From positions 190,296-254,295 of the forward strand of contig NZ_GL890985.1 of the NCBI RefSeq assembly GCF_000212815.1: 64,000 nt of DNA, in the 5' to 3' direction. Made by a program: the position numbers and the translations under genes. The stretch is from Streptococcus sanguinis SK49 (lineage in GTDB: Bacteria > Bacillota > Bacilli > Lactobacillales > Streptococcaceae). The notes under the pieces were generated by a model. The model did not search any database and was not told where the DNA came from. It worked only from the letters and a program-made list of their open reading frames with translations. Below are positions 1 through 64,000 of this stretch, piece after piece (within the stretch, counting starts at the first letter, position 1; each line of letters begins with the position of its first letter).

Positions 1-2
1 AG

Positions 3-449
3 CGAGAGCAGCAGCTGAAAGAAATCAGCCGGCGCAGCCAGCGTGAGATTCAGCAGCTGGAAAATCAAAAACGCCAGTCTACTTTGGTCATCAAGCAACG
101 GGTTCTCGGAGAGCTTTTTGAGGAGGCCTATGCTCAGATGATGGCTTGGTCACCAGCTGAAGAAGAGCATTTTCTAAAGAGTGTCCTGGCTAAATATCCA
201 GAGGAAGAGTTGACACTGGTTTTCGGTGCTCTATCCGCTGAGAAATTCAGCTCCAGTCAGTTAGAAGACTTGAAAAAAGCCTTTCCAAATGTGTCTTTTT
301 CAGACCAGTCCATAGCCGGTCAGGCAGGTTTTGTGCTGAGCCAAGGACGAGTGGATGATAGTTATCTCTATCGTGACTTGCTGGACTCTGTCTGGCAGGA
401 GGAAAGCTACCGACTGGCTCAGGATATTTTCAAAGACCAGGCAGAATAG
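3..449 (+). CDS. ntpE: V-type ATPase subunit E, 5' end outside window
   Basis: Peripheral stalk subunit E of a V-type (NtpABCDEFGIK-like) ATPase, which links the cytoplasmic catalytic head to the membrane rotor. The frame is open from the first bases, so the gene starts upstream. About 148 residues are visible of a family usually near 195-200. The first ~30 visible residues are a charged, Gln/Glu/Arg-rich helix typical of the coiled-coil stalk, followed by the globular C-terminal part. It stops 10 bases before the subunit C start. The assignment rests mainly on its place just before ntpC-F-A-B-D and on the helix pattern. Confidence 0.85.
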   Translation, partial: REQQLKEISRRSQREIQQLENQKRQSTLVIKQRVLGELFEEAYAQMMAWSPAEEEHFLKSVLAKYPEEELTLVFGALSAEKFSSSQLEDLKKAFPNVSFSDQSIAGQAGFVLSQGRVDDSYLYRDLLDSVWQEESYRLAQDIFKDQAE

Positions 450-459
450 GAGGCGGACC

Positions 460-1473
460 ATGAGTGAAACAAGCTTCTCTCAAGTCAATACAGCCATTAG
501 TGTGCAGGAGGCTTCCTTTTTGACGCCCCAGCAATATGATCAGTTGTTGCAGGCTGACGATGCTGCCAGCCGTTCGGCTCTTCTGCAGGGGACGGTCTAT
601 GCCATGGATGCTGAAGCTATCAAGGATCTCAATGCCATTGAGCAAGTACTGATGAAGCATTTGTATTCTGTTTATAATTGGGCGCTTGAGATCAGTCCTA
701 GTAAGGAGTTGGTGGAGATTTTCACGCTCCGCTACACTTACCACAATCTCAAAGTTTTTCTCAAGGGTCGGGCGACAGGTCAGTCCTTGGAGCATTTGTT
801 GATGCCAGTGGGGACCTATTCGCTGGAGGTTTTGGAGCACTTAGTCATGGCCTTTTCGGCTGAGTATTGTCCAGATTTCATGCTGGACGAGGTGCTTGCG
901 ACCTGGCAGGAATACCAGGATTATCAGGATGTGCGCGTGCTGGAGATTGGCATGGATATGGCTTATTTCAAGCATCTCAAGCGCCTGACACAGGAGTTGG
1001 AAGATGAGAGTCTGCTGCAGCTGGTGAATCTGACTATTGATTTTTACAATGCCATCACGGTCAAGCGGGCTGTTGGCTTGGGAAAACCGCGCAGCTTTAT
1101 GAGGCAGCTTCTGTCTGATGAAGGAAGTCTTTCTGCTGCCAACTGGATTGCCATGGCAGAGCAGGGAGATTTCTTGACCTGGTTTAGTCAGGTCAATCCC
1201 TGTGGTTACGATCTGGATCTGCGCTCCTATGAGGAGAAAATGAGGAACCAGACCTTGACGACAGTAGAGCTAGAATATCTAGCGGACCTCTTGCAGGCTA
1301 AGTTGCTTGCGGCTGGTCAGTTTGAGACAGATGGACCGCTTCCTCTGGCCCGCTATCTGCTGGGCAAGGAGCTGGAAGTCAAGAATCTGCGGCTGATTTT
1401 GACAGGTATGGACAATCAGCTGCCAGTAGAGCTTATCAGAGAAAGGATGCGACCGATTTATGGACAAGACTAG
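460..1473 (+). CDS. ntpC: V-type ATPase subunit C (d-like)
   Basis: Central-stalk/rotor connector subunit (NtpC, equivalent to eukaryotic subunit d) that couples the A3B3DF head to the membrane ring. The product is about 337 residues, normal for the family, all-helical and acidic, with no membrane segment. The ATG at 460 follows GGAGG at 449-453; the open frame continues further upstream to 355, but that part overlaps ntpE and lacks a ribosome site. The 3' end overlaps ntpF by 14 bases, indicating translational coupling within the operon. Confidence 0.9.
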   Translation: MSETSFSQVNTAISVQEASFLTPQQYDQLLQADDAASRSALLQGTVYAMDAEAIKDLNAIEQVLMKHLYSVYNWALEISPSKELVEIFTLRYTYHNLKVFLKGRATGQSLEHLLMPVGTYSLEVLEHLVMAFSAEYCPDFMLDEVLATWQEYQDYQDVRVLEIGMDMAYFKHLKRLTQELEDESLLQLVNLTIDFYNAITVKRAVGLGKPRSFMRQLLSDEGSLSAANWIAMAEQGDFLTWFSQVNPCGYDLDLRSYEEKMRNQTLTTVELEYLADLLQAKLLAAGQFETDGPLPLARYLLGKELEVKNLRLILTGMDNQLPVELIRERMRPIYGQD

Positions 1474-1780
1474 CTACAAGATTGCTGTCGTGGGGAATCG
1501 TGATACCATTCTCCCTTTTAAGCTGATTGGTTTTCAGACCTTTCCGGTGAAGGAAGCTCAGGAGACGGTCAATACCCTGCGTCGGCTCGCTCGTGAAGAT
1601 TTCGGCATTATCTATCTGACGGAGGATATGGCTGCGGATATTCCAGAAACCCTGGCCTACTATGACCAGCTGGAGATTCCTGCTCTTGTGCTCATTCCTA
1701 CTCATAAGGGGAGCACGGGACTGGCTCTTTCGCGGATTCATGAAAATGTCGAAAAGGCTGTCGGACAAGATATATTGTGA
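1460..1780 (+). CDS. ntpF: V-type ATPase subunit F
   Basis: Small rotor subunit F (106 residues, the usual size) that binds subunit D in the central shaft. It begins 'MDKTSYKIAVVGNRD' with the Rossmann-like start seen in NtpF/AtpF proteins, and contains 'GIIYLTEDMA', the family's conserved middle strand-helix. It overlaps the end of ntpC by 14 bases. The next gene in the operon is not a V-ATPase subunit but an acetyltransferase, which is unusual. Confidence 0.9.
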   Translation: MDKTSYKIAVVGNRDTILPFKLIGFQTFPVKEAQETVNTLRRLAREDFGIIYLTEDMAADIPETLAYYDQLEIPALVLIPTHKGSTGLALSRIHENVEKAVGQDIL

Positions 1781-1787
1781 GGTTTTT

Positions 1788-2483
1788 ATGCGAATCAATC
1801 AACTAGGTCAACCCATTGGGGATGCTCTGCCGGATTTTCAGCTGGGGGAATTACCCAATCTGGAGCGAATTGAAGGCCAGTATGTTATTATCGAGCGTTT
1901 GTCCAAGGAGAAGCATGGGGCGGATTTGTATGAAGTGTATGGCCCAGATTCTCCTGCGGACATGTGGACCTATCTCTTTCAAACTCCTGCTCAAAGTCAG
2001 GCAGAATGGTCCCAGAAGCTAGATCAGATGCTGGCAGCACAGGACCGTTTTCACTATGCGATTGTGGACAAGGAGAGCGGAAAGGCTCTGGGGACTTTTG
2101 CCTTGATGAGGATTGACCGAATTAACCGCGTTATCGAAGTGGGAGCTGTGACCTATTCGCCCAACCTGAAGCGTACTAGACTGGCTACGGAAGCCCAGTA
2201 CTTACTAGCACGCTATGTCTTTGAAGAGCTGGAGTATCGCCGCTATGAATGGAAATGCGATGCCCTCAATCAGCCGTCAAGGCGGGCAGCAGAGCGGCTT
2301 GGTTTCACCTATGAAGGTAGGTTTCGTCAGGCCCTTGTCTATAAGGGTCGTAACCGAGACACGGACTGGCTGTCTATGATTGACAAGGATTGGCCAGCTG
2401 TCAAGAGTCGTCTAGAAAAATGGCTAAGCCCAGACAATTTTGACGAAAAGGGCCAGCAAATAAAAGCCTTATCTGATTTTTAA
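1788..2483 (+). CDS. GNAT (RimJ/RimL-type) N-acetyltransferase inside the V-ATPase operon
   Basis: A 231-residue acetyltransferase of the RimJ/RimL branch of the GNAT fold, predicted to transfer acetyl from acetyl-CoA to an amine. Typical elements are 'ALGTFALMRID', the central strand with 'VIEVGAVTYSP', 'RTRLATEAQYLLARYVFEEL' and the C-terminal 'RRAAERLGFTYEGRFRQ'. The ATG at 1788 is 7 bases after the ntpF stop; an open frame extends to 1662 but lies inside ntpF. A 164-base spacer separates it from ntpA. The substrate is unknown; its position suggests insertion of an unrelated gene into the ATPase operon. Confidence 0.85.
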   Translation: MRINQLGQPIGDALPDFQLGELPNLERIEGQYVIIERLSKEKHGADLYEVYGPDSPADMWTYLFQTPAQSQAEWSQKLDQMLAAQDRFHYAIVDKESGKALGTFALMRIDRINRVIEVGAVTYSPNLKRTRLATEAQYLLARYVFEELEYRRYEWKCDALNQPSRRAAERLGFTYEGRFRQALVYKGRNRDTDWLSMIDKDWPAVKSRLEKWLSPDNFDEKGQQIKALSDF

Positions 2484-2647
2484 AATAGAAAGTAACAATC
2501 CTTGCCCTAGAGCTAGCTAAGAAAGATTTTAAACTCGCGGCAAGAATCAAAAAATACTCTTTGGAAATGAAATTCAAACTGTTGCTTAGTTTGAGCTTAG
2601 ATTTTCATTGAGAAACAAGAAAAATCTCCCAAGAATGGAGGAAGATT

Positions 2648-4438
2648 GTGAGTCAAGGAAAGATTATCAAAGTTTCTGGTCCTCTGGTGCTGGCATCAGG
2701 GATGCAGGAAGCGAATATTCAGGATATCTGCCGGGTTGGCGATTTGGGGCTGATCGGTGAAATTATCGAAATGCGGCGGGACCAAGCTTCTATTCAGGTT
2801 TATGAAGAAACTTCTGGCTTGGGTCCGGGAGAGCCAGTCATCACGACTGGAAGTCCTCTGTCCGTTGAACTGGGACCAGGCCTGATTTCCCAGATGTTTG
2901 ACGGAATTCAGCGGCCTTTGGAGCGTTTCCAAACCATCACGGAGAGTGACTTTCTCGTCCGCGGTGTTCAATTGCCAAATCTAGACCGAGAGACTAAGTG
3001 GGATTTTGTTCCAAGTCTGTCTGTCGGAGATGCGGTTGAGGCAGGCGATATTCTGGGAACGGTGCAGGAGACCAATCTGGTGGAGCTCCGCATCATGGTG
3101 CCAGTTGGAGTCAGTGGACGTTTGACCAATATCTCAGCTGGCAGTTTCACTGTTGAAGAGACTGTTTACGAGATTGAGCAGGCGGACGGTTCTGTCTTTA
3201 AAGGGACTCTGATGCAAAAATGGCCGGTCCGTCGTGGGCGTCCTTTTGCTCAGAAGTTGATTCCAGTTGAGCCTTTGGTGACTGGCCAGCGGGTCATCGA
3301 TACCTTTTTCCCAGTGACCAAGGGCGGAGCAGCAGCCGTACCAGGACCTTTCGGGGCTGGTAAGACTGTCGTTCAGCACCAGGTGGCCAAGTTTGCCAAT
3401 GTTGACATAGTTATCTATGTCGGCTGCGGTGAGCGTGGCAATGAGATGACCGACGTACTCAATGAATTTCCAGAATTAATCGACCCAGCAACTGGCCAGT
3501 CCATCATGCAGCGGACGGTGCTGATTGCCAACACTTCTAATATGCCGGTGGCGGCTCGGGAAGCGTCAATTTACACAGGGATTACTATCGCAGAATATTT
3601 CCGCGACATGGGTTATTCTGTAGCCATCATGGCGGACTCCACCTCTCGCTGGGCAGAAGCCCTGCGGGAAATGTCCGGTCGTCTGGAAGAAATGCCAGGT
3701 GACGAAGGCTATCCAGCCTATCTTGGCAGCCGGATTGCTGAGTATTACGAGCGGGCTGGCCGGGTCAAGACGCTCGGTTCAACTGCGCGCGAAGGCTCTA
3801 TAACCGCTATCGGGGCCGTATCACCTCCGGGCGGCGATATTTCTGAGCCGGTGACGCAAAATACCCTGCGGATTGTCAAGGTTTTCTGGGGCTTGGATGC
3901 CCAGCTGGCTCAACGCCGGCATTTCCCAGCTATCAACTGGCTGAGCTCTTACTCGCTCTATCTAGACGAAGTGGGAGCATATATCGACCAGCATGAGAAG
4001 ATTGCTTGGGCAGAAAAGGTGACCAAGGCCATGAATATTCTGCAAAAGGAAAGCGAACTGCAGGAAATCGTGCGCTTGGTGGGCTTGGATTCCTTGTCTG
4101 AAAAGGACCGACTGACCATGAATGCAGCCAAGATGATTCGTGAGGACTACCTGCAGCAGAATGCCTTTGATGATGTGGACACCTATACTTCTTTCAAAAA
4201 GCAGGTGGCTTTATTGAGCAATATCCTGACCTTTGATGCGGAGGCCAATCGTGCCTTGGAGCTGGGAGCTTATTTCCGGGAAATCATGGAAGGAACGGTG
4301 GAGCTGCGTGACCGAATTGCCCGCAGCAAGTTTATTCATGAAGATCAGTTGGAAAAAATTCAGGGTCTCGGTCAGACTATTGAGGAAACCCTGCACCAGA
4401 TTCTTGCCCAAGGAGGACTAGACAATGAGCGTCATTAA
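2648..4438 (+). CDS. ntpA: V-type ATPase catalytic subunit A
   Basis: Catalytic A subunit (596 residues, normal length) that hydrolyses ATP in the A3B3 head. The Walker A motif 'GPFGAGKT' is at about residues 233-240, and '[19 protein letters not shown]' and '[11 protein letters not shown]' are the conserved A-subunit signatures. The start is GTG at 2648, preceded by AATGGAGGAAG. The A-specific non-homologous insert lies before the P-loop. The gene overlaps ntpB by 14 bases. Confidence 0.97.
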
Positions 4439-5819
4439 AGAATACCGCACCGTCAGTGAAGTTGTCGGCCCTCTGATGATTGTCGACCAAGTTGCTGGCG
4501 TGCATTTCAATGAATTGGTAGAAATCCAGCTACATGACGGAAGTAAGCGTCAGGGCCAGGTTCTGGAAGTCCAAGAAGACAAGGCTATGGTCCAGCTTTT
4601 TGAGGGATCAAGCGGCATCAATCTGGAAAAAGCCAAGGTCCGCTTTACCGGTCGTCCGCTAGAGTTGCCAGTGTCAGAAGACATGGTGGGCCGGATTTTC
4701 AATGGGATGGGCAAGCCAATTGATGGCGGCCCAGCTATCTTGCCAGAAAAATATCTGGATATTGATGGTCAAGCCATCAATCCAGTAGCTCGCGATTATC
4801 CAGACGAGTTTATCCAGACTGGTATCTCGGCCATTGACCACCTCAATACCCTGGTTCGGGGGCAAAAACTGCCAGTATTCTCTGGCTCTGGTCTGCCCCA
4901 CAAGGAATTAGCCGCTCAAATCGCCCGTCAGGCGACCGTGCTTAACTCTGATGAAAACTTCGCCGTGGTCTTTGCGGCCATGGGGATTACCTTTGAAGAA
5001 GCCGAGTTCTTTATGAATGACCTCCGGGAGACAGGAGCCATTGATCGCTCGGTGCTCTTTATCAATCTGGCTAATGATCCAGCTATCGAGCGGATTGCGA
5101 CGCCGAGGATTGCCCTGACAGCAGCCGAGTACCTAGCTTATGAAAAGGACATGCACGTTCTGGTTATCATGACTGACATGACCAACTACTGTGAAGCCCT
5201 GCGGGAAGTTTCCGCAGCTCGTCGTGAAGTGCCGGGCCGTCGTGGGTATCCGGGTTACCTCTATACTAACCTGTCCACCCTCTATGAGCGGGCTGGACGT
5301 CTGGTTGGCAAGAAAGGCTCGGTGACGCAGATTCCGATCCTGTCTATGCCAGAGGATGACATTACCCATCCGATTCCAGACTTGACGGGTTATATTACGG
5401 AGGGGCAGATTATCCTTTCACGTGACCTATACAACAGTGGCTATCGTCCACCCATCAATGTCCTGCCATCTCTGTCTCGTCTCAAGGACAAGGGTTCAGG
5501 TGAGGGCAAGACCAGAGGAGACCATGCTGCAACCATGAACCAGCTATTTGCTGCCTATGCCCAAGGCAAGCAGGCCAAGGAGTTGGCTGTCGTTCTGGGG
5601 GAATCTGCCCTGTCCGAAACGGACAAGCTCTATGTGCGCTTTACTGACCGCTTCGAGCAGGACTACATCAATCAAGGTTTCCAGACCAACCGAACCATCG
5701 AGGAAAGCTTGGATCTGGGCTGGGAACTCCTGTCCATCTTACCTAGAACGGAGCTCAAGCGGATTAAGGACGATATGATTGACCAATACCTGCCGCAGAC
5801 CAAGGAGGAAGAAAGATGA
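4425..5819 (+). CDS. ntpB: V-type ATPase regulatory subunit B
   Basis: Non-catalytic nucleotide-binding B subunit (464 residues) alternating with A in the head. Conserved stretches include '[11 protein letters not shown]', '[21 protein letters not shown]', '[18 protein letters not shown]' (a degenerate P-loop, as expected for B) and '[22 protein letters not shown]'. The ATG at 4425 has AAGGAGG 11 bases upstream, within the end of ntpA. It overlaps ntpD by 4 bases (ATGA). Confidence 0.97.
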
Positions 5820-6439
5820 CGCGACTCAATGTCAAGCCGACTCGGATGGAGCTGAATAACTTAAAAGCCCGTCTCAAAACGGCTGTCCGTGGGCATAAAT
5901 TGCTCAAGGATAAGCGGGATGAGCTGATGCGGCGCTTCATTGAGTCTGTCCGTGAGAACAATCAGCTTCGCCAAAAGGTCGAATCCGCTCTGGTCGGCCA
6001 TCTGCAGGATTTTGTCATGGCCAAGGCGCTGGAGAGTGACCTCATGGTCGAGGAGATTTTTGCTGTGCCCACGCGGGAGGTCAATCTGCATGTGGAGACT
6101 GAGAATATCATGAGTGTGCGCGTGCCCAAGATGTACGCCCATATTGACAATCCGCATACTGATGACGAGGGAGAGGTGGTTTATAGCTATGTGGCGTCTA
6201 ACAGCCAGATGGATGAAACCATTGAAAGTATGAGCGATCTGCTTCCTGACCTGTTGCGACTGGCAGAGATTGAGAAAAGCTGCCAGCTCATGGCGGATGA
6301 AATCGAGAAAACCCGCCGTCGGGTCAACGGACTAGAGTATGCTACCATCCCTGACCTCAAAGAAACCATCTACTACATCGAAATGAAGCTGGAGGAAGCC
6401 GAACGGGCCAGCCTCGTCCGAATGATGAAGGTGAAGTAA
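5816..6439 (+). CDS. ntpD: V-type ATPase subunit D
   Basis: Central shaft subunit D (207 residues), two long antiparallel helices that rotate inside the A3B3 ring. It begins '[20 protein letters not shown]' and has '[13 protein letters not shown]', both hallmarks of the D family, with a second long helix at the C-terminus ('[15 protein letters not shown]'). The start overlaps ntpB by 4 bases (ATGA). It is the last gene of the operon; a terminator follows 34 bases later. Confidence 0.95.
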
Positions 6440-6472
6440 GATGTGGAGGCGTTAAAAAACGACTGAAAAATA

Positions 6473-6518
6473 GGAACTGGACGATGGATTCGATGAATCC
6501 GAGCCAGTTCTCTTTTTT
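6473..6518 (+). terminator. Terminator after the V-ATPase operon
   Basis: The arms GAACTGG (6474-6480) and CCAGTTC (6504-6510) enclose a second stem GGATTC/GAATCC, followed by TCTTTTTT. It sits 34 bases after the ntpD stop. Confidence 0.8.
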
Positions 6519-6876
6519 CCGAGTTTTTAGCCGAAGCTCGATTTAGCTGAGCTAACCCAGAGTGAATAGATATATTCACAGCAAAAATAGACGAAGAAGC
6601 GAAAGCTTCTAGGAGATGTTCTCTTTTTTGCCAAGATCTTAGGTCGGGTTTAGTTTACCAGAGTAGAAAAAATTCAAATAAGCCCAAAAGAAAAAACAAG
6701 AACCTCTCTAAATGGGGTTCTTTTGCTTGTTGCCAATTTTAATATGTTACAAAAAAATCTCCATATTACAGGGGGCAGACAGTTTTGTTAAATAGGTCGA
6801 AAAAGGCTTTTTTCTTAGAAAAATTATGGTAAGATGGTTTTCGTATCATGAATGATTAGGAAGGTGCATTTTACAT
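6519..6876 (+). other. Hairpin-rich spacer between ntpD and the LysM gene
   Basis: No gene is supported in this stretch. It holds, in order, a nested stem TTAGC/GCTAA with AGCT/AGCT inside (6527-6555), a perfect GTGAATA-GATA-TATTCAC hairpin (6562-6579), AGAAGC-GAAA-GCTTCT (6595-6610) and GAGA-TGT-TCTC followed by six T (6613-6629). A further AAGAACC/GGTTCTT stem with T-run lies at 6698-6725. The row of stems ending in a terminator-like hairpin could be a small RNA or a processed 3' UTR; no clear promoter was found for it. The promoter of the next gene lies at the right end. Confidence 0.5.
6827..6835 (+). promoter_or_regulatory. Extended -10 promoter for the LysM surface protein
   Basis: TG-G-TAAGAT (the -10 hexamer is at 6830-6835) 42 bases before the ATG, with AGGAAGG as ribosome site at 6859-6865. 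No good -35 is seen. A TGTTAC at 6745-6750 and TGTTAA at 6786-6791 resemble WalR half-sites but not in the expected tandem spacing. Confidence 0.5.
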
Positions 6877-7974
6877 ATGAAAATGAATAAGAAATTACTT
6901 TTGGCTTCAACTGTTGCTTTGTCAGCATTGCCTTTGTTGACAACGCGAGCTGAGGAGCAGCCACAAAACTGGACTGCCAGAACAGTTGAGCAAATTAAAG
7001 CGGATATTACGAGTAATGAAAACCAACAAACTTACACTGTTCAATATGGAGACACTTTGGGAAATATCGCTCAAGCGATGAACATTGACCTTGTTGATTT
7101 GGCTAAAGTCAATCAAATTGCCAATGCTGACTTGATTTTCCCAGGTACTGTTTTGACCATTATAACAAATGGCCACAACGAAATTGCCTCTGTAGAAATC
7201 CAAAGCTACCAAGCAGGGAATAATGCAGGATTGGTAACGGAAGATTATACAGCTAGCGAGATTTTTGGTACTGAACAAGCCGCTCCAGCGGCACCGGCTC
7301 AAGCAGCAGAAACTCCAGCTCCGGCTGTTGAGGAAGCTGTTGCAGCTCCAGCAGACCAAACACCAGTGCCTGCTGAAGAAGCTCCTGCCCCAGTAGCAGA
7401 AGTTGCAAGTGAAGCAGCCCCAGCTGCGGAAGCAAATACAGCCGCTCCTGTAGAGGCAGCACCACAGCCAGTAGTTGCTGCAAGTCCAGAAGCTCCAGCA
7501 GAGGCGGCTCCAGAAGCTACTGAATTAGGCCAAGACCAAGTCAGTCAAGCAACTGCCGCTGTTGAGCCAACAACTTACAATGCTCCAGCTGTAACAGATG
7601 CTGCTAGCATTACAACTAACAATCCTGCTAATGAAGGTCTTCAGCCACAAACTGCAGCTCTGAAAGAAGAGATAGCAGCTAAATATGGAATTACAGAATT
7701 TAGTCTCTACCGCCCAGGTGATAGTGGAGATCATGGTAAGGGCTTGGCGGCTGACTTTATCGTCGGTGACAATACTGAATTAGGAAACCAGGTCGCAGCT
7801 GATGTTACTTCTAACATGACTGAAAGAGGCATCTCTTACGTTATTTGGCAGCAACAGTTCTATGCACCATTTGAAAGCATTTATGGACCAGCTAATACTT
7901 GGAACCAAATGCCAGACCGTGGTAGCGTGACTGAAAATCATTACGACCACGTTCACGTATCTATGAATGAATAA
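6877..7974 (+). CDS. sip: Secreted LysM protein, Sip (surface immunogenic protein) family
   Basis: A 365-residue exported protein. There is a signal peptide at residues 1-25 (cleavage likely after 'TTRA'), one LysM peptidoglycan-binding domain at about 52-95 ('YTVQYGDTLGNIAQAMN'), a long Ala/Pro/Glu-rich low-complexity linker (about 125-255) and a C-terminal domain of about 100 residues with 'YRPGDSGDHGKGLAADFIVG' and the end motif 'NHYDHVHVSMNE'. This layout and the N-terminus 'MKMNKK' match group B streptococcal Sip as I remember it. It is presumed to sit on the wall, probably near septa; enzymatic activity of the C-terminal domain (D-H-H residues as in VanY-like metal sites) is possible but unproven. 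It is a single-gene unit with its own promoter and terminator. Confidence 0.88.
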   Translation: MKMNKKLLLASTVALSALPLLTTRAEEQPQNWTARTVEQIKADITSNENQQTYTVQYGDTLGNIAQAMNIDLVDLAKVNQIANADLIFPGTVLTIITNGHNEIASVEIQSYQAGNNAGLVTEDYTASEIFGTEQAAPAAPAQAAETPAPAVEEAVAAPADQTPVPAEEAPAPVAEVASEAAPAAEANTAAPVEAAPQPVVAASPEAPAEAAPEATELGQDQVSQATAAVEPTTYNAPAVTDAASITTNNPANEGLQPQTAALKEEIAAKYGITEFSLYRPGDSGDHGKGLAADFIVGDNTELGNQVAADVTSNMTERGISYVIWQQQFYAPFESIYGPANTWNQMPDRGSVTENHYDHVHVSMNE

Positions 7975-7984
7975 GATGAAAACA

Positions 7985-8004
7985 AGCCCAGAAATGGGCT
8001 TTTT
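7985..8004 (+). terminator. Terminator after sip
   Basis: AGCCCA-GAAA-TGGGCT followed by a T-run, 10 bases after the stop. Confidence 0.85.
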
Positions 8005-8047
8005 CTGATATTCTCTGTGAAAAAGCGAGAATTTTCTGATAAATTTT

Positions 8048-8056
8048 GGTATAATA
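8048..8056 (+). promoter_or_regulatory. Extended -10 promoter for thrC
   Basis: TG-G-TATAAT (-10 hexamer at 8051-8056), about 30 bases before the thrC ATG; no strong -35 is needed with this element. Confidence 0.65.
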
Positions 8057-8086
8057 AAGCGAACTATAGATAAAGGATGAGAGAGA

Positions 8087-9571
8087 ATGACCTTAGTTTA
8101 TCAATCAACACGCGACGAAAAGAATAGAGTAACAGCCAGCCAGGCGATTCTGCAAGGTTTGGCGACAGACGGCGGGCTCTTTACGCCCACTACCTATCCG
8201 CAGGTCGATTTGGACTTTGCCAAGCTCAAAGACGCTTCTTATCAGGAAGTAGCCAAGCTGGTTTTGTCTGCATTTTTGGATGATTTTTCTGAAGCGGAGC
8301 TGGACCACTGTATCAACCATGCCTACGACAGCAAGTTTGATGATGCGGCGATTGCTCCCTTGGTCAAGCTGGATGGTCAGCACAATCTAGAGCTTTTCCA
8401 CGGAGCGACCATTGCCTTCAAGGATATGGCTTTGTCCATCCTGCCTCATCTGATGACAACTGCAGCTAAAAAGCACGGGTTGGAAAACAAAATTGTTATT
8501 CTGACAGCGACTTCTGGCGACACAGGCAAGGCAGCTATGGCAGGCTTTGCGGATGTTCCTGGGACTGAGATTATCGTCTTTTATCCCAAAGATGGTGTCA
8601 GCAAGGTCCAAGAGCTGCAAATGACGACACAGACAGGTGCTAATACGCATGTCGTTGCCATTGATGGCAACTTTGACGATGCCCAGACCAATGTCAAGCA
8701 CATGTTCAACGACACAGACCTACGAGCTCGTCTCTTGGAGCACAAATTCCAGTTTTCATCAGCCAACTCCATGAATATCGGCCGTTTGGTGCCGCAGATT
8801 GTCTACTATGTCTATGCTTATGCTCAGCTAGTGAAGACGGGAGAAATCACAGCAGGAGACAAGGTCAACTTTACCGTTCCGACAGGGAACTTTGGTAATA
8901 TCTTGGCGGCCTACTATGCCAAGCAAATCGGTCTGCCAGTTGGCAAGCTAATCTGCGCATCAAATGAAAACAATGTCCTGACAGACTTCTTCAAGACTCA
9001 GGTTTATGACAAGAAGCGGAGCTTTAAGGTGACGTCTAGTCCGTCCATGGATATTCTGGTTTCCTCTAACTTGGAGCGCTTGATTTTCCATCTGTCTGGT
9101 GACAGCGCTGAGAAAACAGCAGCCTTGATGGCGGCTCTGAATGAGCATGGACAGTATGAACTGACGGACTTTGACGCTGATATTTTAGAGCTCTTTGCGG
9201 CTGATTATGCGACAGAGCAAGAAACAGCTGCTGAAATCAAGCGGGTCTATCAAGCATCTAATTACATCGAAGACCCTCATACTGCCGTTGCGTCTGCTGT
9301 CTATCAAAAATATCTGGCAGAGACAGGTGATCAGCGCAAGACTGTTATCGCGTCTACCGCTAGTCCCTATAAATTCCCAGTCGTGGCTGTTGAGGCTGTG
9401 ACTGGTCAAACAGGACTCAGTGACTTTGAGGCTTTGGACCAACTGCACGCACTTTCTGGCGTAGCCTTGCCACCAGCTGTGGATGGCTTAGAAACAGCCC
9501 CAGTGCGCCACAAAACGACGGTCGCTGCAGACCAAATGCAGGCAGCAGTCGAAGATTATTTGGGATTATAA
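8087..9571 (+). CDS. thrC: Threonine synthase
   Basis: A PLP-dependent enzyme converting O-phosphohomoserine to threonine. It is 494 residues, the long ThrC form. The N-terminal domain begins 'MTLVYQSTRDEKNRVTASQAILQGLA', and the PLP lysine is K112 in 'TIAFKDMAL'; 'TSGDTGKAAM' and 'PTGNFGNILAAYYAKQIG' form the cofactor phosphate-binding loops. The ribosome site is GATGAGAGAGA. It is monocistronic: its own promoter lies upstream and a bidirectional terminator follows. Confidence 0.97.
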   Translation: MTLVYQSTRDEKNRVTASQAILQGLATDGGLFTPTTYPQVDLDFAKLKDASYQEVAKLVLSAFLDDFSEAELDHCINHAYDSKFDDAAIAPLVKLDGQHNLELFHGATIAFKDMALSILPHLMTTAAKKHGLENKIVILTATSGDTGKAAMAGFADVPGTEIIVFYPKDGVSKVQELQMTTQTGANTHVVAIDGNFDDAQTNVKHMFNDTDLRARLLEHKFQFSSANSMNIGRLVPQIVYYVYAYAQLVKTGEITAGDKVNFTVPTGNFGNILAAYYAKQIGLPVGKLICASNENNVLTDFFKTQVYDKKRSFKVTSSPSMDILVSSNLERLIFHLSGDSAEKTAALMAALNEHGQYELTDFDADILELFAADYATEQETAAEIKRVYQASNYIEDPHTAVASAVYQKYLAETGDQRKTVIASTASPYKFPVVAVEAVTGQTGLSDFEALDQLHALSGVALPPAVDGLETAPVRHKTTVAADQMQAAVEDYLGL

Positions 9572-9580
9572 AAAACAAAA

Positions 9581-9608
9581 ACATCAGCTTATTCATTGGC
9601 TGATGTTT
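9581..9608. terminator. Bidirectional terminator between thrC and pulA
   Basis: ACATCAGC (9581-9588) pairs with GCTGATGT (9599-9606), with A-run before and T-run after, so it can end both converging genes. Confidence 0.8.
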
Positions 9609-9614
9609 TATAAT

Positions 9615-11690
9615 CTATTTTAACACAATCAACTGCTTGCCAGCTAGGCTGTAACTGTCAGCTAGTGGTACAATTGGTTTTTGGGCATCGATGGCTGGGT
9701 ACTGGAGATGCAATCTTTGCTTGTTTTTATTTTCGTAGTCAGCCTCTTGGTTGCCAAAGTTGATGACGATTGTCATACTTTCTTTCCTGTCTTGAATTTT
9801 GTACTCCAATAAACTGTCTGTCAGCCAGTTGACCTGACAGGCTTGCTTGATAGCGGCGCTGGTTTTTAGATGCAGCAGCGGATGTGCTCTGCGAAAGGCA
9901 ATCAGCTTTTTAAGAAAAGCAATATCCTCTGTGTAATGCAGGGAGCGCAGCCAGTCTAGTTTATTGATTTCGTCAGGCATATTGTAGGTGTTGTCAATCA
10001 GATTTTTAGTCCGGAAAAATTCCTGACCGCTGTGGATAAAAGGTACGCCCTGGGCCAGTAGAACGAGATGGAGAGCCAGCCGCGAATTGGCCAGCCGATC
10101 CCGCAAGGTGATAGCAGGGTTGACGATATCAAAGTAATCAAAAACCGTTGCATTGTCATGGCACTCCACATAATTAATAGCCTGCTGGGGCGCTATGAAG
10201 TGAGCCTCGCCTTTTAGTCCGACATTGGCTGTCAGGACGTTTTCAAGCTGACTGGCAGGAGTCTTGCTCTCGATTTGCCGGCCTTGAGCGATGGTCTGCT
10301 TGAGACTGTCACGGAAATGATCGCTGAAAAACCCATAATCTGGCAGCTGGGAAGCATTGTACTGATGGGCCAATTGCTCACTTGCCAGCCCAGTATCCAT
10401 CTGCCAGCCTTCGCCGTAGAGGTAGATGTTAGGATAGAGCGTCTTGAGTTCGTCAGCTATCTGCTGCATGGTTTGGATATCTAAAATCCCCATCAGATCA
10501 AAGCGGAAACCGTCAAAGCCATAGATGCTGACCCATTGCTTGACCGACTGCTTGATATAGCGGCGAACCATGGCCTTCTCACTGGCTACATCATTGCCGC
10601 AGAAGGTTCCGTTGGTCCGGTAGCCCATGTCATTGAGCCGGAAAAAATAGCCGGGCACGATTTTTTCAAAAGCATAGCTGTTGGCATCATAGACATGATT
10701 GTAGACCACGTCCATGATAACGCTGATATCAGCATTGTGGTAGGCAGTAATGGCTGCCTGCAGCTCTAAGATGCGGGCATAAGGGTTTCGTGGATTGCTG
10801 GCAAAACTGCCATCTGGGACATTATACTGGACAGGGTCGTAGCCCCAGTTGTAGACGAGCTCAGGATGCTTTTCATCAACGCTGCCAAAGTCGTAGACAG
10901 GCATGAGCTGCACGTGGCTGATACCTAGCTCTTTCAGATAGTCCAGACCGAACTTCTGACCGTGGACGACTGGAGATTCGCTCAGCGAGGCAAACTTCCC
11001 AGGATAGGAGAAACCAGCTTCTTTCTGCGTAGAGAAATCACGGACGCTCATTTCATAAATGACGGCTTCTGTCGGATCCAACTGTGTTTTCGCTCGTTTG
11101 ATAGGCTTTTTAATCTTGTCTAGATTGATGACATAGCTGTTGCCCGAATTAACATCTGAGGATAGGGCGTAGGGATCATGGACTTCTACCCACTTGCCAT
11201 TGATCTTATGGAGATAAGAATAGGAGGCTCCCTCTAAATCTCCCTCAATGCGGGCATGCCAGACTCCCTTATCCAGACGCTTGAGATGGTGAACCTGGTC
11301 TTTGAGATGCAGGAGGACTTTTTCGGAAATCGGCGCCCAGAGTTTGAAATCGGTGGCTTGGGGACTGTATTGAGCTCCCAAATCGTCGCCTGCATAGTCA
11401 AAAATTTCATCGAAAATAGGCTTTTTCACGATATGGCGGTACTGCAGGTCAGTATGGTTGCGATCCTGGTCATAGACCTTGTAGGACTGCGTCAGGTCAA
11501 TGGGCTCATTAGCCGACACGGTGTAGATAATCCGCTCTTCCTGATTGTTGATATTTTTGATGGTCAAAGGGCTGGAGCTGTGCTTGTCTTCCAGTGTAAA
11601 GTGGATGGAGTAGGCTTCAAAGCTCTTTTCCAGTTCGATGGTGATGATATTTTCGTCATCTAAATAGGCTTGAAAAATACGAAAAGCCAT
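9615..11690 (-). CDS. pulA: Type I pullulanase (cytoplasmic alpha-1,6-glucan debranching enzyme)
   Basis: A GH13 debranching enzyme of 691 residues without signal peptide or wall anchor, so it acts inside the cell on glycogen or imported limit dextrins. The type I pullulanase signature 'YNWGYDP' is present. GH13 blocks are 'VIMDVVYNHV', 'GFRFDLMGI' (nucleophile D near 395), 'YGEGW' (acid/base E near 425) and 'ECHDN' (D near 511). An N-terminal carbohydrate-binding/early-set region precedes the barrel. The ATG has AGAGGAA upstream. It lies downstream of malR in the same direction but is separated from it by a terminator; a candidate promoter TTGTCC-17-TAAACT is at 11736-11764. Confidence 0.93.
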   Translation of the reverse strand: MAFRIFQAYLDDENIITIELEKSFEAYSIHFTLEDKHSSSPLTIKNINNQEERIIYTVSANEPIDLTQSYKVYDQDRNHTDLQYRHIVKKPIFDEIFDYAGDDLGAQYSPQATDFKLWAPISEKVLLHLKDQVHHLKRLDKGVWHARIEGDLEGASYSYLHKINGKWVEVHDPYALSSDVNSGNSYVINLDKIKKPIKRAKTQLDPTEAVIYEMSVRDFSTQKEAGFSYPGKFASLSESPVVHGQKFGLDYLKELGISHVQLMPVYDFGSVDEKHPELVYNWGYDPVQYNVPDGSFASNPRNPYARILELQAAITAYHNADISVIMDVVYNHVYDANSYAFEKIVPGYFFRLNDMGYRTNGTFCGNDVASEKAMVRRYIKQSVKQWVSIYGFDGFRFDLMGILDIQTMQQIADELKTLYPNIYLYGEGWQMDTGLASEQLAHQYNASQLPDYGFFSDHFRDSLKQTIAQGRQIESKTPASQLENVLTANVGLKGEAHFIAPQQAINYVECHDNATVFDYFDIVNPAITLRDRLANSRLALHLVLLAQGVPFIHSGQEFFRTKNLIDNTYNMPDEINKLDWLRSLHYTEDIAFLKKLIAFRRAHPLLHLKTSAAIKQACQVNWLTDSLLEYKIQDRKESMTIVINFGNQEADYENKNKQRLHLQYPAIDAQKPIVPLADSYSLAGKQLIVLK

Positions 11691-11735
11691 GTTTTTCCTC
11701 TTTCTTTGTCAGTTTCTATTCGTGTAATTGTTTTG

Positions 11736-11764
11736 AGTTTAGGCTCTTCCCTAGGTTAGGACAA
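11736..11764 (-). promoter_or_regulatory. Candidate pulA promoter
   Basis: On the minus strand TTGTCC, a 17-base spacer, then TAAACT, about 45 bases before the pulA start. No MalR-like palindrome is seen here. Confidence 0.4.
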
Positions 11765-11793
11765 GGCCGTTCTGTGAATCGTTGATGAATGAG

Positions 11794-11819
11794 CAAAAGC
11801 ACTCGGATTAGCGAGTGCT
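11794..11819 (-). terminator. malR terminator overlapping its stop codon
   Basis: AGCACTCG (11798-11805) pairs with CGAGTGCT (11812-11819). Read on the minus strand it is followed by TTTT. The malR TAA (11808-11810) lies in the loop. Confidence 0.75.
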
Positions 11820-12791
11820 GATGCTATGCGGGATCAACTGGCGATAGCAGATTTGCTTGTCCTCTTTATTGTCCTTGATAATTTGGAAGAGGGTCCGGAA
11901 AGACTCTTTCCCAAGCTCGAGGGCATTGATATCGATATAGGCATCCACATCAATGCGCGGTTTGAGAGAATCAAAGGTGATAATGGGAATCTGGTAGTCC
12001 TGATCTTTGAGATAGTGCAGGGCTCCTTCTGCTACCAAGGTATCAGAGGTCACGATGGCTTCAATCTCGTCCAGCGGCAGCTCCTCCATAATCTTGTAAC
12101 TGTTGTCTTCCAGAAGGAAACCGAAGGCAAATTTGATAATGCGTTCATCCAAAGACCGTTCTGCTTCATTCAGAGCTTGCTTGTAGCCTGTGTAACGATC
12201 CTGAGAAACGACCAGCTCCTTATTCCCGGCTAGAAAGGCAATTTTCTGATAGCCCTTGTCAAGGAAATATCTGGTCGCGTCATAGCCAGCCTTGATATTG
12301 TCATTGTCCACCAGAGAGATGAAAGGTGAGACAGCTTTCCCTAAGATGAGGAAAGGGAAGTTGTTTCTAACTGCAAAGTCGACCAAAGGATCGTCCTGTT
12401 TAGAATAAAGGAAGATCAGTCCGTCAACTCGCTTGCCCAAAATCATCTGCTTCATATTTTCTAAGCGGTGCTCTTCATCTTGCCCAGTGCTGATCTGGAT
12501 GGCATAGTCATAGTCAGAAGCGATTTGAGAAATCCCCCGCAATACAGTTGGGAAGAAAGGGTTTTGATAGAAGACATCTGAGTCGTCCGGTAGGACCAAG
12601 CCGATGACCTGGCTGGATTGGCTGACCAGACTTCTGGCATTGAGATTGGGATGATAGTCCAGTTCCTTCATAGCAGCACGGACCCGTTTTTTGGTTTCTT
12701 CACTGATGGTTGATTTGTTTTGTACAACGCGGGTCACAGTAGAGGGCGACACGCCTGCTAGTTTTGCGACTTCTTTGATAGTAACTCGCAT
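11808..12791 (-). CDS. malR: LacI-family maltose/maltodextrin repressor
   Basis: A 327-residue LacI/GalR transcription factor. The helix-turn-helix is at residues 2-50 ('TIKEVAKLAGVSPSTVTRVVQNKSTIS'), followed by the hinge 'YHPNLNARSL' and a periplasmic-binding-like effector domain. AGGAGG lies 6 bases before the ATG. Its position divergent from malQ-glgP and next to pulA, and the GCAAACGTTTGC palindrome between them, point to streptococcal MalR, which represses maltodextrin genes until maltose or maltodextrin binds. A palindrome-like site just after its own -10 suggests autoregulation. A related regulator is not excluded, but the context is strong. Confidence 0.85.
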   Translation of the reverse strand: MRVTIKEVAKLAGVSPSTVTRVVQNKSTISEETKKRVRAAMKELDYHPNLNARSLVSQSSQVIGLVLPDDSDVFYQNPFFPTVLRGISQIASDYDYAIQISTGQDEEHRLENMKQMILGKRVDGLIFLYSKQDDPLVDFAVRNNFPFLILGKAVSPFISLVDNDNIKAGYDATRYFLDKGYQKIAFLAGNKELVVSQDRYTGYKQALNEAERSLDERIIKFAFGFLLEDNSYKIMEELPLDEIEAIVTSDTLVAEGALHYLKDQDYQIPIITFDSLKPRIDVDAYIDINALELGKESFRTLFQIIKDNKEDKQICYRQLIPHSISTR

Positions 12792-12973
12792 AAAAACCTC
12801 CTAAAGGCCTGCATTTGCTGGAAATCCTTTCTATAACATCAACTATTTTAAATCTACTAGTAGAAGCACTTGCTTTCTATGAGTCATGCAAACCTATGCT
12901 CGAAATAGCTATCGTAACCAGTGATTTTGCTTAACTATGATGGTCGAAAAAACAAGTATGAAGCAGTTTCTCC

Positions 12974-12991
12974 GCAAACGCAAACGTTTTC
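12974..12991. promoter_or_regulatory. MalR-like operator at the malR promoter
   Basis: GCAAACG twice in a row, the second running into GCAAACGTTTTC (12980-12991), an imperfect copy of the perfect palindrome found at malQ. It sits about 14 bases downstream of the malR -10. Confidence 0.6.
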
Positions 12992-13020
12992 TGTTTGTAA
13001 GAACATTTTAACACAAAAAG

Positions 13021-13032
13021 AGAACGCTTGCA
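13021..13032 (-). promoter_or_regulatory. Candidate CcpA (cre) site over the malR -35
   Basis: The minus strand reads TGCAAGCGTTCT, close to the cre consensus TGNAARCGNT. It overlaps the malR -35 TTGCAA, as expected for catabolite repression. Confidence 0.45.
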
Positions 13033-13128
13033 AGAAGAGAAAAACGGCAAATAATTGGGGCTGTAGGAGAGTCCTAAAAGAGCATTATATCCATTAACCA
13101 ATAAATTGAAAAAAATCTCAAAAACCCC

Positions 13129-13156
13129 TTGCACTAAAAAAAAAATAGGTTATAAT
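13129..13156 (+). promoter_or_regulatory. malQ-glgP promoter
   Basis: TTGCAC (13129-13134), 16-base A-rich spacer, TATAAT (13151-13156). The operator begins 9 bases after the -10. Confidence 0.75.
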
Positions 13157-13165
13157 CAAGTCGAC

Positions 13166-13177
13166 GCAAACGTTTGC
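13166..13177. promoter_or_regulatory. Perfect MalR-type operator palindrome at malQ
   Basis: GCAAACGTTTGC, a perfect 12-base palindrome covering the expected transcription start of malQ-glgP, matching the known streptococcal MalR operator type. Confidence 0.8.
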
Positions 13178-13226
13178 ATTAAGTAAAAATGAAAAGGCGT
13201 AGAGGAAAAAATAACGAGGTGACAAA

Positions 13227-14738
13227 ATGAAAAAACGTCAAAGCGGTGTGCTCATGCACATTTCATCCCTTCCGGGCAAGTACGGTATCGGATCTTTTGG
13301 CCAAAGTGCTTATGATTTTGTAGACTTCTTGGTTCGCACCAAGCAGCGCTATTGGCAGATTTTGCCACTGGGAACGACCAGTTATGGTGATTCTCCTTAT
13401 CAGTCTTTCTCTGCTTTTGCGGGGAATACCTACTTTATCGATTTTGATATTCTGATAGAAGAGGGTTTGCTGGATGAGGCGGATGTTAAGGGAGCTGATT
13501 TCGGAGATGATCCTAAAAAAGTAGATTATGCAAAGATTTTTGATGCTCGCCGTCCAATCATGGAAAAAGCAGTAGCTCGTTTCTTGAAAGCAGATGATCT
13601 GTCTGACTATGAGAGCTTTGTAGAGCAAAATGCAGCTTGGCTGGAAGTTTTCGCTGAGTACATGGCTATCAAGGAGCATTTTGATAATCTAGCTTGGACA
13701 GAGTGGCCGGATGAAGCGATCCGTCGCCGTGACGCTGCTAGTCTCGCTTCTTATCGTGAGAAGCTGGCTGACAAGCTGACCTACCATCGTGTAACTCAGT
13801 ATCTCTTCTTTAAGCAGTGGTTAAGATTAAAAGCCTATGCTAATGAACATCATATCGAGATTGTCGGTGATATGCCAATCTATGTGGCAGCTGACAGTGC
13901 TGATGTGTGGGCACAGCCGCACTTCTTTAAGACAGATGCTGTTGGCAAGCCGACCTGTGTGGCAGGATGTCCGCCAGATGAATTTTCAGAAACTGGCCAG
14001 CTTTGGGGCAATCCTATCTATGACTGGGAAGCTATGGATAAGGATGGTTATGCTTGGTGGATTGAACGCCTGCGTGAAAGCTTCAAGATTTACGACATTG
14101 TTCGTATCGACCACTTCCGCGGCTTTGAGTCTTACTGGGAAGTACCTGCTGGCTCAGAAACATCTGCTTCTGGTAAGTGGGTCAAAGGTCCAGACTACAA
14201 GCTCTTTGCAGCGGTTAAGGAAGCCTTGGGTGATTTGAATATCATCGCAGAAGACCTAGGCTTTATGACGGACGAAGTGATCGAGCTGCGCGAGCGTACT
14301 GGTTTCCCAGGAATGAAGATCTTGCAATTTGCCTTCAATCCTGATGATGAAAGCATCGACAGTCCGCATCAGGCGCCAAACAACTCAGTCATGTATACCG
14401 GAACCCATGATAACAATACTGTTTTGGGCTGGTACAAGGATGAGATTGATGACGCTACTCGCCAGTACATGGCACAGTACACCAACCGTAAGGAGTACGA
14501 AACAGTACCTCATGCAATGCTGCGCACAATCTTTGCTTCAGTCAGCTTTATGGCCATTGCGACCATGCAAGACCTGCTGGAATTAGATAGTGCAGCACGG
14601 ATGAACTATCCATCCACAATTGGTGGCAACTGGACTTGGCGGATGACAGCTGAAGAGCTGAATCCAATCGTCGAAGGCGAGCTTTACAGCTTGACTAAGA
14701 CTTACCGTCGTATGAATACCGATTTAATTAACGAATAA
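13227..14738 (+). CDS. malQ: 4-alpha-glucanotransferase (amylomaltase)
   Basis: A GH77 enzyme, 503 residues, that transfers maltosyl and longer units between maltodextrins, releasing glucose and building chains for phosphorylase. Motifs are 'VRIDHFRGFESYW' (nucleophile D about 295), 'IIAEDLGFMT' (acid/base E about 342) and 'TGTHDNNTV' (transition-state D about 395). It begins 'MKKRQSGVLMHISSLP', the usual N-terminus. The ribosome site is GAGGTGA. glgP follows after 33 bases with no terminator, so both are one MalR-controlled operon. Confidence 0.97.
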   Translation: MKKRQSGVLMHISSLPGKYGIGSFGQSAYDFVDFLVRTKQRYWQILPLGTTSYGDSPYQSFSAFAGNTYFIDFDILIEEGLLDEADVKGADFGDDPKKVDYAKIFDARRPIMEKAVARFLKADDLSDYESFVEQNAAWLEVFAEYMAIKEHFDNLAWTEWPDEAIRRRDAASLASYREKLADKLTYHRVTQYLFFKQWLRLKAYANEHHIEIVGDMPIYVAADSADVWAQPHFFKTDAVGKPTCVAGCPPDEFSETGQLWGNPIYDWEAMDKDGYAWWIERLRESFKIYDIVRIDHFRGFESYWEVPAGSETSASGKWVKGPDYKLFAAVKEALGDLNIIAEDLGFMTDEVIELRERTGFPGMKILQFAFNPDDESIDSPHQAPNNSVMYTGTHDNNTVLGWYKDEIDDATRQYMAQYTNRKEYETVPHAMLRTIFASVSFMAIATMQDLLELDSAARMNYPSTIGGNWTWRMTAEELNPIVEGELYSLTKTYRRMNTDLINE

Positions 14739-14771
14739 AGAACAGCCGAATCAGGCTTGAAGGGATTAATC

Positions 14772-17033
14772 ATGTCAAACTTACAAACTTATATCAAAAA
14801 TACTTATTCAAAAAATCTTGCTGATTGCAGCAACGAAGAACTTTACCTGGCTCTTTTGAACTACACTAAATTAGCCAGCGCTCAAAAGCCAGTCAACACT
14901 GGTAAGAAAAAACTCTACTACATCTCAGCTGAATTCCTGATTGGTAAACTCTTGTCTAACAACTTGATCAACCTTGGACTTTACGATGATGTGAAGCAAG
15001 AACTGGCAGATGCTGGTAAAGACTTGATCGAGGTAGAAGAAGTTGAGTTGGAGCCGTCTCTGGGTAACGGAGGCTTGGGCCGTCTGGCTGCCTGCTTCCT
15101 GGACTCTATTGCGACCTTGGGTCTTAATGGTGATGGTGTAGGACTGAACTACCACTTTGGTCTCTTCCAACAGGTTTTGAAAAACAACGAACAGACAACA
15201 ATTCCTAACTTCTGGCTGACTGAGCAAAACTGGTTGGTTCGCTCTAGCCGCAGCTACCAAGTGCCATTTGCTCACTTCACTCTGACATCTACTCTTTATG
15301 ATATTGATGTGCCAGGTTACAAGACAGAAACTAAGAACCGTCTTCGTCTCTTTGATTTGGACTCAGTGGATGCGGATATCATCACAGACGGTATTGACTT
15401 CGATAAGACAGATATCGCTCGCAACTTGACCCTCTTCCTCTATCCAGACGATAGTGACAAGCAAGGGGAATTGCTCCGTATCTTCCAGCAGTACTTCATG
15501 GTTTCAAATGGCGCTCAGCTGATTATTGACGAAGCCATTGAAAAAGGCAGCAACCTGCACGATTTGGCAGACTATGCTGTCATCCAAATCAATGATACCC
15601 ACCCATCTCTGGTTATCCCAGAAATGATTCGTCTCTTGACTGAGCGTGGTTTGGATATGGATGAAGCAATTGCCATCGTACAGAAGATGACTGCTTATAC
15701 GAACCACACAATTCTAGCTGAAGCTCTTGAAAAATGGCCTCTGGAATTCTTGAAAGAAGTAGTACCGCACCTGGTACCAATCATCAAAGAGCTTGACAAG
15801 CGTGTGAAAGCTAAATACACAGATCCAGCAGTGCAAATCATTGATGAAGACGATCGTGTGCACATGGCTCACATGGATATCCACTACGGATACAGTGTCA
15901 ATGGGGTTGCTGCTCTGCATACAGAAATCCTGAAAAACTCTGAGCTCAAGGCTTTCTACGATATCTACCCTGAAAAATTCAATAACAAGACCAACGGTAT
16001 TACTTTCCGCCGCTGGCTCATGCATGCTAACCCACGCCTGTCTCACTACCTAGATGAGTTGTTGGGCCGCGACTGGCACCATGACGCAACTAAGCTTGAA
16101 GGCTTGTTGGAATTCACTGGCGCTGCAAATGTTAAAGAAAAATTGGAAGGCATCAAGGCTCACAACAAGCGTAAATTGGCTCGTCACTTGAAGGAAGCAC
16201 AAGGTGTGGAAATCAATCCAGACTCTATCTTTGATATCCAAATCAAGCGTCTGCATGAGTACAAGCGCCAACAAATGAACGCTCTGTACGTTATCCACAA
16301 GTATCTGGACATCAAGGCTGGCAACATTCCTGCTCGTCCAATCACTGTCTTCTTCGGTGGTAAGGCTGCTCCTGCTTACACAATTGCACAGGACATCATC
16401 CACCTCATTCTTTGCTTGTCAGAAGTGATTGCTAATGACCCTCAAGTGGCTCCGCATCTGCAAGTAGTTATGGTAGAAAACTACAATGTTACAGCGTCTA
16501 GCTTCTTGATTGCAGCTGGTGACATTTCTGAGCAGATTTCCCTGGCTTCCAAGGAAGCATCTGGTACTGGTAACATGAAGTTCATGCTTAACGGTGCCTT
16601 GACTCTTGGTACTATGGACGGAGCAAACGTTGAGATTGCAGAGCTAGTCGGCGAAGACAACATCTACATCTTCGGTGAAGATTCTGAGACTGTTATTGAC
16701 CTCTACGCAAAATCTGCTTACAAGTCTAGTGAGTACTATGCACGCGAAGCTATCAAGCCATTGGTTGACTTTATCGTCAGCGATGAAGTCTTGGCAGTCG
16801 GTAAAGCTGAACGCTTGGAACGTCTTTACAATGAACTGATCAGCAAGGACTGGTTCATGACCTTGCTGGATCTAGAAGACTATATCCAAGTGAAGGAGCG
16901 TATGCTGGCGGACTACGAAGACCGTGATGCTTGGATGGACAAAGTCATCGTCAATATCGCCAAAGCTGGATTCTTCTCATCTGACCGTACTATCGCTCAA
17001 TACGAAGAAGAAGTATGGCACTTGAACAGCTAA
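14772..17033 (+). CDS. glgP: Glycogen/maltodextrin phosphorylase
   Basis: A PLP-dependent GT35 phosphorylase that releases glucose-1-phosphate from maltodextrin or glycogen. The product is 753 residues from the ATG at 14772, which has GAAGGGA upstream; a TTG at 14757 would add five residues but lacks a ribosome site. The PLP lysine is about K603 in '[17 protein letters not shown]'; '[16 protein letters not shown]' and '[17 protein letters not shown]' are further family blocks. It works with MalQ and PulA. Its codon use is strongly biased to frequent codons, suggesting high expression. Confidence 0.97.
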
Positions 17034-17050
17034 TATAATTTGAATCAAAA

Positions 17051-17088
17051 CAAAAGCCGAGACAGCAGTGTTTCGGCTTTGATTTTTT
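17051..17088 (+). terminator. Terminator after glgP
   Basis: AAAGCCGA (17053-17060) pairs with TCGGCTTT (17073-17080), followed by GATTTTTT. Confidence 0.85.
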
Positions 17089-17154
17089 AGTCGAAGAAAT
17101 GAATAAGGATTTAGCTATTGTGTGGGCTTCTGAAAAGATGAAAACCTCTTGGCC

Positions 17155-17183
17155 TTGTCAGCTTTTTCTTTTCGGTGTATAAT
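17155..17183 (+). promoter_or_regulatory. Promoter of the 4-TM membrane protein
   Basis: TTGTCA, 17-base spacer, TATAAT (17178-17183), 32 bases before the ATG at 17215. Confidence 0.7.
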
Positions 17184-17214
17184 AAGTGAAAATATTTCTT
17201 TACAGGAGGCGTTC

Positions 17215-17733
17215 ATGAAAAAGAAACCAATTTATCTTTATGTTTTGCTGGGCTTGTCAGCAATCGGAACTTTACTGGGAGTATGGAGCCGTTTTTTCTC
17301 CAAGTTTTCTGAGGTAGATTATACACAAATCGGTTTCTCAAAAGAGTTGAGTGATCAGACAAATCAGTTTAATAGACTTTATTTTGAATTTCTTCGTAAT
17401 GGAATGAATATGATTATTTTTTTCGTTATGACGGCTCTGTTAATAGCATCTATCGTCTTTTTGGTTAGAAAAAATCTGCAGATGGCTAATATTAGCTATA
17501 TCGTTTATATACTAGTCAGTTTGTTATCTCAAGTTTACGTCTATATTTCATCGAAAGGGATTGTTGGCAAGGTATTTACAAGCCCTGAGAACATTGCGAC
17601 GCATTCAAACAGCCTTCTTTTAGGAACAGTGCTGGGCTTTATTATCAGTTTAATTTATCTTTCCATCGTCGTCTTTAAGCTAATCCAGCAGCAAAAAGAG
17701 GCTGAAAAAGCGGAACTAGCTGCAAACGAATAA
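17215..17733 (+). CDS. Four-helix membrane protein of unknown function
   Basis: I do not recognise a family. The product is 172 residues from the ATG at 17215, preceded by AGGAGGCG; a longer frame to 17149 would cover the promoter. Four hydrophobic helices are clear: 'IYLYVLLGLSAIGTLLGVW' (about 5-23), 'MIIFFVMTALLIASIVFLV', 'ISYIVYILVSLLSQVYVYI' and 'LLLGTVLGFIISLIYLSIVVF'. The tail is a short charged segment rich in Lys, Glu and Ala. It is a single-gene unit with its own promoter and a hairpin after it. Confidence 0.75.
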   Translation: MKKKPIYLYVLLGLSAIGTLLGVWSRFFSKFSEVDYTQIGFSKELSDQTNQFNRLYFEFLRNGMNMIIFFVMTALLIASIVFLVRKNLQMANISYIVYILVSLLSQVYVYISSKGIVGKVFTSPENIATHSNSLLLGTVLGFIISLIYLSIVVFKLIQQQKEAEKAELAANE

Positions 17734-17736
17734 AAT

Positions 17737-17765
17737 TTGACAAATAACAGATAAGTGCTTACAAT
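17737..17765 (+). promoter_or_regulatory. Consensus promoter for nrdI
   Basis: TTGACA (17737-17742), 17-base spacer, TACAAT (17760-17765), about 43 bases before the nrdI ATG. Confidence 0.65.
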
Positions 17766-17792
17766 TTTAAGAAGCAATATCTGTTATTTTTT
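17742..17792. repeat. 12-bp inverted repeat overlapping the nrdI promoter
   Basis: AAATAACAGATA (17742-17753) is matched perfectly by TATCTGTTATTT (17778-17789), with TTTT next to it. It can act as terminator of the upstream membrane gene, but it also brackets the nrdI -10, so an operator role is possible. Confidence 0.65.
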
Positions 17793-17807
17793 AGAATGGA
17801 GAGTAAA

Positions 17808-18284
17808 ATGACAAAGGTTTCCTTGGTTTACATCAGCCTGAGCGGCAATACAGAGAGTTTCGTCCGTCGGCTGACAGACTATTTGCTGGAGCAGCATCCA
17901 AGCCTAGAAGTAGAGAAGATTCATATCAAAGACCTGGTAAAGGAAGGGCGGCCCTTTTTTGAAATGGACAATCCTTTCATCGCTTTTCTGCCGACTTATC
18001 TGGAGGGCGGTAATGGTGTGGACAATGGCGATGTAGAAATTCTGACAACCGATGTGGGGGACTTTATCGCCTATGGTCAGAATGCCAGCAAGTGTCTGGG
18101 CGTCATTGGCAGTGGCAATCGTAACTTTAACAACCAATACTGTCTGACAGCCAAGCAATATTCAGAGCGCTTTGGTTTTCCAGTTTTGGCTGATTTTGAA
18201 ATGCGCGGCATGTTGGGAGACATTAAGAAGGTTGCGGGCATTATTGAGGAGCTCTATCACATTGAAAAAAACGAAAACCAGTGA
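17808..18284 (+). CDS. nrdI: Flavodoxin-like NrdI protein
   Basis: An FMN flavoprotein of the NrdI family (158 residues from ATG 17808) that supplies oxidant to assemble the Mn2-tyrosyl radical cofactor of class Ib ribonucleotide reductase NrdF. The FMN phosphate loop is '[12 protein letters not shown]', and '[11 protein letters not shown]' and '[12 protein letters not shown]' are the NrdI 50s and 90s loops. ATG 17808 has GGAGAG in front; ATG 17796 would remove that site. It stands apart from nrdE/nrdF, which are not in this window. Confidence 0.88.
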
Positions 18285-18299
18285 GGTTTTCGTTTTTTT
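18271..18299 (+). terminator. nrdI terminator overlapping its stop codon
   Basis: ACGAAAACC (18271-18279) pairs with GGTTTTCGT (18285-18293), then seven T. The TGA stop lies in the loop. Confidence 0.85.
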
Positions 18300-18474
18300 G
18301 GCTCTATAATTGTGGGAAAAAGTCCCGTAAGACTTATAATGCAAAGCAACAAAACCATCATTAGAAAGAATCTTATGGAACAGTTAAATTTTATCACAAA
18401 CTTACTGGGAATAAAGGACCGAAACATTACTATTTTGGATTATGTGGACATTGGACCGTATAAAGAAATCATCA
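18300..18474 (+). mobile_element. Remnant of an ISL3-family (IS1167-like) insertion sequence, left end only
   Basis: The first ~33 codons of an ISL3-type transposase are read from ATG 18375 ('MEQLNFITNLLGIKDRN'), close to the N-terminus I know for IS1167-type transposases. GGCTCTATAAT at 18300 resembles the GGCTCT terminal repeat of that family and directly follows the nrdI terminator. After about 18474 the similarity is lost and the frame runs on into foreign sequence until a stop at 18509. The catalytic part and the right end are absent. Confidence 0.6.
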
Positions 18475-18761
18475 CTTGGATTAACGTTCCCATCATTAAT
18501 ACGAGATGAATTATCTCTTATCTCTGTACTGATATTATAATCTGTATTTTTAAACTTTTCTGCCAAACCATTCAAAAAAGTATTATATTTGCTGACTGTT
18601 TCACCTAAAATGGTACCTGTATAACGAATAAGAGCCGTACAATCATTTAATTTAGTACCAGTATCATCAATAATAGCTTCATTCGCATGAATATCACTAA
18701 CTTCGTTTGATATACTTGTTACAGTTCCATTCAGCTGATCCGGTTTTATATTAATTGTCAT
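18402..18761 (-). CDS. Truncated type VII secretion LXG-associated helical (Lap-like) protein with an IS-derived tail
   Basis: A 119-residue frame. Residues 1 to about 96 look like a small all-helical type VII secretion partner protein ('MTINIKPDQLNGTVTSIS', 'KLNDCTAL', then 'FLNGLAEKFKNTD'); the FxxxD at 70-74 is the motif of LXG-associated proteins that escort LXG toxins. The last ~23 residues are antisense translation of the IS remnant, so the native C-terminus and whatever followed (an LXG toxin would be expected) are gone. AGGAGGG overlaps the stop of the upstream membrane gene, so the two were one operon. Family assignment is by pattern only. Confidence 0.5.
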   Translation of the reverse strand: MTINIKPDQLNGTVTSISNEVSDIHANEAIIDDTGTKLNDCTALIRYTGTILGETVSKYNTFLNGLAEKFKNTDYNISTEIRDNSSRINDGNVNPSDDFFIRSNVHIIQNSNVSVLYSQ

Positions 18762-18772
18762 TTTTCCCTCCT

Positions 18773-19762
18773 TTATTCATCTGGATGCGCTTGTTTCCAA
18801 GTCTGATATTCCGCATAGTTGTGAATGGCATAATCTGTCCTATGCCCCTTCTCACTTGCATAAACTGTTAAATCTTCTCCGCCGGCAGGTGCAAACCAGT
18901 GAAGAGAGGTGTTAAACCACTCTTCCACGCTGACCGACTCTGGCCGAGGATAAATAGCATAGTCATCTATATAAATTTTATTCCATAGAGTTGGCTCTTC
19001 CACAAAAAGATTCAAATTCCTAGCCGCATTATTATCTCTATCCCCACCATTAAATGCGATACTCGAACTACCATATAAATTATAACTTTGTAGTATATTA
19101 AATAAGCTAGTATCCAGAATAGGATCTTTATAATAATAATAATAATACTCCCATCCTGAACTGGCAGGTCTAGAATTTGATGTTTCATAAAAGTTTTTCA
19201 AAGGAAGAGGAAGGCCTTCTATACGCCCTGTAGCCAAGTTCAAACCTACATACTCATCCACTTCCTTCTTTTCATCATCAGAGGTCAAAATCAGAACAGC
19301 CCAGTCCCTACCTTCATAAGTTACGGCATCAATTAGCATCCTTTCTAATTTTGAACCTTTTTTATACTTATCTATTGCCTCGTAAAGATCATATTCTCGG
19401 CGTTTAAAGTTTTGATTAAGGTCCAAAGATACTAACTTTGCTTCATATCCTCGTTTTTTTCTTGGCGGAATATCCTCTCTTTTATATGTGGTGATTTTTG
19501 TATCCACCATATAATTCTGATTTACTTTAACTCCTATAGGCGCAACTACAAATTGCCCTTTATCACCAATCAAAATCGGAGAACTATCTTTCAGACGATC
19601 CCAACGTGTTGAGAACTGCCTGTAGTATGCCTCTTCTTTAGCTTTAGCTTCCTTTTTCTGATAGTTTTGATAAGCCTGATAGCCCCAAAAAGAGAGTAGA
19701 ACACTAATCAATAGGATTAAAATCCAGATGTATCTTTTGACAAACCTATTCTTGTTGTTCAT
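18773..19762 (-). CDS. Membrane-anchored extracellular protein of unknown function, next to the Lap-like gene
   Basis: The product is 329 residues. Residues about 11-30 are one hydrophobic segment ('YIWILILLISVLLSFWGYQ') after a positive start, so the rest is probably outside the membrane, tethered by an uncleaved anchor. A charged coiled-coil-like stretch follows, then a mixed strand/helix domain with 'FVVAPIGVKV' and 'YVGLNLATGRIEGLPLPLKNF'. Six consecutive tyrosines lie near 215-220. The stop is 11 bases from the start of the Lap-like gene, indicating one operon. A role in type VII secretion, such as immunity, is only an inference from this neighbour. Confidence 0.6.
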   Translation of the reverse strand: MNNKNRFVKRYIWILILLISVLLSFWGYQAYQNYQKKEAKAKEEAYYRQFSTRWDRLKDSSPILIGDKGQFVVAPIGVKVNQNYMVDTKITTYKREDIPPRKKRGYEAKLVSLDLNQNFKRREYDLYEAIDKYKKGSKLERMLIDAVTYEGRDWAVLILTSDDEKKEVDEYVGLNLATGRIEGLPLPLKNFYETSNSRPASSGWEYYYYYYKDPILDTSLFNILQSYNLYGSSSIAFNGGDRDNNAARNLNLFVEEPTLWNKIYIDDYAIYPRPESVSVEEWFNTSLHWFAPAGGEDLTVYASEKGHRTDYAIHNYAEYQTWKQAHPDE

Positions 19763-19790
19763 CTGCTTGCCTCCTTATTGCTTTGAATAT

Positions 19791-19820
19791 TAAAAAGGGG
19801 AGGACTAAGAAGTCCTCTCC
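19791..19820 (-). terminator. Minus-strand terminator after argS
   Basis: GAGGACT/AGTCCTC stem (19800-19806 and 19811-19817) followed on the minus strand by a CCCC-TTTTT stretch; it separates argS from the 329-residue membrane gene. Confidence 0.65.
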
Positions 19821-19884
19821 AGGATATGACTTTTTGGCAACCCACTACAGTTGACAAAGAGACCTTTTTTGTTCTAAATTAAGC

Positions 19885-21573
19885 TTACATCTTTTCTGGC
19901 GCTTCTACTCCCAGCAGACGCAAAGCTTCTTTGAGGACAACAGCTGTTGAGTAGCTGAGAGCCAGACGGCTGTCGCGCTCAGGGCTTTCATCCAGAATCC
20001 GTGTGTGCGCATAGTATTTGTTAAAGGCTTGAGCCAGACTGATAGCGTATTTGGCAATCAGAGATGGTTCATAGTTATCAGCAGCACGCTTGACAACGCG
20101 ACCGAAGTCTTGGAGCAGCTTGATAATTTCCCAGCTTTCTGGATCGTTTAGGCTGTATGTAGCCTCTGCATCAGGCTGGAAGTTCGCCTTGCGCAGGATA
20201 GACTGGATACGAGCATAGGCATACTGGATGTAAGGGCCTGTTTCTCCCTCGAAGGAAACCATAGCTTCCAGATCAAAGTCGTAACCATTGCGGCGGTCGG
20301 TTTTGAGGTCGTAGAACTTAACTGCTCCGACTCCAACTGCTCGAGCAACAGCTTCCTTGTTTTCCAATTCTGGGTTTTTAGCTTCAATCTGGCTCTTAGC
20401 CCGGCTGATAGCTTCCAGCAGAGTTGGTTCGAGAAGGATGATATTTCCTTTACGTGTAGACAGTTTTTGACGGTTCTTAGTCACCAGTCCGAAGTCAACG
20501 TGAATCATGTCATCGCTCCAGTCAAAGCCCATCTTTTTCAGAACGGCCTTGAGTTGTCTGAAGTGGTTGGCCTGCTCTTGACCTACAACATAGACATTTT
20601 TGACAAAGTTGTAAGTGCGAGCCCGGTAGATGGCTGTAGCGATATCCCGTGTGATGTAGAGGGTAGCACCGTCTGATTTTTTAATCATAGCAGGCGGAAG
20701 GTTAAAGTCTTCCAAGTCTACAATGCTAGCTCCTTTTGATTCCTGTAAAAGTCCTTTTTCTTCGAGGATTTGAATCCCTTCGTCCATCTTATCGTTGTAG
20801 AAGGCTTCACCATTTAGACTGTCAAATTCGACACCTAGGAGTTCGTAGATACGGTTGAATTCTGTCAGACTTTCGTCTCGGAACCATTGCCAGAGCTCAG
20901 TTGCTTCTGGGTCACCGTCTTCCAGCTTCTTGAACCAAAGGCGGCCTTCTTCATCCAGAGATGGGTCGTTTTCAATCTCGGCATTGATACGCACGTAGAG
21001 TTTGAGGAGCTCGTCAATAGGGTTAACTTCAACAGCTTCCTGGCTTCCCCACTTCTTATAAGCTACCATCAAGAGGCCAAACTGTTTGCCCCAGTCTCCC
21101 AAGTGGTTGATTTTGATGGTGTTGTAGCCAATCTTGCGGAAGATGTTGGAAAGAGCGTCACCGATAACAGTAGAGCGCAAGTGGCCGACTGAGAAAGGCT
21201 TGGCAATGTTTGGGCTGGATAGATCAATGGTGATATTCTGATTATTTCCTTCGTTTTGCTGGCCATAGTCAGCTCCGTCTTTGATGACTTCTTTGATAAC
21301 TTGGCCAGAAATTTCAGCCTTGCTGAGGAAAAAGTTGACATAAGGACCAGTCGCAACGACTTTATCAAAATGCGCTGTATCAATCTTTTCAGCGATGTCA
21401 GTAGCGATGATTTGAGGAGCTTTGCGCTCAGTCTTTGCCAGAGAAAAGGCTGGGAAGGCGATATCGCCAAGTTCAGAGCTCTTTGGCTGCTCCAATAAAT
21501 TTAAAATAGCGTCTTGATCAAGGCTGTCAATAATCTTGGCCAATTCGCCGGCAATCAACTGTTTGTTATCCAT
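19885..21573 (-). CDS. argS: Arginyl-tRNA synthetase
   Basis: A class I aminoacyl-tRNA synthetase, 562 residues, charging tRNA-Arg. The order is an N-terminal Add-1 domain, the HIGH-type motif '[11 protein letters not shown]' (about 126-136), the KMSK-type 'KLSTRKGN' (about 365) and a C-terminal DALR anticodon-binding domain ending '[13 protein letters not shown]'. The ATG has AAGGAGC upstream. It is divergent from argR. No T-box leader is visible; the region up to the promoter is short. Confidence 0.97.
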
Positions 21574-21873
21574 ATTTGCTCCTTTGTGTCTTTTGTTATT
21601 ATTTTATCACATTTTTCAAGGAATCTTCAATTTTTTTGGGAATAATTTTTGGGCTAATAGGAATTTTTCTGATATAATAAGAGGGATAAGAACTTGTATT
21701 TATAGATGGGCTTTTCATCTAAATGCTTCCTTCTCTGTTACTCTTCGTTAAAGTTTTTTGTTTATTCTCAGTATTCCTGCAAATCTTTGCCTAGATTGAT
21801 GGAGAAGCAGTTTTTCATCGGATGGAGTATTCTTTATGAATGCAGCTTCTAAATATTCAACAATGAGGTAAAA
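21574..21873. promoter_or_regulatory. argS-argR divergent promoter region
   Basis: On the minus strand TTGAAG-18-TAAAAT can serve argS. On the plus strand TTGGGC (21649-21654), 18 bases, TATAAT (21673-21678) can serve argR and would give a leader of about 190 bases. That leader has a small TAGATG/CATCTA stem and, near argR, TATGAAT and ATATTCA, which resemble ARG-box halves but too far apart for one standard box. No gene is supported here. Confidence 0.55.
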
Positions 21874-22311
21874 ATGAGAAAGAATGACCGTCATCAGTTA
21901 GTCAAAACGATGATTAAGGAAGAAAAGCTAGGAACGCAAAAGGAGATTCAAGATCGTCTGGAACCACAAGGGATATATGTGACGCAGACTACCCTGTCGC
22001 GTGACCTCCGTGAAATTGGTCTGACCAAGGTTAAGAAGAAGGGCCTGACTTATTATGTTTTGGCGCATGAGACTGAAGAGATTGATTTTATAGAATTTTT
22101 AGCCAAGCATGTGGAGAGTGTGGCCAGGGCAGAGTTTAGTCTGGTTCTTCGTACTGGCCTAGGAGAGGCCACAGTGCTGGCCAATGTCGTGGATAACTCG
22201 TTCGATAGCCGTATTCTGGGAACCGTTGCGGGTGCCAATACTCTTTTAGTGGTTTGCCGGGATCAGGCAGCTGCTCAGGAGATTGAGGAGCAAATACAGG
22301 AAGTGATGTAA
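21874..22311 (+). CDS. argR: Arginine repressor (ArgR/AhrC family)
   Basis: An arginine-dependent hexameric regulator, 145 residues. The winged-helix DNA-binding domain covers residues 1-70 ('TQKEIQDRLEPQGIYVTQTTLSRDLREIGL'); the C-terminal oligomerisation and arginine-binding domain has 'ANVVDNSFDSRILGTVAGANTLLVVCRD' with the arginine-binding acidic region. It lies beside argS and before mutS. Streptococci carry several ArgR paralogues, so this may be the ArgR or AhrC type. Confidence 0.9.
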   Translation: MRKNDRHQLVKTMIKEEKLGTQKEIQDRLEPQGIYVTQTTLSRDLREIGLTKVKKKGLTYYVLAHETEEIDFIEFLAKHVESVARAEFSLVLRTGLGEATVLANVVDNSFDSRILGTVAGANTLLVVCRDQAAAQEIEEQIQEVM

Positions 22312-22389
22312 GAGTCACAGTTTTTTCAGGAAAAATGGAGAGGTTTGAGACGGAAGTCCTGACCTCGTTTGTTTTTAGAAAGGATAGAG

Positions 22390-24939
22390 ATGGCAGTAGA
22401 AAAGTTATCGCCAGGCATGCAGCAGTATTTGGATATCAAAAAGGACTATCCAGATGCTTTCTTGCTCTTTCGGATGGGGGATTTCTATGAGTTGTTTTAT
22501 GATGATGCGATCAATGCCGCCCAGATTTTAGAGATTTCTCTCACCAGCCGCAATAAAAATGCAGAAAATCCCATTCCCATGGCTGGAGTTCCCTATCATT
22601 CGGCTCAGCAGTATATTGATGTTTTGGTCGAGTCAGGCTATAAGGTAGCGATTGCGGAGCAGATGGAAGATCCCAAGGAAGCCAAGGGAGTTGTTAAGCG
22701 GGAGGTCGTTCAGGTTATCACACCGGGGACGGTGGTGGACTCCAGTAAGCCGGACTCTGCGAATAACTTTCTGGTGGCTTTGGATTACTCGGATAGCCTC
22801 TATGGTCTGGCTTATATGGACTTGGTGACCGGTGAGTTTCAGGTGACTAGTTTAGAGGACTTTAGCCTGGTCTGCGGGGAAATCCGCAATTTGAAAGCTA
22901 GGGAAGTGGTGCTGGGCTATACCTTGCCAGAAGCTGAGGAGCAGGTCTTGGCTGGGCAGATGAATCTTTTACTGTCCTATGTACAGACGGCCTTGGACGA
23001 TGTCCAGCTGCTGGGCGAGGAGCTGTCTCCGATGGAACGTCAGGCAGCAGGGAAATTGCTGGAGTATGTGCACCGGACTCAGATGAGGGAGCTCAGTCAT
23101 TTGAAGAAGGCCCAGCATTATGAAATCAAGGACTTTCTGCAAATGGATTATGCCACTAAGGCGAGTCTGGATTTGACAGAAAATGCTCGTTCGGGCAAGA
23201 AGCACGGCAGTCTTTATTGGCTGATGGACGAGACTAAGACGGCCATGGGGGGGCGCATGCTGCGCTCTTGGATCCAGCGGCCGCTGATTGATGAAGCGCG
23301 AATTAGCCAGCGGCAGAATGTCGTCGAGGTTTTTCTGGATCATTTCTTTGAGCGGAGTGATTTGACGGAGAGCCTCAAGGGAGTCTATGATATCGAGCGG
23401 CTGGCTAGTCGGGTGTCTTTTGGCAAGACCAATCCCAAGGATCTGCTGCAGTTGGCAGCAACATTGGTCAATGTGCCTCAGATTAAGGCTATCCTGCAAG
23501 GAATCGGCAGCTCGCATCTAGCTCGTTTGATTGAGGGATTGGATCCTATTCCAGAGTTGGCAGGTTTGATTAGCTCAGCCATTTCGCCGGATGCACCCCA
23601 TATCATTACTGAGGGAAATATTATTCGGACCGGTTTTGATGAGACCTTGGATCAGTATCGGCTTGTGCTGAGGGAGGGGACTGGATGGATTGCAGAGCTG
23701 GAAGTCAAAGAACGTGCTAACAGCGGCATCAGCAATCTGAAGATTGATTACAACAAAAAAGATGGTTATTATTTCCATGTGACCAATTCCCAGTTGGCTC
23801 ATGTGCCTAGTCATTTCTTCCGCAAGGCGACCCTGAAAAATTCTGAGCGTTTCGGAACGGAGGAGCTGGCTCGGATTGAGGGAGAGATGTTGGAGGCGCG
23901 TGAAAAATCTGCTAATTTGGAATACGAGATTTTCATGCGGATTCGCGAGGAAGCTGGCAAATACATCCAGCGCTTGCAGGCCTTGGCACAAACGCTGGCA
24001 GCTGTAGATGTACTGCAGAGCTTTGCTGCGGTAGCGGAGCAACTACATTTGGTGCGCCCCGTCTTTACTGCAGAGCGCTGTCTGCAGATTGAAAAAGGTC
24101 GGCATGCTGTTGTGGAAAAGGTCATGGGTGCCCAAAGCTACATTCCAAATAGTATTCTGCTGGACCAGGAAACGGACATCCAGCTGATTACCGGGCATAA
24201 TATGAGCGGGAAATCAACTTATATGCGCCAGCTGGCTATCATCGTTATTATGGCACAGATGGGCTCTTATGTGCCTGCTCAGTCTGCCAGTCTGCCGCTA
24301 TTCGATGCGATTTTCACTCGCATCGGTGCAGCAGATGATCTGGTGTCCGGCCAGTCCACCTTTATGGTGGAGATGATGGAGGCCAATCGGGCCATTCGAC
24401 AGGCCAGCGAGCGTTCGCTCATTCTCTTTGATGAGCTGGGCCGTGGAACGGCGACTTACGATGGGATGGCGCTGGCTCAGGCTATTATTGAGCATATTCA
24501 TCATTATACTGGAGCCAAGACCCTCTTTGCCACTCACTATCATGAGTTGACAGCCTTGGAGGATAGCTTGGAGCATTTGGAAAATGTCCATGTGGCAACC
24601 TTGGAAAAGGACGGGCAGGTGACTTTCCTGCATAAGATTGAGCCGGGTCCGGCTGACAAGTCCTACGGGATTCACGTGGCGAAAATTGCCGGTCTTCCTG
24701 AGAAATTACTGGAGCGGGCGGATAACATTTTGAGTCATTTGGAGAGTCAGGATACAGGACTAGGCTCAGAGCTTCCTACCGAATCCAGACAAAAACGGTC
24801 ACAAGTGGCGGAGCAGATGTCTCTTTTCGCAGAAGGAACGGAAAATCCAATCCTGACTGAACTCCGAGACTTGGACATCTACAATATGACTCCCCTGGAA
24901 GTCATGGCAGCAGTGGCCGAGCTCAAGAAGAAGTTGTAA
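22390..24939 (+). CDS. mutS: DNA mismatch repair protein MutS (HexA)
   Basis: A mismatch-recognition ATPase, 849 residues from ATG 22390 (AAAGGA upstream; an in-frame start at 22369 has none). Near the N-terminus '[15 protein letters not shown]' holds the mismatch-reading Phe-x-Glu ('FYE'). The ABC-type ATPase has Walker A 'GHNMSGKST' (about 604-612), Walker B '[11 protein letters not shown]' and 'ATHYHEL'. It is HexA of the pneumococcal naming. In place of an adjacent mutL, an antisense two-gene unit follows. Confidence 0.97.
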
Positions 24940-24943
24940 AAAT

Positions 24944-24985
24944 AAAGAACAGACTTGTTAATGCCTCAAGTCTGCTCTTTTTATT
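24944..24985. terminator. Bidirectional terminator between mutS and the DUF3021 gene
   Basis: CAGACTTG (24950-24957) pairs with CAAGTCTG (24967-24974), with AAAG before and CTCTTTTT after. Confidence 0.8.
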
Positions 24986-24987
24986 TC

Positions 24988-25458
24988 TCACGATTTGCCA
25001 GACAAACCGCTATTGATTTTTTGAATGTTGCGGTAAGTGCGGTAGTAGATGGCACCTAAAATGATTAGATAGATGAGGGTGAATTCCCCGACGGCAGTCA
25101 GTGTCAGGTTAAGTATTTTTTCTCTTGGGAAAAATCCAGCTAGGTTAGCTAAAAGTGCAAAGGTCAGAATCATCACACCATAGTGGCTGACAACGGAGCG
25201 CAGGATGCTCCAGTCTCTTTGAAAGAAGCTTCCGCTCCATCTGAAAATAGCTCCCATGATAAACCAGATAAGCATGCAGTAGAGCATGATGAGGGAAACA
25301 TGGACATGCTGGATCAAAAAGAAGTGGCCGGTAGGAGAGCGAGGATGAAGCGGTAGATAAGCTGGATTGTAAAAATAAGAAACAATCATGGAGAAGAAGA
25401 GACCGATGAAAATCCCTCCAATCCCTCCGAAAAAGAGTTCTTTAATACGAGTTTTCAT
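24988..25458 (-). CDS. DUF3021 membrane protein, likely inhibitor partner of the LytTR regulator
   Basis: A 156-residue protein with four hydrophobic helices (about 7-28, 52-73, 91-110 and 118-140), the DUF3021 layout. In streptococcal LytTR regulatory systems (HdrRM and BrsRM of S. mutans) the membrane partner restrains the paired LytTR protein. The gene overlaps the LytTR gene by 4 bases, so they are translationally coupled. Ligand and targets are unknown. Confidence 0.8.
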   Translation of the reverse strand: MKTRIKELFFGGIGGIFIGLFFSMIVSYFYNPAYLPLHPRSPTGHFFLIQHVHVSLIMLYCMLIWFIMGAIFRWSGSFFQRDWSILRSVVSHYGVMILTFALLANLAGFFPREKILNLTLTAVGEFTLIYLIILGAIYYRTYRNIQKINSGLSGKS

Positions 25459-25895
25459 AATTTCAACCTTTCTTTAATGGATTTGAGATAACGGCGGGAC
25501 GAGTAAGTCTGATCGCCGTTTTTCAGAAATATTTGAATCAGACCATTTGGAGTCAGCTTGAGGTGGCTGATTTGTCGGCTATTGATAATCTCCGACTGAG
25601 AAATCTGCAGAAAATAGTCCGGCAGGACCTGCAGTAACTGATAAAGAGCTTGTTGAGCTCGATAGCTGTCTTTTGCTGTTCGAACCCGAACCTGACGGTT
25701 TTCTGTATAGATTTGGTGGATTTCCTCAGCGTCTAGTAAGTAGATTTCGTCTTCTTTCTTGACATGGATCTTGTCCTCTTTATCCAGATGTTGCGCAAAG
25801 TGGACCAATTCCTGAATGCTTTCAGTCATGAGACGAGCCTCAATGCTGACGGAGTCTTCGGTAACTTGAGAATTAATTCTTAGCTTAACTTTCAT
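25455..25895 (-). CDS. LytTR-domain transcription regulator without receiver domain
   Basis: A 146-residue protein with an N-terminal ~45 residue segment and a C-terminal LytTR DNA-binding domain ('[24 protein letters not shown]', '[21 protein letters not shown]', '[13 protein letters not shown]'). No phosphoacceptor receiver domain is present, which fits the LytTR regulatory system type controlled by a membrane partner. A minus-strand promoter TTGTTT-17-TTTAAT lies at 25916-25944, and AGGAGG precedes the ATG. In related systems targets are bacteriocin or competence genes; here they cannot be told. Confidence 0.82.
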
Positions 25896-25915
25896 AACTT
25901 CCTCCTTTCACCTTT

Positions 25916-25944
25916 ATTAAACCGCAACATGGCAGAGAAAACAA
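25916..25944 (-). promoter_or_regulatory. Candidate promoter of the LytTR-DUF3021 pair
   Basis: Minus strand TTGTTT, 17 bases, TTTAAT; the -10 ends 20 bases before the ATG. Confidence 0.45.
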
Positions 25945-26041
25945 GCCCTTTTGCCTATGTGGCAGCTATTTGTGTCTATCTGGTTTGGCTTGTGAGCAGA
26001 ATGGTCGAGAAAGGCTGCCTTCTGATAGAAAGAGCCCAATG

Positions 26042-26050
26042 TGTTATAAT
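26042..26050 (+). promoter_or_regulatory. Extended -10 promoter for mutL
   Basis: TG-T-TATAAT (-10 at 26045-26050), 28 bases before the mutL ATG, so mutL is transcribed separately from mutS. Confidence 0.65.
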
Positions 26051-26078
26051 AGATAGCAGAACAAATACGGAGAAAAAG

Positions 26079-28025
26079 ATGTCAAAAATTATCGAACTTC
26101 CAGAAATTCTAGCCAATCAGATTGCGGCCGGTGAAGTCATTGAGCGGCCTAGCAGTGTGGTCAAGGAGCTGGTGGAAAATTCAATTGATGCGGGTGCAAG
26201 CCAGATTACCATCGAAATTGAGGAGGCCGGACTCAAGAGCATTCAGGTAACGGATAATGGCGAAGGCATAGCCCACGAAGATGTTCCTCTGGCCCTTCGA
26301 CGCCATGCTACCAGTAAAATCAAGAAGCAGGCGGATCTCTTTCGGATTCGGACATTGGGTTTCCGTGGTGAGGCCATTCCTTCCATTGCTTCTGTTTCGC
26401 GTTTTACCATTGAGACAGCGACTGAAGCCGGCCAGCACGGGACTCTGCTGGTTGCGCAGGGTGGCGAGATTGAAGAGCATGAGCCTACCAGCAGTCCGGT
26501 GGGAACGAAAATCAAGATAGAAGATCTCTTCTTTAATACTCCAGCCCGGCTCAAGTATATGAAGAGCCAGCAGGCTGAGCTGTCCCATATCGTTGATGTG
26601 ATTAATCGGCTTAGTCTGGCCCATCCGGAAGTGGCTTTCACCCTTATCAGTGACGGCCGCGAAATGACACGGACTGCCGGCAGTGGCAATCTGCGTCAGG
26701 CTATTGCAGGCATCTATGGTCTGGCAACAGCCAAGAAAATGGTGGAAATCTCTGCTTCAGATCTGGACTTTGAAGTGAGCGGCTATGTCAGCCTACCTGA
26801 GCTGACTCGTGCGAATCGGAATTATATTACGATTCTCATCAACGGTCGCTACATTAAGAATTTCCTGCTTAATCGTGCTATTTTGGACGGCTACGGCAGC
26901 AAGCTGATGGTAGGCCGCTTTCCACTAGCGGTCATCAATATTCAGATTGACCCCTATCTGGCTGATGTCAATGTCCATCCGACAAAGCAAGAGGTGCGGA
27001 TTTCTAAAGAACGCGAACTCATGGCCTTGATTTCGCAAGCCATTGCGACCAGTCTCAAGGAGCAGGATCTTATCCCAGATGCTTTGGAAAATCTGGCCAA
27101 ATCAACTGTTAAGCGTGCAAATAAGTCTGAACAGACCAGCCTCCCGCTGAAAGAAAATCGCCTCTACTACGATAAGGAGCAGAATGACTTTTTCCTCAAG
27201 CCACAGGTGGCCGAGCAACAACTATCCTTTGAAGAATCAGCGGAGCCTGTTCATGAAGCGACAGACGAAAAAGCAGAACCGCCACAATCAACTTCGGTCA
27301 AATTTGCAGAGAGAAAGCCAGTTAGCTATGACCAACTAGACCATCCAGAGCTTGATCAGGTCAGTCTGGAGCGGGCTGTGGATAAGTTGGAACAGGAAGA
27401 GAAGTCAAGCTTCCCAGAGTTAGAATATTTCGGCCAGATGCATGGTACCTATCTCTTTGCTCAGGGCAAGGGCGGTCTTTACATTATTGACCAGCATGCT
27501 GCCCAAGAGCGGGTCAAGTATGAGTATTATCGGGAGAAGATTGGGGATGTGGACAATAGCCAGCAACAGCTCTTAGTGCCCTATATCTTTGAATTTCCAG
27601 CGGACGATATGCTGCGAATCAAGCAGCGGATGGGGCTGTTAGAAGATGCTGGCATCTTTTTAGAAGAGTACGGAGCCAATCAGTTTATCCTCCGTGAGCA
27701 TCCCATTTGGTTCAAGGAAGAGGAGATTGAAGCAGGTATCTATGAGATGTGTGATATGCTTCTCCTGACCAAGGAAGTTTCTATCAAGAAATATCGAGCA
27801 GAGCTGGCCATTATGATGAGCTGCAAACGCTCCATCAAGGCCAATCACAGTCTGGATGACTACTCTGCGCGTGACTTGCTCTTTCAGCTGTCCCAGTGTG
27901 ACAATCCTTACAACTGCCCACACGGCCGACCGGTCTTGGTCAACTTTACCAAGTCGGATATGGAAAAAATGTTCCGCCGCATTCAGGAAAATCACACTAG
28001 CCTGCGGGAGTTGGGGAAATACTAA
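26079..28025 (+). CDS. mutL: DNA mismatch repair protein MutL (HexB)
   Basis: A GHKL ATPase that links MutS to downstream repair, 648 residues from ATG 26079, preceded by GGAGAAAAAG; the frame is open further to 25929 but covers the promoter. Motifs: '[26 protein letters not shown]', 'VTDNGEGI' and 'TLGFRGEA'. The C-terminal dimerisation domain has '[24 protein letters not shown]'; its 'QHAAQERV' is the endonuclease-region variant, but whether it cuts is unclear. A low-complexity linker lies at about 345-450. Confidence 0.96.
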
Positions 28026-28040
28026 ACTTTATAGAAGATC

Positions 28041-28080
28041 AAACAGCCCTAGTCATAGAACTAGAGCTGTTTTGAGTTTT
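28041..28080. terminator. Bidirectional terminator between mutL and the RDD gene
   Basis: AAACAGC (28041-28047) pairs with GCTGTTT (28066-28072), with an inner CTAGT/ACTAG stem and T-runs on both strands. The stop of the minus-strand RDD gene lies inside it. Confidence 0.8.
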
Positions 28081-28582
28081 TGAGCTGAACTTGCGTTCCA
28101 GCAAGCAAATCAGCTGGATGGCGTTTGTCCTTGCGAAGCAGTCCCATCAGCAGAAAGATCAAGAAGAGAATACCTGCTGAAGTTGACAAGAAAATTGACA
28201 GGGCATCTGCTTGATAAGCACTACGGATAGCTCCCATATGTCCCAGCTGCCAAGGGAAAAACTTGATAGCAGAGCGCAAAAAGCTGTGGGAAAGGCTCCT
28301 ATGTTTGTAAACCAACTGTAAACCTGCCCAGCGCTTGCCAAAACTTCCTTTTCGATAGTCTAGCCAAGCAAAGATAACAGTTAGAGGCAGGACAGAGGTA
28401 GAAAAAGCCAGAAGCTGGCTCTGGGATTCAGTGAATGTAGGAATATCTCCTAGAACTAGATTGTAAAAGCCCATAGCTAGTAAAAAAAGAGCAATGAGGT
28501 AGCCCGAAATGAAGAGCCAGTCTCCAAGCAGCTCTTTCAGACGAGTTTTGACAGGTATGGGATTGTCAGTTTTTAGTTTCAT
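28061..28582 (-). CDS. RDD-family membrane protein
   Basis: A 173-residue protein with three or four membrane helices and the RDD family features '[13 protein letters not shown]' and '[11 protein letters not shown]' (the conserved D-x-x-A-G-T). RDD proteins are poorly understood and some affect ion balance. I choose the ATG at 28582, which has AAGGTG upstream; an earlier start at 28615 lies deeper in the previous gene. It overlaps the XRE gene by 17 bases, so the two are one operon. Confidence 0.78.
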
Positions 28583-29072
28583 CTTGAGCACCTTCTTTCT
28601 TAGAATCCTCATCAAGGTCTATAACCTTGTCCAGATACTTTTTCTTAATCTTTAGCGCCTTGTTAATAGCCATTGCGGATGCGATTAAGAGGAAAAAGGT
28701 CAACCAGACCAGGGCAGTGAATTTTGCTGGAAAGCTAGAACCTGCGAAAAAGAGAAAGATAGCCAGGGCTGATACAAAAATATACAAAACCTGCCAGAAG
28801 CCATAAGATTTCACTTCTTTGTAGTAGCGATCTTTTTCGTCTTCTGAGAGGACGGGTTTTAGTTCCGCCTTGTCGCTGTCTTCTAAAAGCAGATAATCTG
28901 TCGTCACTTGGAAAATCTTGCTCAGTTCTACAATTTTTTCGAGTTCTGGCAGCGCTTGGCCAGACTCCCACTTAGAAATGCTCTGGCGAGAGACATTGAT
29001 TTGTTCAGCCAGTTTTTCTTGTGACCAGCCTTTTTCTTTTCTTAGTTCAAATAATTTATCAGCGAGTTTCAT
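28566..29072 (-). CDS. XRE-family regulator with two membrane helices
   Basis: A 168-residue protein. Residues 1-65 are a Cro/C1-type helix-turn-helix ('[32 protein letters not shown]'), then an acidic linker, two hydrophobic helices at about 93-112 and 118-137, and a charged tail. It is thus a membrane-bound DNA-binding protein, probably sensing envelope or ion state together with the RDD partner. It has its own strong promoter. A paralogous layout is found at 30586-30996. Confidence 0.82.
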
Positions 29073-29127
29073 CGTGACAGCCTCCTTTTCTTTGCTAATT
29101 CTATCCTAACAACTTTTAGTTATCTTG

Positions 29128-29156
29128 AGAATACAGCTTCCTGTACATTTTGTCAA
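29128..29156 (-). promoter_or_regulatory. Promoter of the XRE-RDD operon
   Basis: Minus strand TTGACA (29151-29156), 17 bases, TATTCT (29128-29133). Confidence 0.65.
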
Positions 29157-29198
29157 CCACCGGTTGCACTTCTATTTGCAGTTTCCAGACAGAAAATA

Positions 29199-29207
29199 TG
29201 ATATACT
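29199..29207 (+). promoter_or_regulatory. Extended -10 promoter for ruvA-tag
   Basis: TG-A-TATACT (-10 at 29202-29207), 34 bases before the ruvA ATG. Confidence 0.6.
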
Positions 29208-29241
29208 AGATAGGCAAAATGATACAACAAGAAGGAAGATT

Positions 29242-29832
29242 ATGTACGAATATTTTAAAGGAATCATCAGTAAAATCACAGCCAAGTACATTGTATTGGA
29301 AGTCAACTCTATCGGCTATATTCTTCATGTGGCCAACCCCTATGCTTACTCAGGTCATCTCCATCAGGAAGCCAAGGTCTATGTCCACCAGGTGGTGAGA
29401 GAAGACGCGGAGCTCCTGTACGGTTTTGCGACCGAGGAGGAGAAGCAGCTCTTTCTCAGCTTGATTTCAGTCTCAGGTATTGGCCCAGTGTCTGCCCTAG
29501 CTATTATTGCGGCGGATGATAATGTTGGCTTAGTGCAAGCCATTGAGCAGAAAAACATCACCTATCTGACCAAGTTTCCTAAGATTGGCAAGAAGACGGC
29601 CCAGCAGATGGTGCTGGACTTAGAAGGCAAGGTAGTGGCGGCAGATGGTCAAGCAGAAAGCAAGGCGCCCGTCCAGACTGCGGATAATCAAGAGCTTGAA
29701 GAAGCCATGGAAGCTATGCTGGCTCTGGGATACAAGGCTGCTGAGCTCAAGAAAATCAAGAAATTCTTTGAAGGCACAACTGATACAGCTGAAAACTATA
29801 TCAAGTCAGCTCTCAAGATGTTGGTGAAATAG
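29242..29832 (+). CDS. ruvA: Holliday junction branch-migration protein RuvA
   Basis: The junction-binding tetramer subunit that loads RuvB helicase, 196 residues from ATG 29242 (GAAGGAAG upstream). The order is the N-terminal OB domain '[20 protein letters not shown]', helix-hairpin-helix '[16 protein letters not shown]' and '[19 protein letters not shown]', then an acidic linker and C-terminal domain III that contacts RuvB. tag follows after 9 bases in the same operon. ruvB is not adjacent, which is usual in streptococci. Confidence 0.96.
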
Positions 29833-29841
29833 GAGAAAGCT

Positions 29842-30396
29842 ATGACCAAACGCTGCGGCTGGGTAAAAATGAACAACCCCTTATATGTGGCCTATCATGA
29901 TGAGGAGTGGGGCAAGCCTCTCCATGATGATCAGAAATTATTTGAATTGCTCTGCATGGAGACTTATCAGGCTGGACTTTCTTGGGAGACCATTCTGAAT
30001 AAACGTCAGGCTTTTCGGGAAGCTTTTCATTTCTATGATGCCCAGAAAATTGCTCAGATGACGGATGCGGATCTGGATGATTTGTTGGGCAATCCCGACA
30101 TCATCCGTAACAAGATGAAAATTTATGCAACTAGGGCTAATGCCCAAGCTTTTTTGGCTGTTCAAAAGCAGTTTGGCTCTTTTAATGACTATATCTGGTC
30201 CTTTGTAGATTTCAAAACGATTGACAATGAAATTTTGGACTACGAGGAAGCGCCAGCCAAGACAGAGCTGTCAGAAACTATGTCCAAGGCGCTGAAAAAG
30301 CAAGGCTTCAAATTTGTCGGTCCCGTTTGTGTCTATTCATTCCTAGAAGCCGCTGGCCTTATCAATGACCACGAAAATGATTGTGACTGGAAGTAG
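29842..30396 (+). CDS. tag: 3-methyladenine DNA glycosylase I
   Basis: Removes N3-methyladenine from alkylated DNA in base excision repair. 184 residues. The hallmark N-terminus is 'RCGWVKMNNPLYVAYHDEEWG', with Tyr and Trp of the base pocket, and the zinc ligands Cys near the start, His near 'NDHENDCDW' and Cys at the end are present. Co-transcribed with ruvA (9-base gap, AGGAGAAAG ribosome site). Confidence 0.95.
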   Translation: MTKRCGWVKMNNPLYVAYHDEEWGKPLHDDQKLFELLCMETYQAGLSWETILNKRQAFREAFHFYDAQKIAQMTDADLDDLLGNPDIIRNKMKIYATRANAQAFLAVQKQFGSFNDYIWSFVDFKTIDNEILDYEEAPAKTELSETMSKALKKQGFKFVGPVCVYSFLEAAGLINDHENDCDWK

Positions 30397-30400
30397 AACG

Positions 30401-30541
30401 ATGAAAACAAGAAAATTCCAGCTTATTTTTATTTCTCTATATACCATTTTATTTCTAGGTAGAGGTTTGCAGTTTATTGGACAACAATGGCTGAATTATC
30501 TGCTTCATTACCTTATTGTTGATAAACAAATGAAAACCTAG
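30401..30541 (+). CDS. 46-residue single-helix membrane peptide after tag
   Basis: A short frame starting 4 bases after the tag stop, 'MKTRKFQLIFISLYTILFLG' then 'RGLQFIGQQWLNYLLHYLIV', hydrophobic throughout with a positive start and no cysteine. It ends inside the stem of the operon terminator. There is no clear ribosome site (it would be coupled to tag). It may be a true small membrane protein or the N-terminal stub of a longer one lost by deletion; I cannot name a family. Confidence 0.45.
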   Translation: MKTRKFQLIFISLYTILFLGRGLQFIGQQWLNYLLHYLIVDKQMKT

Positions 30542-30568
30542 AGGCTCAAAGCTCTCTAGGTTTTTTTG
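30533..30568 (+). terminator. Terminator after the ruvA-tag operon
   Basis: AAACCTAGAG (30534-30543) pairs with CTCTAGGTTT around an 8-base loop region, followed by seven T. Confidence 0.8.
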
Positions 30569-30585
30569 TTATTCTCTTTATATCC

Positions 30586-30996
30586 TCATTCTCCTTTCTG
30601 CATCCAAATCTTTTCCTTGATAAAGATGCGTAATTCATAGAAAAGCATAAAGAGGGTGGAGATGAGGAAGCCAGCCATAAAGATATGGTGCAAGTAAGCG
30701 AAGGCACCAATATAAACCAAGATGGAAAAAAGGTAGAGGATGACTAAATAATGCCATTTCTTAGCCTTACTGTCTTCGATGACCTTTTTCTCCAAGCGCC
30801 CATCCTCCTTGATGAGTGTGCCCAGGCTGATATCAAACTCCCGACTGATAGCGATGAGGTTTCCAATATCAGGGATACCTTTTTCACTTTCCCAGCGAGC
30901 AATGGCAGAGCGGGAAACCTTGAGCCTTTCCGCCAAGGCCTCCTGAGTGAGTTGATTTTGTTGACGAATGTCTTTGAGCACTTGTGAAATTTTCAT
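30586..30996 (-). CDS. Second XRE-family regulator with membrane helices
   Basis: A 136-residue protein. The helix-turn-helix covers residues 1-62 ('RQQNQLTQEALAERLKVSRSAIARWESEKGIP'), then a short linker and two hydrophobic helices at about 84-101 and 106-121. The layout repeats that of the regulator at 28566-29072, on the opposite side of ruvA-tag, but with no RDD partner. AAAGGAGA precedes the ATG and a minus-strand TATAAT lies at 31052-31057. Target and signal are unknown. Confidence 0.78.
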   Translation of the reverse strand: MKISQVLKDIRQQNQLTQEALAERLKVSRSAIARWESEKGIPDIGNLIAISREFDISLGTLIKEDGRLEKKVIEDSKAKKWHYLVILYLFSILVYIGAFAYLHHIFMAGFLISTLFMLFYELRIFIKEKIWMQKGE

Positions 30997-31223
30997 GATG
31001 ATCTCCTTTCTTCAAATAAAATTATTTAGATGATTTCCTTTTTTCATCTTTATTATAAAAATAATGAAACTATTTGCCAATAGCATTTCCCTAACAATCC
31101 AGTTATTCTGCATAACACCAATCCTTTTTAAAAGTTATCCACAGCATGTTGACAAGTTTGTCAAGGAGCTTGACAGCTCTTTTTATTTCTTGAAATGAAA
31201 ATCAACTTTTTTAAGATTTTTTG

Positions 31224-31232
31224 TGATAAAAT
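31224..31232 (+). promoter_or_regulatory. Extended -10 promoter for cinA-recA
   Basis: TG-A-TAAAAT (-10 at 31227-31232), 35 bases before the cinA ATG. A TCCGAATT at 31242-31249 resembles a SigX (competence) box but lies very close to the ribosome site. Confidence 0.45.
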
Positions 31233-31266
31233 AAAGCCAATTCCGAATTGTAAGGTAGGAGGTTCT

Positions 31267-32523
31267 ATGAAAGCAGAAATTATTGCTGTGGGCACTGAGA
31301 TTCTGACAGGTCAGATTGTCAATACCAATGCCCAATTTTTATCTGAAAAACTGGCGAGTCTGGGGATTGATGTCTATTTTCAGACAGCAGTGGGGGACAA
31401 TGAAAATCGCCTCCTCTCTGTTCTAGAAATTGCTAAAGGGCGCAGTAATCTGATTATCCTGACTGGAGGCTTGGGGCCAACAGAGGATGATTTGACCAAG
31501 CAGACCTTGGCTAAGTTCTTAAGACGTGAGCTCAATTTTGACTCACAGGCTGTGGAAAAGCTGGATCGCTTTTTTGCTAGTCGACCGGATTATGCCCGAA
31601 CGCCCAACAATGAGCGTCAGGCCCAGCTGGTCAAAGGCTCGACGCCGTTACCAAATGCGACCGGCTTAGCTGTCGGAGGCTTGTTAGAAGCAGACGGAGT
31701 GACCTATGTAGTCCTGCCTGGCCCGCCTAGTGAGCTTAAGCCTATGGTTAATAATGAGCTGGTTCCCCTCTTATCCACAGGCCAGAAATTATATTCACGG
31801 GTGCTGCGTTTCTTTGGTATCGGCGAGAGTCAGCTAGTGACTATTTTGTCAGAGATGATTGAGCAGCAGAGTGACCCCACCATTGCTCCTTATGCAAAGA
31901 CAGGGGAAGTTACCCTACGACTGTCCACCAAGGCTCTGAGTCAGGTAGAAGCTGACACCAAGTTTGAGACTGTGGAAAAGGAAATTTTGGAACATAAGAC
32001 TTTTGAGGGACAGCCCTTGTCAGAGATTTTCTATGGTTACGGGGATGACAATTCCTTGGCACAGGTGGCTTTTGAGTTGCTGAAGAGTCAAGGGAAGACG
32101 ATTTCGGCGGCGGAGAGTCTGACAGCAGGCCTCTTTCAAGCGACCTTAGCTGATTTTGCTGGAGCCTCTTCCATTTTTTCAGGTGGCTTTGTCACCTACA
32201 GCATGGAGGAAAAGAGCCGGATGCTGGATATTCCGTTGGGAGACTTGGAGGAGCATGGAGTTGTTTCAGCTTTTACGGCAGGGAAAATGGCAGAGCAGGC
32301 TAGAAAGCTGACCGAAAGCGACTTAGCTGTCAGTTTGACAGGTGTGGCAGGCCCAGATTCACTGGAAGATCATCCTGCAGGGACCGTTTTTATCGGTTTA
32401 GCTAGTGCTTCAGGAACGGAAACTATTAAGGTCAATATTGCTGGACGCAGTCGTCGTGATGTGCGGAAAATTGCTGTTCTGCACGCCTTCAACCTAGTAC
32501 GAAAAACTTTATTAAATAGCTGA
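31267..32523 (+). CDS. cinA: Competence/damage-inducible protein CinA
   Basis: 418 residues from ATG 31267 (GTAGGAGG upstream; an open frame extends to 31195 without a ribosome site). The N-terminal molybdopterin-binding-like domain has '[20 protein letters not shown]' and '[14 protein letters not shown]'; the C-terminal domain is the NMN deamidase/ADP-ribose pyrophosphatase-type CinA domain with '[17 protein letters not shown]' and '[10 protein letters not shown]'. In transforming streptococci CinA is made with RecA during competence and helps RecA reach the membrane. recA follows after 57 bases. Confidence 0.95.
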
Positions 32524-32527
32524 ATTT

Positions 32528-32536
32528 TGGTATAAT
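32528..32536 (+). promoter_or_regulatory. Internal extended -10 promoter for recA
   Basis: TG-G-TATAAT (-10 at 32531-32536) just after the cinA stop, allowing recA expression without cinA. Confidence 0.6.
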
Positions 32537-32580
32537 TAACAGATGGCCAAAAGACATTTTAGAAAAAACAGGAGAAATAA

Positions 32581-33729
32581 ATGGCAAAGAAACAAAAAAA
32601 ATTAGACGAAATCTCAAAGAAATTCGGTGATGAGCGCCAAAAAGCCTTGGATAATGCCCTGAAAAACATTGAAAAGGACTTCGGTAAGGGAGCCATTATG
32701 CGTCTTGGCGAGCGGGCAGAGCAAAAGGTTCAAGTCATGAGTTCAGGCTCTCTGGCTTTAGATATTGCTCTTGGTGCTGGGGGTTATCCTAAGGGACGGA
32801 TTATTGAAATCTATGGTCCGGAGTCTTCTGGTAAGACAACCGTTGCTCTTCACGCAGTTGCTCAAGCGCAAAAAGAAGGTGGTATCGCAGCCTTTATCGA
32901 TGCTGAGCATGCTTTGGATCCGTCATACGCGGCTGCTCTGGGTGTTAATATTGATGAGTTGCTGCTGTCTCAACCGGATTCTGGAGAGCAAGGACTGGAA
33001 ATTGCCGGTAAGTTGATTGATTCAGGTGCGGTGGACTTGGTGGTTGTGGACTCCGTTGCAGCCCTTGTACCGCGTGCAGAAATCGATGGCGATATCGGCG
33101 ACAGCCATGTCGGCTTGCAGGCTCGGATGATGAGCCAGGCTATGCGCAAACTGTCTGCTTCTATCAACAAAACGAAGACGATTGCGATTTTCATTAACCA
33201 GCTGCGTGAAAAAGTTGGCGTTATGTTTGGTAATCCTGAAACAACACCAGGTGGCCGTGCACTGAAGTTCTATGCTTCTGTCCGTCTGGATGTCCGTGGT
33301 AATACTCAAATCAAGGGAACTGGTGATGAGAAGGATACTAATGTTGGTAAAGAAACCAAGATCAAGGTTGTTAAAAATAAGGTAGCTCCGCCATTTAAAG
33401 AAGCCTTCGTGGAAATCATGTACGGAGAAGGTATTTCTAAGACAGGTGAGCTGATTAAGATTGCGACTGATTTGGATATCATCAAAAAAGCTGGTGCTTG
33501 GTACTCCTACAATGATGAAAAGATCGGTCAAGGATCTGAAAATGCTAAAAAATACTTGGCTGATCATCCAGAAGTCTTTGACGAAATTGACCGCCAAGTT
33601 CGTGTACGTTATGGTCTGATTGAAGGCGATGACTTGGCAGAAGCGGTTGGCAGCAAGGCTGACAGCCCTGTAGAAACGATGGAAGAAGTGACTCTTGATT
33701 TGGACGATGCCATCGAAATTGAAGAGTAA
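32581..33729 (+). CDS. recA: Recombinase RecA
   Basis: Strand-exchange recombinase and co-protease, 382 residues. N-terminal '[19 protein letters not shown]', Walker A 'GPESSGKTT' (about 80-88), Walker B '[12 protein letters not shown]' and loop L2 '[21 protein letters not shown]'. The C-terminal tail is acidic, ending '[10 protein letters not shown]'. It is required for natural transformation and repair; transcribed with cinA and from its own promoter. Confidence 0.98.
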
Positions 33730-33738
33730 TTTTGCAAA

Positions 33739-33765
33739 ATAGGTCGCAAGACCGATGGTTTTTGT
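33739..33765 (+). terminator. Weak terminator after recA
   Basis: GGTC-GCAA-GACC, then GATGG and TTTTT. The stem is short, so read-through into spx is possible. Confidence 0.4.
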
Positions 33766-33773
33766 GATATAAT
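33765..33773 (+). promoter_or_regulatory. Extended -10 promoter for spx
   Basis: TG-A-TATAAT (-10 at 33768-33773), 41 bases before the spx ATG. Confidence 0.6.
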
Positions 33774-33814
33774 AGACTACGATATTAGTATCGTGTAGCG
33801 AAAGGAGTACTTAC

Positions 33815-34213
33815 ATGATCACAATCTATACTGTCTCAAGTTGTACTAGTTGTAAAAAAGCAAAAACCTGGCTAAACGCTCATCAATTAACTTATAAAGA
33901 ACAAAATTTAGGCAAAGAAGGCATCACCAAAGAGGAACTTCTGGATATTTTAACCAAAACAGAAAATGGTATCGCGAGCATTGTTTCATCAAAAAACCGC
34001 TATGCTAAAGGTTTGGGTGTTGACATTGAAGAATTGAGTGTCAATGAAGTTCTTGATATTATCATGGAGACCCCGCGTATTTTGAAAAGTCCTATCTTAG
34101 TGGATGATAAACGTCTCCAAATTGGTTACAAAGAAGATGATATCCGTGCTTTTCTGCCACGTTCTGTTCGCAATGTTGAAAATGCAGAAGCTCGTCTGCG
34201 TGCAGCTCTCTAA
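33815..34213 (+). CDS. spx: Spx-type transcription regulator (SpxA)
   Basis: An ArsC-fold protein, 132 residues, that binds the RNA polymerase alpha C-terminal domain and reprograms transcription under thiol and envelope stress. The redox pair C10-x-x-C13 is present in 'SSCTSCKKAK', and the conserved 'RILKSPILVDDKRLQIGY' is the Spx signature. Streptococci usually carry two Spx proteins (SpxA1 and SpxA2); which one this is cannot be said. Single-gene unit with its own promoter and terminator. Confidence 0.93.
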   Translation: MITIYTVSSCTSCKKAKTWLNAHQLTYKEQNLGKEGITKEELLDILTKTENGIASIVSSKNRYAKGLGVDIEELSVNEVLDIIMETPRILKSPILVDDKRLQIGYKEDDIRAFLPRSVRNVENAEARLRAAL

Positions 34214-34229
34214 TCTTTGAATATAACTG

Positions 34230-34265
34230 AAAGAGTCGGGAAGAGAATCTCGGCTCTTCTTTTTG
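34230..34265 (+). terminator. Terminator after spx
   Basis: AAGAGTCGGG pairs with CGGCTCTT around 'AAGAGAAT', followed by a CTTTTT run. Confidence 0.65.
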
Positions 34266-34299
34266 TTCAGGTTGACAGAGGCTTTGGCGACTGGATGGA

Positions 34300-34327
34300 T
34301 TGACAAGGAGCAGAACTGTGATACAAT
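34300..34327 (+). promoter_or_regulatory. Promoter of the first DUF1307 lipoprotein
   Basis: TTGACA (34300-34305), 16 bases ending TGTGA, TACAAT (34322-34327). Confidence 0.7.
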
Positions 34328-34347
34328 ATCTCTGAGGAGGATGAAAG

Positions 34348-34920
34348 ATGAAGAAAATTTTATTAGGACTGGGATTGAGTGTGGCGTTGTTAGCAGGCTG
34401 TGGACATAAAAAGACAGAGACGAATTCGAATGCGGCTGACAAGAAAGAAATCAGCAATAATCTGCCTATCATTGATAATGCCAAGCAGCAGGAAGTGATT
34501 ACTCGGACACTTGTTTTTCCAAAGGATGAAAGAGGAAACCAGCAGAGTCAGACAGTGACTTATCAGGGAGAGCATTTTAAACGCTTGGTTATTGAAAGGT
34601 TGACTGCTACTGATGCTGAGATGAAAGAAGCTATCAAGCAGATGGGGCTGGAGGAAGCACAGAAGTCGCTCAATGAGTCACTGGAGCAGGATGCAGACTA
34701 TGTGCAGGCTCGTGGACTTCAAGGTTTTAGCGGCTCAGTCACTATTTTGAATGAGAATGAGCTAAAAATGACTTCCACCTATGATTTTGAGAGTCTAGAT
34801 ATCGAAAAAGCGGCAGCTATGCCTTATTTTCAAAATCTCAAGCTCAAAGAAATGATTAAGCTGACGCCAGAAGAATACATCAACAATCTCCTGATGAATG
34901 GAGCAGAAGAGCAGAAATAA
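34348..34920 (+). CDS. YehR-like (DUF1307) lipoprotein, copy 1
   Basis: A 190-residue surface lipoprotein. The signal peptide has lipobox 'LLAGC' (Cys about 19). The mature part has the DUF1307 pattern: 'TRTLVFPKDERGNQQSQTVTYQGEHFKRLVI', helical middle, and the end motif 'LTPEEYINNLLMNGAEEQK'. The function of the family is unknown. It is paralogous to the next gene, with the same order of elements and a shared 'TPEE(Y/F)xNN' close. GAGGAGG precedes the ATG. The stop sits in the loop of its terminator. Confidence 0.82.
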   Translation: MKKILLGLGLSVALLAGCGHKKTETNSNAADKKEISNNLPIIDNAKQQEVITRTLVFPKDERGNQQSQTVTYQGEHFKRLVIERLTATDAEMKEAIKQMGLEEAQKSLNESLEQDADYVQARGLQGFSGSVTILNENELKMTSTYDFESLDIEKAAAMPYFQNLKLKEMIKLTPEEYINNLLMNGAEEQK

Positions 34921-34936
34921 GCTGCTCTTTTTTATT
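34908..34936 (+). terminator. Terminator of lipoprotein copy 1
   Basis: AGAGCAG (34908-34914) pairs with CTGCTCT (34922-34928), then TTTTT; the stop TAA is in the loop. Confidence 0.75.
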
Positions 34937-34964
34937 ACATTTTAATGACAGAGTGACAATCAGT

Positions 34965-34994
34965 TTGACAGCGCTTTTTTAATCATGATATGAT
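34965..34994 (+). promoter_or_regulatory. Promoter of the second DUF1307 lipoprotein
   Basis: TTGACA (34965-34970), 18 bases ending TGA, TATGAT (34989-34994). Confidence 0.65.
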
Positions 34995-35025
34995 GTAGTT
35001 AACTTATTGTTTAAGGAGTTAAGAG

Positions 35026-35592
35026 ATGAAAAAAGTATTCATTTACTTATTTGCTACTCTATTATGCTTAACCGCTTGTGGTCAAAAGACTGAGCCAACT
35101 GTCAATCATTCAGACCAGCAAAAGACCGATAAAAGCGTTGTCGAGAAATCAGAGAGTATTACCAAATCTTATCAAACGGATCAGGTATTTGAGGGAGGGA
35201 AAGAAACCAGAGTTCTAACCCTTACATACAAAGGTTCTGAGTATGAAAAAGTTATTCTAAGAATCAATAGGACTATTCCTGCTAATATCAAAGAAACGAT
35301 GGGAGAGGATGGTATTTCATCAGCAAAAAATGAATTGTTAGAGACAGCAGAAAGTTTACTTGGATTGGATAAAATTGAAACAATCAATGGCATTGATATG
35401 CGTGCAGATGCTACATCAGATGAATTTTTATTTGTGATTAGCGTAAATCCTAAAGAGCTCGATTTTGAAGCTGTTAAACAAATTCCAACTTATGGGGAAC
35501 TTTTTGGTCAAATTCAGACTTTGAGCCCAGAGGAGTTTTTAAATAATTTTAAGGGAGAGAGTGGTGTAGAGGTACCAAATCTTTCTGAATAA
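35026..35592 (+). CDS. YehR-like (DUF1307) lipoprotein, copy 2
   Basis: A 188-residue lipoprotein. The lipobox is 'LTAC' (Cys about 19). The mature part follows the same plan as copy 1: 'KETRVLTLTYKGSEYEKVIL', a helical middle, 'ELDFEAVKQIPTYGELFGQIQTLSPEEFLNNFKG'. A local tandem duplication followed by divergence is the simplest explanation. It is transcribed from its own promoter. Function is unknown. Confidence 0.8.
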   Translation: MKKVFIYLFATLLCLTACGQKTEPTVNHSDQQKTDKSVVEKSESITKSYQTDQVFEGGKETRVLTLTYKGSEYEKVILRINRTIPANIKETMGEDGISSAKNELLETAESLLGLDKIETINGIDMRADATSDEFLFVISVNPKELDFEAVKQIPTYGELFGQIQTLSPEEFLNNFKGESGVEVPNLSE

Positions 35593-35696
35593 CATTGCCT
35601 CTATCCATTCTGCAAAGAGCAGCTTTTAGAGGCTGAAAGTTGGAGCATACAGATATCATTGAAGAATGAATTAAATTTGTGAAAAGCCTTTAATTA

Positions 35697-35705
35697 TGCT
35701 ATAAT
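35697..35705 (+). promoter_or_regulatory. Extended -10 promoter for ireB-ruvX-DUF1292
   Basis: TG-C-TATAAT (-10 at 35700-35705), 30 bases before the GTG start of ireB. Confidence 0.6.
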
Positions 35706-35735
35706 AGGGATATTCTAAAGAAAGAGGGTGTAATT

Positions 35736-36002
35736 GTGGGATTTACAGATGAAACAGTACGTTTTAATCTCGATGATTCAAATAAAAAAGAAATTAGCGA
35801 GACTTTGACCGATGTCTACAAGTCGCTCAATGAAAAAGGATACAATCCAATCAATCAAATCGTGGGATACGTACTTAGTGGTGATCCTGCGTACGTACCT
35901 CGCTATAACAATGCCCGCAATCAAATCCGCAAATACGAGCGCGATGAGATTGTTGAGGAGTTGGTTCGTTATTATTTGAAAGGACAAGGCGTCGATCTCT
36001 AA
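35736..36002 (+). CDS. ireB: IreB-family regulatory phosphoprotein
   Basis: An 88-residue protein of the former UPF0297/DUF965 family. In Enterococcus faecalis IreB is phosphorylated by the Ser/Thr kinase IreK on T4 and T7; both threonines are kept here in '[10 protein letters not shown]'. It influences cell-wall stress tolerance. The start is GTG with AAAGAGGGTG upstream. The stop overlaps the ruvX start by one base. Conserved Firmicute order ireB-ruvX-DUF1292. Confidence 0.92.
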
Positions 36003-36421
36003 TGAGAATTATGGGATTAGATGTGGGCTCGAAAACGGTTGGGGTTGCCATTAGTGATCCTCTTGGTTTTACGGCTCAAGGACTGGAGATTATTCCGATC
36101 CATGAAGAAAAGGGCGAATTCGGCCTAGAGCGCTTGGGTGAGCTGGTTAAAGAGTACAAGGTTGATAAGTTTGTTATTGGTCTGCCTAAGAATATGAACA
36201 ATACCAGCGGTCCTCGAGTGGAGGCCAGCCAGGCTTATGGCCAGCGGGTTTCTGAGCTGTTTGGTCTGCCGGTTGATTATCAGGATGAGCGTTTGACGAC
36301 GGTGGCTGCTGAACGCATGCTGGTGGAGCAGGCGGACATTAGCCGCAGCAAGCGTAAGAAAGTTATTGATAAGCTGGCGGCGCAGCTGATTTTGCAGAAT
36401 TATCTGGATCGGAATTTTTAG
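36002..36421 (+). CDS. ruvX: Putative Holliday junction resolvase / pre-16S rRNA nuclease YqgF
   Basis: An RNase H-fold nuclease, 139 residues. Begins '[20 protein letters not shown]' with the first catalytic Asp (D7); '[17 protein letters not shown]' and '[13 protein letters not shown]' carry the second and third acidic residues. The family acts in 16S rRNA 5' maturation and perhaps junction resolution. Start overlaps ireB by one base. Confidence 0.93.
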
Positions 36422-36445
36422 AAAAGAAATGAAGGAGACACTAGT

Positions 36446-36757
36446 ATGACACATGATCATAACCATGACCACGAGCATGAAGAGCGTGAATTAATCACCT
36501 TGGTTGACGAGCAAGGGAACGAAACTTTATTTGAAATTCTTTTGACCATTGACGGCAAGGAAGAGTTTGGCAAGAATTATGTTCTTTTGATTCCGGCCAA
36601 TGCGGAAGAAGATGAGAATGGTGAAGTAGAGATTCAAGCTTATTCCTTTACCGAAAATGAAGATGGTACAGAAGGCGACCTGCAGCCAATCCCAGAGGAC
36701 TCAGATGCTGAATGGGATATGATTGAAGAAGTCTTCAACAGCTTTATGGAAGAGTAA
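36446..36757 (+). CDS. DUF1292 protein (YrzB-like)
   Basis: A 103-residue, very acidic protein with a histidine-rich start ('[15 protein letters not shown]') that could bind metal, then the DUF1292 core '[17 protein letters not shown]' and '[24 protein letters not shown]'. Function is unknown; the gene is almost always third after ireB and ruvX. Confidence 0.88.
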
Positions 36758-36831
36758 GACTGGCCTAGTCTCGTTTCCAAAAATGGACAAGTGCAGGCAA
36801 GTGCTAGCTGAATTTGACAGATAAAGGAAGT

Positions 36832-36850
36832 AGCCAAGGCTTGGCTATTT
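36832..36850 (+). terminator. Short terminator after the ireB operon
   Basis: AGCCAAG-G-CTTGGCT palindrome (36832-36846) followed by ATTTT. Confidence 0.55.
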
Positions 36851-36874
36851 TCCATCTCGTATCATAAAGATTAG

Positions 36875-36927
36875 AAAGAGGAGCGAGTTGCAATTCAGAT
36901 TTGAATTCTGCTTCGCTGCTCTTTTTT
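36875..36927 (+). terminator. Strong hairpin with T-run just before folC
   Basis: AGAGGAGCGA pairs (one mismatch) with TCGCTGCTCT, with inner ATTCA/TGAAT stem, and ends in six T that run into the folC ribosome site 11 bases before its ATG. It may end ireB transcription or act as an attenuator for folC. Confidence 0.7.
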
Positions 36928-36937
36928 GGGTAAGAAA

Positions 36938-38170
36938 ATGAATGAAATTGAAGAATGGCTGAATAGCCGAATTGGTCTAAACTTTCGTTCGGGTCTAGGG
37001 CGGATGCAGCGGGCTGTAGCTCTTTTGGGAAATCCTGAGCAGAGTTTTCCAACGATTCATGTAACGGGTACAAATGGCAAAGGCTCTACTATTGCTTTCA
37101 TGCGTCAGCTGTTTGCGGGGCATGGTCGCAAGACAGGGAGTTTTACCTCGCCTCATATGATTAGTATTCACGATCGGATTTGTATTAACGGTCAACCGAT
37201 TGCTCCAGCTGATTTTATCCGTCTGGGTCAAGAGGTGCAAAAGATGGAGCAAGAACTGCTCAAAAGTCATGACCAGCTGTCCTATTTTGAAATTCTGACC
37301 TTGATTGCCTTTCTCTATTTCAAGGAGCAGGAAGTGGACATAGCCCTGATTGAGGTGGGGATCGGCGGACTCTTAGACACGACTAATGTCATTACGGGAG
37401 ATATTGCGGCCATCAGCTCCGTAGGCTTGGATCACCAAGAGACTCTGGGAAAGAGCTTGACAGCGATAGCAGAGCAAAAGGCAGGGATTTTCAAGCCAGG
37501 GCGGCCAGCGGTCATCGGGCCGCTGCCAGAAGAGTCACGATTGGTTTGTGAGCAGCGAGCTCAGGAGCTGGGAGTAGAACTCTATCAATATGGTCGCGAT
37601 TTTTCTCTGGCAAATCAGACTTTTTCCAATTCGACTATGACCCTATCCAATCTTGAACTGGGCCTCAAGGGAGGCTATCAGGAGGAAAATGCAGCGCTGG
37701 CTTTGCAGGCATTCCTGCTCTTCATGCAGCAGCAGGGCTGGGAAGTAGATTCTGCTAAGATTCGGACGGCCTTGCAGGAGACTCGGTGGGCAGGGCGTTT
37801 GGAAGAAGTCAGTCCAGGTATTTATCTTGATGGGGCCCATAATCTTCCTGCACTGGAAAGGTTAGTGGAGTTTATCCAGAGCCAGAAAGATAAAGAGTGC
37901 TTGCTTCTTTTTGGTGCTCTCAAGCGTAAGGACTATAGCACTATGCTAGCTTATCTGCGAGAGGTTCTGCCAGATGTTCAGTTGACGGTTACTTCCTTTT
38001 CTGATGGAGATTCCCTTGGTCAAGCTGAAGCGGAAGGCTTCTTATACATAGAGGATTATCAGCACCTCATTCAGAATTTTCAGGAGAGGCAAAACGATAA
38101 TCAGCTACTTTTCATTACGGGATCCCTCTATTTTATTGCAGAAGTTAGAGCTTATTTGACAAGTTTATAA
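36938..38170 (+). CDS. folC: Folylpolyglutamate / dihydrofolate synthase
   Basis: Adds glutamate to folates; a Mur-ligase fold, 410 residues from ATG 36938. The P-loop 'GTNGKGST' is at about 44-51, the lid 'SFTSPHMISIHDRI' follows, and the centre has 'VGIGGLLDTTNVI' and 'AISSVGLDHQETLGKSLTAIAEQKAGI'. The C-terminal domain has 'YLDGAHNLPAL'. The ribosome site is only a weak GGG directly after a terminator-like hairpin. Streptococci often have two folC genes; this is one. Confidence 0.92.
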   Translation: MNEIEEWLNSRIGLNFRSGLGRMQRAVALLGNPEQSFPTIHVTGTNGKGSTIAFMRQLFAGHGRKTGSFTSPHMISIHDRICINGQPIAPADFIRLGQEVQKMEQELLKSHDQLSYFEILTLIAFLYFKEQEVDIALIEVGIGGLLDTTNVITGDIAAISSVGLDHQETLGKSLTAIAEQKAGIFKPGRPAVIGPLPEESRLVCEQRAQELGVELYQYGRDFSLANQTFSNSTMTLSNLELGLKGGYQEENAALALQAFLLFMQQQGWEVDSAKIRTALQETRWAGRLEEVSPGIYLDGAHNLPALERLVEFIQSQKDKECLLLFGALKRKDYSTMLAYLREVLPDVQLTVTSFSDGDSLGQAEAEGFLYIEDYQHLIQNFQERQNDNQLLFITGSLYFIAEVRAYLTSL

Positions 38171-38171
38171 A

Positions 38172-38201
38172 TTGACCGCCAGAGTCTCGCTTTGGTACAA
38201 T
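38172..38201 (+). promoter_or_regulatory. Promoter of the Ser-rich lipoprotein
   Basis: TTGACC (38172-38177), 18 bases ending TGG, TACAAT (38196-38201). Confidence 0.65.
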
Positions 38202-38227
38202 AAAGACAGAAGAAAAAGGAGAATACT

Positions 38228-38707
38228 ATGGCAATTTCTAAAAAGTTAACGATTTCAGGTCTAACTGCTGCGGCTGTTTTGGCCTTGGCAGCCTGCGGTT
38301 CTAATCAGAACCAGACGGCACCTTCCTCTCAGTCTCAGTCAGTCGCTTCCGGTAAGCCAGCAGAGTCTTCGTCAGTAGCTAGCACGTCTAGTGCGGTCAA
38401 TAACAGCTCATCTGCTTCAGCATCCTCTTCCGAGCCAGCAGCCAATGGCGAGCTGGATGGCAGCTACCAGACAAGTCATGAAGGCGATCAGCTGACCTTG
38501 CAGATTTCAGGCACCACTGGCCAGCTGACCAAGGTTGAGGCGGATGGTGAGCAGGAAATTGAACAAGTTCAGATTGATGCTACCAACCAGACCATGATCA
38601 TTGGGGATGACGTCAAACGCTATCGCATTGAGGGCAATCAGTTGACAATCGAGGACCTTTCCCAAGAGCCTTATGATGACGACACACTGGTCTTTACAAA
38701 ACAATGA
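38228..38707 (+). CDS. Lipoprotein with Ser/Ala-rich linker
   Basis: A 159-residue lipoprotein with lipobox 'LAAC' (Cys about 23), a Ser/Ala/Gln low-complexity spacer (about 25-77) and a small C-terminal domain of alternating strands ('LDGSYQTSHEGDQLTLQISG', 'MIIGDDVKRYRIEGNQLTIED') that looks like a compact beta barrel. No known family. The spacer would hold the domain away from the membrane. Single-gene unit between folC and cls, as in related streptococci as far as I recall. Confidence 0.8.
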   Translation: MAISKKLTISGLTAAAVLALAACGSNQNQTAPSSQSQSVASGKPAESSSVASTSSAVNNSSSASASSSEPAANGELDGSYQTSHEGDQLTLQISGTTGQLTKVEADGEQEIEQVQIDATNQTMIIGDDVKRYRIEGNQLTIEDLSQEPYDDDTLVFTKQ

Positions 38708-38710
38708 TGA

Positions 38711-38738
38711 AAGAGCCCTGTCTTAAATAGGGCTTTTC
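38711..38738 (+). terminator. Terminator after the Ser-rich lipoprotein
   Basis: AGCCCT (38714-38719) pairs with AGGGCT (38729-38734) then TTTT. Confidence 0.7.
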
Positions 38739-38863
38739 CTTTTATCAGTTGTAATCTTGTATTGAGATTTTGAGGATATCGGTGTTCAAATGCTGTTCTT
38801 GATTTTTCATCAGCTAGAAATACGATTTGCATTGATATAAACGTTGTTTTAAGGCAGTTTTAC

Positions 38864-38872
38864 TGATATACT
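38864..38872 (+). promoter_or_regulatory. Extended -10 promoter for cls
   Basis: TG-A-TATACT (-10 at 38867-38872), 29 bases before the ATG. Confidence 0.6.
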
Positions 38873-38901
38873 AGAATATATGCAATGAGATAGGAGAGTG
38901 T

Positions 38902-40437
38902 ATGACTTTCAGGAAATTCCGCTTATTAATGTCAAAATACGGTTTCAGCATCATTATTATGCTGCTGGAGCTAGCCTTTGTCTTTGTTGCGTTCTTCTAT
39001 TTTAATGAGATTGCACCCAACTGGCTGTCAGTGGCGATGATTGTTTTCCTGTATATTGGGACTATTTTAGCGATTGTCAACCGCAATATGCCGCCTGAGA
39101 GTAAGGTGACTTGGCTCCTGATTGCTGTGGTGCCAGTCTTTGGCTTCCTGCTCTATCTGATGTTTGGCGAGCGGCGGCTGTCTAAAAAAGAAATGATCCA
39201 GCTGGAAAATATGGACTCTATGAAATTTCGAGAGGACAATAGCTATGAACTCCGTGTCCAGCTGAAAAAAGAAAACAAGTCAGCCTACGGTATTATCAAA
39301 TCACTGCTGAGTATGGACAATAATGCGGATGTCTATGACGGTACAGCTTCTCGCTATTTTCCTATCGGAGAGGAGATGTTTGAGTCCATGCTGGCTGATC
39401 TGCGGGCTGCTGAGAAATTCATTTTTCTGGAATTTTATATCATTGATGAAGGTCTGATGTGGGACAGTGTTCTGGAAATCTTGGTCGAAAAAGCTGCGCA
39501 GGGAGTTGAAGTCAAACTGCTCTATGATGATATTGGCTGCATGGCTACTTTGCCGGGTGATTATACGCGTAAGTTGCGTAAGATGGGCATCGAGGCTTAT
39601 AAGTTTAACAAGGTGATTCCGCGAATGACGGTATCCTATAACAACCGTGACCACCGCAAGATTTTGGTCATTGATGGTCAGGTTGGCTATACTGGCGGCA
39701 TCAATCTGGCTGACGAGTATATCAATCATATCGTTCGTTTTGGTCACTGGAAAGATGGCGGTGTGCGCTTGGAAGGTCGGGCGGTCAAGGCTCTGACGCG
39801 GCTCTTTCTCATGAACTGGTACATCAACCTCGGGGAAATCACAGATTTTGACAAGTACCATCTGGAAAATAAAGCTGTCGAAGGTCAAGGGCTATACATT
39901 CCCTATGGCAGCGGGCCTAAGCCTATTTATAAGGGTCAGGTTGGCAAAACAGTCTATCAAAATATCATCAGTCAGGCTACGGACTATGTCTACATTACCA
40001 CGCCTTATCTGATTATTGACTATGACCTGACGGAGGATATCAAGAATGCTGCTATGCGGGGAGTGGATGTCCGCATCGTGACTCCTTTCATTCCGGACAA
40101 GAAGCTGATTCAGATTGTTACCCGCGGAGCCTATCCGGATCTGATGGAAGCAGGGGTTAAGATCTTTGAGTACACACCAGGGTTTATCCACAGTAAGAAC
40201 GTGGTGGCTGATGATGAATTTGCTGTGGTAGGGACGATTAATTTTGACTACCGCAGTCTGGTGCACCATTATGAAAATGCAGTTCTGATGTACCATACGG
40301 AGAGTATCCCAGCTATCAAGGAAGATTTTGAAGCCATTTTTGAAGCTTCTGAGGAAATTCTTCCTGAAAATCTTGATAGCAGCTGGTATCGTCGCCTTAT
40401 CAAAGAAATCATGCAGCTCTTTGCACCTATGCTCTAA
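38902..40437 (+). CDS. cls: Cardiolipin synthase
   Basis: A membrane phospholipase D-type enzyme, 511 residues, condensing two phosphatidylglycerols to cardiolipin. Two N-terminal membrane helices (about 14-34 and 41-58), a third short one near 66-84, then two HKD motifs: H251 in 'HRKILVIDGQVGYTGGINL' and H430 in 'HSKNVVADDEFAVVGTINFD'. Length and order match Gram-positive Cls. Own promoter and terminator. Confidence 0.96.
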   Translation: MTFRKFRLLMSKYGFSIIIMLLELAFVFVAFFYFNEIAPNWLSVAMIVFLYIGTILAIVNRNMPPESKVTWLLIAVVPVFGFLLYLMFGERRLSKKEMIQLENMDSMKFREDNSYELRVQLKKENKSAYGIIKSLLSMDNNADVYDGTASRYFPIGEEMFESMLADLRAAEKFIFLEFYIIDEGLMWDSVLEILVEKAAQGVEVKLLYDDIGCMATLPGDYTRKLRKMGIEAYKFNKVIPRMTVSYNNRDHRKILVIDGQVGYTGGINLADEYINHIVRFGHWKDGGVRLEGRAVKALTRLFLMNWYINLGEITDFDKYHLENKAVEGQGLYIPYGSGPKPIYKGQVGKTVYQNIISQATDYVYITTPYLIIDYDLTEDIKNAAMRGVDVRIVTPFIPDKKLIQIVTRGAYPDLMEAGVKIFEYTPGFIHSKNVVADDEFAVVGTINFDYRSLVHHYENAVLMYHTESIPAIKEDFEAIFEASEEILPENLDSSWYRRLIKEIMQLFAPML

Positions 40438-40472
40438 TGCCGGAGGAGGGTAAGTTCTGCAGAAATATACAG

Positions 40473-40504
40473 AAAATCTGAGGCGGAAGTCTCAGATTTT
40501 TGTT
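40473..40504 (+). terminator. Terminator after cls
   Basis: AAATCTGAG (40474-40482) pairs with CTCAGATTT (40491-40499), then TTTTG. Confidence 0.8.
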
Positions 40505-40581
40505 TGTGCTTTTGCTAATCGTGCTGAGATGTGTTCTTGTTATTTTTGCTTTTATATGGGGACGGATTTTTGCTCTGTTTT

Positions 40582-40589
40582 TACGAATG
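40582..40589 (+). promoter_or_regulatory. Probable SigX/ComX (late competence) box
   Basis: TACGAATG, one base off the TACGAATA combox, preceded by the usual T-rich stretch (CTGTTTT). It lies 24 bases before the ATG of a 47-codon gene with AAAGGAA in between. Confidence 0.55.
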
Positions 40590-40613
40590 TAAAAAATAAA
40601 GGAATTTTTTAAG

Positions 40614-40757
40614 ATGATAATGGAGAAAATTTCCAGTCAGCCGCTTGCTTATGAAACGAGAGAATATCGCTGTTTTCGGGAATTGGAGGAGCTGGCTAGA
40701 AGCTATAATACTCAGAAGAAGGGGCAAGAGAAAGCTGACAGGAGGACAGGAATTTGA
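40614..40757 (+). CDS. 47-residue soluble protein, probably competence-induced
   Basis: A short frame starting 'MIMEKISSQPLAYETREYRC' and continuing with a charged helix ('FRELEELARSYNTQKKGQ') and basic tail. The ribosome site is AAAGGAA at 40598-40604. The SigX-like box upstream suggests induction during competence. In pneumococcus a late competence gene (ccs4) sits at the matching place between cls and nrdD, as I recall; whether this is its homologue needs alignment. Its stop codon overlaps the extended -10 of the next gene. Confidence 0.5.
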   Translation: MIMEKISSQPLAYETREYRCFRELEELARSYNTQKKGQEKADRRTGI

Positions 40758-40763
40758 TATACT
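40755..40763 (+). promoter_or_regulatory. Extended -10 promoter of the GT-C-like membrane gene
   Basis: TG-A-TATACT (-10 at 40758-40763), 33 bases before the ATG at 40796. Confidence 0.55.
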
Positions 40764-40795
40764 AGATGGGACTGATATCAAGGAGAATATTTTAT

Positions 40796-42343
40796 ATGCA
40801 TGATACAACGGAAGAAAAAGTTTTAGAGGTTTCAGAGGAGCAGCTGACTAGGGCTGAAAGGTCTGAGCAAAAAATTACCAAGCCAGAGCCTACGCCCTAT
40901 TTTTTGACGCTCTTGTGCAGTTTGGCTATCAGCCTGCTGAGTGTGGTCAATCCTTTTTTGACCAATCTAGCAACGAATTTACAAAGTCAGAACCTCTATG
41001 CCGGCTGGGCCATGACTCGGGGGCAGGTGCCTTATTCGCAAATATATGGGACTAGTGGTCTGCTTTACTATCTGATGGCTTGGACTAGCAGTCTGGCTTT
41101 TGGACAGCTTTTGTGGATGGTCTTTCAGACGCTGGCTCTGTGGCTGGCCGGACTTTTCCTGTACAAGACCTTGGTGCTCTTACAGCCTAAACAGGATTTA
41201 TCGCGCAGCCTCCTGCTGCTCTTTTACCTGCTAGTCTTTGCCCTTGGATTTGGCGGTCTTTATTCTAGTATTTTTGTTCTGCCCTTTATTTTTTGGAATC
41301 TATCTTTTTTGGTGCGCTATCTGCAGGATTCAATCAAGGATGAAAAGTTCATTCTTTATGGGGCTTTCGGAGCCCTTGCTTTTATGATTGATCCGGTTTC
41401 CAGCCTAGTCTTCTATTCTTTGACTGCTCTGGTACTTTTGGTCTACAATATCGCAGCCAAGCGTGCGGCTCGAGGCTTCTATCAGCTTTTAGCTGGTCTC
41501 TTTGGCTTCTCAGTGATTTTTTATCCTATTGGCTACTTTACTGTTGCCAATCAAACCTTTGGCCAAGCCATTAGTCAGGTGACCTATGCTTGGGATTCTA
41601 TTAGCTTGATTGGCAGTCATAGTCTTTCTAATTTGATTTATTATGGCTTGCTGACGGTCGGTCTAGGTTTCATTTCTGCTTTGGGTATCAATCTCTTTTC
41701 AAGAGAAAAGGGACAAGCAACTAGCTTGCGCGTCTTGCGCTTTATCGGTCTGCTAGGGCTCTTCATTACTGTCTTTGCGGCTTTTATCCTGCCAGATCAG
41801 GGCAGTTATCAACTGCTTCCGGCCCTACCTTTTGCCATGATTCTTTTTGCTTTGTGGTTCAATAAAGGCAAGCAGCAGGCACCAGGGCGTCATCGCCGGG
41901 ATCGCCGTCGTCCTACGATGTGGACTTCCTATCTCTCAGGCCAGTTCTTTCTGCCGCTCGTAGCCATTTTCTATCTGATTGGCTATCCTTTGGTGAATGA
42001 GTATATCCTTTCCAGCGGTGTCTCTGCTGAAAGAAGTGAGGCAGCTCAGTACATTAAGGAAAAGACCAAGGACGGGGATACTATCTATGCTTGGGATACC
42101 TCGGCTAGTCTGTATCAAAAGAGCGGCCGTCTATCTTCTGTCTCTCTCTTGTCTCCAACTTTGTATGTGGGAACGGCTGAAAATCGTTTGGGTCTTCAGA
42201 ATGGACTGGAAAACAGTCAGCCCAAGTATATTTTGGTTAACAATGATGTCAAACTGCTGTCGGATGTGAAACAGCTAATTTCCAAAAATTATAAAGAATC
42301 TGACCTCAAACTCGACCATTTCAAGCTTTATCAACTTAAGTAG
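40796..42343 (+). CDS. Multi-pass membrane protein, GT-C glycosyltransferase-like
   Basis: 515 residues from ATG 40796 (AAGGAGA upstream; an in-frame ATG at 40766 has no ribosome site). A charged cytoplasmic start of ~35 residues is followed by about 10-11 hydrophobic helices and a soluble C-terminal domain ('AAQYIKEKTKDGDTIYAWDTSASLYQ', 'KYILVNNDVKLL'). The segment 'AGWAMTRGQVPYSQIYGTSGLLYYLMA' and this tail are typical of PMT/ArnT-like lipid-linked sugar transferases. The usual catalytic Asp in the first outer loop is not obvious. Sugar and acceptor are unknown. Confidence 0.6.
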   Translation: MHDTTEEKVLEVSEEQLTRAERSEQKITKPEPTPYFLTLLCSLAISLLSVVNPFLTNLATNLQSQNLYAGWAMTRGQVPYSQIYGTSGLLYYLMAWTSSLAFGQLLWMVFQTLALWLAGLFLYKTLVLLQPKQDLSRSLLLLFYLLVFALGFGGLYSSIFVLPFIFWNLSFLVRYLQDSIKDEKFILYGAFGALAFMIDPVSSLVFYSLTALVLLVYNIAAKRAARGFYQLLAGLFGFSVIFYPIGYFTVANQTFGQAISQVTYAWDSISLIGSHSLSNLIYYGLLTVGLGFISALGINLFSREKGQATSLRVLRFIGLLGLFITVFAAFILPDQGSYQLLPALPFAMILFALWFNKGKQQAPGRHRRDRRRPTMWTSYLSGQFFLPLVAIFYLIGYPLVNEYILSSGVSAERSEAAQYIKEKTKDGDTIYAWDTSASLYQKSGRLSSVSLLSPTLYVGTAENRLGLQNGLENSQPKYILVNNDVKLLSDVKQLISKNYKESDLKLDHFKLYQLK

Positions 42344-42345
42344 TA

Positions 42346-42408
42346 AAAAATCAATATGTTGTGTATAAAAAGAAAAAATAACTTTTTTGCCACAACATAT
42401 TGATTTTT
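42346..42408. repeat. 18-bp perfect inverted repeat with NrdR-like boxes before nrdD
   Basis: Arms 42346-42363 and 42391-42408 (CAATATGTTGTG core and its complement) are separated by 27 bases. Each arm contains a 16-base window (42349-42364 and 42390-42405) similar to the NrdR box aCaCwAtATaTwGtgt, 13 of 16 for the first by my count. The second overlaps the nrdD -35. The repeat could also end transcription of the upstream gene. Confidence 0.55.
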
Positions 42409-42427
42409 AATTTTAACGTGCTATAAT
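42400..42427 (+). promoter_or_regulatory. nrdD promoter
   Basis: TTGATT (42400-42405), 16 bases ending TGC, TATAAT (42422-42427). The -35 lies in the second arm of the inverted repeat. The leader is about 130 bases. Confidence 0.65.
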
Positions 42428-42565
42428 GAGTCTTGTATCGACTTATTTATAAAATACTGTTCTTTGGATGAACTGCTGTCGGAGATTTCTTGGAAATTTC
42501 TTCGCAAGCGATAGGTTTAAAGAGACTTGATTTGTCCTAAGGGCAGAGAAAAGGATGTGTTCGTG

Positions 42566-44761
42566 ATGATTTTAAGGGAAGAGAAGTTTGAAACTGCTCC
42601 AGCGATTTATGTGGAGAAGCGGGATGGCCGCAGAGTGGCTTTTGATGTATCAAAGATTTATAAGGCTATGGTGCGGGCAGCTCAGGAAGTCGGTCCGTTG
42701 AATCCGATGCTGGAAGCCAAGCTGGAAGCTATCACAGACCGCATTGTGGCAGAAATCAGCAGTCGCTTCGCTAAGTATGTCAAAATCTATGAGATTCAGA
42801 ACATCGTTGAGCATGAGCTTTTGAATGCCAAGGAATATGCCATTGCAGAGAACTACATCACTTACCGCACCCAACGGGATTTTGAGCGTTCAAAAGCGAC
42901 TGATATCAACTTTACCATTGACAAGCTCCTCAACAAAGATCGCACGGTGGTCAATGAGAATGCCAATAAGGACAGCGATGTTTTCAATACCCAGCGGGAT
43001 TTGACAGCTGGGATTGTTGGCAAATCCATCGGCCTTAAGATGCTGCCGCCTCATGTGGCCAATGCCCACCAGAAGGGGGACATCCACTACCATGATTTGG
43101 ACTACAGCCCTTATACACCTATGACAAACTGCTGTCTGATTGACTTTGACGGCATGTTGAAAAACGGCTTCAAGATTGGCAATGCAGAAGTAGAGAGTCC
43201 CAAGTCTATTCAGACTGCGACAGCGCAAATCTCGCAGATTATTGCCAATGTGGCTTCCAGCCAGTACGGCGGCTGTTCGGCCGATCGGATTGATGAAGTC
43301 TTGGCGCCGTATGCTGAGCTTAATTACCAAAAGCACCTCAAGGATGCAGAGCAATGGGTTTTGCCGGATAAGCAGGAAGAGTACGCCTGGGCGAAGACCA
43401 AGAAGGACATCTACGATGCCATGCAGTCGCTAGAGTATGAGATCAATACCCTCTTTACCTCTAATGGTCAGACTCCTTTTACTTCGCTGGGCTTTGGTCT
43501 GGGCACCAATCGTTTTGAGCGGGAAATTCAGAAGGCCATTCTCAATATCCGTATCAAGGGATTGGGAAGCGAGCACCGCACAGCAATTTTTCCTAAGCTA
43601 ATTTTCACCCTTAAGCGTGGGCTCAATCTCGAGCCGGGAACGCCTAACTATGACATCAAAGAACTGGCTCTGGAGTGTGCCACTAAGCGCATGTATCCAG
43701 ATGTCCTCTCCTATGACAAGATTATCGACTTGACTGGTTCTTTCAAGGTGCCGATGGGCTGCCGTTCTTTCCTGCAAGGCTGGAAGGATGAAAATGGTCA
43801 GGAAGTCAATTCCGGCCGTATGAATCTTGGTGTCGTTACTGTCAATCTGCCACGGATTGCGCTTGAATCCGAGGGGAATTTGGATAAATTCTGGGAACTC
43901 TTTAACGAGCGGATGAATATCGCTGAAGATGCTTTGGTCTACCGAGTGGAGCGGACCAAGGAAGCCAGTCCAGCCAATGCACCGATTCTTTATCAGTATG
44001 GGGCTTTTGGCCAACGCTTGGGCAAGTATGATCAGGTAGACCAGCTCTTTATTCACCGTCGTGCAACGGTTTCCCTAGGCTATATCGGCCTGTATGAAGT
44101 GGCAGCAGTCTTTTACGGCGGTAATTGGGAGACTAATCCAGAAGCCAAGGACTTTACGGTTGCTATTGTCAAAGATATGAAGCGTCGGGTGGAAGAGTGG
44201 TCAGATCAGTATGACTATCATTTCTCTGTTTACTCAACGCCATCTGAAAGTCTGACCGATCGCTTCTGCCGTTTGGATACAGAGAAGTTTGGCATCGTTC
44301 CAGACATTACTGACAAGGAGTACTATACTAACTCCTTCCACTACGATGTGCGCAAGAATCCAACACCTTTTGAAAAGCTGGACTTTGAGAAGATTTATCC
44401 TGAAGTGGGAGCCTCAGGTGGCTTTATCCATTACTGTGAATATCCTGTGTTGCAGCAAAATCCCAAGGCACTGGAAGCTGTTTGGGACTATGCCTATGAC
44501 CGGGTTGGCTATCTGGGAACCAATACACCGATTGACCGTTGTTACAAGTGTAACTTTGAGGGAGATTTTACGCCGACCGAGCGGGGCTTCACCTGTCCAA
44601 ACTGTGGCAACAGCGATCCCAAGACGGTTGATGTGGTCAAGCGGACCTGCGGTTACTTAGGAAATCCGCAAGCCCGTCCAATGGTCAATGGCCGACACAA
44701 GGAAATATCAGCTCGGGTCAAGCACATGAATGGCTCGACTATTAAGTACGAAGGAAATTAA
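42566..44761 (+). CDS. nrdD: Anaerobic ribonucleoside-triphosphate reductase (class III)
   Basis: A glycyl-radical enzyme making dNTPs without oxygen, 731 residues from ATG 42566. The N-terminal ATP-cone allosteric domain is 'IYVEKRDGRRVAFDVSKIYKAMVRAA'. The C-terminal zinc site is 'CYKC' and 'CPNC', and the radical glycine is about G696 in 'RTCGYLG'. It is activated by NrdG at the end of the same operon. Candidate NrdR boxes lie at its promoter. An in-frame start at 42527 lacks a ribosome site. Confidence 0.96.
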   Translation: MILREEKFETAPAIYVEKRDGRRVAFDVSKIYKAMVRAAQEVGPLNPMLEAKLEAITDRIVAEISSRFAKYVKIYEIQNIVEHELLNAKEYAIAENYITYRTQRDFERSKATDINFTIDKLLNKDRTVVNENANKDSDVFNTQRDLTAGIVGKSIGLKMLPPHVANAHQKGDIHYHDLDYSPYTPMTNCCLIDFDGMLKNGFKIGNAEVESPKSIQTATAQISQIIANVASSQYGGCSADRIDEVLAPYAELNYQKHLKDAEQWVLPDKQEEYAWAKTKKDIYDAMQSLEYEINTLFTSNGQTPFTSLGFGLGTNRFEREIQKAILNIRIKGLGSEHRTAIFPKLIFTLKRGLNLEPGTPNYDIKELALECATKRMYPDVLSYDKIIDLTGSFKVPMGCRSFLQGWKDENGQEVNSGRMNLGVVTVNLPRIALESEGNLDKFWELFNERMNIAEDALVYRVERTKEASPANAPILYQYGAFGQRLGKYDQVDQLFIHRRATVSLGYIGLYEVAAVFYGGNWETNPEAKDFTVAIVKDMKRRVEEWSDQYDYHFSVYSTPSESLTDRFCRLDTEKFGIVPDITDKEYYTNSFHYDVRKNPTPFEKLDFEKIYPEVGASGGFIHYCEYPVLQQNPKALEAVWDYAYDRVGYLGTNTPIDRCYKCNFEGDFTPTERGFTCPNCGNSDPKTVDVVKRTCGYLGNPQARPMVNGRHKEISARVKHMNGSTIKYEGN

Positions 44762-44762
44762 G

Positions 44763-44903
44763 ATGGGAAAGTATCAATTGGATGACAAAGGAAAGGCTCA
44801 GGTGCAGCGTTTCCATGAAAAACATTCGCAGGGCGGCAGCAGCAAAAAAGAACGATTAGCCAAACTGCGTCAGCAATTTTTAGAAAAGAACAAGAAACAA
44901 TAG
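44763..44903 (+). CDS. 46-residue basic protein in the nrdD operon
   Basis: Begins one base after the nrdD stop. 'MGKYQLDDKGKAQVQRFHEK', Gly/Ser linker, then a basic helix ('KKERLAKLRQQFLEKNKKQ'). Too short to classify. A gene of this size is in the same position in other streptococci as I recall, which argues that it is real. It may bind nucleic acid or a reductase subunit; this is a guess. Confidence 0.65.
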   Translation: MGKYQLDDKGKAQVQRFHEKHSQGGSSKKERLAKLRQQFLEKNKKQ

Positions 44904-44955
44904 AAGTCAGAGTGGGGCGCAAGGTGGCCTCACTCTCTTCGTATCAGGAGGTACT

Positions 44956-45453
44956 ATGGAGCTGAGACGACCGGAACTAGGAGACAAGGAAAAGATTTTA
45001 GAGATGCTGGCTGACTTTGAAGCAGCTGGTAGCCGACAGGACGGCTTCTTTGGCGGAGCAGATTTTGTCTATGAGGACTGGCTGGAGACGATTCAGCTAG
45101 CTGAGGCAGGTCTAAGCTTGCCAGAAGGTTTTGTGCCTTACATCCAACTAATCTCTTTTGCTGCGGATGGTCAGGCTGTGGGCTTTCTCAATCTGCGCTT
45201 GCGGCTCAATGACTTTTTGCTCCAAGAAGGCGGGCATATCGGCTATAGTATCCGTCCTTCTGCGCGTGGGAAAGGATTGGCAAAGGAGCAGCTGCGACAA
45301 GGTTTGCAAGTAGCCAAAAGTAAAAATATAAAACGAGTCCTAGTAACTTGCGATAGTGACAATGCTGCCAGTCGAGCAGTGATTCTGGCTAATGGCGGAG
45401 CTTTAGAGGATATTCGAGGCGGGAAAGAGCGCTACTGGATCGATGTCAATTAA
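44956..45453 (+). CDS. GNAT acetyltransferase, tandem copy 1
   Basis: 165 residues. Acetyl-CoA-binding motif A 'GHIGYSIRPSARGKGLAKEQLRQGL', then 'VTCDSDNAASRAVILANGGALED' typical of the GNAT C-terminal part. Begins 'MELRRPELGDKEKILEMLADF', nearly the same as the next gene. CAGGAGGT precedes the ATG. The target is unknown. Confidence 0.88.
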   Translation: MELRRPELGDKEKILEMLADFEAAGSRQDGFFGGADFVYEDWLETIQLAEAGLSLPEGFVPYIQLISFAADGQAVGFLNLRLRLNDFLLQEGGHIGYSIRPSARGKGLAKEQLRQGLQVAKSKNIKRVLVTCDSDNAASRAVILANGGALEDIRGGKERYWIDVN

Positions 45454-45462
45454 GGAGGGAAT

Positions 45463-45987
45463 ATGGAGCTAAGACGACCAACTTTGGAAGATAAAGATGC
45501 GATTTTAGAGATGATTGCGGAGTTCGATGAAGCAAAATCCTATATGCATGGTGGCATGGGCTCCACTTGGAAGCGAGCAAAGGATTATGAGGATTGGTTG
45601 AAAATTATAGAACAGAAGGAAGATGTGGCAAACTTGCCAGCAGGTTGGGTTGCTGCCATCCAATTTTTGTCCTTTGATGAGACCGGCTTGCCTCTGGGCT
45701 TTTTAGCCCTGCGCTTGTCCTTGAATGACAAATTATTTGTAGAGGGTGGGCATATTGGTTATTCTATTCGGCCCAGTCAACGCAGAAAGGGCTTGGCCAA
45801 GTTGCAGTTAGAGCTAGGACTGGCAGAGGCTCGAAAGCAAGGACTAGGACGAGTGCTGATTACCTGCGATGAAGATAACGAAGCCAGCCGCCGCACCATT
45901 CTCTCCGCTGGTGGAGTTTACGAAAACACAATCGACAGAAGTCAGCGCTACTGGATTGATTTGGAGGATGAAGATGAACAATCCTAA
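45463..45987 (+). CDS. GNAT acetyltransferase, tandem copy 2
   Basis: 174 residues, paralogue of the preceding gene: 'MELRRPTLEDKDAILEMIAEF', motif A 'GGHIGYSIRPSQRRKGLAKLQL', 'ITCDEDNEASRRTILSAGGVYEN'. The pair arose by tandem duplication. The gap is 9 bases and the ribosome site AAGGAGGG. Its end overlaps nrdG by 14 bases, so it is coupled to the reductase activase. Confidence 0.88.
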   Translation: MELRRPTLEDKDAILEMIAEFDEAKSYMHGGMGSTWKRAKDYEDWLKIIEQKEDVANLPAGWVAAIQFLSFDETGLPLGFLALRLSLNDKLFVEGGHIGYSIRPSQRRKGLAKLQLELGLAEARKQGLGRVLITCDEDNEASRRTILSAGGVYENTIDRSQRYWIDLEDEDEQS

Positions 45988-46573
45988 ACCTCAAGAATGG
46001 AAAAGTGAGGAGCTGAGCAAGGGGCGAATCATTGACTATAAGGCCTTTAACTTTGTGGATGGCGAAGGTGTCCGCAACTCCCTCTATGTCAGTGGCTGTA
46101 TGTTTCACTGTGAGGGCTGCTATAATGCAGCAACCTGGTCTTTCAACGCTGGCATTCCCTATACCCAAGAGCTGGAGGAGCAGATTATGAAAGACTTGGC
46201 GGAGCCTTATGTGCAGGGGCTGACCCTCCTAGGCGGCGAGCCTTTTCTCAATACAGGCATTCTCCTGCCTTTGGTCAAGCGGATTCGGAGAGAGCTTCCG
46301 GACAAGGATATCTGGTCCTGGACGGGCTACACTTGGGAAGAGATGATGCTGGAAACAGAGGATAAGCTGGAGCTGCTGAGTCTGATTGATATTCTGGTGG
46401 ACGGCCGTTTTGACCTTACCAAGAAGAATCTCATGCTACAGTTCCGTGGTTCTTCTAATCAGCGCATCATTGATGTGCAGAAATCCCTTCAGTCAGGCCA
46501 GGTAGTCATCTGGGACAAGCTGAATGATGGCCTCCAGGCCTATGAGCAAGTTGACAGGGATAAAATGATTTAA
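45974..46573 (+). CDS. nrdG: Anaerobic ribonucleotide reductase activating protein
   Basis: A radical-SAM activase, 199 residues from ATG 45974, with GGAGGATG upstream inside the acetyltransferase gene. The Fe-S cluster ligands are C42, C46 and C49 in 'SGCMFHCEGCYN'; 'LTLLGGEPF' is the SAM-contacting Gly-Gly-Glu-Pro motif. It makes the glycyl radical on NrdD. Last gene of the nrdD operon. Confidence 0.95.
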   Translation: MNNPKPQEWKSEELSKGRIIDYKAFNFVDGEGVRNSLYVSGCMFHCEGCYNAATWSFNAGIPYTQELEEQIMKDLAEPYVQGLTLLGGEPFLNTGILLPLVKRIRRELPDKDIWSWTGYTWEEMMLETEDKLELLSLIDILVDGRFDLTKKNLMLQFRGSSNQRIIDVQKSLQSGQVVIWDKLNDGLQAYEQVDRDKMI

Positions 46574-46575
46574 AA

Positions 46576-46596
46576 AAGAGGTTCTGCCTCTTTTTC
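46576..46596 (+). terminator. Terminator after nrdG
   Basis: AAGAGG-TTCTG-CCTCTT followed by TTT. Confidence 0.75.
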
Positions 46597-46741
46597 TATT
46601 TTCAAAAAGGTATAAAATATAAAGTTAGCGAGAACACAGAAGGAATTTACCGAAAATTAATACAGACTGTCCTTTTTTGTCAACAAATTTTGAAAAAAAC
46701 TTAAATATTTTAAAATATTTGGGTTAATAAAAGTATATTTG

Positions 46742-46750
46742 TGGTATAAT
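46742..46750 (+). promoter_or_regulatory. Promoter of the surface polysaccharide locus
   Basis: TG-G-TATAAT (-10 at 46745-46750), 38 bases before the wzg ATG, in a very A/T-rich stretch; the nearest -35-like TTGGGT is spaced 20 bases away. Confidence 0.6.
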
Positions 46751-46788
46751 AAAATGTATTTATATTCAGGGAGTAAAAAGGGAGAATT

Positions 46789-48261
46789 ATGAATCACCAT
46801 AGGAAAATTATGCCTACTTCAAAAAAAGGACGGAAGCTCAGGCTCTTTAATGCCGCCTTGCTTGTATTAGCGGCCATCATTGCAGGCTTATTAATTTTTT
46901 CAATATTTAAAAATAATGTTCTAGCATTTCATCACCTAAACCTTATTATAACAGTTGTTCTAGGGGTCGTAGTTCTTCTATCCTCCTTTTTTGTATGGAA
47001 AAATATATTTCAAGTTTTCACTCTGATATTACTTTTTTTAATTTTGATTGTAACTTCAGGTGGAATGTATGGTTTAAAAACTCTCATCGACTTGTCGGAC
47101 GGGGTCAATTCATCATCCAATTACTCTGAAATTGAAATGGGAGTCTATGTCAAATCTGATAGTGAGATTACGGATATCAGCCAGATTCGAAATGTAATGG
47201 CTCCAACTGGGAATGGAGATGGAGAAAATATTAATTCTTTAATAGAGCATCTTAAAAAGACCAAGAGTCTAGAAATCTCAGTAACAAGTACCTCATCCTA
47301 TATTGCTGCTTACAAAGGGCTAGTTAATCATGAGTCAGAAGCAATTGTTTTAAATAATTCTTTTGAAGACATGCTGGCTTCCCATGATGCTGACTATGCT
47401 TCAAAGATAAAGAAAATCTATACTTATAAAATCACCCGTCAAGTAGAGACCGGCAAGCGCAGCGATGCTGCTGATGCGGATGTCTTCAATATCTATGTCA
47501 GTGGTATTGACACTTATGGGTCTATCTCATCTGTCTCTCGTTCCGATGTCAATATCATCATGACGGTCAATCGCAAGACCAAGAAAGTCCTCTTGACTAC
47601 AACTCCTCGTGATTCTTATGTGGCGATTGCAGACGGAGGAGCTGGGCAGATGGACAAGCTGACCCATGCAGGGATTTACGGAGTAGATGCTTCTGTCCAC
47701 ACGCTGGAAAATCTTTACGGCATTCGCATTGACTACTACGTTCGTCTGAACTTTACTTCCTTCCTCAAGCTGGTAGACCTGCTGGGAGGGATTGATGTTG
47801 AAAATGACCAAGAATTTACCAGCCGACATGGCAATCATCATTTTCCAGTAGGGAAAGTCCATATGAACTCAGACCAGGCATTAGGTTTTGTTCGCGAGCG
47901 TTACTCTCTTCAGGGTGGCGACAATGACCGCGGGAAAAATCAAGAAAAAGTTATCGAAGCAGTCATTAAAAAGCTGACTTCAACTAGTGCTTTGAAGAAC
48001 TACAACGAGATTATTTCCGGTTTGCAGGACTCTATCCAGACCAATATGGAGCTGCCTGTTCTTATGAATCTGGTCAATACCCAGCTGGAGTCAGGTGGAA
48101 GCTATCAAGTTCAGTCACAAGCCATCAGCGGAAATGGCCGCATGGATCTACCATCCTATGCTATGCCAGATTCCAATCTCTACATGATGGAAATCCAACC
48201 GGAAAGCCTTGATAATGCTAAGGCAGTGATTCAGCAGGTAATGGAAGGGAAAACGCCATGA
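46789..48261 (+). CDS. wzg: LytR-CpsA-Psr family polysaccharide ligase/regulator Wzg
   Basis: 490 residues, CpsA type. A cytoplasmic start, three hydrophobic helices (about 21-40, 50-67, 74-94), an outer DNA_PPF-like accessory domain, and the LCP catalytic domain from about 235 ('[24 protein letters not shown]', '[10 protein letters not shown]', '[22 protein letters not shown]') whose arginines hold the polyprenyl pyrophosphate. It transfers finished polysaccharide to the wall. First gene of the locus; overlaps wzh by 4 bases. Confidence 0.94.
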
Positions 48262-48989
48262 TTGACATCCATTCTCATATTATCTTTGATGTGGACGATG
48301 GTCCTAAGACTCTTGAGGAAAGTAAAGAGCTACTTGAGGAAAGTTATCGTCAGGGAGTTCGGACGATTTTTTCGACTTCCCACCGTCGAAAGGGTATGTT
48401 TGAGACATCTGAGGAAAAGATTCAAGAGCATTTCCAAAAGGTTAAAGAACTAGCACCACTTATTGCGCCAGATCTTAATATTCTTTATGGTGCAGAAATT
48501 TATTACACTAGTGATGTTTTAGAAAAATTAGAGCAGGGGTTACTTCCTACATTAGGAGAAACCCAATATGTGTTAATCGAGTTTAGTATGGCGACTCCGT
48601 ATAAGGAGATTCATACAGGTTTGGGAAATATTCTTCGCTTAGGCTTGACACCAGTTGTTGCCCACATTGAACGCTATCATTGTCTGGAACGTGATGAAAG
48701 GAAAGTTCAAGAGTTGATTGATATGGGTTGTTATACTCAGATTAACAGCTCTAGTGTTTTAAAACCAAAACTATTTGGCGATTCCTACAAATTTATGAAG
48801 AAGCGTGCTCACTTCTTTTTGGAGAGAGATTTAGTCCACTTTGTTGCGAGCGATATGCATAATATAAGTAAACGACCAACTTATATGAAAGAAGCCTTTG
48901 ACTTAGTTGAAAAAAAATATGGTTCACAACGGGCGACAGCCTTGTTTGGAGCTAATCAGCAGAAACTATTGAACAATGAATTAATTTAG
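48258..48989 (+). CDS. wzh: Protein-tyrosine phosphatase Wzh (CpsB, PHP family)
   Basis: 243 residues. A metal-dependent phosphatase of the PHP fold that removes phosphate from Wze tyrosines. Metal ligands are in '[14 protein letters not shown]' near the start, 'HIERYH' in the middle and 'ASDMHN' near the end. Start overlaps wzg by 4 bases. Controls chain length with Wzd/Wze. Confidence 0.94.
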
Positions 48990-48997
48990 GAGGATTC

Positions 48998-49693
48998 ATG
49001 GAAAAGAAAGAAAATCAAATGATGGAAATAGACGTTCTCTCAATGCTTAGAACCTTATGGTTAAAGAAGTTCACCATTGTATTAGGAGCGGTGGTGTTCG
49101 CTTTGTTGGCTTTAGGCTATAGCGCTTTTATTGCGCCTAAAGTTTATCAAACTACGACCCGAATCTATGTGGTTAGCCGACAAAACACGACTGAATCGGC
49201 TTTGACTAATCAAGATTTGCAGGCTGGTTCTTATTTAGTAAAAGACTTCAAGGAAATTATTTTATCGCAAGCTGTGCTATCTCAGGCAATTAGTGATTTA
49301 CAATTGAAGATTTCCCCAGCAGAGCTTGCTAAGAATATATCTGTCTCAGTGCCTGTGGATACTCGTATAGTCTCTATTACAGTTAAAAATAAAAGTCCAG
49401 AGGAAGCTGCGCGTATTGCAAATTCCTTGCGTAATGTTGCAGCAGAAAAAATTATTGAAGTAACAAAGGTTCCAGATGTAACAACACTAGAGGAAGCTGA
49501 AATTCCTAAAGAGCCTTCTTCTCCTAATATTCGCCGAAACATTCTTTTGGGATTTTTAGTTGGAGGACTAGTTTTTGCTCTTGTTATTATCACTGTAGAG
49601 TTAGTAGACGATCGAGTGAAGAAACCAGAAGATATTGAGGATATTTTAGGTCTAACTCTTCTAGGGGTTGTACCTGATATGAAGAAAATGTGA
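48998..49693 (+). CDS. wzd: Polysaccharide co-polymerase Wzd (CpsC)
   Basis: 231 residues, Wzz-type chain-length regulator. Two membrane helices, about 25-44 ('IVLGAVVFALLALGYSAF') and 177-199 ('ILLGFLVGGLVFALVIITVEL'), enclose an outer domain; the Pro-rich 'PKEPSSPN' precedes the second. The cytoplasmic tail activates Wze. Preceded by TTAGGAGG. Confidence 0.94.
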   Translation: MEKKENQMMEIDVLSMLRTLWLKKFTIVLGAVVFALLALGYSAFIAPKVYQTTTRIYVVSRQNTTESALTNQDLQAGSYLVKDFKEIILSQAVLSQAISDLQLKISPAELAKNISVSVPVDTRIVSITVKNKSPEEAARIANSLRNVAAEKIIEVTKVPDVTTLEEAEIPKEPSSPNIRRNILLGFLVGGLVFALVIITVELVDDRVKKPEDIEDILGLTLLGVVPDMKKM

Positions 49694-49703
49694 GGGAGAG
49701 AAA

Positions 49704-50402
49704 ATGGCAGTTTTAGAATTAGTAAGAAAGAGAAGAGACTTAGTAAAGTTAACAGAAGAATACTATAATGCGCTCAGTACTAATGTTCAATTGAGTGGTG
49801 CGAACATTAAGGTAGTTGAAGTAACTTCTGTCATGCCGAATGAAGGGAAGTCGACGACATCTACCAATCTAGCGATTGCATTTGCTCGGTCTGGGTATAA
49901 GACTTTGTTAATTGATTCGGATATCCGTAACTCTGTGATGTCAGGCGTTTTTAAGAGTCATGGTAAGGTTTTAGGATTGACAGATTTTTTATCAGGGCAG
50001 TCAGATGTTAAGGCTATCTTGAATACTACAGATATTGCCAATTTGCATATTATTTTAGCTGGACAGCCTTCCCCTAATCCGACTGGATTGCTGCAAAGTA
50101 AGAATTTTGAAATTTTATTAGAAGCTCTCCGTACTCGCTATGATTACATTATCATCGATACATCACCAATTGGGTTAGTTATTGATGCTGCTATTATTGC
50201 TCAGAAATGTGATGCAAGTTTGTTAGTGACAGAAGCTGGGGCTGTCAAGCGTAAAGCAGTAGCTAAGGCGAAAGAACAGTTGGCACAGACAGGAACACCG
50301 TTTCTAGGTGTTGTACTAAATAAATTTAATGTTCAACTAGAGCGTTATGGCTCCTATGGTTCTTATGGAGGTTATGGGGACTACGGAAATTATGGGAAAT
50401 AG
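49704..50402 (+). CDS. wze: Tyrosine autokinase Wze (CpsD)
   Basis: 232 residues, BY-kinase. Walker A 'MPNEGKSTTSTNLAI' (about 43-57), Walker A' 'LLIDSDIRN' and Walker B 'YIIIDTSP'. The C-terminal tail 'YGSYGSYGGYGDYGNYGK' is the autophosphorylated tyrosine cluster. Works with Wzd and is reset by Wzh. Confidence 0.95.
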   Translation: MAVLELVRKRRDLVKLTEEYYNALSTNVQLSGANIKVVEVTSVMPNEGKSTTSTNLAIAFARSGYKTLLIDSDIRNSVMSGVFKSHGKVLGLTDFLSGQSDVKAILNTTDIANLHIILAGQPSPNPTGLLQSKNFEILLEALRTRYDYIIIDTSPIGLVIDAAIIAQKCDASLLVTEAGAVKRKAVAKAKEQLAQTGTPFLGVVLNKFNVQLERYGSYGSYGGYGDYGNYGK

Positions 50403-50438
50403 AAATTCATAAATGTTTAGGATGGTTAGGAGCTTCTT

Positions 50439-51815
50439 ATGTTTAAAGATAGGAAAGAATTTCAAAAAGCAGAACTTGGCTTTATTCAGCTTTTTGTCGT
50501 ACTCTTTACTGGCTTTTTAGTAAGTCCTTTAAAAGAAACGGAGATTAATCAGTCTAGTATTTTAGTGTTGTCATTACTGCATATCATTGCTTTTTATGCG
50601 AGTGATTTCTACTATGAAATATTAAAACGAGGCTATTTAGAAGAATTTATTTTCACTATAAGATACAGCATCTTTTATAGCTTAGCAATTAGTTTTGTTT
50701 CTTTTATGATGGAAGATCGATTTTCGATATCTAGAAGAGGACTTGTCTACTTTGTTATTATAAATGCCACGTTAGTTTATTTTGTTAACTTGGCTTTTAA
50801 ACGTTATCATAAGTCAGTCTATCCCAATTTAAAAAATAGTAAAAGAATTTTTCTAATTACTGCAGGAAATGCTTTGGAAAAAGTTTTTGATCGTTTACAG
50901 AGTTCGTCAGATATAGGGGGAAAAATTGTAGCAGTGTCTTTACTAGATGACGCTCCTTTTAGTAGCCCTAATACAAAAAATGTTCCCAAAGAGCAAATTA
51001 TCTCTTTTGCGACACGTGAAGTAGTAGATGAAGTATTTATTAATCTTCCGAATGAAAGCTACAATATTGGTGAATTCGTTTCACAATTTGAAGCGATGGG
51101 AATTGATGTTTCTGTAAATATCAATGGATTAAGTTTTATTTCTATGGGAGAGAAACGGGTTCGAGAAGTTGCGGGTTTGAGTGTAGTCACTTTTTCAACA
51201 AACTTTTATAAGTATGGCCATGTGTTAGCGAAACGTATGTTGGATATTATTGGTTCTCTGGTCGGTCTCTTCTTCTGTGGCTTAGTTGCGCTTGTTTTAG
51301 TTCCACTTATCAAGAAAGATGGAGGGCCTGCTATCTTTGTGCAGGAGAGAATTGGAAAGAATGGACGACGCTTCAAGTTCTATAAGTTCCGGTCAATGTA
51401 TACTGATGCGGAGGAACGGAAAAAAGATTTAATGTCGCAAAATACCATGGTCGGCGGAATGTTTAAAGTCAATGATGATCCACGGGTGACCCCTATAGGA
51501 CGCTTTATTCGTAGAACCAGTTTGGACGAACTACCGCAGTTTTACAACGTTTTGATTGGTGATATGAGTCTGGTTGGGACACGACCGCCAACTGTGGATG
51601 AGTACGAGCAATATACACCAGAGCAAAAACGGCGTCTTAGTTTTAAGCCAGGAATCACAGGTCTTTGGCAGGTTAGCGGCCGTAGTCAAATTACAGACTT
51701 TAATGAAGTGGTACGCTTGGATGTTGCTTATATAGATGAATGGACGATTTGGTCAGACATCAAAATTTTGCTAAAGACATTTAGAGTCGTATTGGCTAGA
51801 GATGGAGCAAAGTAG
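50439..51815 (+). CDS. wchA: Undecaprenyl-phosphate sugar-1-phosphate transferase WchA (CpsE)
   Basis: 458 residues. Starts the repeat unit by moving sugar-1-phosphate (glucose in WchA enzymes) to undecaprenyl phosphate. About four N-terminal helices, a CoA-binding-like soluble middle, a fifth helix at about 266-288 and the bacterial sugar transferase domain ('ERIGKNGRRFKFYKFRSMY', 'RRTSLDELPQFYNVLIGDMSLVGTRPP', 'KPGITGLWQVSGRS'). Glucose is inferred from the WchA/WchF pairing. Confidence 0.93.
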   Translation: MFKDRKEFQKAELGFIQLFVVLFTGFLVSPLKETEINQSSILVLSLLHIIAFYASDFYYEILKRGYLEEFIFTIRYSIFYSLAISFVSFMMEDRFSISRRGLVYFVIINATLVYFVNLAFKRYHKSVYPNLKNSKRIFLITAGNALEKVFDRLQSSSDIGGKIVAVSLLDDAPFSSPNTKNVPKEQIISFATREVVDEVFINLPNESYNIGEFVSQFEAMGIDVSVNINGLSFISMGEKRVREVAGLSVVTFSTNFYKYGHVLAKRMLDIIGSLVGLFFCGLVALVLVPLIKKDGGPAIFVQERIGKNGRRFKFYKFRSMYTDAEERKKDLMSQNTMVGGMFKVNDDPRVTPIGRFIRRTSLDELPQFYNVLIGDMSLVGTRPPTVDEYEQYTPEQKRRLSFKPGITGLWQVSGRSQITDFNEVVRLDVAYIDEWTIWSDIKILLKTFRVVLARDGAK

Positions 51816-51845
51816 GAGGAATTGTTTTTCGTAGTTAGGAGGAGT

Positions 51846-53018
51846 ATGAAAAAGTCAGTTTATATCGTGGGATCTAAAGGTATCCCAGCTAAATATGGTG
51901 GATTTGAGACCTTTGTTGAGAAGTTAACTTCCTGCCAGGGAAATTCTAATATCCAGTACTATGTGGCTTGTATGAAGGAGAATTCAGCCAAGTCTGGGAT
52001 TTCAGAAGATATTTTCGAGCACAACGGGGCTATTTGCTATAATATTGACGTGCCTAAGATTGGCCCAGCTCGAGCAATTGCCTACGATATTGCTGCACTA
52101 AATAAGGCTATTGAACTAGCTAAGCAGAATCAAGATTCTGAGCCGATTTTCTACATTTTAGCTTGTAGAATTGGACCTTTTATCGGGAGTATCAAAAAGA
52201 AAATCAAAGCACTAGGGGGCAAGATACTTGTCAATCCCGATGGCCATGAATGGCTGCGAGCTAAATGGAGCATGCCAGTGCGCAAGTATTGGAAAATTTC
52301 CGAGGCGCTGATGGTTAAGCATGCAGATCTCTTGGTTTGTGATAGTGAGAATATCGAATCTTACATAAAAGCAGATTATGCGAGATATGCTCCAAAGACG
52401 ACGTACATTGCCTATGGGACGGATATAAGCAAGTCTGGGCTGTCTGCTAACGATGACAAAGTTCAGTCATGGTACCGGAAAAACGGAATTACTGAGAATG
52501 AGTATTACTTAGTTGTTGGGCGCTTTGTGCCAGAAAATAACTACCAAGCCATGATAAAGGGGGTTATGGCATCTCATTCTAAAAAAGACTTTGTTCTGAT
52601 TACCAATGTTGAAGAAAACAAGTTTTACAATCAGTTGCTCAAAGACACGGGGTTTGATAAAGATCCTAGAGTTAAGTTTGTTGGGACAGTTTATGACCAG
52701 GAATTGCTCAAGTACATTCGGGAGAATGCATTTGCCTATCTTCATGGCCACGAAGTTGGTGGGACAAATCCGTCTCTATTGGAGGCCTTGGCATCTACTA
52801 AATTAAATCTCTTATTGGATGTTGGTTTTAATCGTGAAGTAGGTCAGGATAGTGCTATCTACTGGAAAAAAGATGAACTAGCAGATGTGATTGAAAAAGT
52901 AGAGGAACTGTCACCGGAAGTAATCGCAGATTTGGATAGAAAATCAAATCAGCGCATTGCGGATGCATTTACCTGGGAGAAGATAGTAACAGATTACGAA
53001 AGCTTATTTGAAGGATAG
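51846..53018 (+). CDS. wchF: Rhamnosyltransferase WchF (DUF1972 GT4)
   Basis: 390 residues from ATG 51846 (TAGGAGGAG upstream; an in-frame start at 51822 lacks one). The N-terminus 'YIVGSKGIPAKYGGFETFVE' is the DUF1972 signature, 'NPDGHEWLRAKWS' and 'GHEVGGTNPSLLEALASTK' follow, the last giving the GT4 Glu pair region. In oral streptococci WchF adds rhamnose beta-1,4 to the WchA-linked glucose. rml genes for dTDP-rhamnose are not in the window. Confidence 0.9.
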   Translation: MKKSVYIVGSKGIPAKYGGFETFVEKLTSCQGNSNIQYYVACMKENSAKSGISEDIFEHNGAICYNIDVPKIGPARAIAYDIAALNKAIELAKQNQDSEPIFYILACRIGPFIGSIKKKIKALGGKILVNPDGHEWLRAKWSMPVRKYWKISEALMVKHADLLVCDSENIESYIKADYARYAPKTTYIAYGTDISKSGLSANDDKVQSWYRKNGITENEYYLVVGRFVPENNYQAMIKGVMASHSKKDFVLITNVEENKFYNQLLKDTGFDKDPRVKFVGTVYDQELLKYIRENAFAYLHGHEVGGTNPSLLEALASTKLNLLLDVGFNREVGQDSAIYWKKDELADVIEKVEELSPEVIADLDRKSNQRIADAFTWEKIVTDYESLFEG

Positions 53019-53021
53019 GAA

Positions 53022-54179
53022 ATGAAACGGATTTTATACTTACATGCTGGGGCAGAAATGTATGGGGCAGACAAGGTATTGTTGGAGCTCATTAAGGAAC
53101 TGGATAAAGATGAATTTGATCCTCATGTAATCCTGCCAAATGATGGTCCGCTAGTAGAGTCTTTGCGACAGGTTGGGGCTCAGGTCAGTGTGTTGGATTA
53201 TCCGATTTTACGAAGGAAGTATTTTAATCCCAAAGGCATTGCCGACTATATCCGCTCTTATCATTTCTATGCTAAACAAATTGCTAGTTATGCTAAAGAA
53301 CACAACATTGACTTGGTACACAATAATACAGCGGCTGTTTTGGAGGGCATCTATTTGAAACGCAAGCTCAAGCTGCCTTTGATTTGGCATGTTCATGAGA
53401 TTATCGTCAAACCCAAAGCTATTTCTGACTTTATCAATATGCTCATGGGACGATATGCAGACAAGATTGTGACGGTGTCCCAAGCGGTCGCTAATCATAT
53501 CAAGCAGTCTCCCTTTATCAAAGATAGCCAAGTGGAAGTGATTTATAACGGTGTCGATAATGCTGTCTATTATCCAATGGATGCGTCTTCTATTCGTGAA
53601 AAATTTGATATTGCGCAAGATGCACTTGTGATTGGCATGATTGGTCGGGTCAATGCTATCAAAGGACAAAATGATTTCATAGAAGCAGTCGAGCCACTTT
53701 TGGAAAAGAATGAGCAAGCGGTGGCTTTCCTAGCTGGAGGTGTTTTTCCTGGTGAAGAATGGCGCTTAGAAGAACTAGATAAGAGAATAGCTTCTTCATC
53801 TGTTGTGTCACAAATTCATCGTATTGATTACTACGATAAGACTTCTGAACTTTATAATATGTTTGATATCTTTGTCTTACCAAGTATAAAACCTGATTCC
53901 CTACCTACAGTAGTCCTAGAAGCCATGGCTTGTTCAAAACCAGTTGTTGGTTATAACAATGGGGGAATAGCTGAAATGGTAGTAGATGACAAAAGTGGTT
54001 GCTTAGTCAAACCAAATCGTCCTCAAGAACTTTCTAATGCCATTTCTCTCTTACTAGATAGTTCTGAAAAAAGAGAAAAATTTGGGCGAGTAGGATATCA
54101 GAGACAAAAAGAGCTGTTTTCTTTGGAGAGTTACATCAAGAACTTTTCGGAGTTGTATAAAACAGATAGAAAAGATTAG
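53022..54179 (+). CDS. GT4 glycosyltransferase (third-sugar candidate)
   Basis: 385 residues. GT-B fold: N-terminal '[20 protein letters not shown]', linker '[16 protein letters not shown]' and GT4 nucleotide-binding Glu motif '[24 protein letters not shown]'. It lies 3 bases after wchF, in the slot where receptor-polysaccharide loci encode the enzyme acting after rhamnose. Donor and linkage cannot be read from sequence. Confidence 0.88.
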
Positions 54180-54181
54180 TT

Positions 54182-55180
54182 ATGAATAAAATAGATTTTG
54201 TTGTTACTTGGGTTGATGGGAATAATCCTGTGTGGCAAGAAAAAAAATCAATCTATGATGGCTCGGTTAATACTTCTAAACAGAGTATGAATTCAGTCAA
54301 GGCTTACCGAGAATGGGGGACCTTTAAATATTGGTTTAGAGGAGTTGAAAAATTTGCTCCTTGGGTCAATAAGGTCTACCTCGTGACCGACCAGCAAAAG
54401 CCAAGCTGGTTAGATATAAATAGTGAAAAATTGGTGTTGGTAGATCATACAGAGATTATCTGTAATGACTACCTGCCAGTTTTTTCTGCCAATCCTATCG
54501 AAAGTAACATCCATCGAATCCCTGGTCTCTCAGAGCATTTTGTTTTTTTTAATGACGATATGTATTTGACAGCTCCAGTCGAGCCGACAGATTTTTTCTC
54601 AGAGGATGGTTTACCCAAATATAATACGGCTCTTTCACCGATTATTCCTGAGCGATATGGAACGGGGAATTTTCAGATAAATGACATGGAGATTGTCACT
54701 AGCTATTTCAGTCGAAATGAAATTTTGAAGAATGGCCAATTCTTTGATCCAAAGCAGGGATTAAAAAGTATCGTTAAGTCGCTACTATATAGAAACAGTC
54801 GGTTTATCTGTGGTTTCTGGGAGAGTCATCTGCCCTATCCTCTACTAAGATCAACGATGAACTTGGTATGGGAAAAGGAAAAAGCTGTCTTGGAAAGAAC
54901 CTCGGCTAGTCGCTTTAGAAATCCTTCTGATACCAATGTTTGGCTCTTTAAGTATTGGCAGATTGCCAGTGGTCAATACGCTGTCGGAAATCCTAAGTTG
55001 GGGGGACTCTTTTCTTTGGATAATGCCGGACCAGATTTTTGGAAGATACTAAATTCTGGCAAATACCAAATTATGTGTATCAATGATGGATTTAACATTC
55101 AAGACGAGGAGCAGGTGATGACAGACTTTATCAAGGCTATGGATCAACTGCTTCCAGATAGAAGCTCATTTGAGATTTAA
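54182..55180 (+). CDS. Stealth-family hexose-1-phosphate transferase
   Basis: 332 residues with all four Stealth regions: CR1 '[15 protein letters not shown]', CR2 '[19 protein letters not shown]', CR3 '[14 protein letters not shown]' and CR4 'CINDGF'. These enzymes transfer a sugar-1-phosphate to make a phosphodiester in the chain; WefC of receptor polysaccharides is of this type. It predicts a phosphate-bridged polysaccharide. Start 2 bases after the previous stop (TAGTTATG). Confidence 0.88.
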
Positions 55181-55214
55181 ACTGTAAAACTAAGTAAGAG
55201 AAAGAAAAGAAAAT

Positions 55215-56186
55215 ATGATCTCGGTAATTGTGCCTGTTTATAATGTGGAGGACTACCTTCATTATGCCATGGAGAGTTTGGAACATCAGACTTACAAGGA
55301 TATGGAAGTCCTCTTGATTGATGATGGCTCGAGTGATGGATCAGGACAGTTATGTGACCAGTATGCCCAGCAGTATGATTGGGTGACTAGCTACCACAAG
55401 GTGAATGGTGGATTGTCTGATGCTCGTAACTATGGGGTCTTGAAAGCCAAGGGTAACTGGATTACCTTCCTTGATCCGGACGACTATTTGGAACCTTGCG
55501 CCTTAGAACTGCTAGCAGAGCTACAAAATCGTACCCAAGCAGATATGGTTAGTTGTAAAGTAGAGCCGACAGCTCACTATCATCGTTCTCAAAATTTTCA
55601 CTTTGAAAAGCTTGATCTAGACCAAGTTAAGGTCTACAACAAGGCAAAGGCTCTAACTGAGATGCTTTACGGGGACCTTGTAACGGTCTCTGCTTGTGGT
55701 AAACTCTATCGGAAAGAGCTTCTTGAGAAAGCTCCCTTCCCCAAGGGGCGCATCTACGAAGACCTCTATGTTATCAGCGAGCATCTCAATCAAGCCCAAT
55801 CCGTGGCCTTGTACCATCTTCCGATTTACCATTATTACCATAGACCTGGTAGCATTACTGCCTCGGCTTTCACACCCAAACAATATGAGTTTTACGAAGC
55901 AATTAATCATTTAAAAGAGGTTGTGAATACAGCCTATCCTGAGAGTTCTGAACTCCAAGAAGCCATCATTTCACGCTTCTTTACGGGAAGTCTTCTTATC
56001 TTTACGATGATTCAGGATGGAAATCCATCAGAGTTCAAGCGTCTTCAGGAACAGACAAGACCTTATTTGTCTCTTGTCTTGAAGAATGCTAGAGTTAGTA
56101 AGAAACGTAAGATTTTGTATGTTTTAATTACTAAGTATCCACGACTCTATTTTCACTTTAAAAGGTGGAAAAAAAGAATGCAATGA
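55215..56186 (+). CDS. GT2 glycosyltransferase
   Basis: 323 residues. GT-A fold, 'MISVIVPVYNVEDYLHYAMESL', 'LLIDDGSSDGS', 'NGGLSDARNYGV' and the metal motif 'FLDPDDYLEP' (D-x-D). It has a basic C-terminal tail. Adds one sugar of the repeat; donor is unknown. Position after the Stealth enzyme resembles wefD in related loci. Confidence 0.88.
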   Translation: MISVIVPVYNVEDYLHYAMESLEHQTYKDMEVLLIDDGSSDGSGQLCDQYAQQYDWVTSYHKVNGGLSDARNYGVLKAKGNWITFLDPDDYLEPCALELLAELQNRTQADMVSCKVEPTAHYHRSQNFHFEKLDLDQVKVYNKAKALTEMLYGDLVTVSACGKLYRKELLEKAPFPKGRIYEDLYVISEHLNQAQSVALYHLPIYHYYHRPGSITASAFTPKQYEFYEAINHLKEVVNTAYPESSELQEAIISRFFTGSLLIFTMIQDGNPSEFKRLQEQTRPYLSLVLKNARVSKKRKILYVLITKYPRLYFHFKRWKKRMQ

Positions 56187-56228
56187 AAAATTGAAAGAAG
56201 TATTAGAGATTAGAAAAGGAAAAAGAAA

Positions 56229-57389
56229 ATGTTAAGGATTGAACGTGATAAATTGCTTGTAACAGCAGTTTTAATAGTGTTAATTTCTATAGATATGATA
56301 AACACTTCTATGTTAGCACCGATTTTGCCTAATATTCCTAATGTGCTTCCTTTTTTGGCGATTTTGTTACTAGCTGTACGTTTTTCTTATATTCGCCACT
56401 ATTCTTTAAGTTATTTAATTTTTGCGCCACTTCTTATTTTTGTAGGATTTATGGTTTATTATAAAGCTGGAAATCTTAATGCTTTAATGTATACGATGCT
56501 GATTGTCTTTCTTTATGATGCTGATATGGAAAGTGTGCTCAAAACGTATACTATAACAGCCTTGTTTTTTGTCGTATTAATTACTGTACTATCCTCAATA
56601 GGAGTCATTCCAAACTTGCAGTTCGTTCAGTCTAGATCTGCCGGAGTTGTTGTTCGCAATTCCTTTGGATTTATTTATCCAACGGACTTTGCTTCCCATT
56701 GTTTCTATCTTTATACTGCTTTTTCTTACATCTTTAGAAAAAGATTTATTATTTTACGAACTTTTTTAGGATTGGGACTATCCTATTTTATCATTCGTTA
56801 TTGCGACGCTCGTCTGAACGCGGCATCTATAGCTATAATGTCTCTCATTTTCCTTTATTTTTATATCCGAAAGAATAAGCCATTACGACTTTTTGCAGTA
56901 CTCCCTTTGTCAGCGGGTATAGCATCGTCAGTCATGATCTATCTGTCCAATAAGTTTACTTGGTCCCAGCCTATATATGTTGCATTAAATAACTTTTTTA
57001 GCATGAGATTGCATTTAGGCCATGAAGCATTTAAAAAATATGACATTCAATGGTTTGGTACTCGTGGAATATCATTTGTTGGTTATGGAGGACGTACAGA
57101 ATCCGTATTGAGCTATGACTATGTAGACTCTTCCTATGTTCAGATGTTGTTTACCTATGGGATGATTCCAGTAATTCTATTGGTTTGTCTATATATGATG
57201 CGGTCGTGGACCCTTTATCGTGAAAAAGATCATCTATTACTTGCTGTTTTGTCTTTGATTGCGGTCAACTGTATGTTTGAAGCCTTCTGGGTTCGTCCGT
57301 CTTATAATATTTTTATGTTTATTACATTTGCAGCATTGCCAGTGGGAGAACTGTTATCAAAGAAATCTAAAACGAGGAACTCTGTGTGA
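56229..57389 (+). CDS. wzy: Polysaccharide polymerase Wzy
   Basis: 386 residues, about 10-12 hydrophobic helices with one larger outer loop near 250-305 ('HEAFKKYDIQWFGTRGISFVGYGG'), the standard Wzy plan. Called by topology and place before wzx, since Wzy sequences vary. Base composition is clearly more A/T-rich than flanking housekeeping genes. Overlaps wzx by 4 bases. Confidence 0.85.
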   Translation: MLRIERDKLLVTAVLIVLISIDMINTSMLAPILPNIPNVLPFLAILLLAVRFSYIRHYSLSYLIFAPLLIFVGFMVYYKAGNLNALMYTMLIVFLYDADMESVLKTYTITALFFVVLITVLSSIGVIPNLQFVQSRSAGVVVRNSFGFIYPTDFASHCFYLYTAFSYIFRKRFIILRTFLGLGLSYFIIRYCDARLNAASIAIMSLIFLYFYIRKNKPLRLFAVLPLSAGIASSVMIYLSNKFTWSQPIYVALNNFFSMRLHLGHEAFKKYDIQWFGTRGISFVGYGGRTESVLSYDYVDSSYVQMLFTYGMIPVILLVCLYMMRSWTLYREKDHLLLAVLSLIAVNCMFEAFWVRPSYNIFMFITFAALPVGELLSKKSKTRNSV

Positions 57390-58798
57390 GAGTATTAAAA
57401 AATTATTTATACAATCTATCTTATCAGTTGCTAGTAATTGTTTTACCAGTCATTACTACGCCTTATATCACTCGAGTTTTTTCATCTAGCGCCTTAGGTT
57501 CCTACGGATACTACAACTCAATAGTGACCTATTTTATACTTTTAGCAACACTTGGCGTGGCTAATTATGGAACCAAGGAGATCTCAGGACATCGCAAAGA
57601 GGTTCAGAAGACCTTCTGGGGAATCTATAGTTTGCAGGTTTTGGCGACTTGTTTGGCGCTTGTTCTTTATATTGCTGTGTGCCTAATCATTCCATCCATG
57701 AATAATCTGATAGCCTATATTTTGGGATTCAGTTTACTTTCTAGAGGTCTAGATATTTCCTGGCTTTTTCAAGGGATGGAAGACTTTAAAAAAATCACGG
57801 TTCGGAATACAGCTGTTAAACTCCTAGGAGTTGCTTCTATTTTTATCTTTGTAAAAAAACCTTCTGATTTATATCTGTATATTGTACTGCTGGTTGGCTA
57901 TGACTTGCTGGGACAATTGAGCATGTGGCTTCCAGCTAGAGAACATATAGGCAGACCTCATCTAGACATAGTTTATGCTAAGCAGCATATTAAACCGGTT
58001 ATTTTATTGTTTTTACCCCAGATTGCTATTTCACTTTATATCACTTTAGATAGGACCATGTTAGGTGCCTTGTCTTCGACAACAGATGTAGGGATTTATG
58101 ATCAGGCTCTCAAGTTTTTAAATATTTTGTTGACGATTGTGACTTCCCTAGGGAGTGTCATGTTACCGAGAGTATCCAATCTTCTGTCATCAGGTAATCA
58201 AAAAGCAGTTAATAAGTTGCATGAAATGTCCTTCTTGGTCTATAATTTAGTAATATTTCCGATGGTTGCTGGTATTTTGATTGTTAACAAAGATTTTGTC
58301 AATTTTTTCTTGGGCAAAGACTTCCAAGATGCACGCTATGCAATTGCTATTATGGTCTTTAGAATGTTCTTTATTGGCTGGACTAATATCATGGGGATTC
58401 AGATTCTGATTCCTCATAATAAGAATCGTGAGTTCATGTTATCTACGACCATTCCGGCTTTCTTTAGTGTAGGATTGAATATCTTATTGATTCCATCTCT
58501 AGGTTATATCGGTGCATCTATCGTTTCGTTAGCCACTGAAGGTTTGGTCTGGTTGATTCAGCTTTATTTCACTCGATCTTATTTGAAAGAGATAAAGATT
58601 CTTCCATCTATGTTGAAAATACTGGCTGCTTCCCTAGTCATGTACGGAATTTTGTATGTCATCCAGCCTTTGATTCACTTTCCTTCCGTTGTCAATGTAT
58701 TGATTAGTGCGTTATTGGGATTATTAATCTATGCTGGATTAGTGTTAGCGTTGCGTGTCTTGAATGTTCAAGAATTGAAAAGTGTATTTAAGAAATAA
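57386..58798 (+). CDS. wzx: Repeat-unit flippase Wzx
   Basis: 470 residues, MATE/MOP-type transporter with about 12-14 helices. N-terminal 'YLYNLSYQLLVIVLPVITTPYITRVFS' and 'GANYGTKEIS'-like 'GVANYGTKEISGHRK' are usual in polysaccharide flippases. Start is GTG at 57386, overlapping wzy. Moves lipid-linked repeat units to the outer face. Confidence 0.93.
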   Translation: MRVLKNYLYNLSYQLLVIVLPVITTPYITRVFSSSALGSYGYYNSIVTYFILLATLGVANYGTKEISGHRKEVQKTFWGIYSLQVLATCLALVLYIAVCLIIPSMNNLIAYILGFSLLSRGLDISWLFQGMEDFKKITVRNTAVKLLGVASIFIFVKKPSDLYLYIVLLVGYDLLGQLSMWLPAREHIGRPHLDIVYAKQHIKPVILLFLPQIAISLYITLDRTMLGALSSTTDVGIYDQALKFLNILLTIVTSLGSVMLPRVSNLLSSGNQKAVNKLHEMSFLVYNLVIFPMVAGILIVNKDFVNFFLGKDFQDARYAIAIMVFRMFFIGWTNIMGIQILIPHNKNREFMLSTTIPAFFSVGLNILLIPSLGYIGASIVSLATEGLVWLIQLYFTRSYLKEIKILPSMLKILAASLVMYGILYVIQPLIHFPSVVNVLISALLGLLIYAGLVLALRVLNVQELKSVFKK

Positions 58799-58807
58799 GG
58801 ATATGTT

Positions 58808-59911
58808 ATGTATGATTATTTAATTGTTGGTGCGGGACTTTCAGGAGCTATTTTTGCTCATGAAGCTACGAAGCGCGGCAAAACTGTTAAGGTGATTGAT
58901 AAAAGAGACCATATTGGCGGGAATATCTACTGTGAAAATGTTGAGGGAATTAATGTCCATAAATATGGAGCCCATATTTTTCATACATCTAACAAGGAAG
59001 TTTGGGATTATGTGAATCAATTTGCTGAATTTAACAACTATATCAATTCACCTCTAGCCAATTATCAAGGTCAGCTTTATAATCTTCCTTTCAATATGAA
59101 TACCTTTTATGGCTTGTGGGGGACTAAAACGCCACAAGAAGTCAAGGATAAGATTGCAGAGCAGACAACCCATATGCAAGATGTTGAACCCAAAAATTTG
59201 GAAGAACAAGCTATTAAGCTGATTGGAACGGATGTATATGAGAAGCTAATCAAAGGCTACACAGAAAAGCAGTGGGGGCGTTCAGCGACAGATTTACCAC
59301 CTTTTATCATCAAGCGTCTACCTGTACGTCTGACTTATGACAACAATTATTTTAATGACCGTTATCAAGGGATTCCAATTGGCGGGTATAATGTAATAGT
59401 TGAAAAATTATTAGAGGGTATTGAACTGGAGCTTGGTACGGATTTCTTTGAAGATCGTGAGAGATGGGAAGCGTCAGCTCAAAAGATTGTCTTTACTGGA
59501 ATGATTGATCAGTATTTTGATTACAAATTTGGTGAGTTAGAGTATCGTAGTTTGTGTTTTGAACATGAAGTTTTAGACGAAGCGAACTATCAAGGAAACG
59601 CTGTCATCAACTATACTGAACGTACTATTCCTTATACACGTATCATTGAGCACAAGCATTTTGAGTTTGGGACTCAGGAGAAGACGGTCATCACTCGGGA
59701 ATATCCAGCGGATTGGAAAAGGGGAGACGAGCCTTATTACCCAATAAATGATCAGAAAAATAACGAAGTCTATGCGCAATATTTGGCAGAATCTAAGAAG
59801 AACGATAGAGTTATCTTTTGTGGGCGCTTGGCAGATTATAAATACTACGATATGCACGTAACCATAGAGCGTGCACTGGATGTTGTTAAAGAGGAATTGG
59901 GAAATTTTTAG
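58808..59911 (+). CDS. glf: UDP-galactopyranose mutase
   Basis: Flavoenzyme, 367 residues, turning UDP-Galp into UDP-Galf. FAD-binding 'YLIVGAGLSGAIFAHEA', 'HIGGNIYCENVEGINVHKYGAHIFHT', 'YTEKQWGRSATDLP' and 'ARIxxYKYYDM'-type end 'GRLADYKYYDMHVTIERAL'. Predicts a galactofuranose in the polysaccharide, used by the next gene. Confidence 0.97.
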   Translation: MYDYLIVGAGLSGAIFAHEATKRGKTVKVIDKRDHIGGNIYCENVEGINVHKYGAHIFHTSNKEVWDYVNQFAEFNNYINSPLANYQGQLYNLPFNMNTFYGLWGTKTPQEVKDKIAEQTTHMQDVEPKNLEEQAIKLIGTDVYEKLIKGYTEKQWGRSATDLPPFIIKRLPVRLTYDNNYFNDRYQGIPIGGYNVIVEKLLEGIELELGTDFFEDRERWEASAQKIVFTGMIDQYFDYKFGELEYRSLCFEHEVLDEANYQGNAVINYTERTIPYTRIIEHKHFEFGTQEKTVITREYPADWKRGDEPYYPINDQKNNEVYAQYLAESKKNDRVIFCGRLADYKYYDMHVTIERALDVVKEELGNF

Positions 59912-59936
59912 GAATAATGGGAGATAAAGAGGACAA

Positions 59937-60992
59937 ATGGTCAAGTATTATCTAAAAGATTCATTTCTGCATAATGAGCATAAAAAAAATGCGGGAAATA
60001 AGGCGCGAGACGATGCGGAAGCAATCCTAATATCAGCAGGGTATAGGGGGCTAGCTCTTCGAGTAGAAAATTGGTACGAAATGAATTTTTTAAAGGCTCA
60101 GGAGCACAAATATCGTGCGATGAAAGCTGCTTTCGATCAGTTAGGTGATGGGGATGAATTACTAATTCAGTTTCCCATTATCCATCATACGTTTTTCATT
60201 TCTTCATTGATAAAGCGAGCACAAAAAAGGGGTGTAAAACTATATCTATTAATCCATGATGTGGAGACTTTGAGAAATTCGGCAGCATCTACAGTTAAGT
60301 TCCGTCATAAGTTAAGGAATTATTTTCAAGAAAAAAAGACCTTTCGACTTGTAAATGGTATAATAGTTCATAATGATACTATGAAGAAAGTTTTGTTCGA
60401 GCAAGGTGTACCGATGGAACAAATGATTAGCTTAGAAATTTTTGATTATTTGACTCCAGATTTTGATAAGAAGACAATGCCTCAAAAAGATTTTCCTATT
60501 ATGGTTGCTGGTAATTTGACGCCTAGTAAAGCGGGATATTTATACGCTTTGCCGGATAAACCTTCGTTTAATCTTTATGGAGTTGGATTTGATGAAAGTC
60601 GTTCTTCGAAGAATACGAGTTACTTTGGATCTTTTATGCCAGATGAGCTCCTTTCAGCACTAGTTGGAAGTTTTGGGTTAGTTTGGGATGGCGATAGCGC
60701 AGAAACTTGCCAAGGCACATATGGGAATTACCTACGTTTTAATAATTCCCACAAAGCTTCTTTGTATTTGGCAGCAGGATTTCCTGTAGTGGTATGGAAA
60801 GAGTCGGCTCTAGCTCATTTTATGTTAAAACAGAAATGTGGTATTGCAGTTTCTTCTCTCTATGATCTAGAAACAGAACTAAGCAACTTAACAGAGGAAG
60901 AATACAACGAATTGGTAAGAAATGCTCGAAGGATTGGCAGCCAACTTCAGGAAGGGAAATATCTGCTAACTGCACTAGCAAAATTAAAATGA
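59937..60992 (+). CDS. Gtf3-fold glycosyltransferase, probable galactofuranosyltransferase
   Basis: 351 residues, soluble, GT-B. 'GDELLIQFPIIHHTFFISSLIKRA', 'LLIHDVETLR', 'AGNLTPSKAGYLYAL', 'YFGSFMPDELLSAL', 'GNYLRFNNSHKASLYLAAGFPVVVW' are the Gtf3-family blocks. The order glf then this gene suggests transfer of galactofuranose, as for WefE in receptor polysaccharide loci; I infer the donor from context. Confidence 0.8.
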   Translation: MVKYYLKDSFLHNEHKKNAGNKARDDAEAILISAGYRGLALRVENWYEMNFLKAQEHKYRAMKAAFDQLGDGDELLIQFPIIHHTFFISSLIKRAQKRGVKLYLLIHDVETLRNSAASTVKFRHKLRNYFQEKKTFRLVNGIIVHNDTMKKVLFEQGVPMEQMISLEIFDYLTPDFDKKTMPQKDFPIMVAGNLTPSKAGYLYALPDKPSFNLYGVGFDESRSSKNTSYFGSFMPDELLSALVGSFGLVWDGDSAETCQGTYGNYLRFNNSHKASLYLAAGFPVVVWKESALAHFMLKQKCGIAVSSLYDLETELSNLTEEEYNELVRNARRIGSQLQEGKYLLTALAKLK

Positions 60993-61021
60993 ATTTTAGG
61001 GTTTACGAGGAGGGATGACTC

Positions 61022-62038
61022 ATGAAAAGAATTTTAGTTACAGGAGGAGCGGGCTATATAGGAAGCCACACGGTGGTTGAGTTAATAGCAGCAGGCTATG
61101 AAGCCATTATTGTCGATAACTTTTCAAATAGCTCTGTAGAAGTATTGGATAGGTTGAAAACTATCACAGGAGTAGAGGTTCCGTTTTACAAGGGTTCTAT
61201 TTCGGATAAAGATTTTATGAATCGGGTTTTTGAAGAGAATCAAATTGATGCAGTAATCCATTTTGCAGCATACAAAGCTGTAGGGGAATCAGTGCAAGAA
61301 CCACTAAAATATTATAAGAATAATGTATGTGGGACCATCTCTTTGCTTGATGTTATGAAGTTGCACAAAGTGGAACATATTATCTTTAGTTCAAGTGCTA
61401 CTGTCTATGGTATGAATAATATTTCACCATTGACAGAAGATTTATCTACTTCAGCGACCAATCCATATGGTTATACCAAGCTGATGATGGAGCAGATTTT
61501 GACGGATGTTGCTCTTGCAAATTCAGATTGGTCTGTAACCAATCTTCGTTACTTCAATCCAATTGGTGCTCACGAGTCTGGTATGATTGGTGAGGCCCCA
61601 AATGGAATTCCTAATAATCTCATGCCTTATATTACTCAGGTTGCGGTCGGTAAATTACAAGAGCTTAGCGTTTTCGGAAATGATTATGATACGCACGACG
61701 GTACAGGAGTGCGGGATTATATCCATGTAGTCGACTTAGCCAAGGGTCATGTTTTGGCTTTGAAACATAATTTAGAAAACAAAGGAGTTGCTGTCTTCAA
61801 TCTTGGTACAGGGATTGGTTATAGTGTACTGGATATGGTTAAAGCCTTTGAAAATGTCAATGGAGTGAAAGTTCCTTATGCTATCAAGGAGAGACGGCCT
61901 GGAGATGTGGCGACTTGCTATGCCGATGCAAGTAAAGCGAATGACATTTTGGGCTGGAAAGCTGAGAAAACTCTCCAAGATATGATGCGAGATTCTTGGA
62001 GATGGCAAAGCTCAAATCCTAATGGCTATGAAAGCTAA
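61022..62038 (+). CDS. galE: UDP-glucose 4-epimerase
   Basis: 338 residues, SDR family, interconverting UDP-Glc and UDP-Gal (and perhaps the GlcNAc forms). NAD site 'VTGGAGYIGSHTV', 'FSSSATVYG' and catalytic Tyr-x3-Lys 'YGYTKLMMEQ'. Last gene of the polysaccharide locus; supplies substrate for Glf. Terminator follows 25 bases later. Confidence 0.96.
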   Translation: MKRILVTGGAGYIGSHTVVELIAAGYEAIIVDNFSNSSVEVLDRLKTITGVEVPFYKGSISDKDFMNRVFEENQIDAVIHFAAYKAVGESVQEPLKYYKNNVCGTISLLDVMKLHKVEHIIFSSSATVYGMNNISPLTEDLSTSATNPYGYTKLMMEQILTDVALANSDWSVTNLRYFNPIGAHESGMIGEAPNGIPNNLMPYITQVAVGKLQELSVFGNDYDTHDGTGVRDYIHVVDLAKGHVLALKHNLENKGVAVFNLGTGIGYSVLDMVKAFENVNGVKVPYAIKERRPGDVATCYADASKANDILGWKAEKTLQDMMRDSWRWQSSNPNGYES

Positions 62039-62062
62039 CATAGAATATCAGTCAGGTGAATA

Positions 62063-62095
62063 AAACTCTTTTGTAATAGTGCAGAAGAGTTTTTC
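62063..62095 (+). terminator. Terminator of the polysaccharide locus
   Basis: AAACTCTT (62063-62070) pairs with AAGAGTTT (62085-62092), then TT. Confidence 0.75.
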
Positions 62096-62207
62096 TATAT
62101 AAGAGCTGTCTTCTCCTACAGATGCAAAACTTTTTAAAGAATGTCATCAATTGATATGTTTTTTAATGGGCGTGTAATCTGGTCTTGATGAGCTGTAATA
62201 ATAAACA

Positions 62208-62216
62208 TGCTATAAT
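62208..62216 (+). promoter_or_regulatory. Promoter with -10 directly before the acyltransferase start
   Basis: TG-C-TATAAT (-10 at 62211-62216); the ATG begins 7 bases after it, so the mRNA may have no leader. Confidence 0.6.
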
Positions 62217-62222
62217 GTCTGC

Positions 62223-63197
62223 ATGAAGACTGAAAACACAACTTTGCACGCTTTTAAAGCCCTAGCTTGCTTTAGTATTGTTTCCTTACACTTTCTGCTG
62301 CCGGGGCAATTTGGCGTTTTTTATCAAATTGTGGCCCGCTTTGCAGTTCCCTTTTTCATGATGCTGTCGGGCTATTTTTCCTTTAATATTTCCAGGGATA
62401 AGGTCAAGTATCGTCTCAAGCAGATGCTTCTTTTGACAGCTGCCAGTCTCCTATTTTACACGATTGTGCATTTTGTCAACCTAGTGCTGACCAGAGAGCT
62501 AACAGAAAAGATGGCATCTATTGATCTATCTGATTTTGCGGACTTTTTCCTCTTTAACAGTCCCAGAGACTTGATTGGCTCGGCTGCTACACCGACTTGG
62601 TATTTGCTGGCTATTTCCTATATCTACACGCTTTATTTGATTTTTTATAAGCATTTTCACCGCTTAACTAGCTTTGGTGTGTCCTTATTCTTGTTGGTCC
62701 TGGCCTTTTGTATCGAGTTCAATACAGACAGCGAATTTTACTATCGTAACTTCCTGTTTATGGGCCTTCCGTTCTTTATTCTAGGCATGCAGTTTGCCAA
62801 GCATCGGGATCGGATTTTAGCCTACGACTTGTCTTCTGTCAGGAAATGGGCGATTGGCTTGGGAATAGCAGGCTTGATTCTGCTTGAGTACTGTTTCATG
62901 GGTACGGAGTACGACCTCTATCCTAGCACCCTTTTGTCTTCCAGTGCAATTTTCCTCTATGCGGTCAGAAATGGGACCAATATTGATATTCCGATTTTGA
63001 ATAATATCGCCAAGAGATATGCCACCATGATTTATATCATTCATCCCTTCATTATCTTCATTTTCAGGTCGATAATGCCTCGGAATACTATTTATAGTTT
63101 TGGCTTTTTTATCATTTTCTTATTGTCTTACTTGCTGAGCATAGCTTTTCAGAAAGTTATCAGGCCCAGACTTATCAGTGCACTTCCGGCTCAGTGA
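62223..63197 (+). CDS. Acyltransferase family 3 (OafA-like) membrane protein
   Basis: 324 residues, about 10 hydrophobic helices. N-terminus 'HAFKALACFSIVSLHFLLPG' with the family histidine, then 'FAVPFFMMLSGYF'. It probably moves acetyl or another acyl group to a surface glycan, but is separate from the polysaccharide operon by a terminator and has higher GC. No ribosome site lies before the ATG, and the family N-terminus begins right there. Confidence 0.85.
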   Translation: MKTENTTLHAFKALACFSIVSLHFLLPGQFGVFYQIVARFAVPFFMMLSGYFSFNISRDKVKYRLKQMLLLTAASLLFYTIVHFVNLVLTRELTEKMASIDLSDFADFFLFNSPRDLIGSAATPTWYLLAISYIYTLYLIFYKHFHRLTSFGVSLFLLVLAFCIEFNTDSEFYYRNFLFMGLPFFILGMQFAKHRDRILAYDLSSVRKWAIGLGIAGLILLEYCFMGTEYDLYPSTLLSSSAIFLYAVRNGTNIDIPILNNIAKRYATMIYIIHPFIIFIFRSIMPRNTIYSFGFFIIFLLSYLLSIAFQKVIRPRLISALPAQ

Positions 63198-63235
63198 TGT
63201 AAGTTATCATAGCTTATCCTCTTCACTCCAAACTA

Positions 63236-63262
63236 AAAGCAACAGATCATACTGTTGCTTTT
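63236..63262. terminator. Bidirectional terminator
   Basis: AAAAGCAACA (63236-63245) pairs with TGTTGCTTTT (63253-63262), between the converging acyltransferase and pseudouridine synthase genes. Confidence 0.8.
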
Positions 63263-63268
63263 CTTGGT

Positions 63269-64000
63269 CTATCTTGGGTTTAGACTGCTCAATACTTTTT
63301 CAAAACTGTCAGAGCGGGCTTCGATGGTTATTTTTTCTAGCGTAAAAGGGTGGGTGAAGGTCAGCCGATGGGCATGGAGCATAAGCCGCCCTTTGGGCTG
63401 CGGATGATAAAGGGGGTCACCGATAAGTGGGTGTCCGTGGTGAGCTAGATGAACACGGATCTGATGGGTGCGTCCAGTCTTGAGTTGGCATTTGACCAAG
63501 GCAGCCTGCCCAAATTGCTTGAGTCGAGTCACATGGGTCTCTGCATAGAGTCCTTTTCGGGGGTCAACCAGCCGTTTCCTGCGGTCATGGCGGTCGCGGC
63601 CAATCTTGTCTTTATAGATAAGCTTTTTGCTTGGGAACTTGCCTTGGACCAGAGCCCAATATTCGCGGCTGATTTCTCGCTTTTCCAGCAGCCGATTGAG
63701 GATGGGCAGGACAAAGGGATTCTTGGCAAAGAGGACAGCACCGCTGGTTTCTTTATCTAGCCGGTGAACGACATAGCAGGTCTCGCCAACATAGGTAGAA
63801 ACATGATTAAGAAGGGCTAGCTCTGTTGGTTCATTAGCGTGGGTTTTCATACCCTCGGGTTTATTGACGATAATGAGGTGCTGGTCCTGATAGAGCTCCT
63901 CTACGAGTTCGCCATTTCCAAACAAGATTGTCTTTTGAGGATAATCCTCTTCATCAAATATCAGGCAGACATCATCTCCGGGGTTGACTACAGTCTGCCA
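63269..64000 (-). CDS. RluA/RluD-family pseudouridine synthase, 5' end outside window
   Basis: At least 243 residues are visible; the frame is open to the window edge (upstream residues 'WQTVVNPGDDVCLIF'), so the true start is beyond it and the in-frame TTG at 63925 is not the start. The catalytic Asp is in 'VVHRLDKETSGAVLFAKN'; 'QDQHLIIVNKPEGMKTHANEP' and 'LKTGRTHQIRVHLAHHGHPLIGDPLY' are the other family blocks. It modifies uridine in rRNA or tRNA; the exact target is not known. Confidence 0.92.
   Translation of the reverse strand, partial: WQTVVNPGDDVCLIFDEEDYPQKTILFGNGELVEELYQDQHLIIVNKPEGMKTHANEPTELALLNHVSTYVGETCYVVHRLDKETSGAVLFAKNPFVLPILNRLLEKREISREYWALVQGKFPSKKLIYKDKIGRDRHDRRKRLVDPRKGLYAETHVTRLKQFGQAALVKCQLKTGRTHQIRVHLAHHGHPLIGDPLYHPQPKGRLMLHAHRLTFTHPFTLEKITIEARSDSFEKVLSSLNPR

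Follow-up and report, generated by a model that had tools for sequence, protein, structure and literature searches.

Gene organization of the locus

The window analysed here is a stretch of 64,000 nt from the genome of Streptococcus sanguinis SK49. Between the cardiolipin synthase gene cls and the anaerobic ribonucleotide reductase gene nrdD it carries a 47-codon ORF, referred to below as orf47, and a gene for a GT-C-like membrane protein (Table 1). The ORF is preceded by a SigX (cin) box, TACGAATG, and a ribosome site, the gap between box and ATG being 24 nt; a second ATG at 40620 is possibly an alternative start. A terminator-like hairpin parts the ORF from cls; two terminator-like sites were found, against 0.5 in shuffled sequences. 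The original prediction had placed here a short gene with a SigX box in front of it, which was borne out by the pairing of box and ORF across species and by the dN/dS ratios of the ORF core, both presented below.

Table 1. Features of the cls–nrdD region, with positions counted from the first nucleotide of the window
Feature	Position	Strand	Basis
cls, cardiolipin synthase, upstream neighbour	38902..40437	+	TIGR04265, 347.8 bits (cut-off 290)
Terminator-like hairpin 3' of cls	40472..40501	+	13-pair stem and T tail
SigX (cin) box TACGAATG with T-rich lead-in	40582..40589	+	Sequence reading and cross-species comparison
Ribosome site AAAGGA	40598..40603	+	Sequence reading
47-codon gene, orf47 family (ATG at 40614, TGA at 40755-40757)	40614..40757	+	Orthologues, profiles, dN/dS
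Promoter of the GT-C-like gene: CTGACA, 17 nt, TATACT with TG extension	40735..40763	+	Within the 3' end of orf47, overlapping its stop
GT-C-like membrane protein, likely Ccs4 orthologue	40796..42343	+	8 TM-like segments, Arg-rich stretch, agreement with published features of Ccs4
nrdD, anaerobic ribonucleotide reductase, downstream neighbour	42566..44761	+	NF006732, 1198.5 bits

Identity of orf47 and ccs4

The 47-codon gene had initially been taken for ccs4, a name that could not be kept. Published Ccs4 is a membrane protein with 8–10 passes and an Arg-rich stretch, -RGRSARRSRRE- (PMC6177246), and since these features match the GT-C-like protein and not the 47-residue product, ccs4 is very probably the gene that follows the 47-codon ORF. 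In the window, the GT-C-like protein is 515 residues long, with 8 TM-like segments and a stretch rich in Arg. Of its counterparts in 20 further genomes, none carries the published peptide unchanged; those of G253 and G271 read RGRSVRRRRRE, identical to it at 9 of 11 positions, and contain 10 and 11 TM-like segments, respectively. Ccs4 (SP_0200), the product of the adjacent and probably co-induced gene, differs from Orf47 in being a multi-pass membrane protein. With the name corrected, the meningitis phenotype reported for Ccs4 belongs to this adjoining membrane protein. According to PMC6177246, deletion of ccs4 had previously been reported to leave transformation unchanged. The same source describes Ccs4 as specific to the mitis group, against which relatives of the GT-C-like gene occur in 284 of 284 Streptococcus genomes.

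In S. mitis, a non-annotated and uncharacterized gene of 46 aa has been described upstream of ccs4. Its ATG comes 19 nt after TACGAATA, and it is induced by CSP in two strains; SSA_2233, SMU.2076 and spr0181 (orf47) are named as its orthologues (PMC6001120). The ORF of the window shares its place directly upstream of ccs4, its SigX box and its short length, and is homologous to the S. mutans ORF at the same place; it matches this published gene (orf47/SSA_2233). The account of the 46-aa gene in PMC6001120 differs from ours in apparently describing no family, motif, distribution or embedded promoter for it. A figure legend in PMC5069739 states that SSA.2233 is not homologous to SMU.2076, in conflict with PMC6001120; the profile described below puts the ORFs that S. 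sanguinis and S. mutans have at this locus into one family, the assignment of the locus tags to these ORFs being assumed. PMC5069739 also lists SMU.2076 among the induced S. mutans genes that are possibly not induced in other species.

In S. pneumoniae D39V, the probable orthologue is SPV_2121, a member of the ComX regulon that stands directly before the ‘Secondary’ gene SPV_0186 in Table 3 of PMC6560143. It is named there only as a ‘hypothetical protein’, and its link to the orf47 family comes from the order of genes in that table and not from sequence. In the literature searched, SPV_2121 was met in the main text of PMC6560143 only.

The SigX box in a single genome

Taken alone, the box is not beyond chance and proves nothing. 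With at most one mismatch allowed, TACGAATA has 45 matches in the window; shuffled sequences give 35.7 ± 5.3, and 5 of 100 of them attain 45. For TTTTNCGAATR, the genome as a whole has 24 sites, and the reversed pattern used as a control has 35. The box of the window ends in G and the consensus TNCGAATA in A. As evidence by itself, the box was therefore discarded. Judged by sequence comparison, what is beyond chance is the occurrence of box and ORF together at one place across species, plus purifying selection on the core of the ORF.

Several of the 24 genomic TTTTNCGAATR sites directly precede a gene, and many fall within long ORFs. Five of the ORFs behind such sites were named by eye as comEA, coiA, radC, dprA and comGA; the site of the window, in the same genome, is therefore of the same kind. 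At another locus of this genome (L255), TTTTACGAATA lies 13 nt before an ORF that resembles dihydroorotase (pyrC) by eye, possibly a further SigX target.

Co-occurrence of the box and the ORF in Streptococcus

The GT-C-like gene, present in all 284 Streptococcus genomes, served as the anchor for a comparison of 139 upstream regions, drawn from 80 genomes picked non-randomly from the listed matches, from 21 loci and from 38 named loci. The family ORF was scored by its protein motif, without consulting the box, and was found in 107 regions. In this sample, in which many regions come from the same species and are not phylogenetically independent, TNCGAAT[AG] stands within 500 nt of ccs4 in 105 of the 107 regions with the ORF and in 0 of the 32 without it; counting distinct sequences only, the box accompanies the ORF in 90 of 92 cases, against 0 of 32. 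The two ORF-positive exceptions (L140 and L148) have TTCGAATT in its stead. Half of the ORF-negative regions (16/32) are named loci, namely six of S. parasanguinis, three of S. australis, one of S. xiaochunlingii and six of Streptococcus sp.; another of the 32, from genome G053, has the ORF and the box farther upstream. A box with a T-rich lead-in upstream of the gene, and its conservation together with the gene across species, are two marks of SigX-regulon membership that were found here; a third, induction by competence peptide or ComX, is published for orthologues (PMC6001120, PMC6560143).

At loci L066, L069, L139, L146, L149, L183-L185, L188, L190, L194, L196-L202, L204, L206, L207, L210 and L211 just 7 nt separate the com box from the ATG, which would leave the mRNA almost leaderless.

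The Orf47 protein family

At E ≤ 1, a search with the protein of the window found matches in 39 of 197 genomes; 11 of them are near-identical (≥91%, own genome included), ten have 33–47% identity and the remainder are weaker. At the loci of the best 21 of these 39 matches, the GT-C-like gene adjoins the ORF in all 21, and cls is also present in 20, the exception being L003. A profile of 20 rows (A2) matched 243 of 284 Streptococcus genomes at E ≤ 1, many of the matches with E > 0.1 looking like chance, and 218 of 284 at E ≤ 0.01, together with 2 of 51 other Streptococcaceae, both of a second genus designated g10. At E ≤ 0.01 the wider profile A4 (31 rows) again matched 218 of the 284, S. mutans included, and left 66 of them without a match. 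With the wider profile, 8 of the 51 other Streptococcaceae matched at E ≤ 0.1, two of them strongly and six more weakly (best E = 0.002). A search across the order matched 20 of 246 genomes at E ≤ 0.001, of which 19 are Streptococcus and the outsider (G516, E = 6e-4) is taken as chance.

The family has a member in S. mutans. Its genome (G234), which we take to be S. mutans from its ComS sequence, matched profile A2, in which it has no row, at E = 5e-4, and profile A4, which includes it, at E = 9e-14. At this locus, MKTKESLTQQEKKFLKDYDRKSLHHFRDILTYCFILDKLTNK follows TACGAATA and precedes the GT-C-like gene. The ORF also precedes the GT-C-like gene in 28 of 30 divergent loci, the other two being those of g10, and TNCGAAT[AG], counted by eye, lies near the ORF start in 25 of these 28 streptococcal loci. 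Among 20 further loci from lower in the match list, the GT-C-like gene is present in 18.

In the 31 diverse members aligned in A4, a single residue, F, is invariant; it is followed by [RKY]-[EDQ]-[ILV] and, in the majority, preceded two positions earlier by H, so that the usual motif of the family is H-x-F-[RKY]-[EDQ]-[ILV]. Ahead of it the majority consensus is E-E-x-x-F-L-x-x-Y. The first half of the protein is divergent in the S. sanguinis and S. cristatus types. Nei-Gojobori dN/dS over 26 core codons was 0.08, 0.39, 0.19, 0.17, 0.29 and 0.22 in six groups of sequences; in a seventh, almost invariant group it was 0.98, with just 3 synonymous changes. These values point to purifying selection on the core of the ORF in six of the seven groups. 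No NCBIfam model matches the family, Pfam gave four matches only, each of a single member and all to unrelated families, and a search of PDB sequences gave no match pointing to a function.

A second genomic context in genus g10

The family was found in two of the twelve g10 genomes searched, in both away from ccs4. In one (G326) the orf47 member stands before an aminotransferase-like gene, near codY; in the other (G325) its tail overlaps an MFS-transporter-like ORF on the opposite strand, both ‘-like’ names coming from sub-threshold NCBIfam scores. Both ORFs begin 7 nt after TTTT[AT]CGTAT[AG]. The pattern TTTTNCGTATR occurs 27 times in G326 and 32 times in G325, against 16 and 15 for the reversed control. 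Inspection of 30 of these 59 places showed that many are not before a gene; among them are the starts of comEA, dprA, radC and dut, for each of which NCBIfam confirmed one instance, as well as starts read by eye as coiA and a prepilin peptidase (no NCBIfam match). In these two genomes, then, orf47 groups with the late com genes although it does not neighbour ccs4.

The box itself differs in this genus: several late com genes of g10 are preceded by TTTT[AT]CGTAT[AG], often with GAGCAAA or AAGCAAA ahead of it, where Streptococcus has TNCGAATA.

An embedded ccs4 promoter and the probable product of the SigX transcript

Taken together, these comparisons lead us to regard the 47-codon ORF as a real late-competence gene under SigX control, a reading of its identity and regulation to which we assign a probability of roughly 85%. 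It rests on the box, the coding constraint, the family, the promoter embedded in its 3' end and the second genomic context; induction is known from published data on orthologues. On this reading, orf47 is a little noticed late-competence gene that is conserved across most of the genus and has no Pfam or NCBIfam model.

The stop of the 47-codon gene had been predicted to overlap the promoter of the next gene, and its TGA does lie within the extended -10 element, formed by TATACT at 40758-40763 with TG before it. The arrangement is widespread. Among 67 distinct 3' ends drawn from the 107 ORF-positive regions, a count that leaves S. mutans and pyogenic-type members outside, 62 contain [CGT]TGACA, exactly 17 nt and TATA[ACT]T with TG before it, and in 42 of these 62 the -35 element starts 20 nt before the stop codon. 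The presence of the ccs4 promoter in the 3' end of orf47 would account both for an apparent C-terminal motif and for the weaker, ‘secondary’ induction of ccs4. The motif, ‘KAD..F’, was rejected as a protein motif, being mostly the ccs4 promoter read as codons. In genome G166 (L070), an earlier stop shortens the Orf47 protein relative to its near relatives and drops this tail, the embedded promoter DNA remaining intact. Deletions of orf47 could disturb ccs4 because of the promoter in its 3' end, and would need careful design.

Co-induction of the next gene, also part of the original prediction, agrees with published RNA-seq of the probable pneumococcal orthologue pair (PMC6560143, Table 3). In D39V, the ComX-induced SPV_2121 shows log2 fold changes of 4.6, 4.4 and 0.6 at 3, 10 and 20 min, and SPV_0186 shows 2.4, 2.3 and 0.1 at the same times, its ‘Secondary’ label standing for read-through or an additional start (PMC6560143).

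Such co-induction allows another reading, in which the SigX transcript serves only to boost ccs4, the small frame being no more than a leader peptide or a spacer. The location of orf47 upstream of ccs4 in those streptococcal loci examined that have it, a few weak matches aside, is in line with this, as is the probable co-induction of ccs4 (PMC6560143). We nevertheless consider it improbable: by sequence, ccs4 has a conserved promoter of its own within the ORF, the core of the ORF is under purifying selection, the g10 gene stands behind a com-type box without being beside ccs4, and ccs4 persists in genomes without an adjoining ORF. Still less probable is that the product is an RNA, that is, a SigX-driven small RNA. 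A short transcript is to be expected, and DNA conservation is strong in the 3' part of the locus, but the ccs4 promoter explains this conservation, the core is conserved as protein around the invariant F, and Rfam gave nothing for this stretch above a gathering score, a single weaker match to part of a human lncRNA (E = 0.3) being taken as chance. That the 47-codon gene is Ccs4 itself, for which the shared neighbourhood from cls to nrdD and the reported competence induction of both genes could be invoked, can practically be dismissed in view of the membrane topology and Arg-rich peptide of published Ccs4 (PMC6177246) and of the placement of the 46-aa gene upstream of ccs4 (PMC6001120).

If orf47 is a SigX-regulated gene, as we favour, RNA polymerase with SigX would start at TACGAATG and produce a short mRNA encoding a protein of roughly 40 residues. 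Read-through would add to the expression of ccs4, which would otherwise be transcribed from its own promoter, embedded in the final codons and the stop of orf47.

Predicted structure and possible role of Orf47

The product had been predicted to be a small charged helix. With AlphaFold2, the S. intermedius member is modelled as a confident two-helix hairpin (helices 7–18 and 24–41, pLDDT 87, pTM 0.63), and the window protein as short helices and one long helix at 21–44, with low confidence (pLDDT 69, pTM 0.33). A search of PDB folds gave 3 matches (best E = 7.6), none of which tells a function. Sda of Bacillus is a small helical-hairpin inhibitor. It resembles Orf47 in size and in the predicted two-helix shape, but is absent from the Pfam and PDB sequence matches listed for Orf47 and from its listed fold matches.

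From the small size of the protein, the lack of a signal or membrane segment by eye and the conserved polar residues beside F, we tentatively suggest that Orf47 binds another protein. The product would be a cytosolic two-helix hairpin, engaging its partner for the few minutes of competence and probably tuning cell physiology or the exit from competence, not DNA uptake. A more far-reaching proposal, which we regard as speculative and rather unlikely as a whole, is that Orf47 is a core streptococcal competence effector whose hairpin would, for as long as competence lasts, bind and restrain some housekeeping machine, be it of the cell cycle, a kinase or RNA polymerase, and which would have been kept under the competence sigma factor despite changes of com box and locus and lost with the box in lineages no longer self-competent.

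No study of an orf47 deletion was found in the literature searched, which left out most subscription papers. S. parasanguinis FW213 is highly transformable once ComX is supplied (PMC13101493), and the ORF is missing upstream of ccs4 in all six S. parasanguinis loci examined, among which FW213 does not appear by name; orf47 is therefore probably dispensable for DNA uptake.
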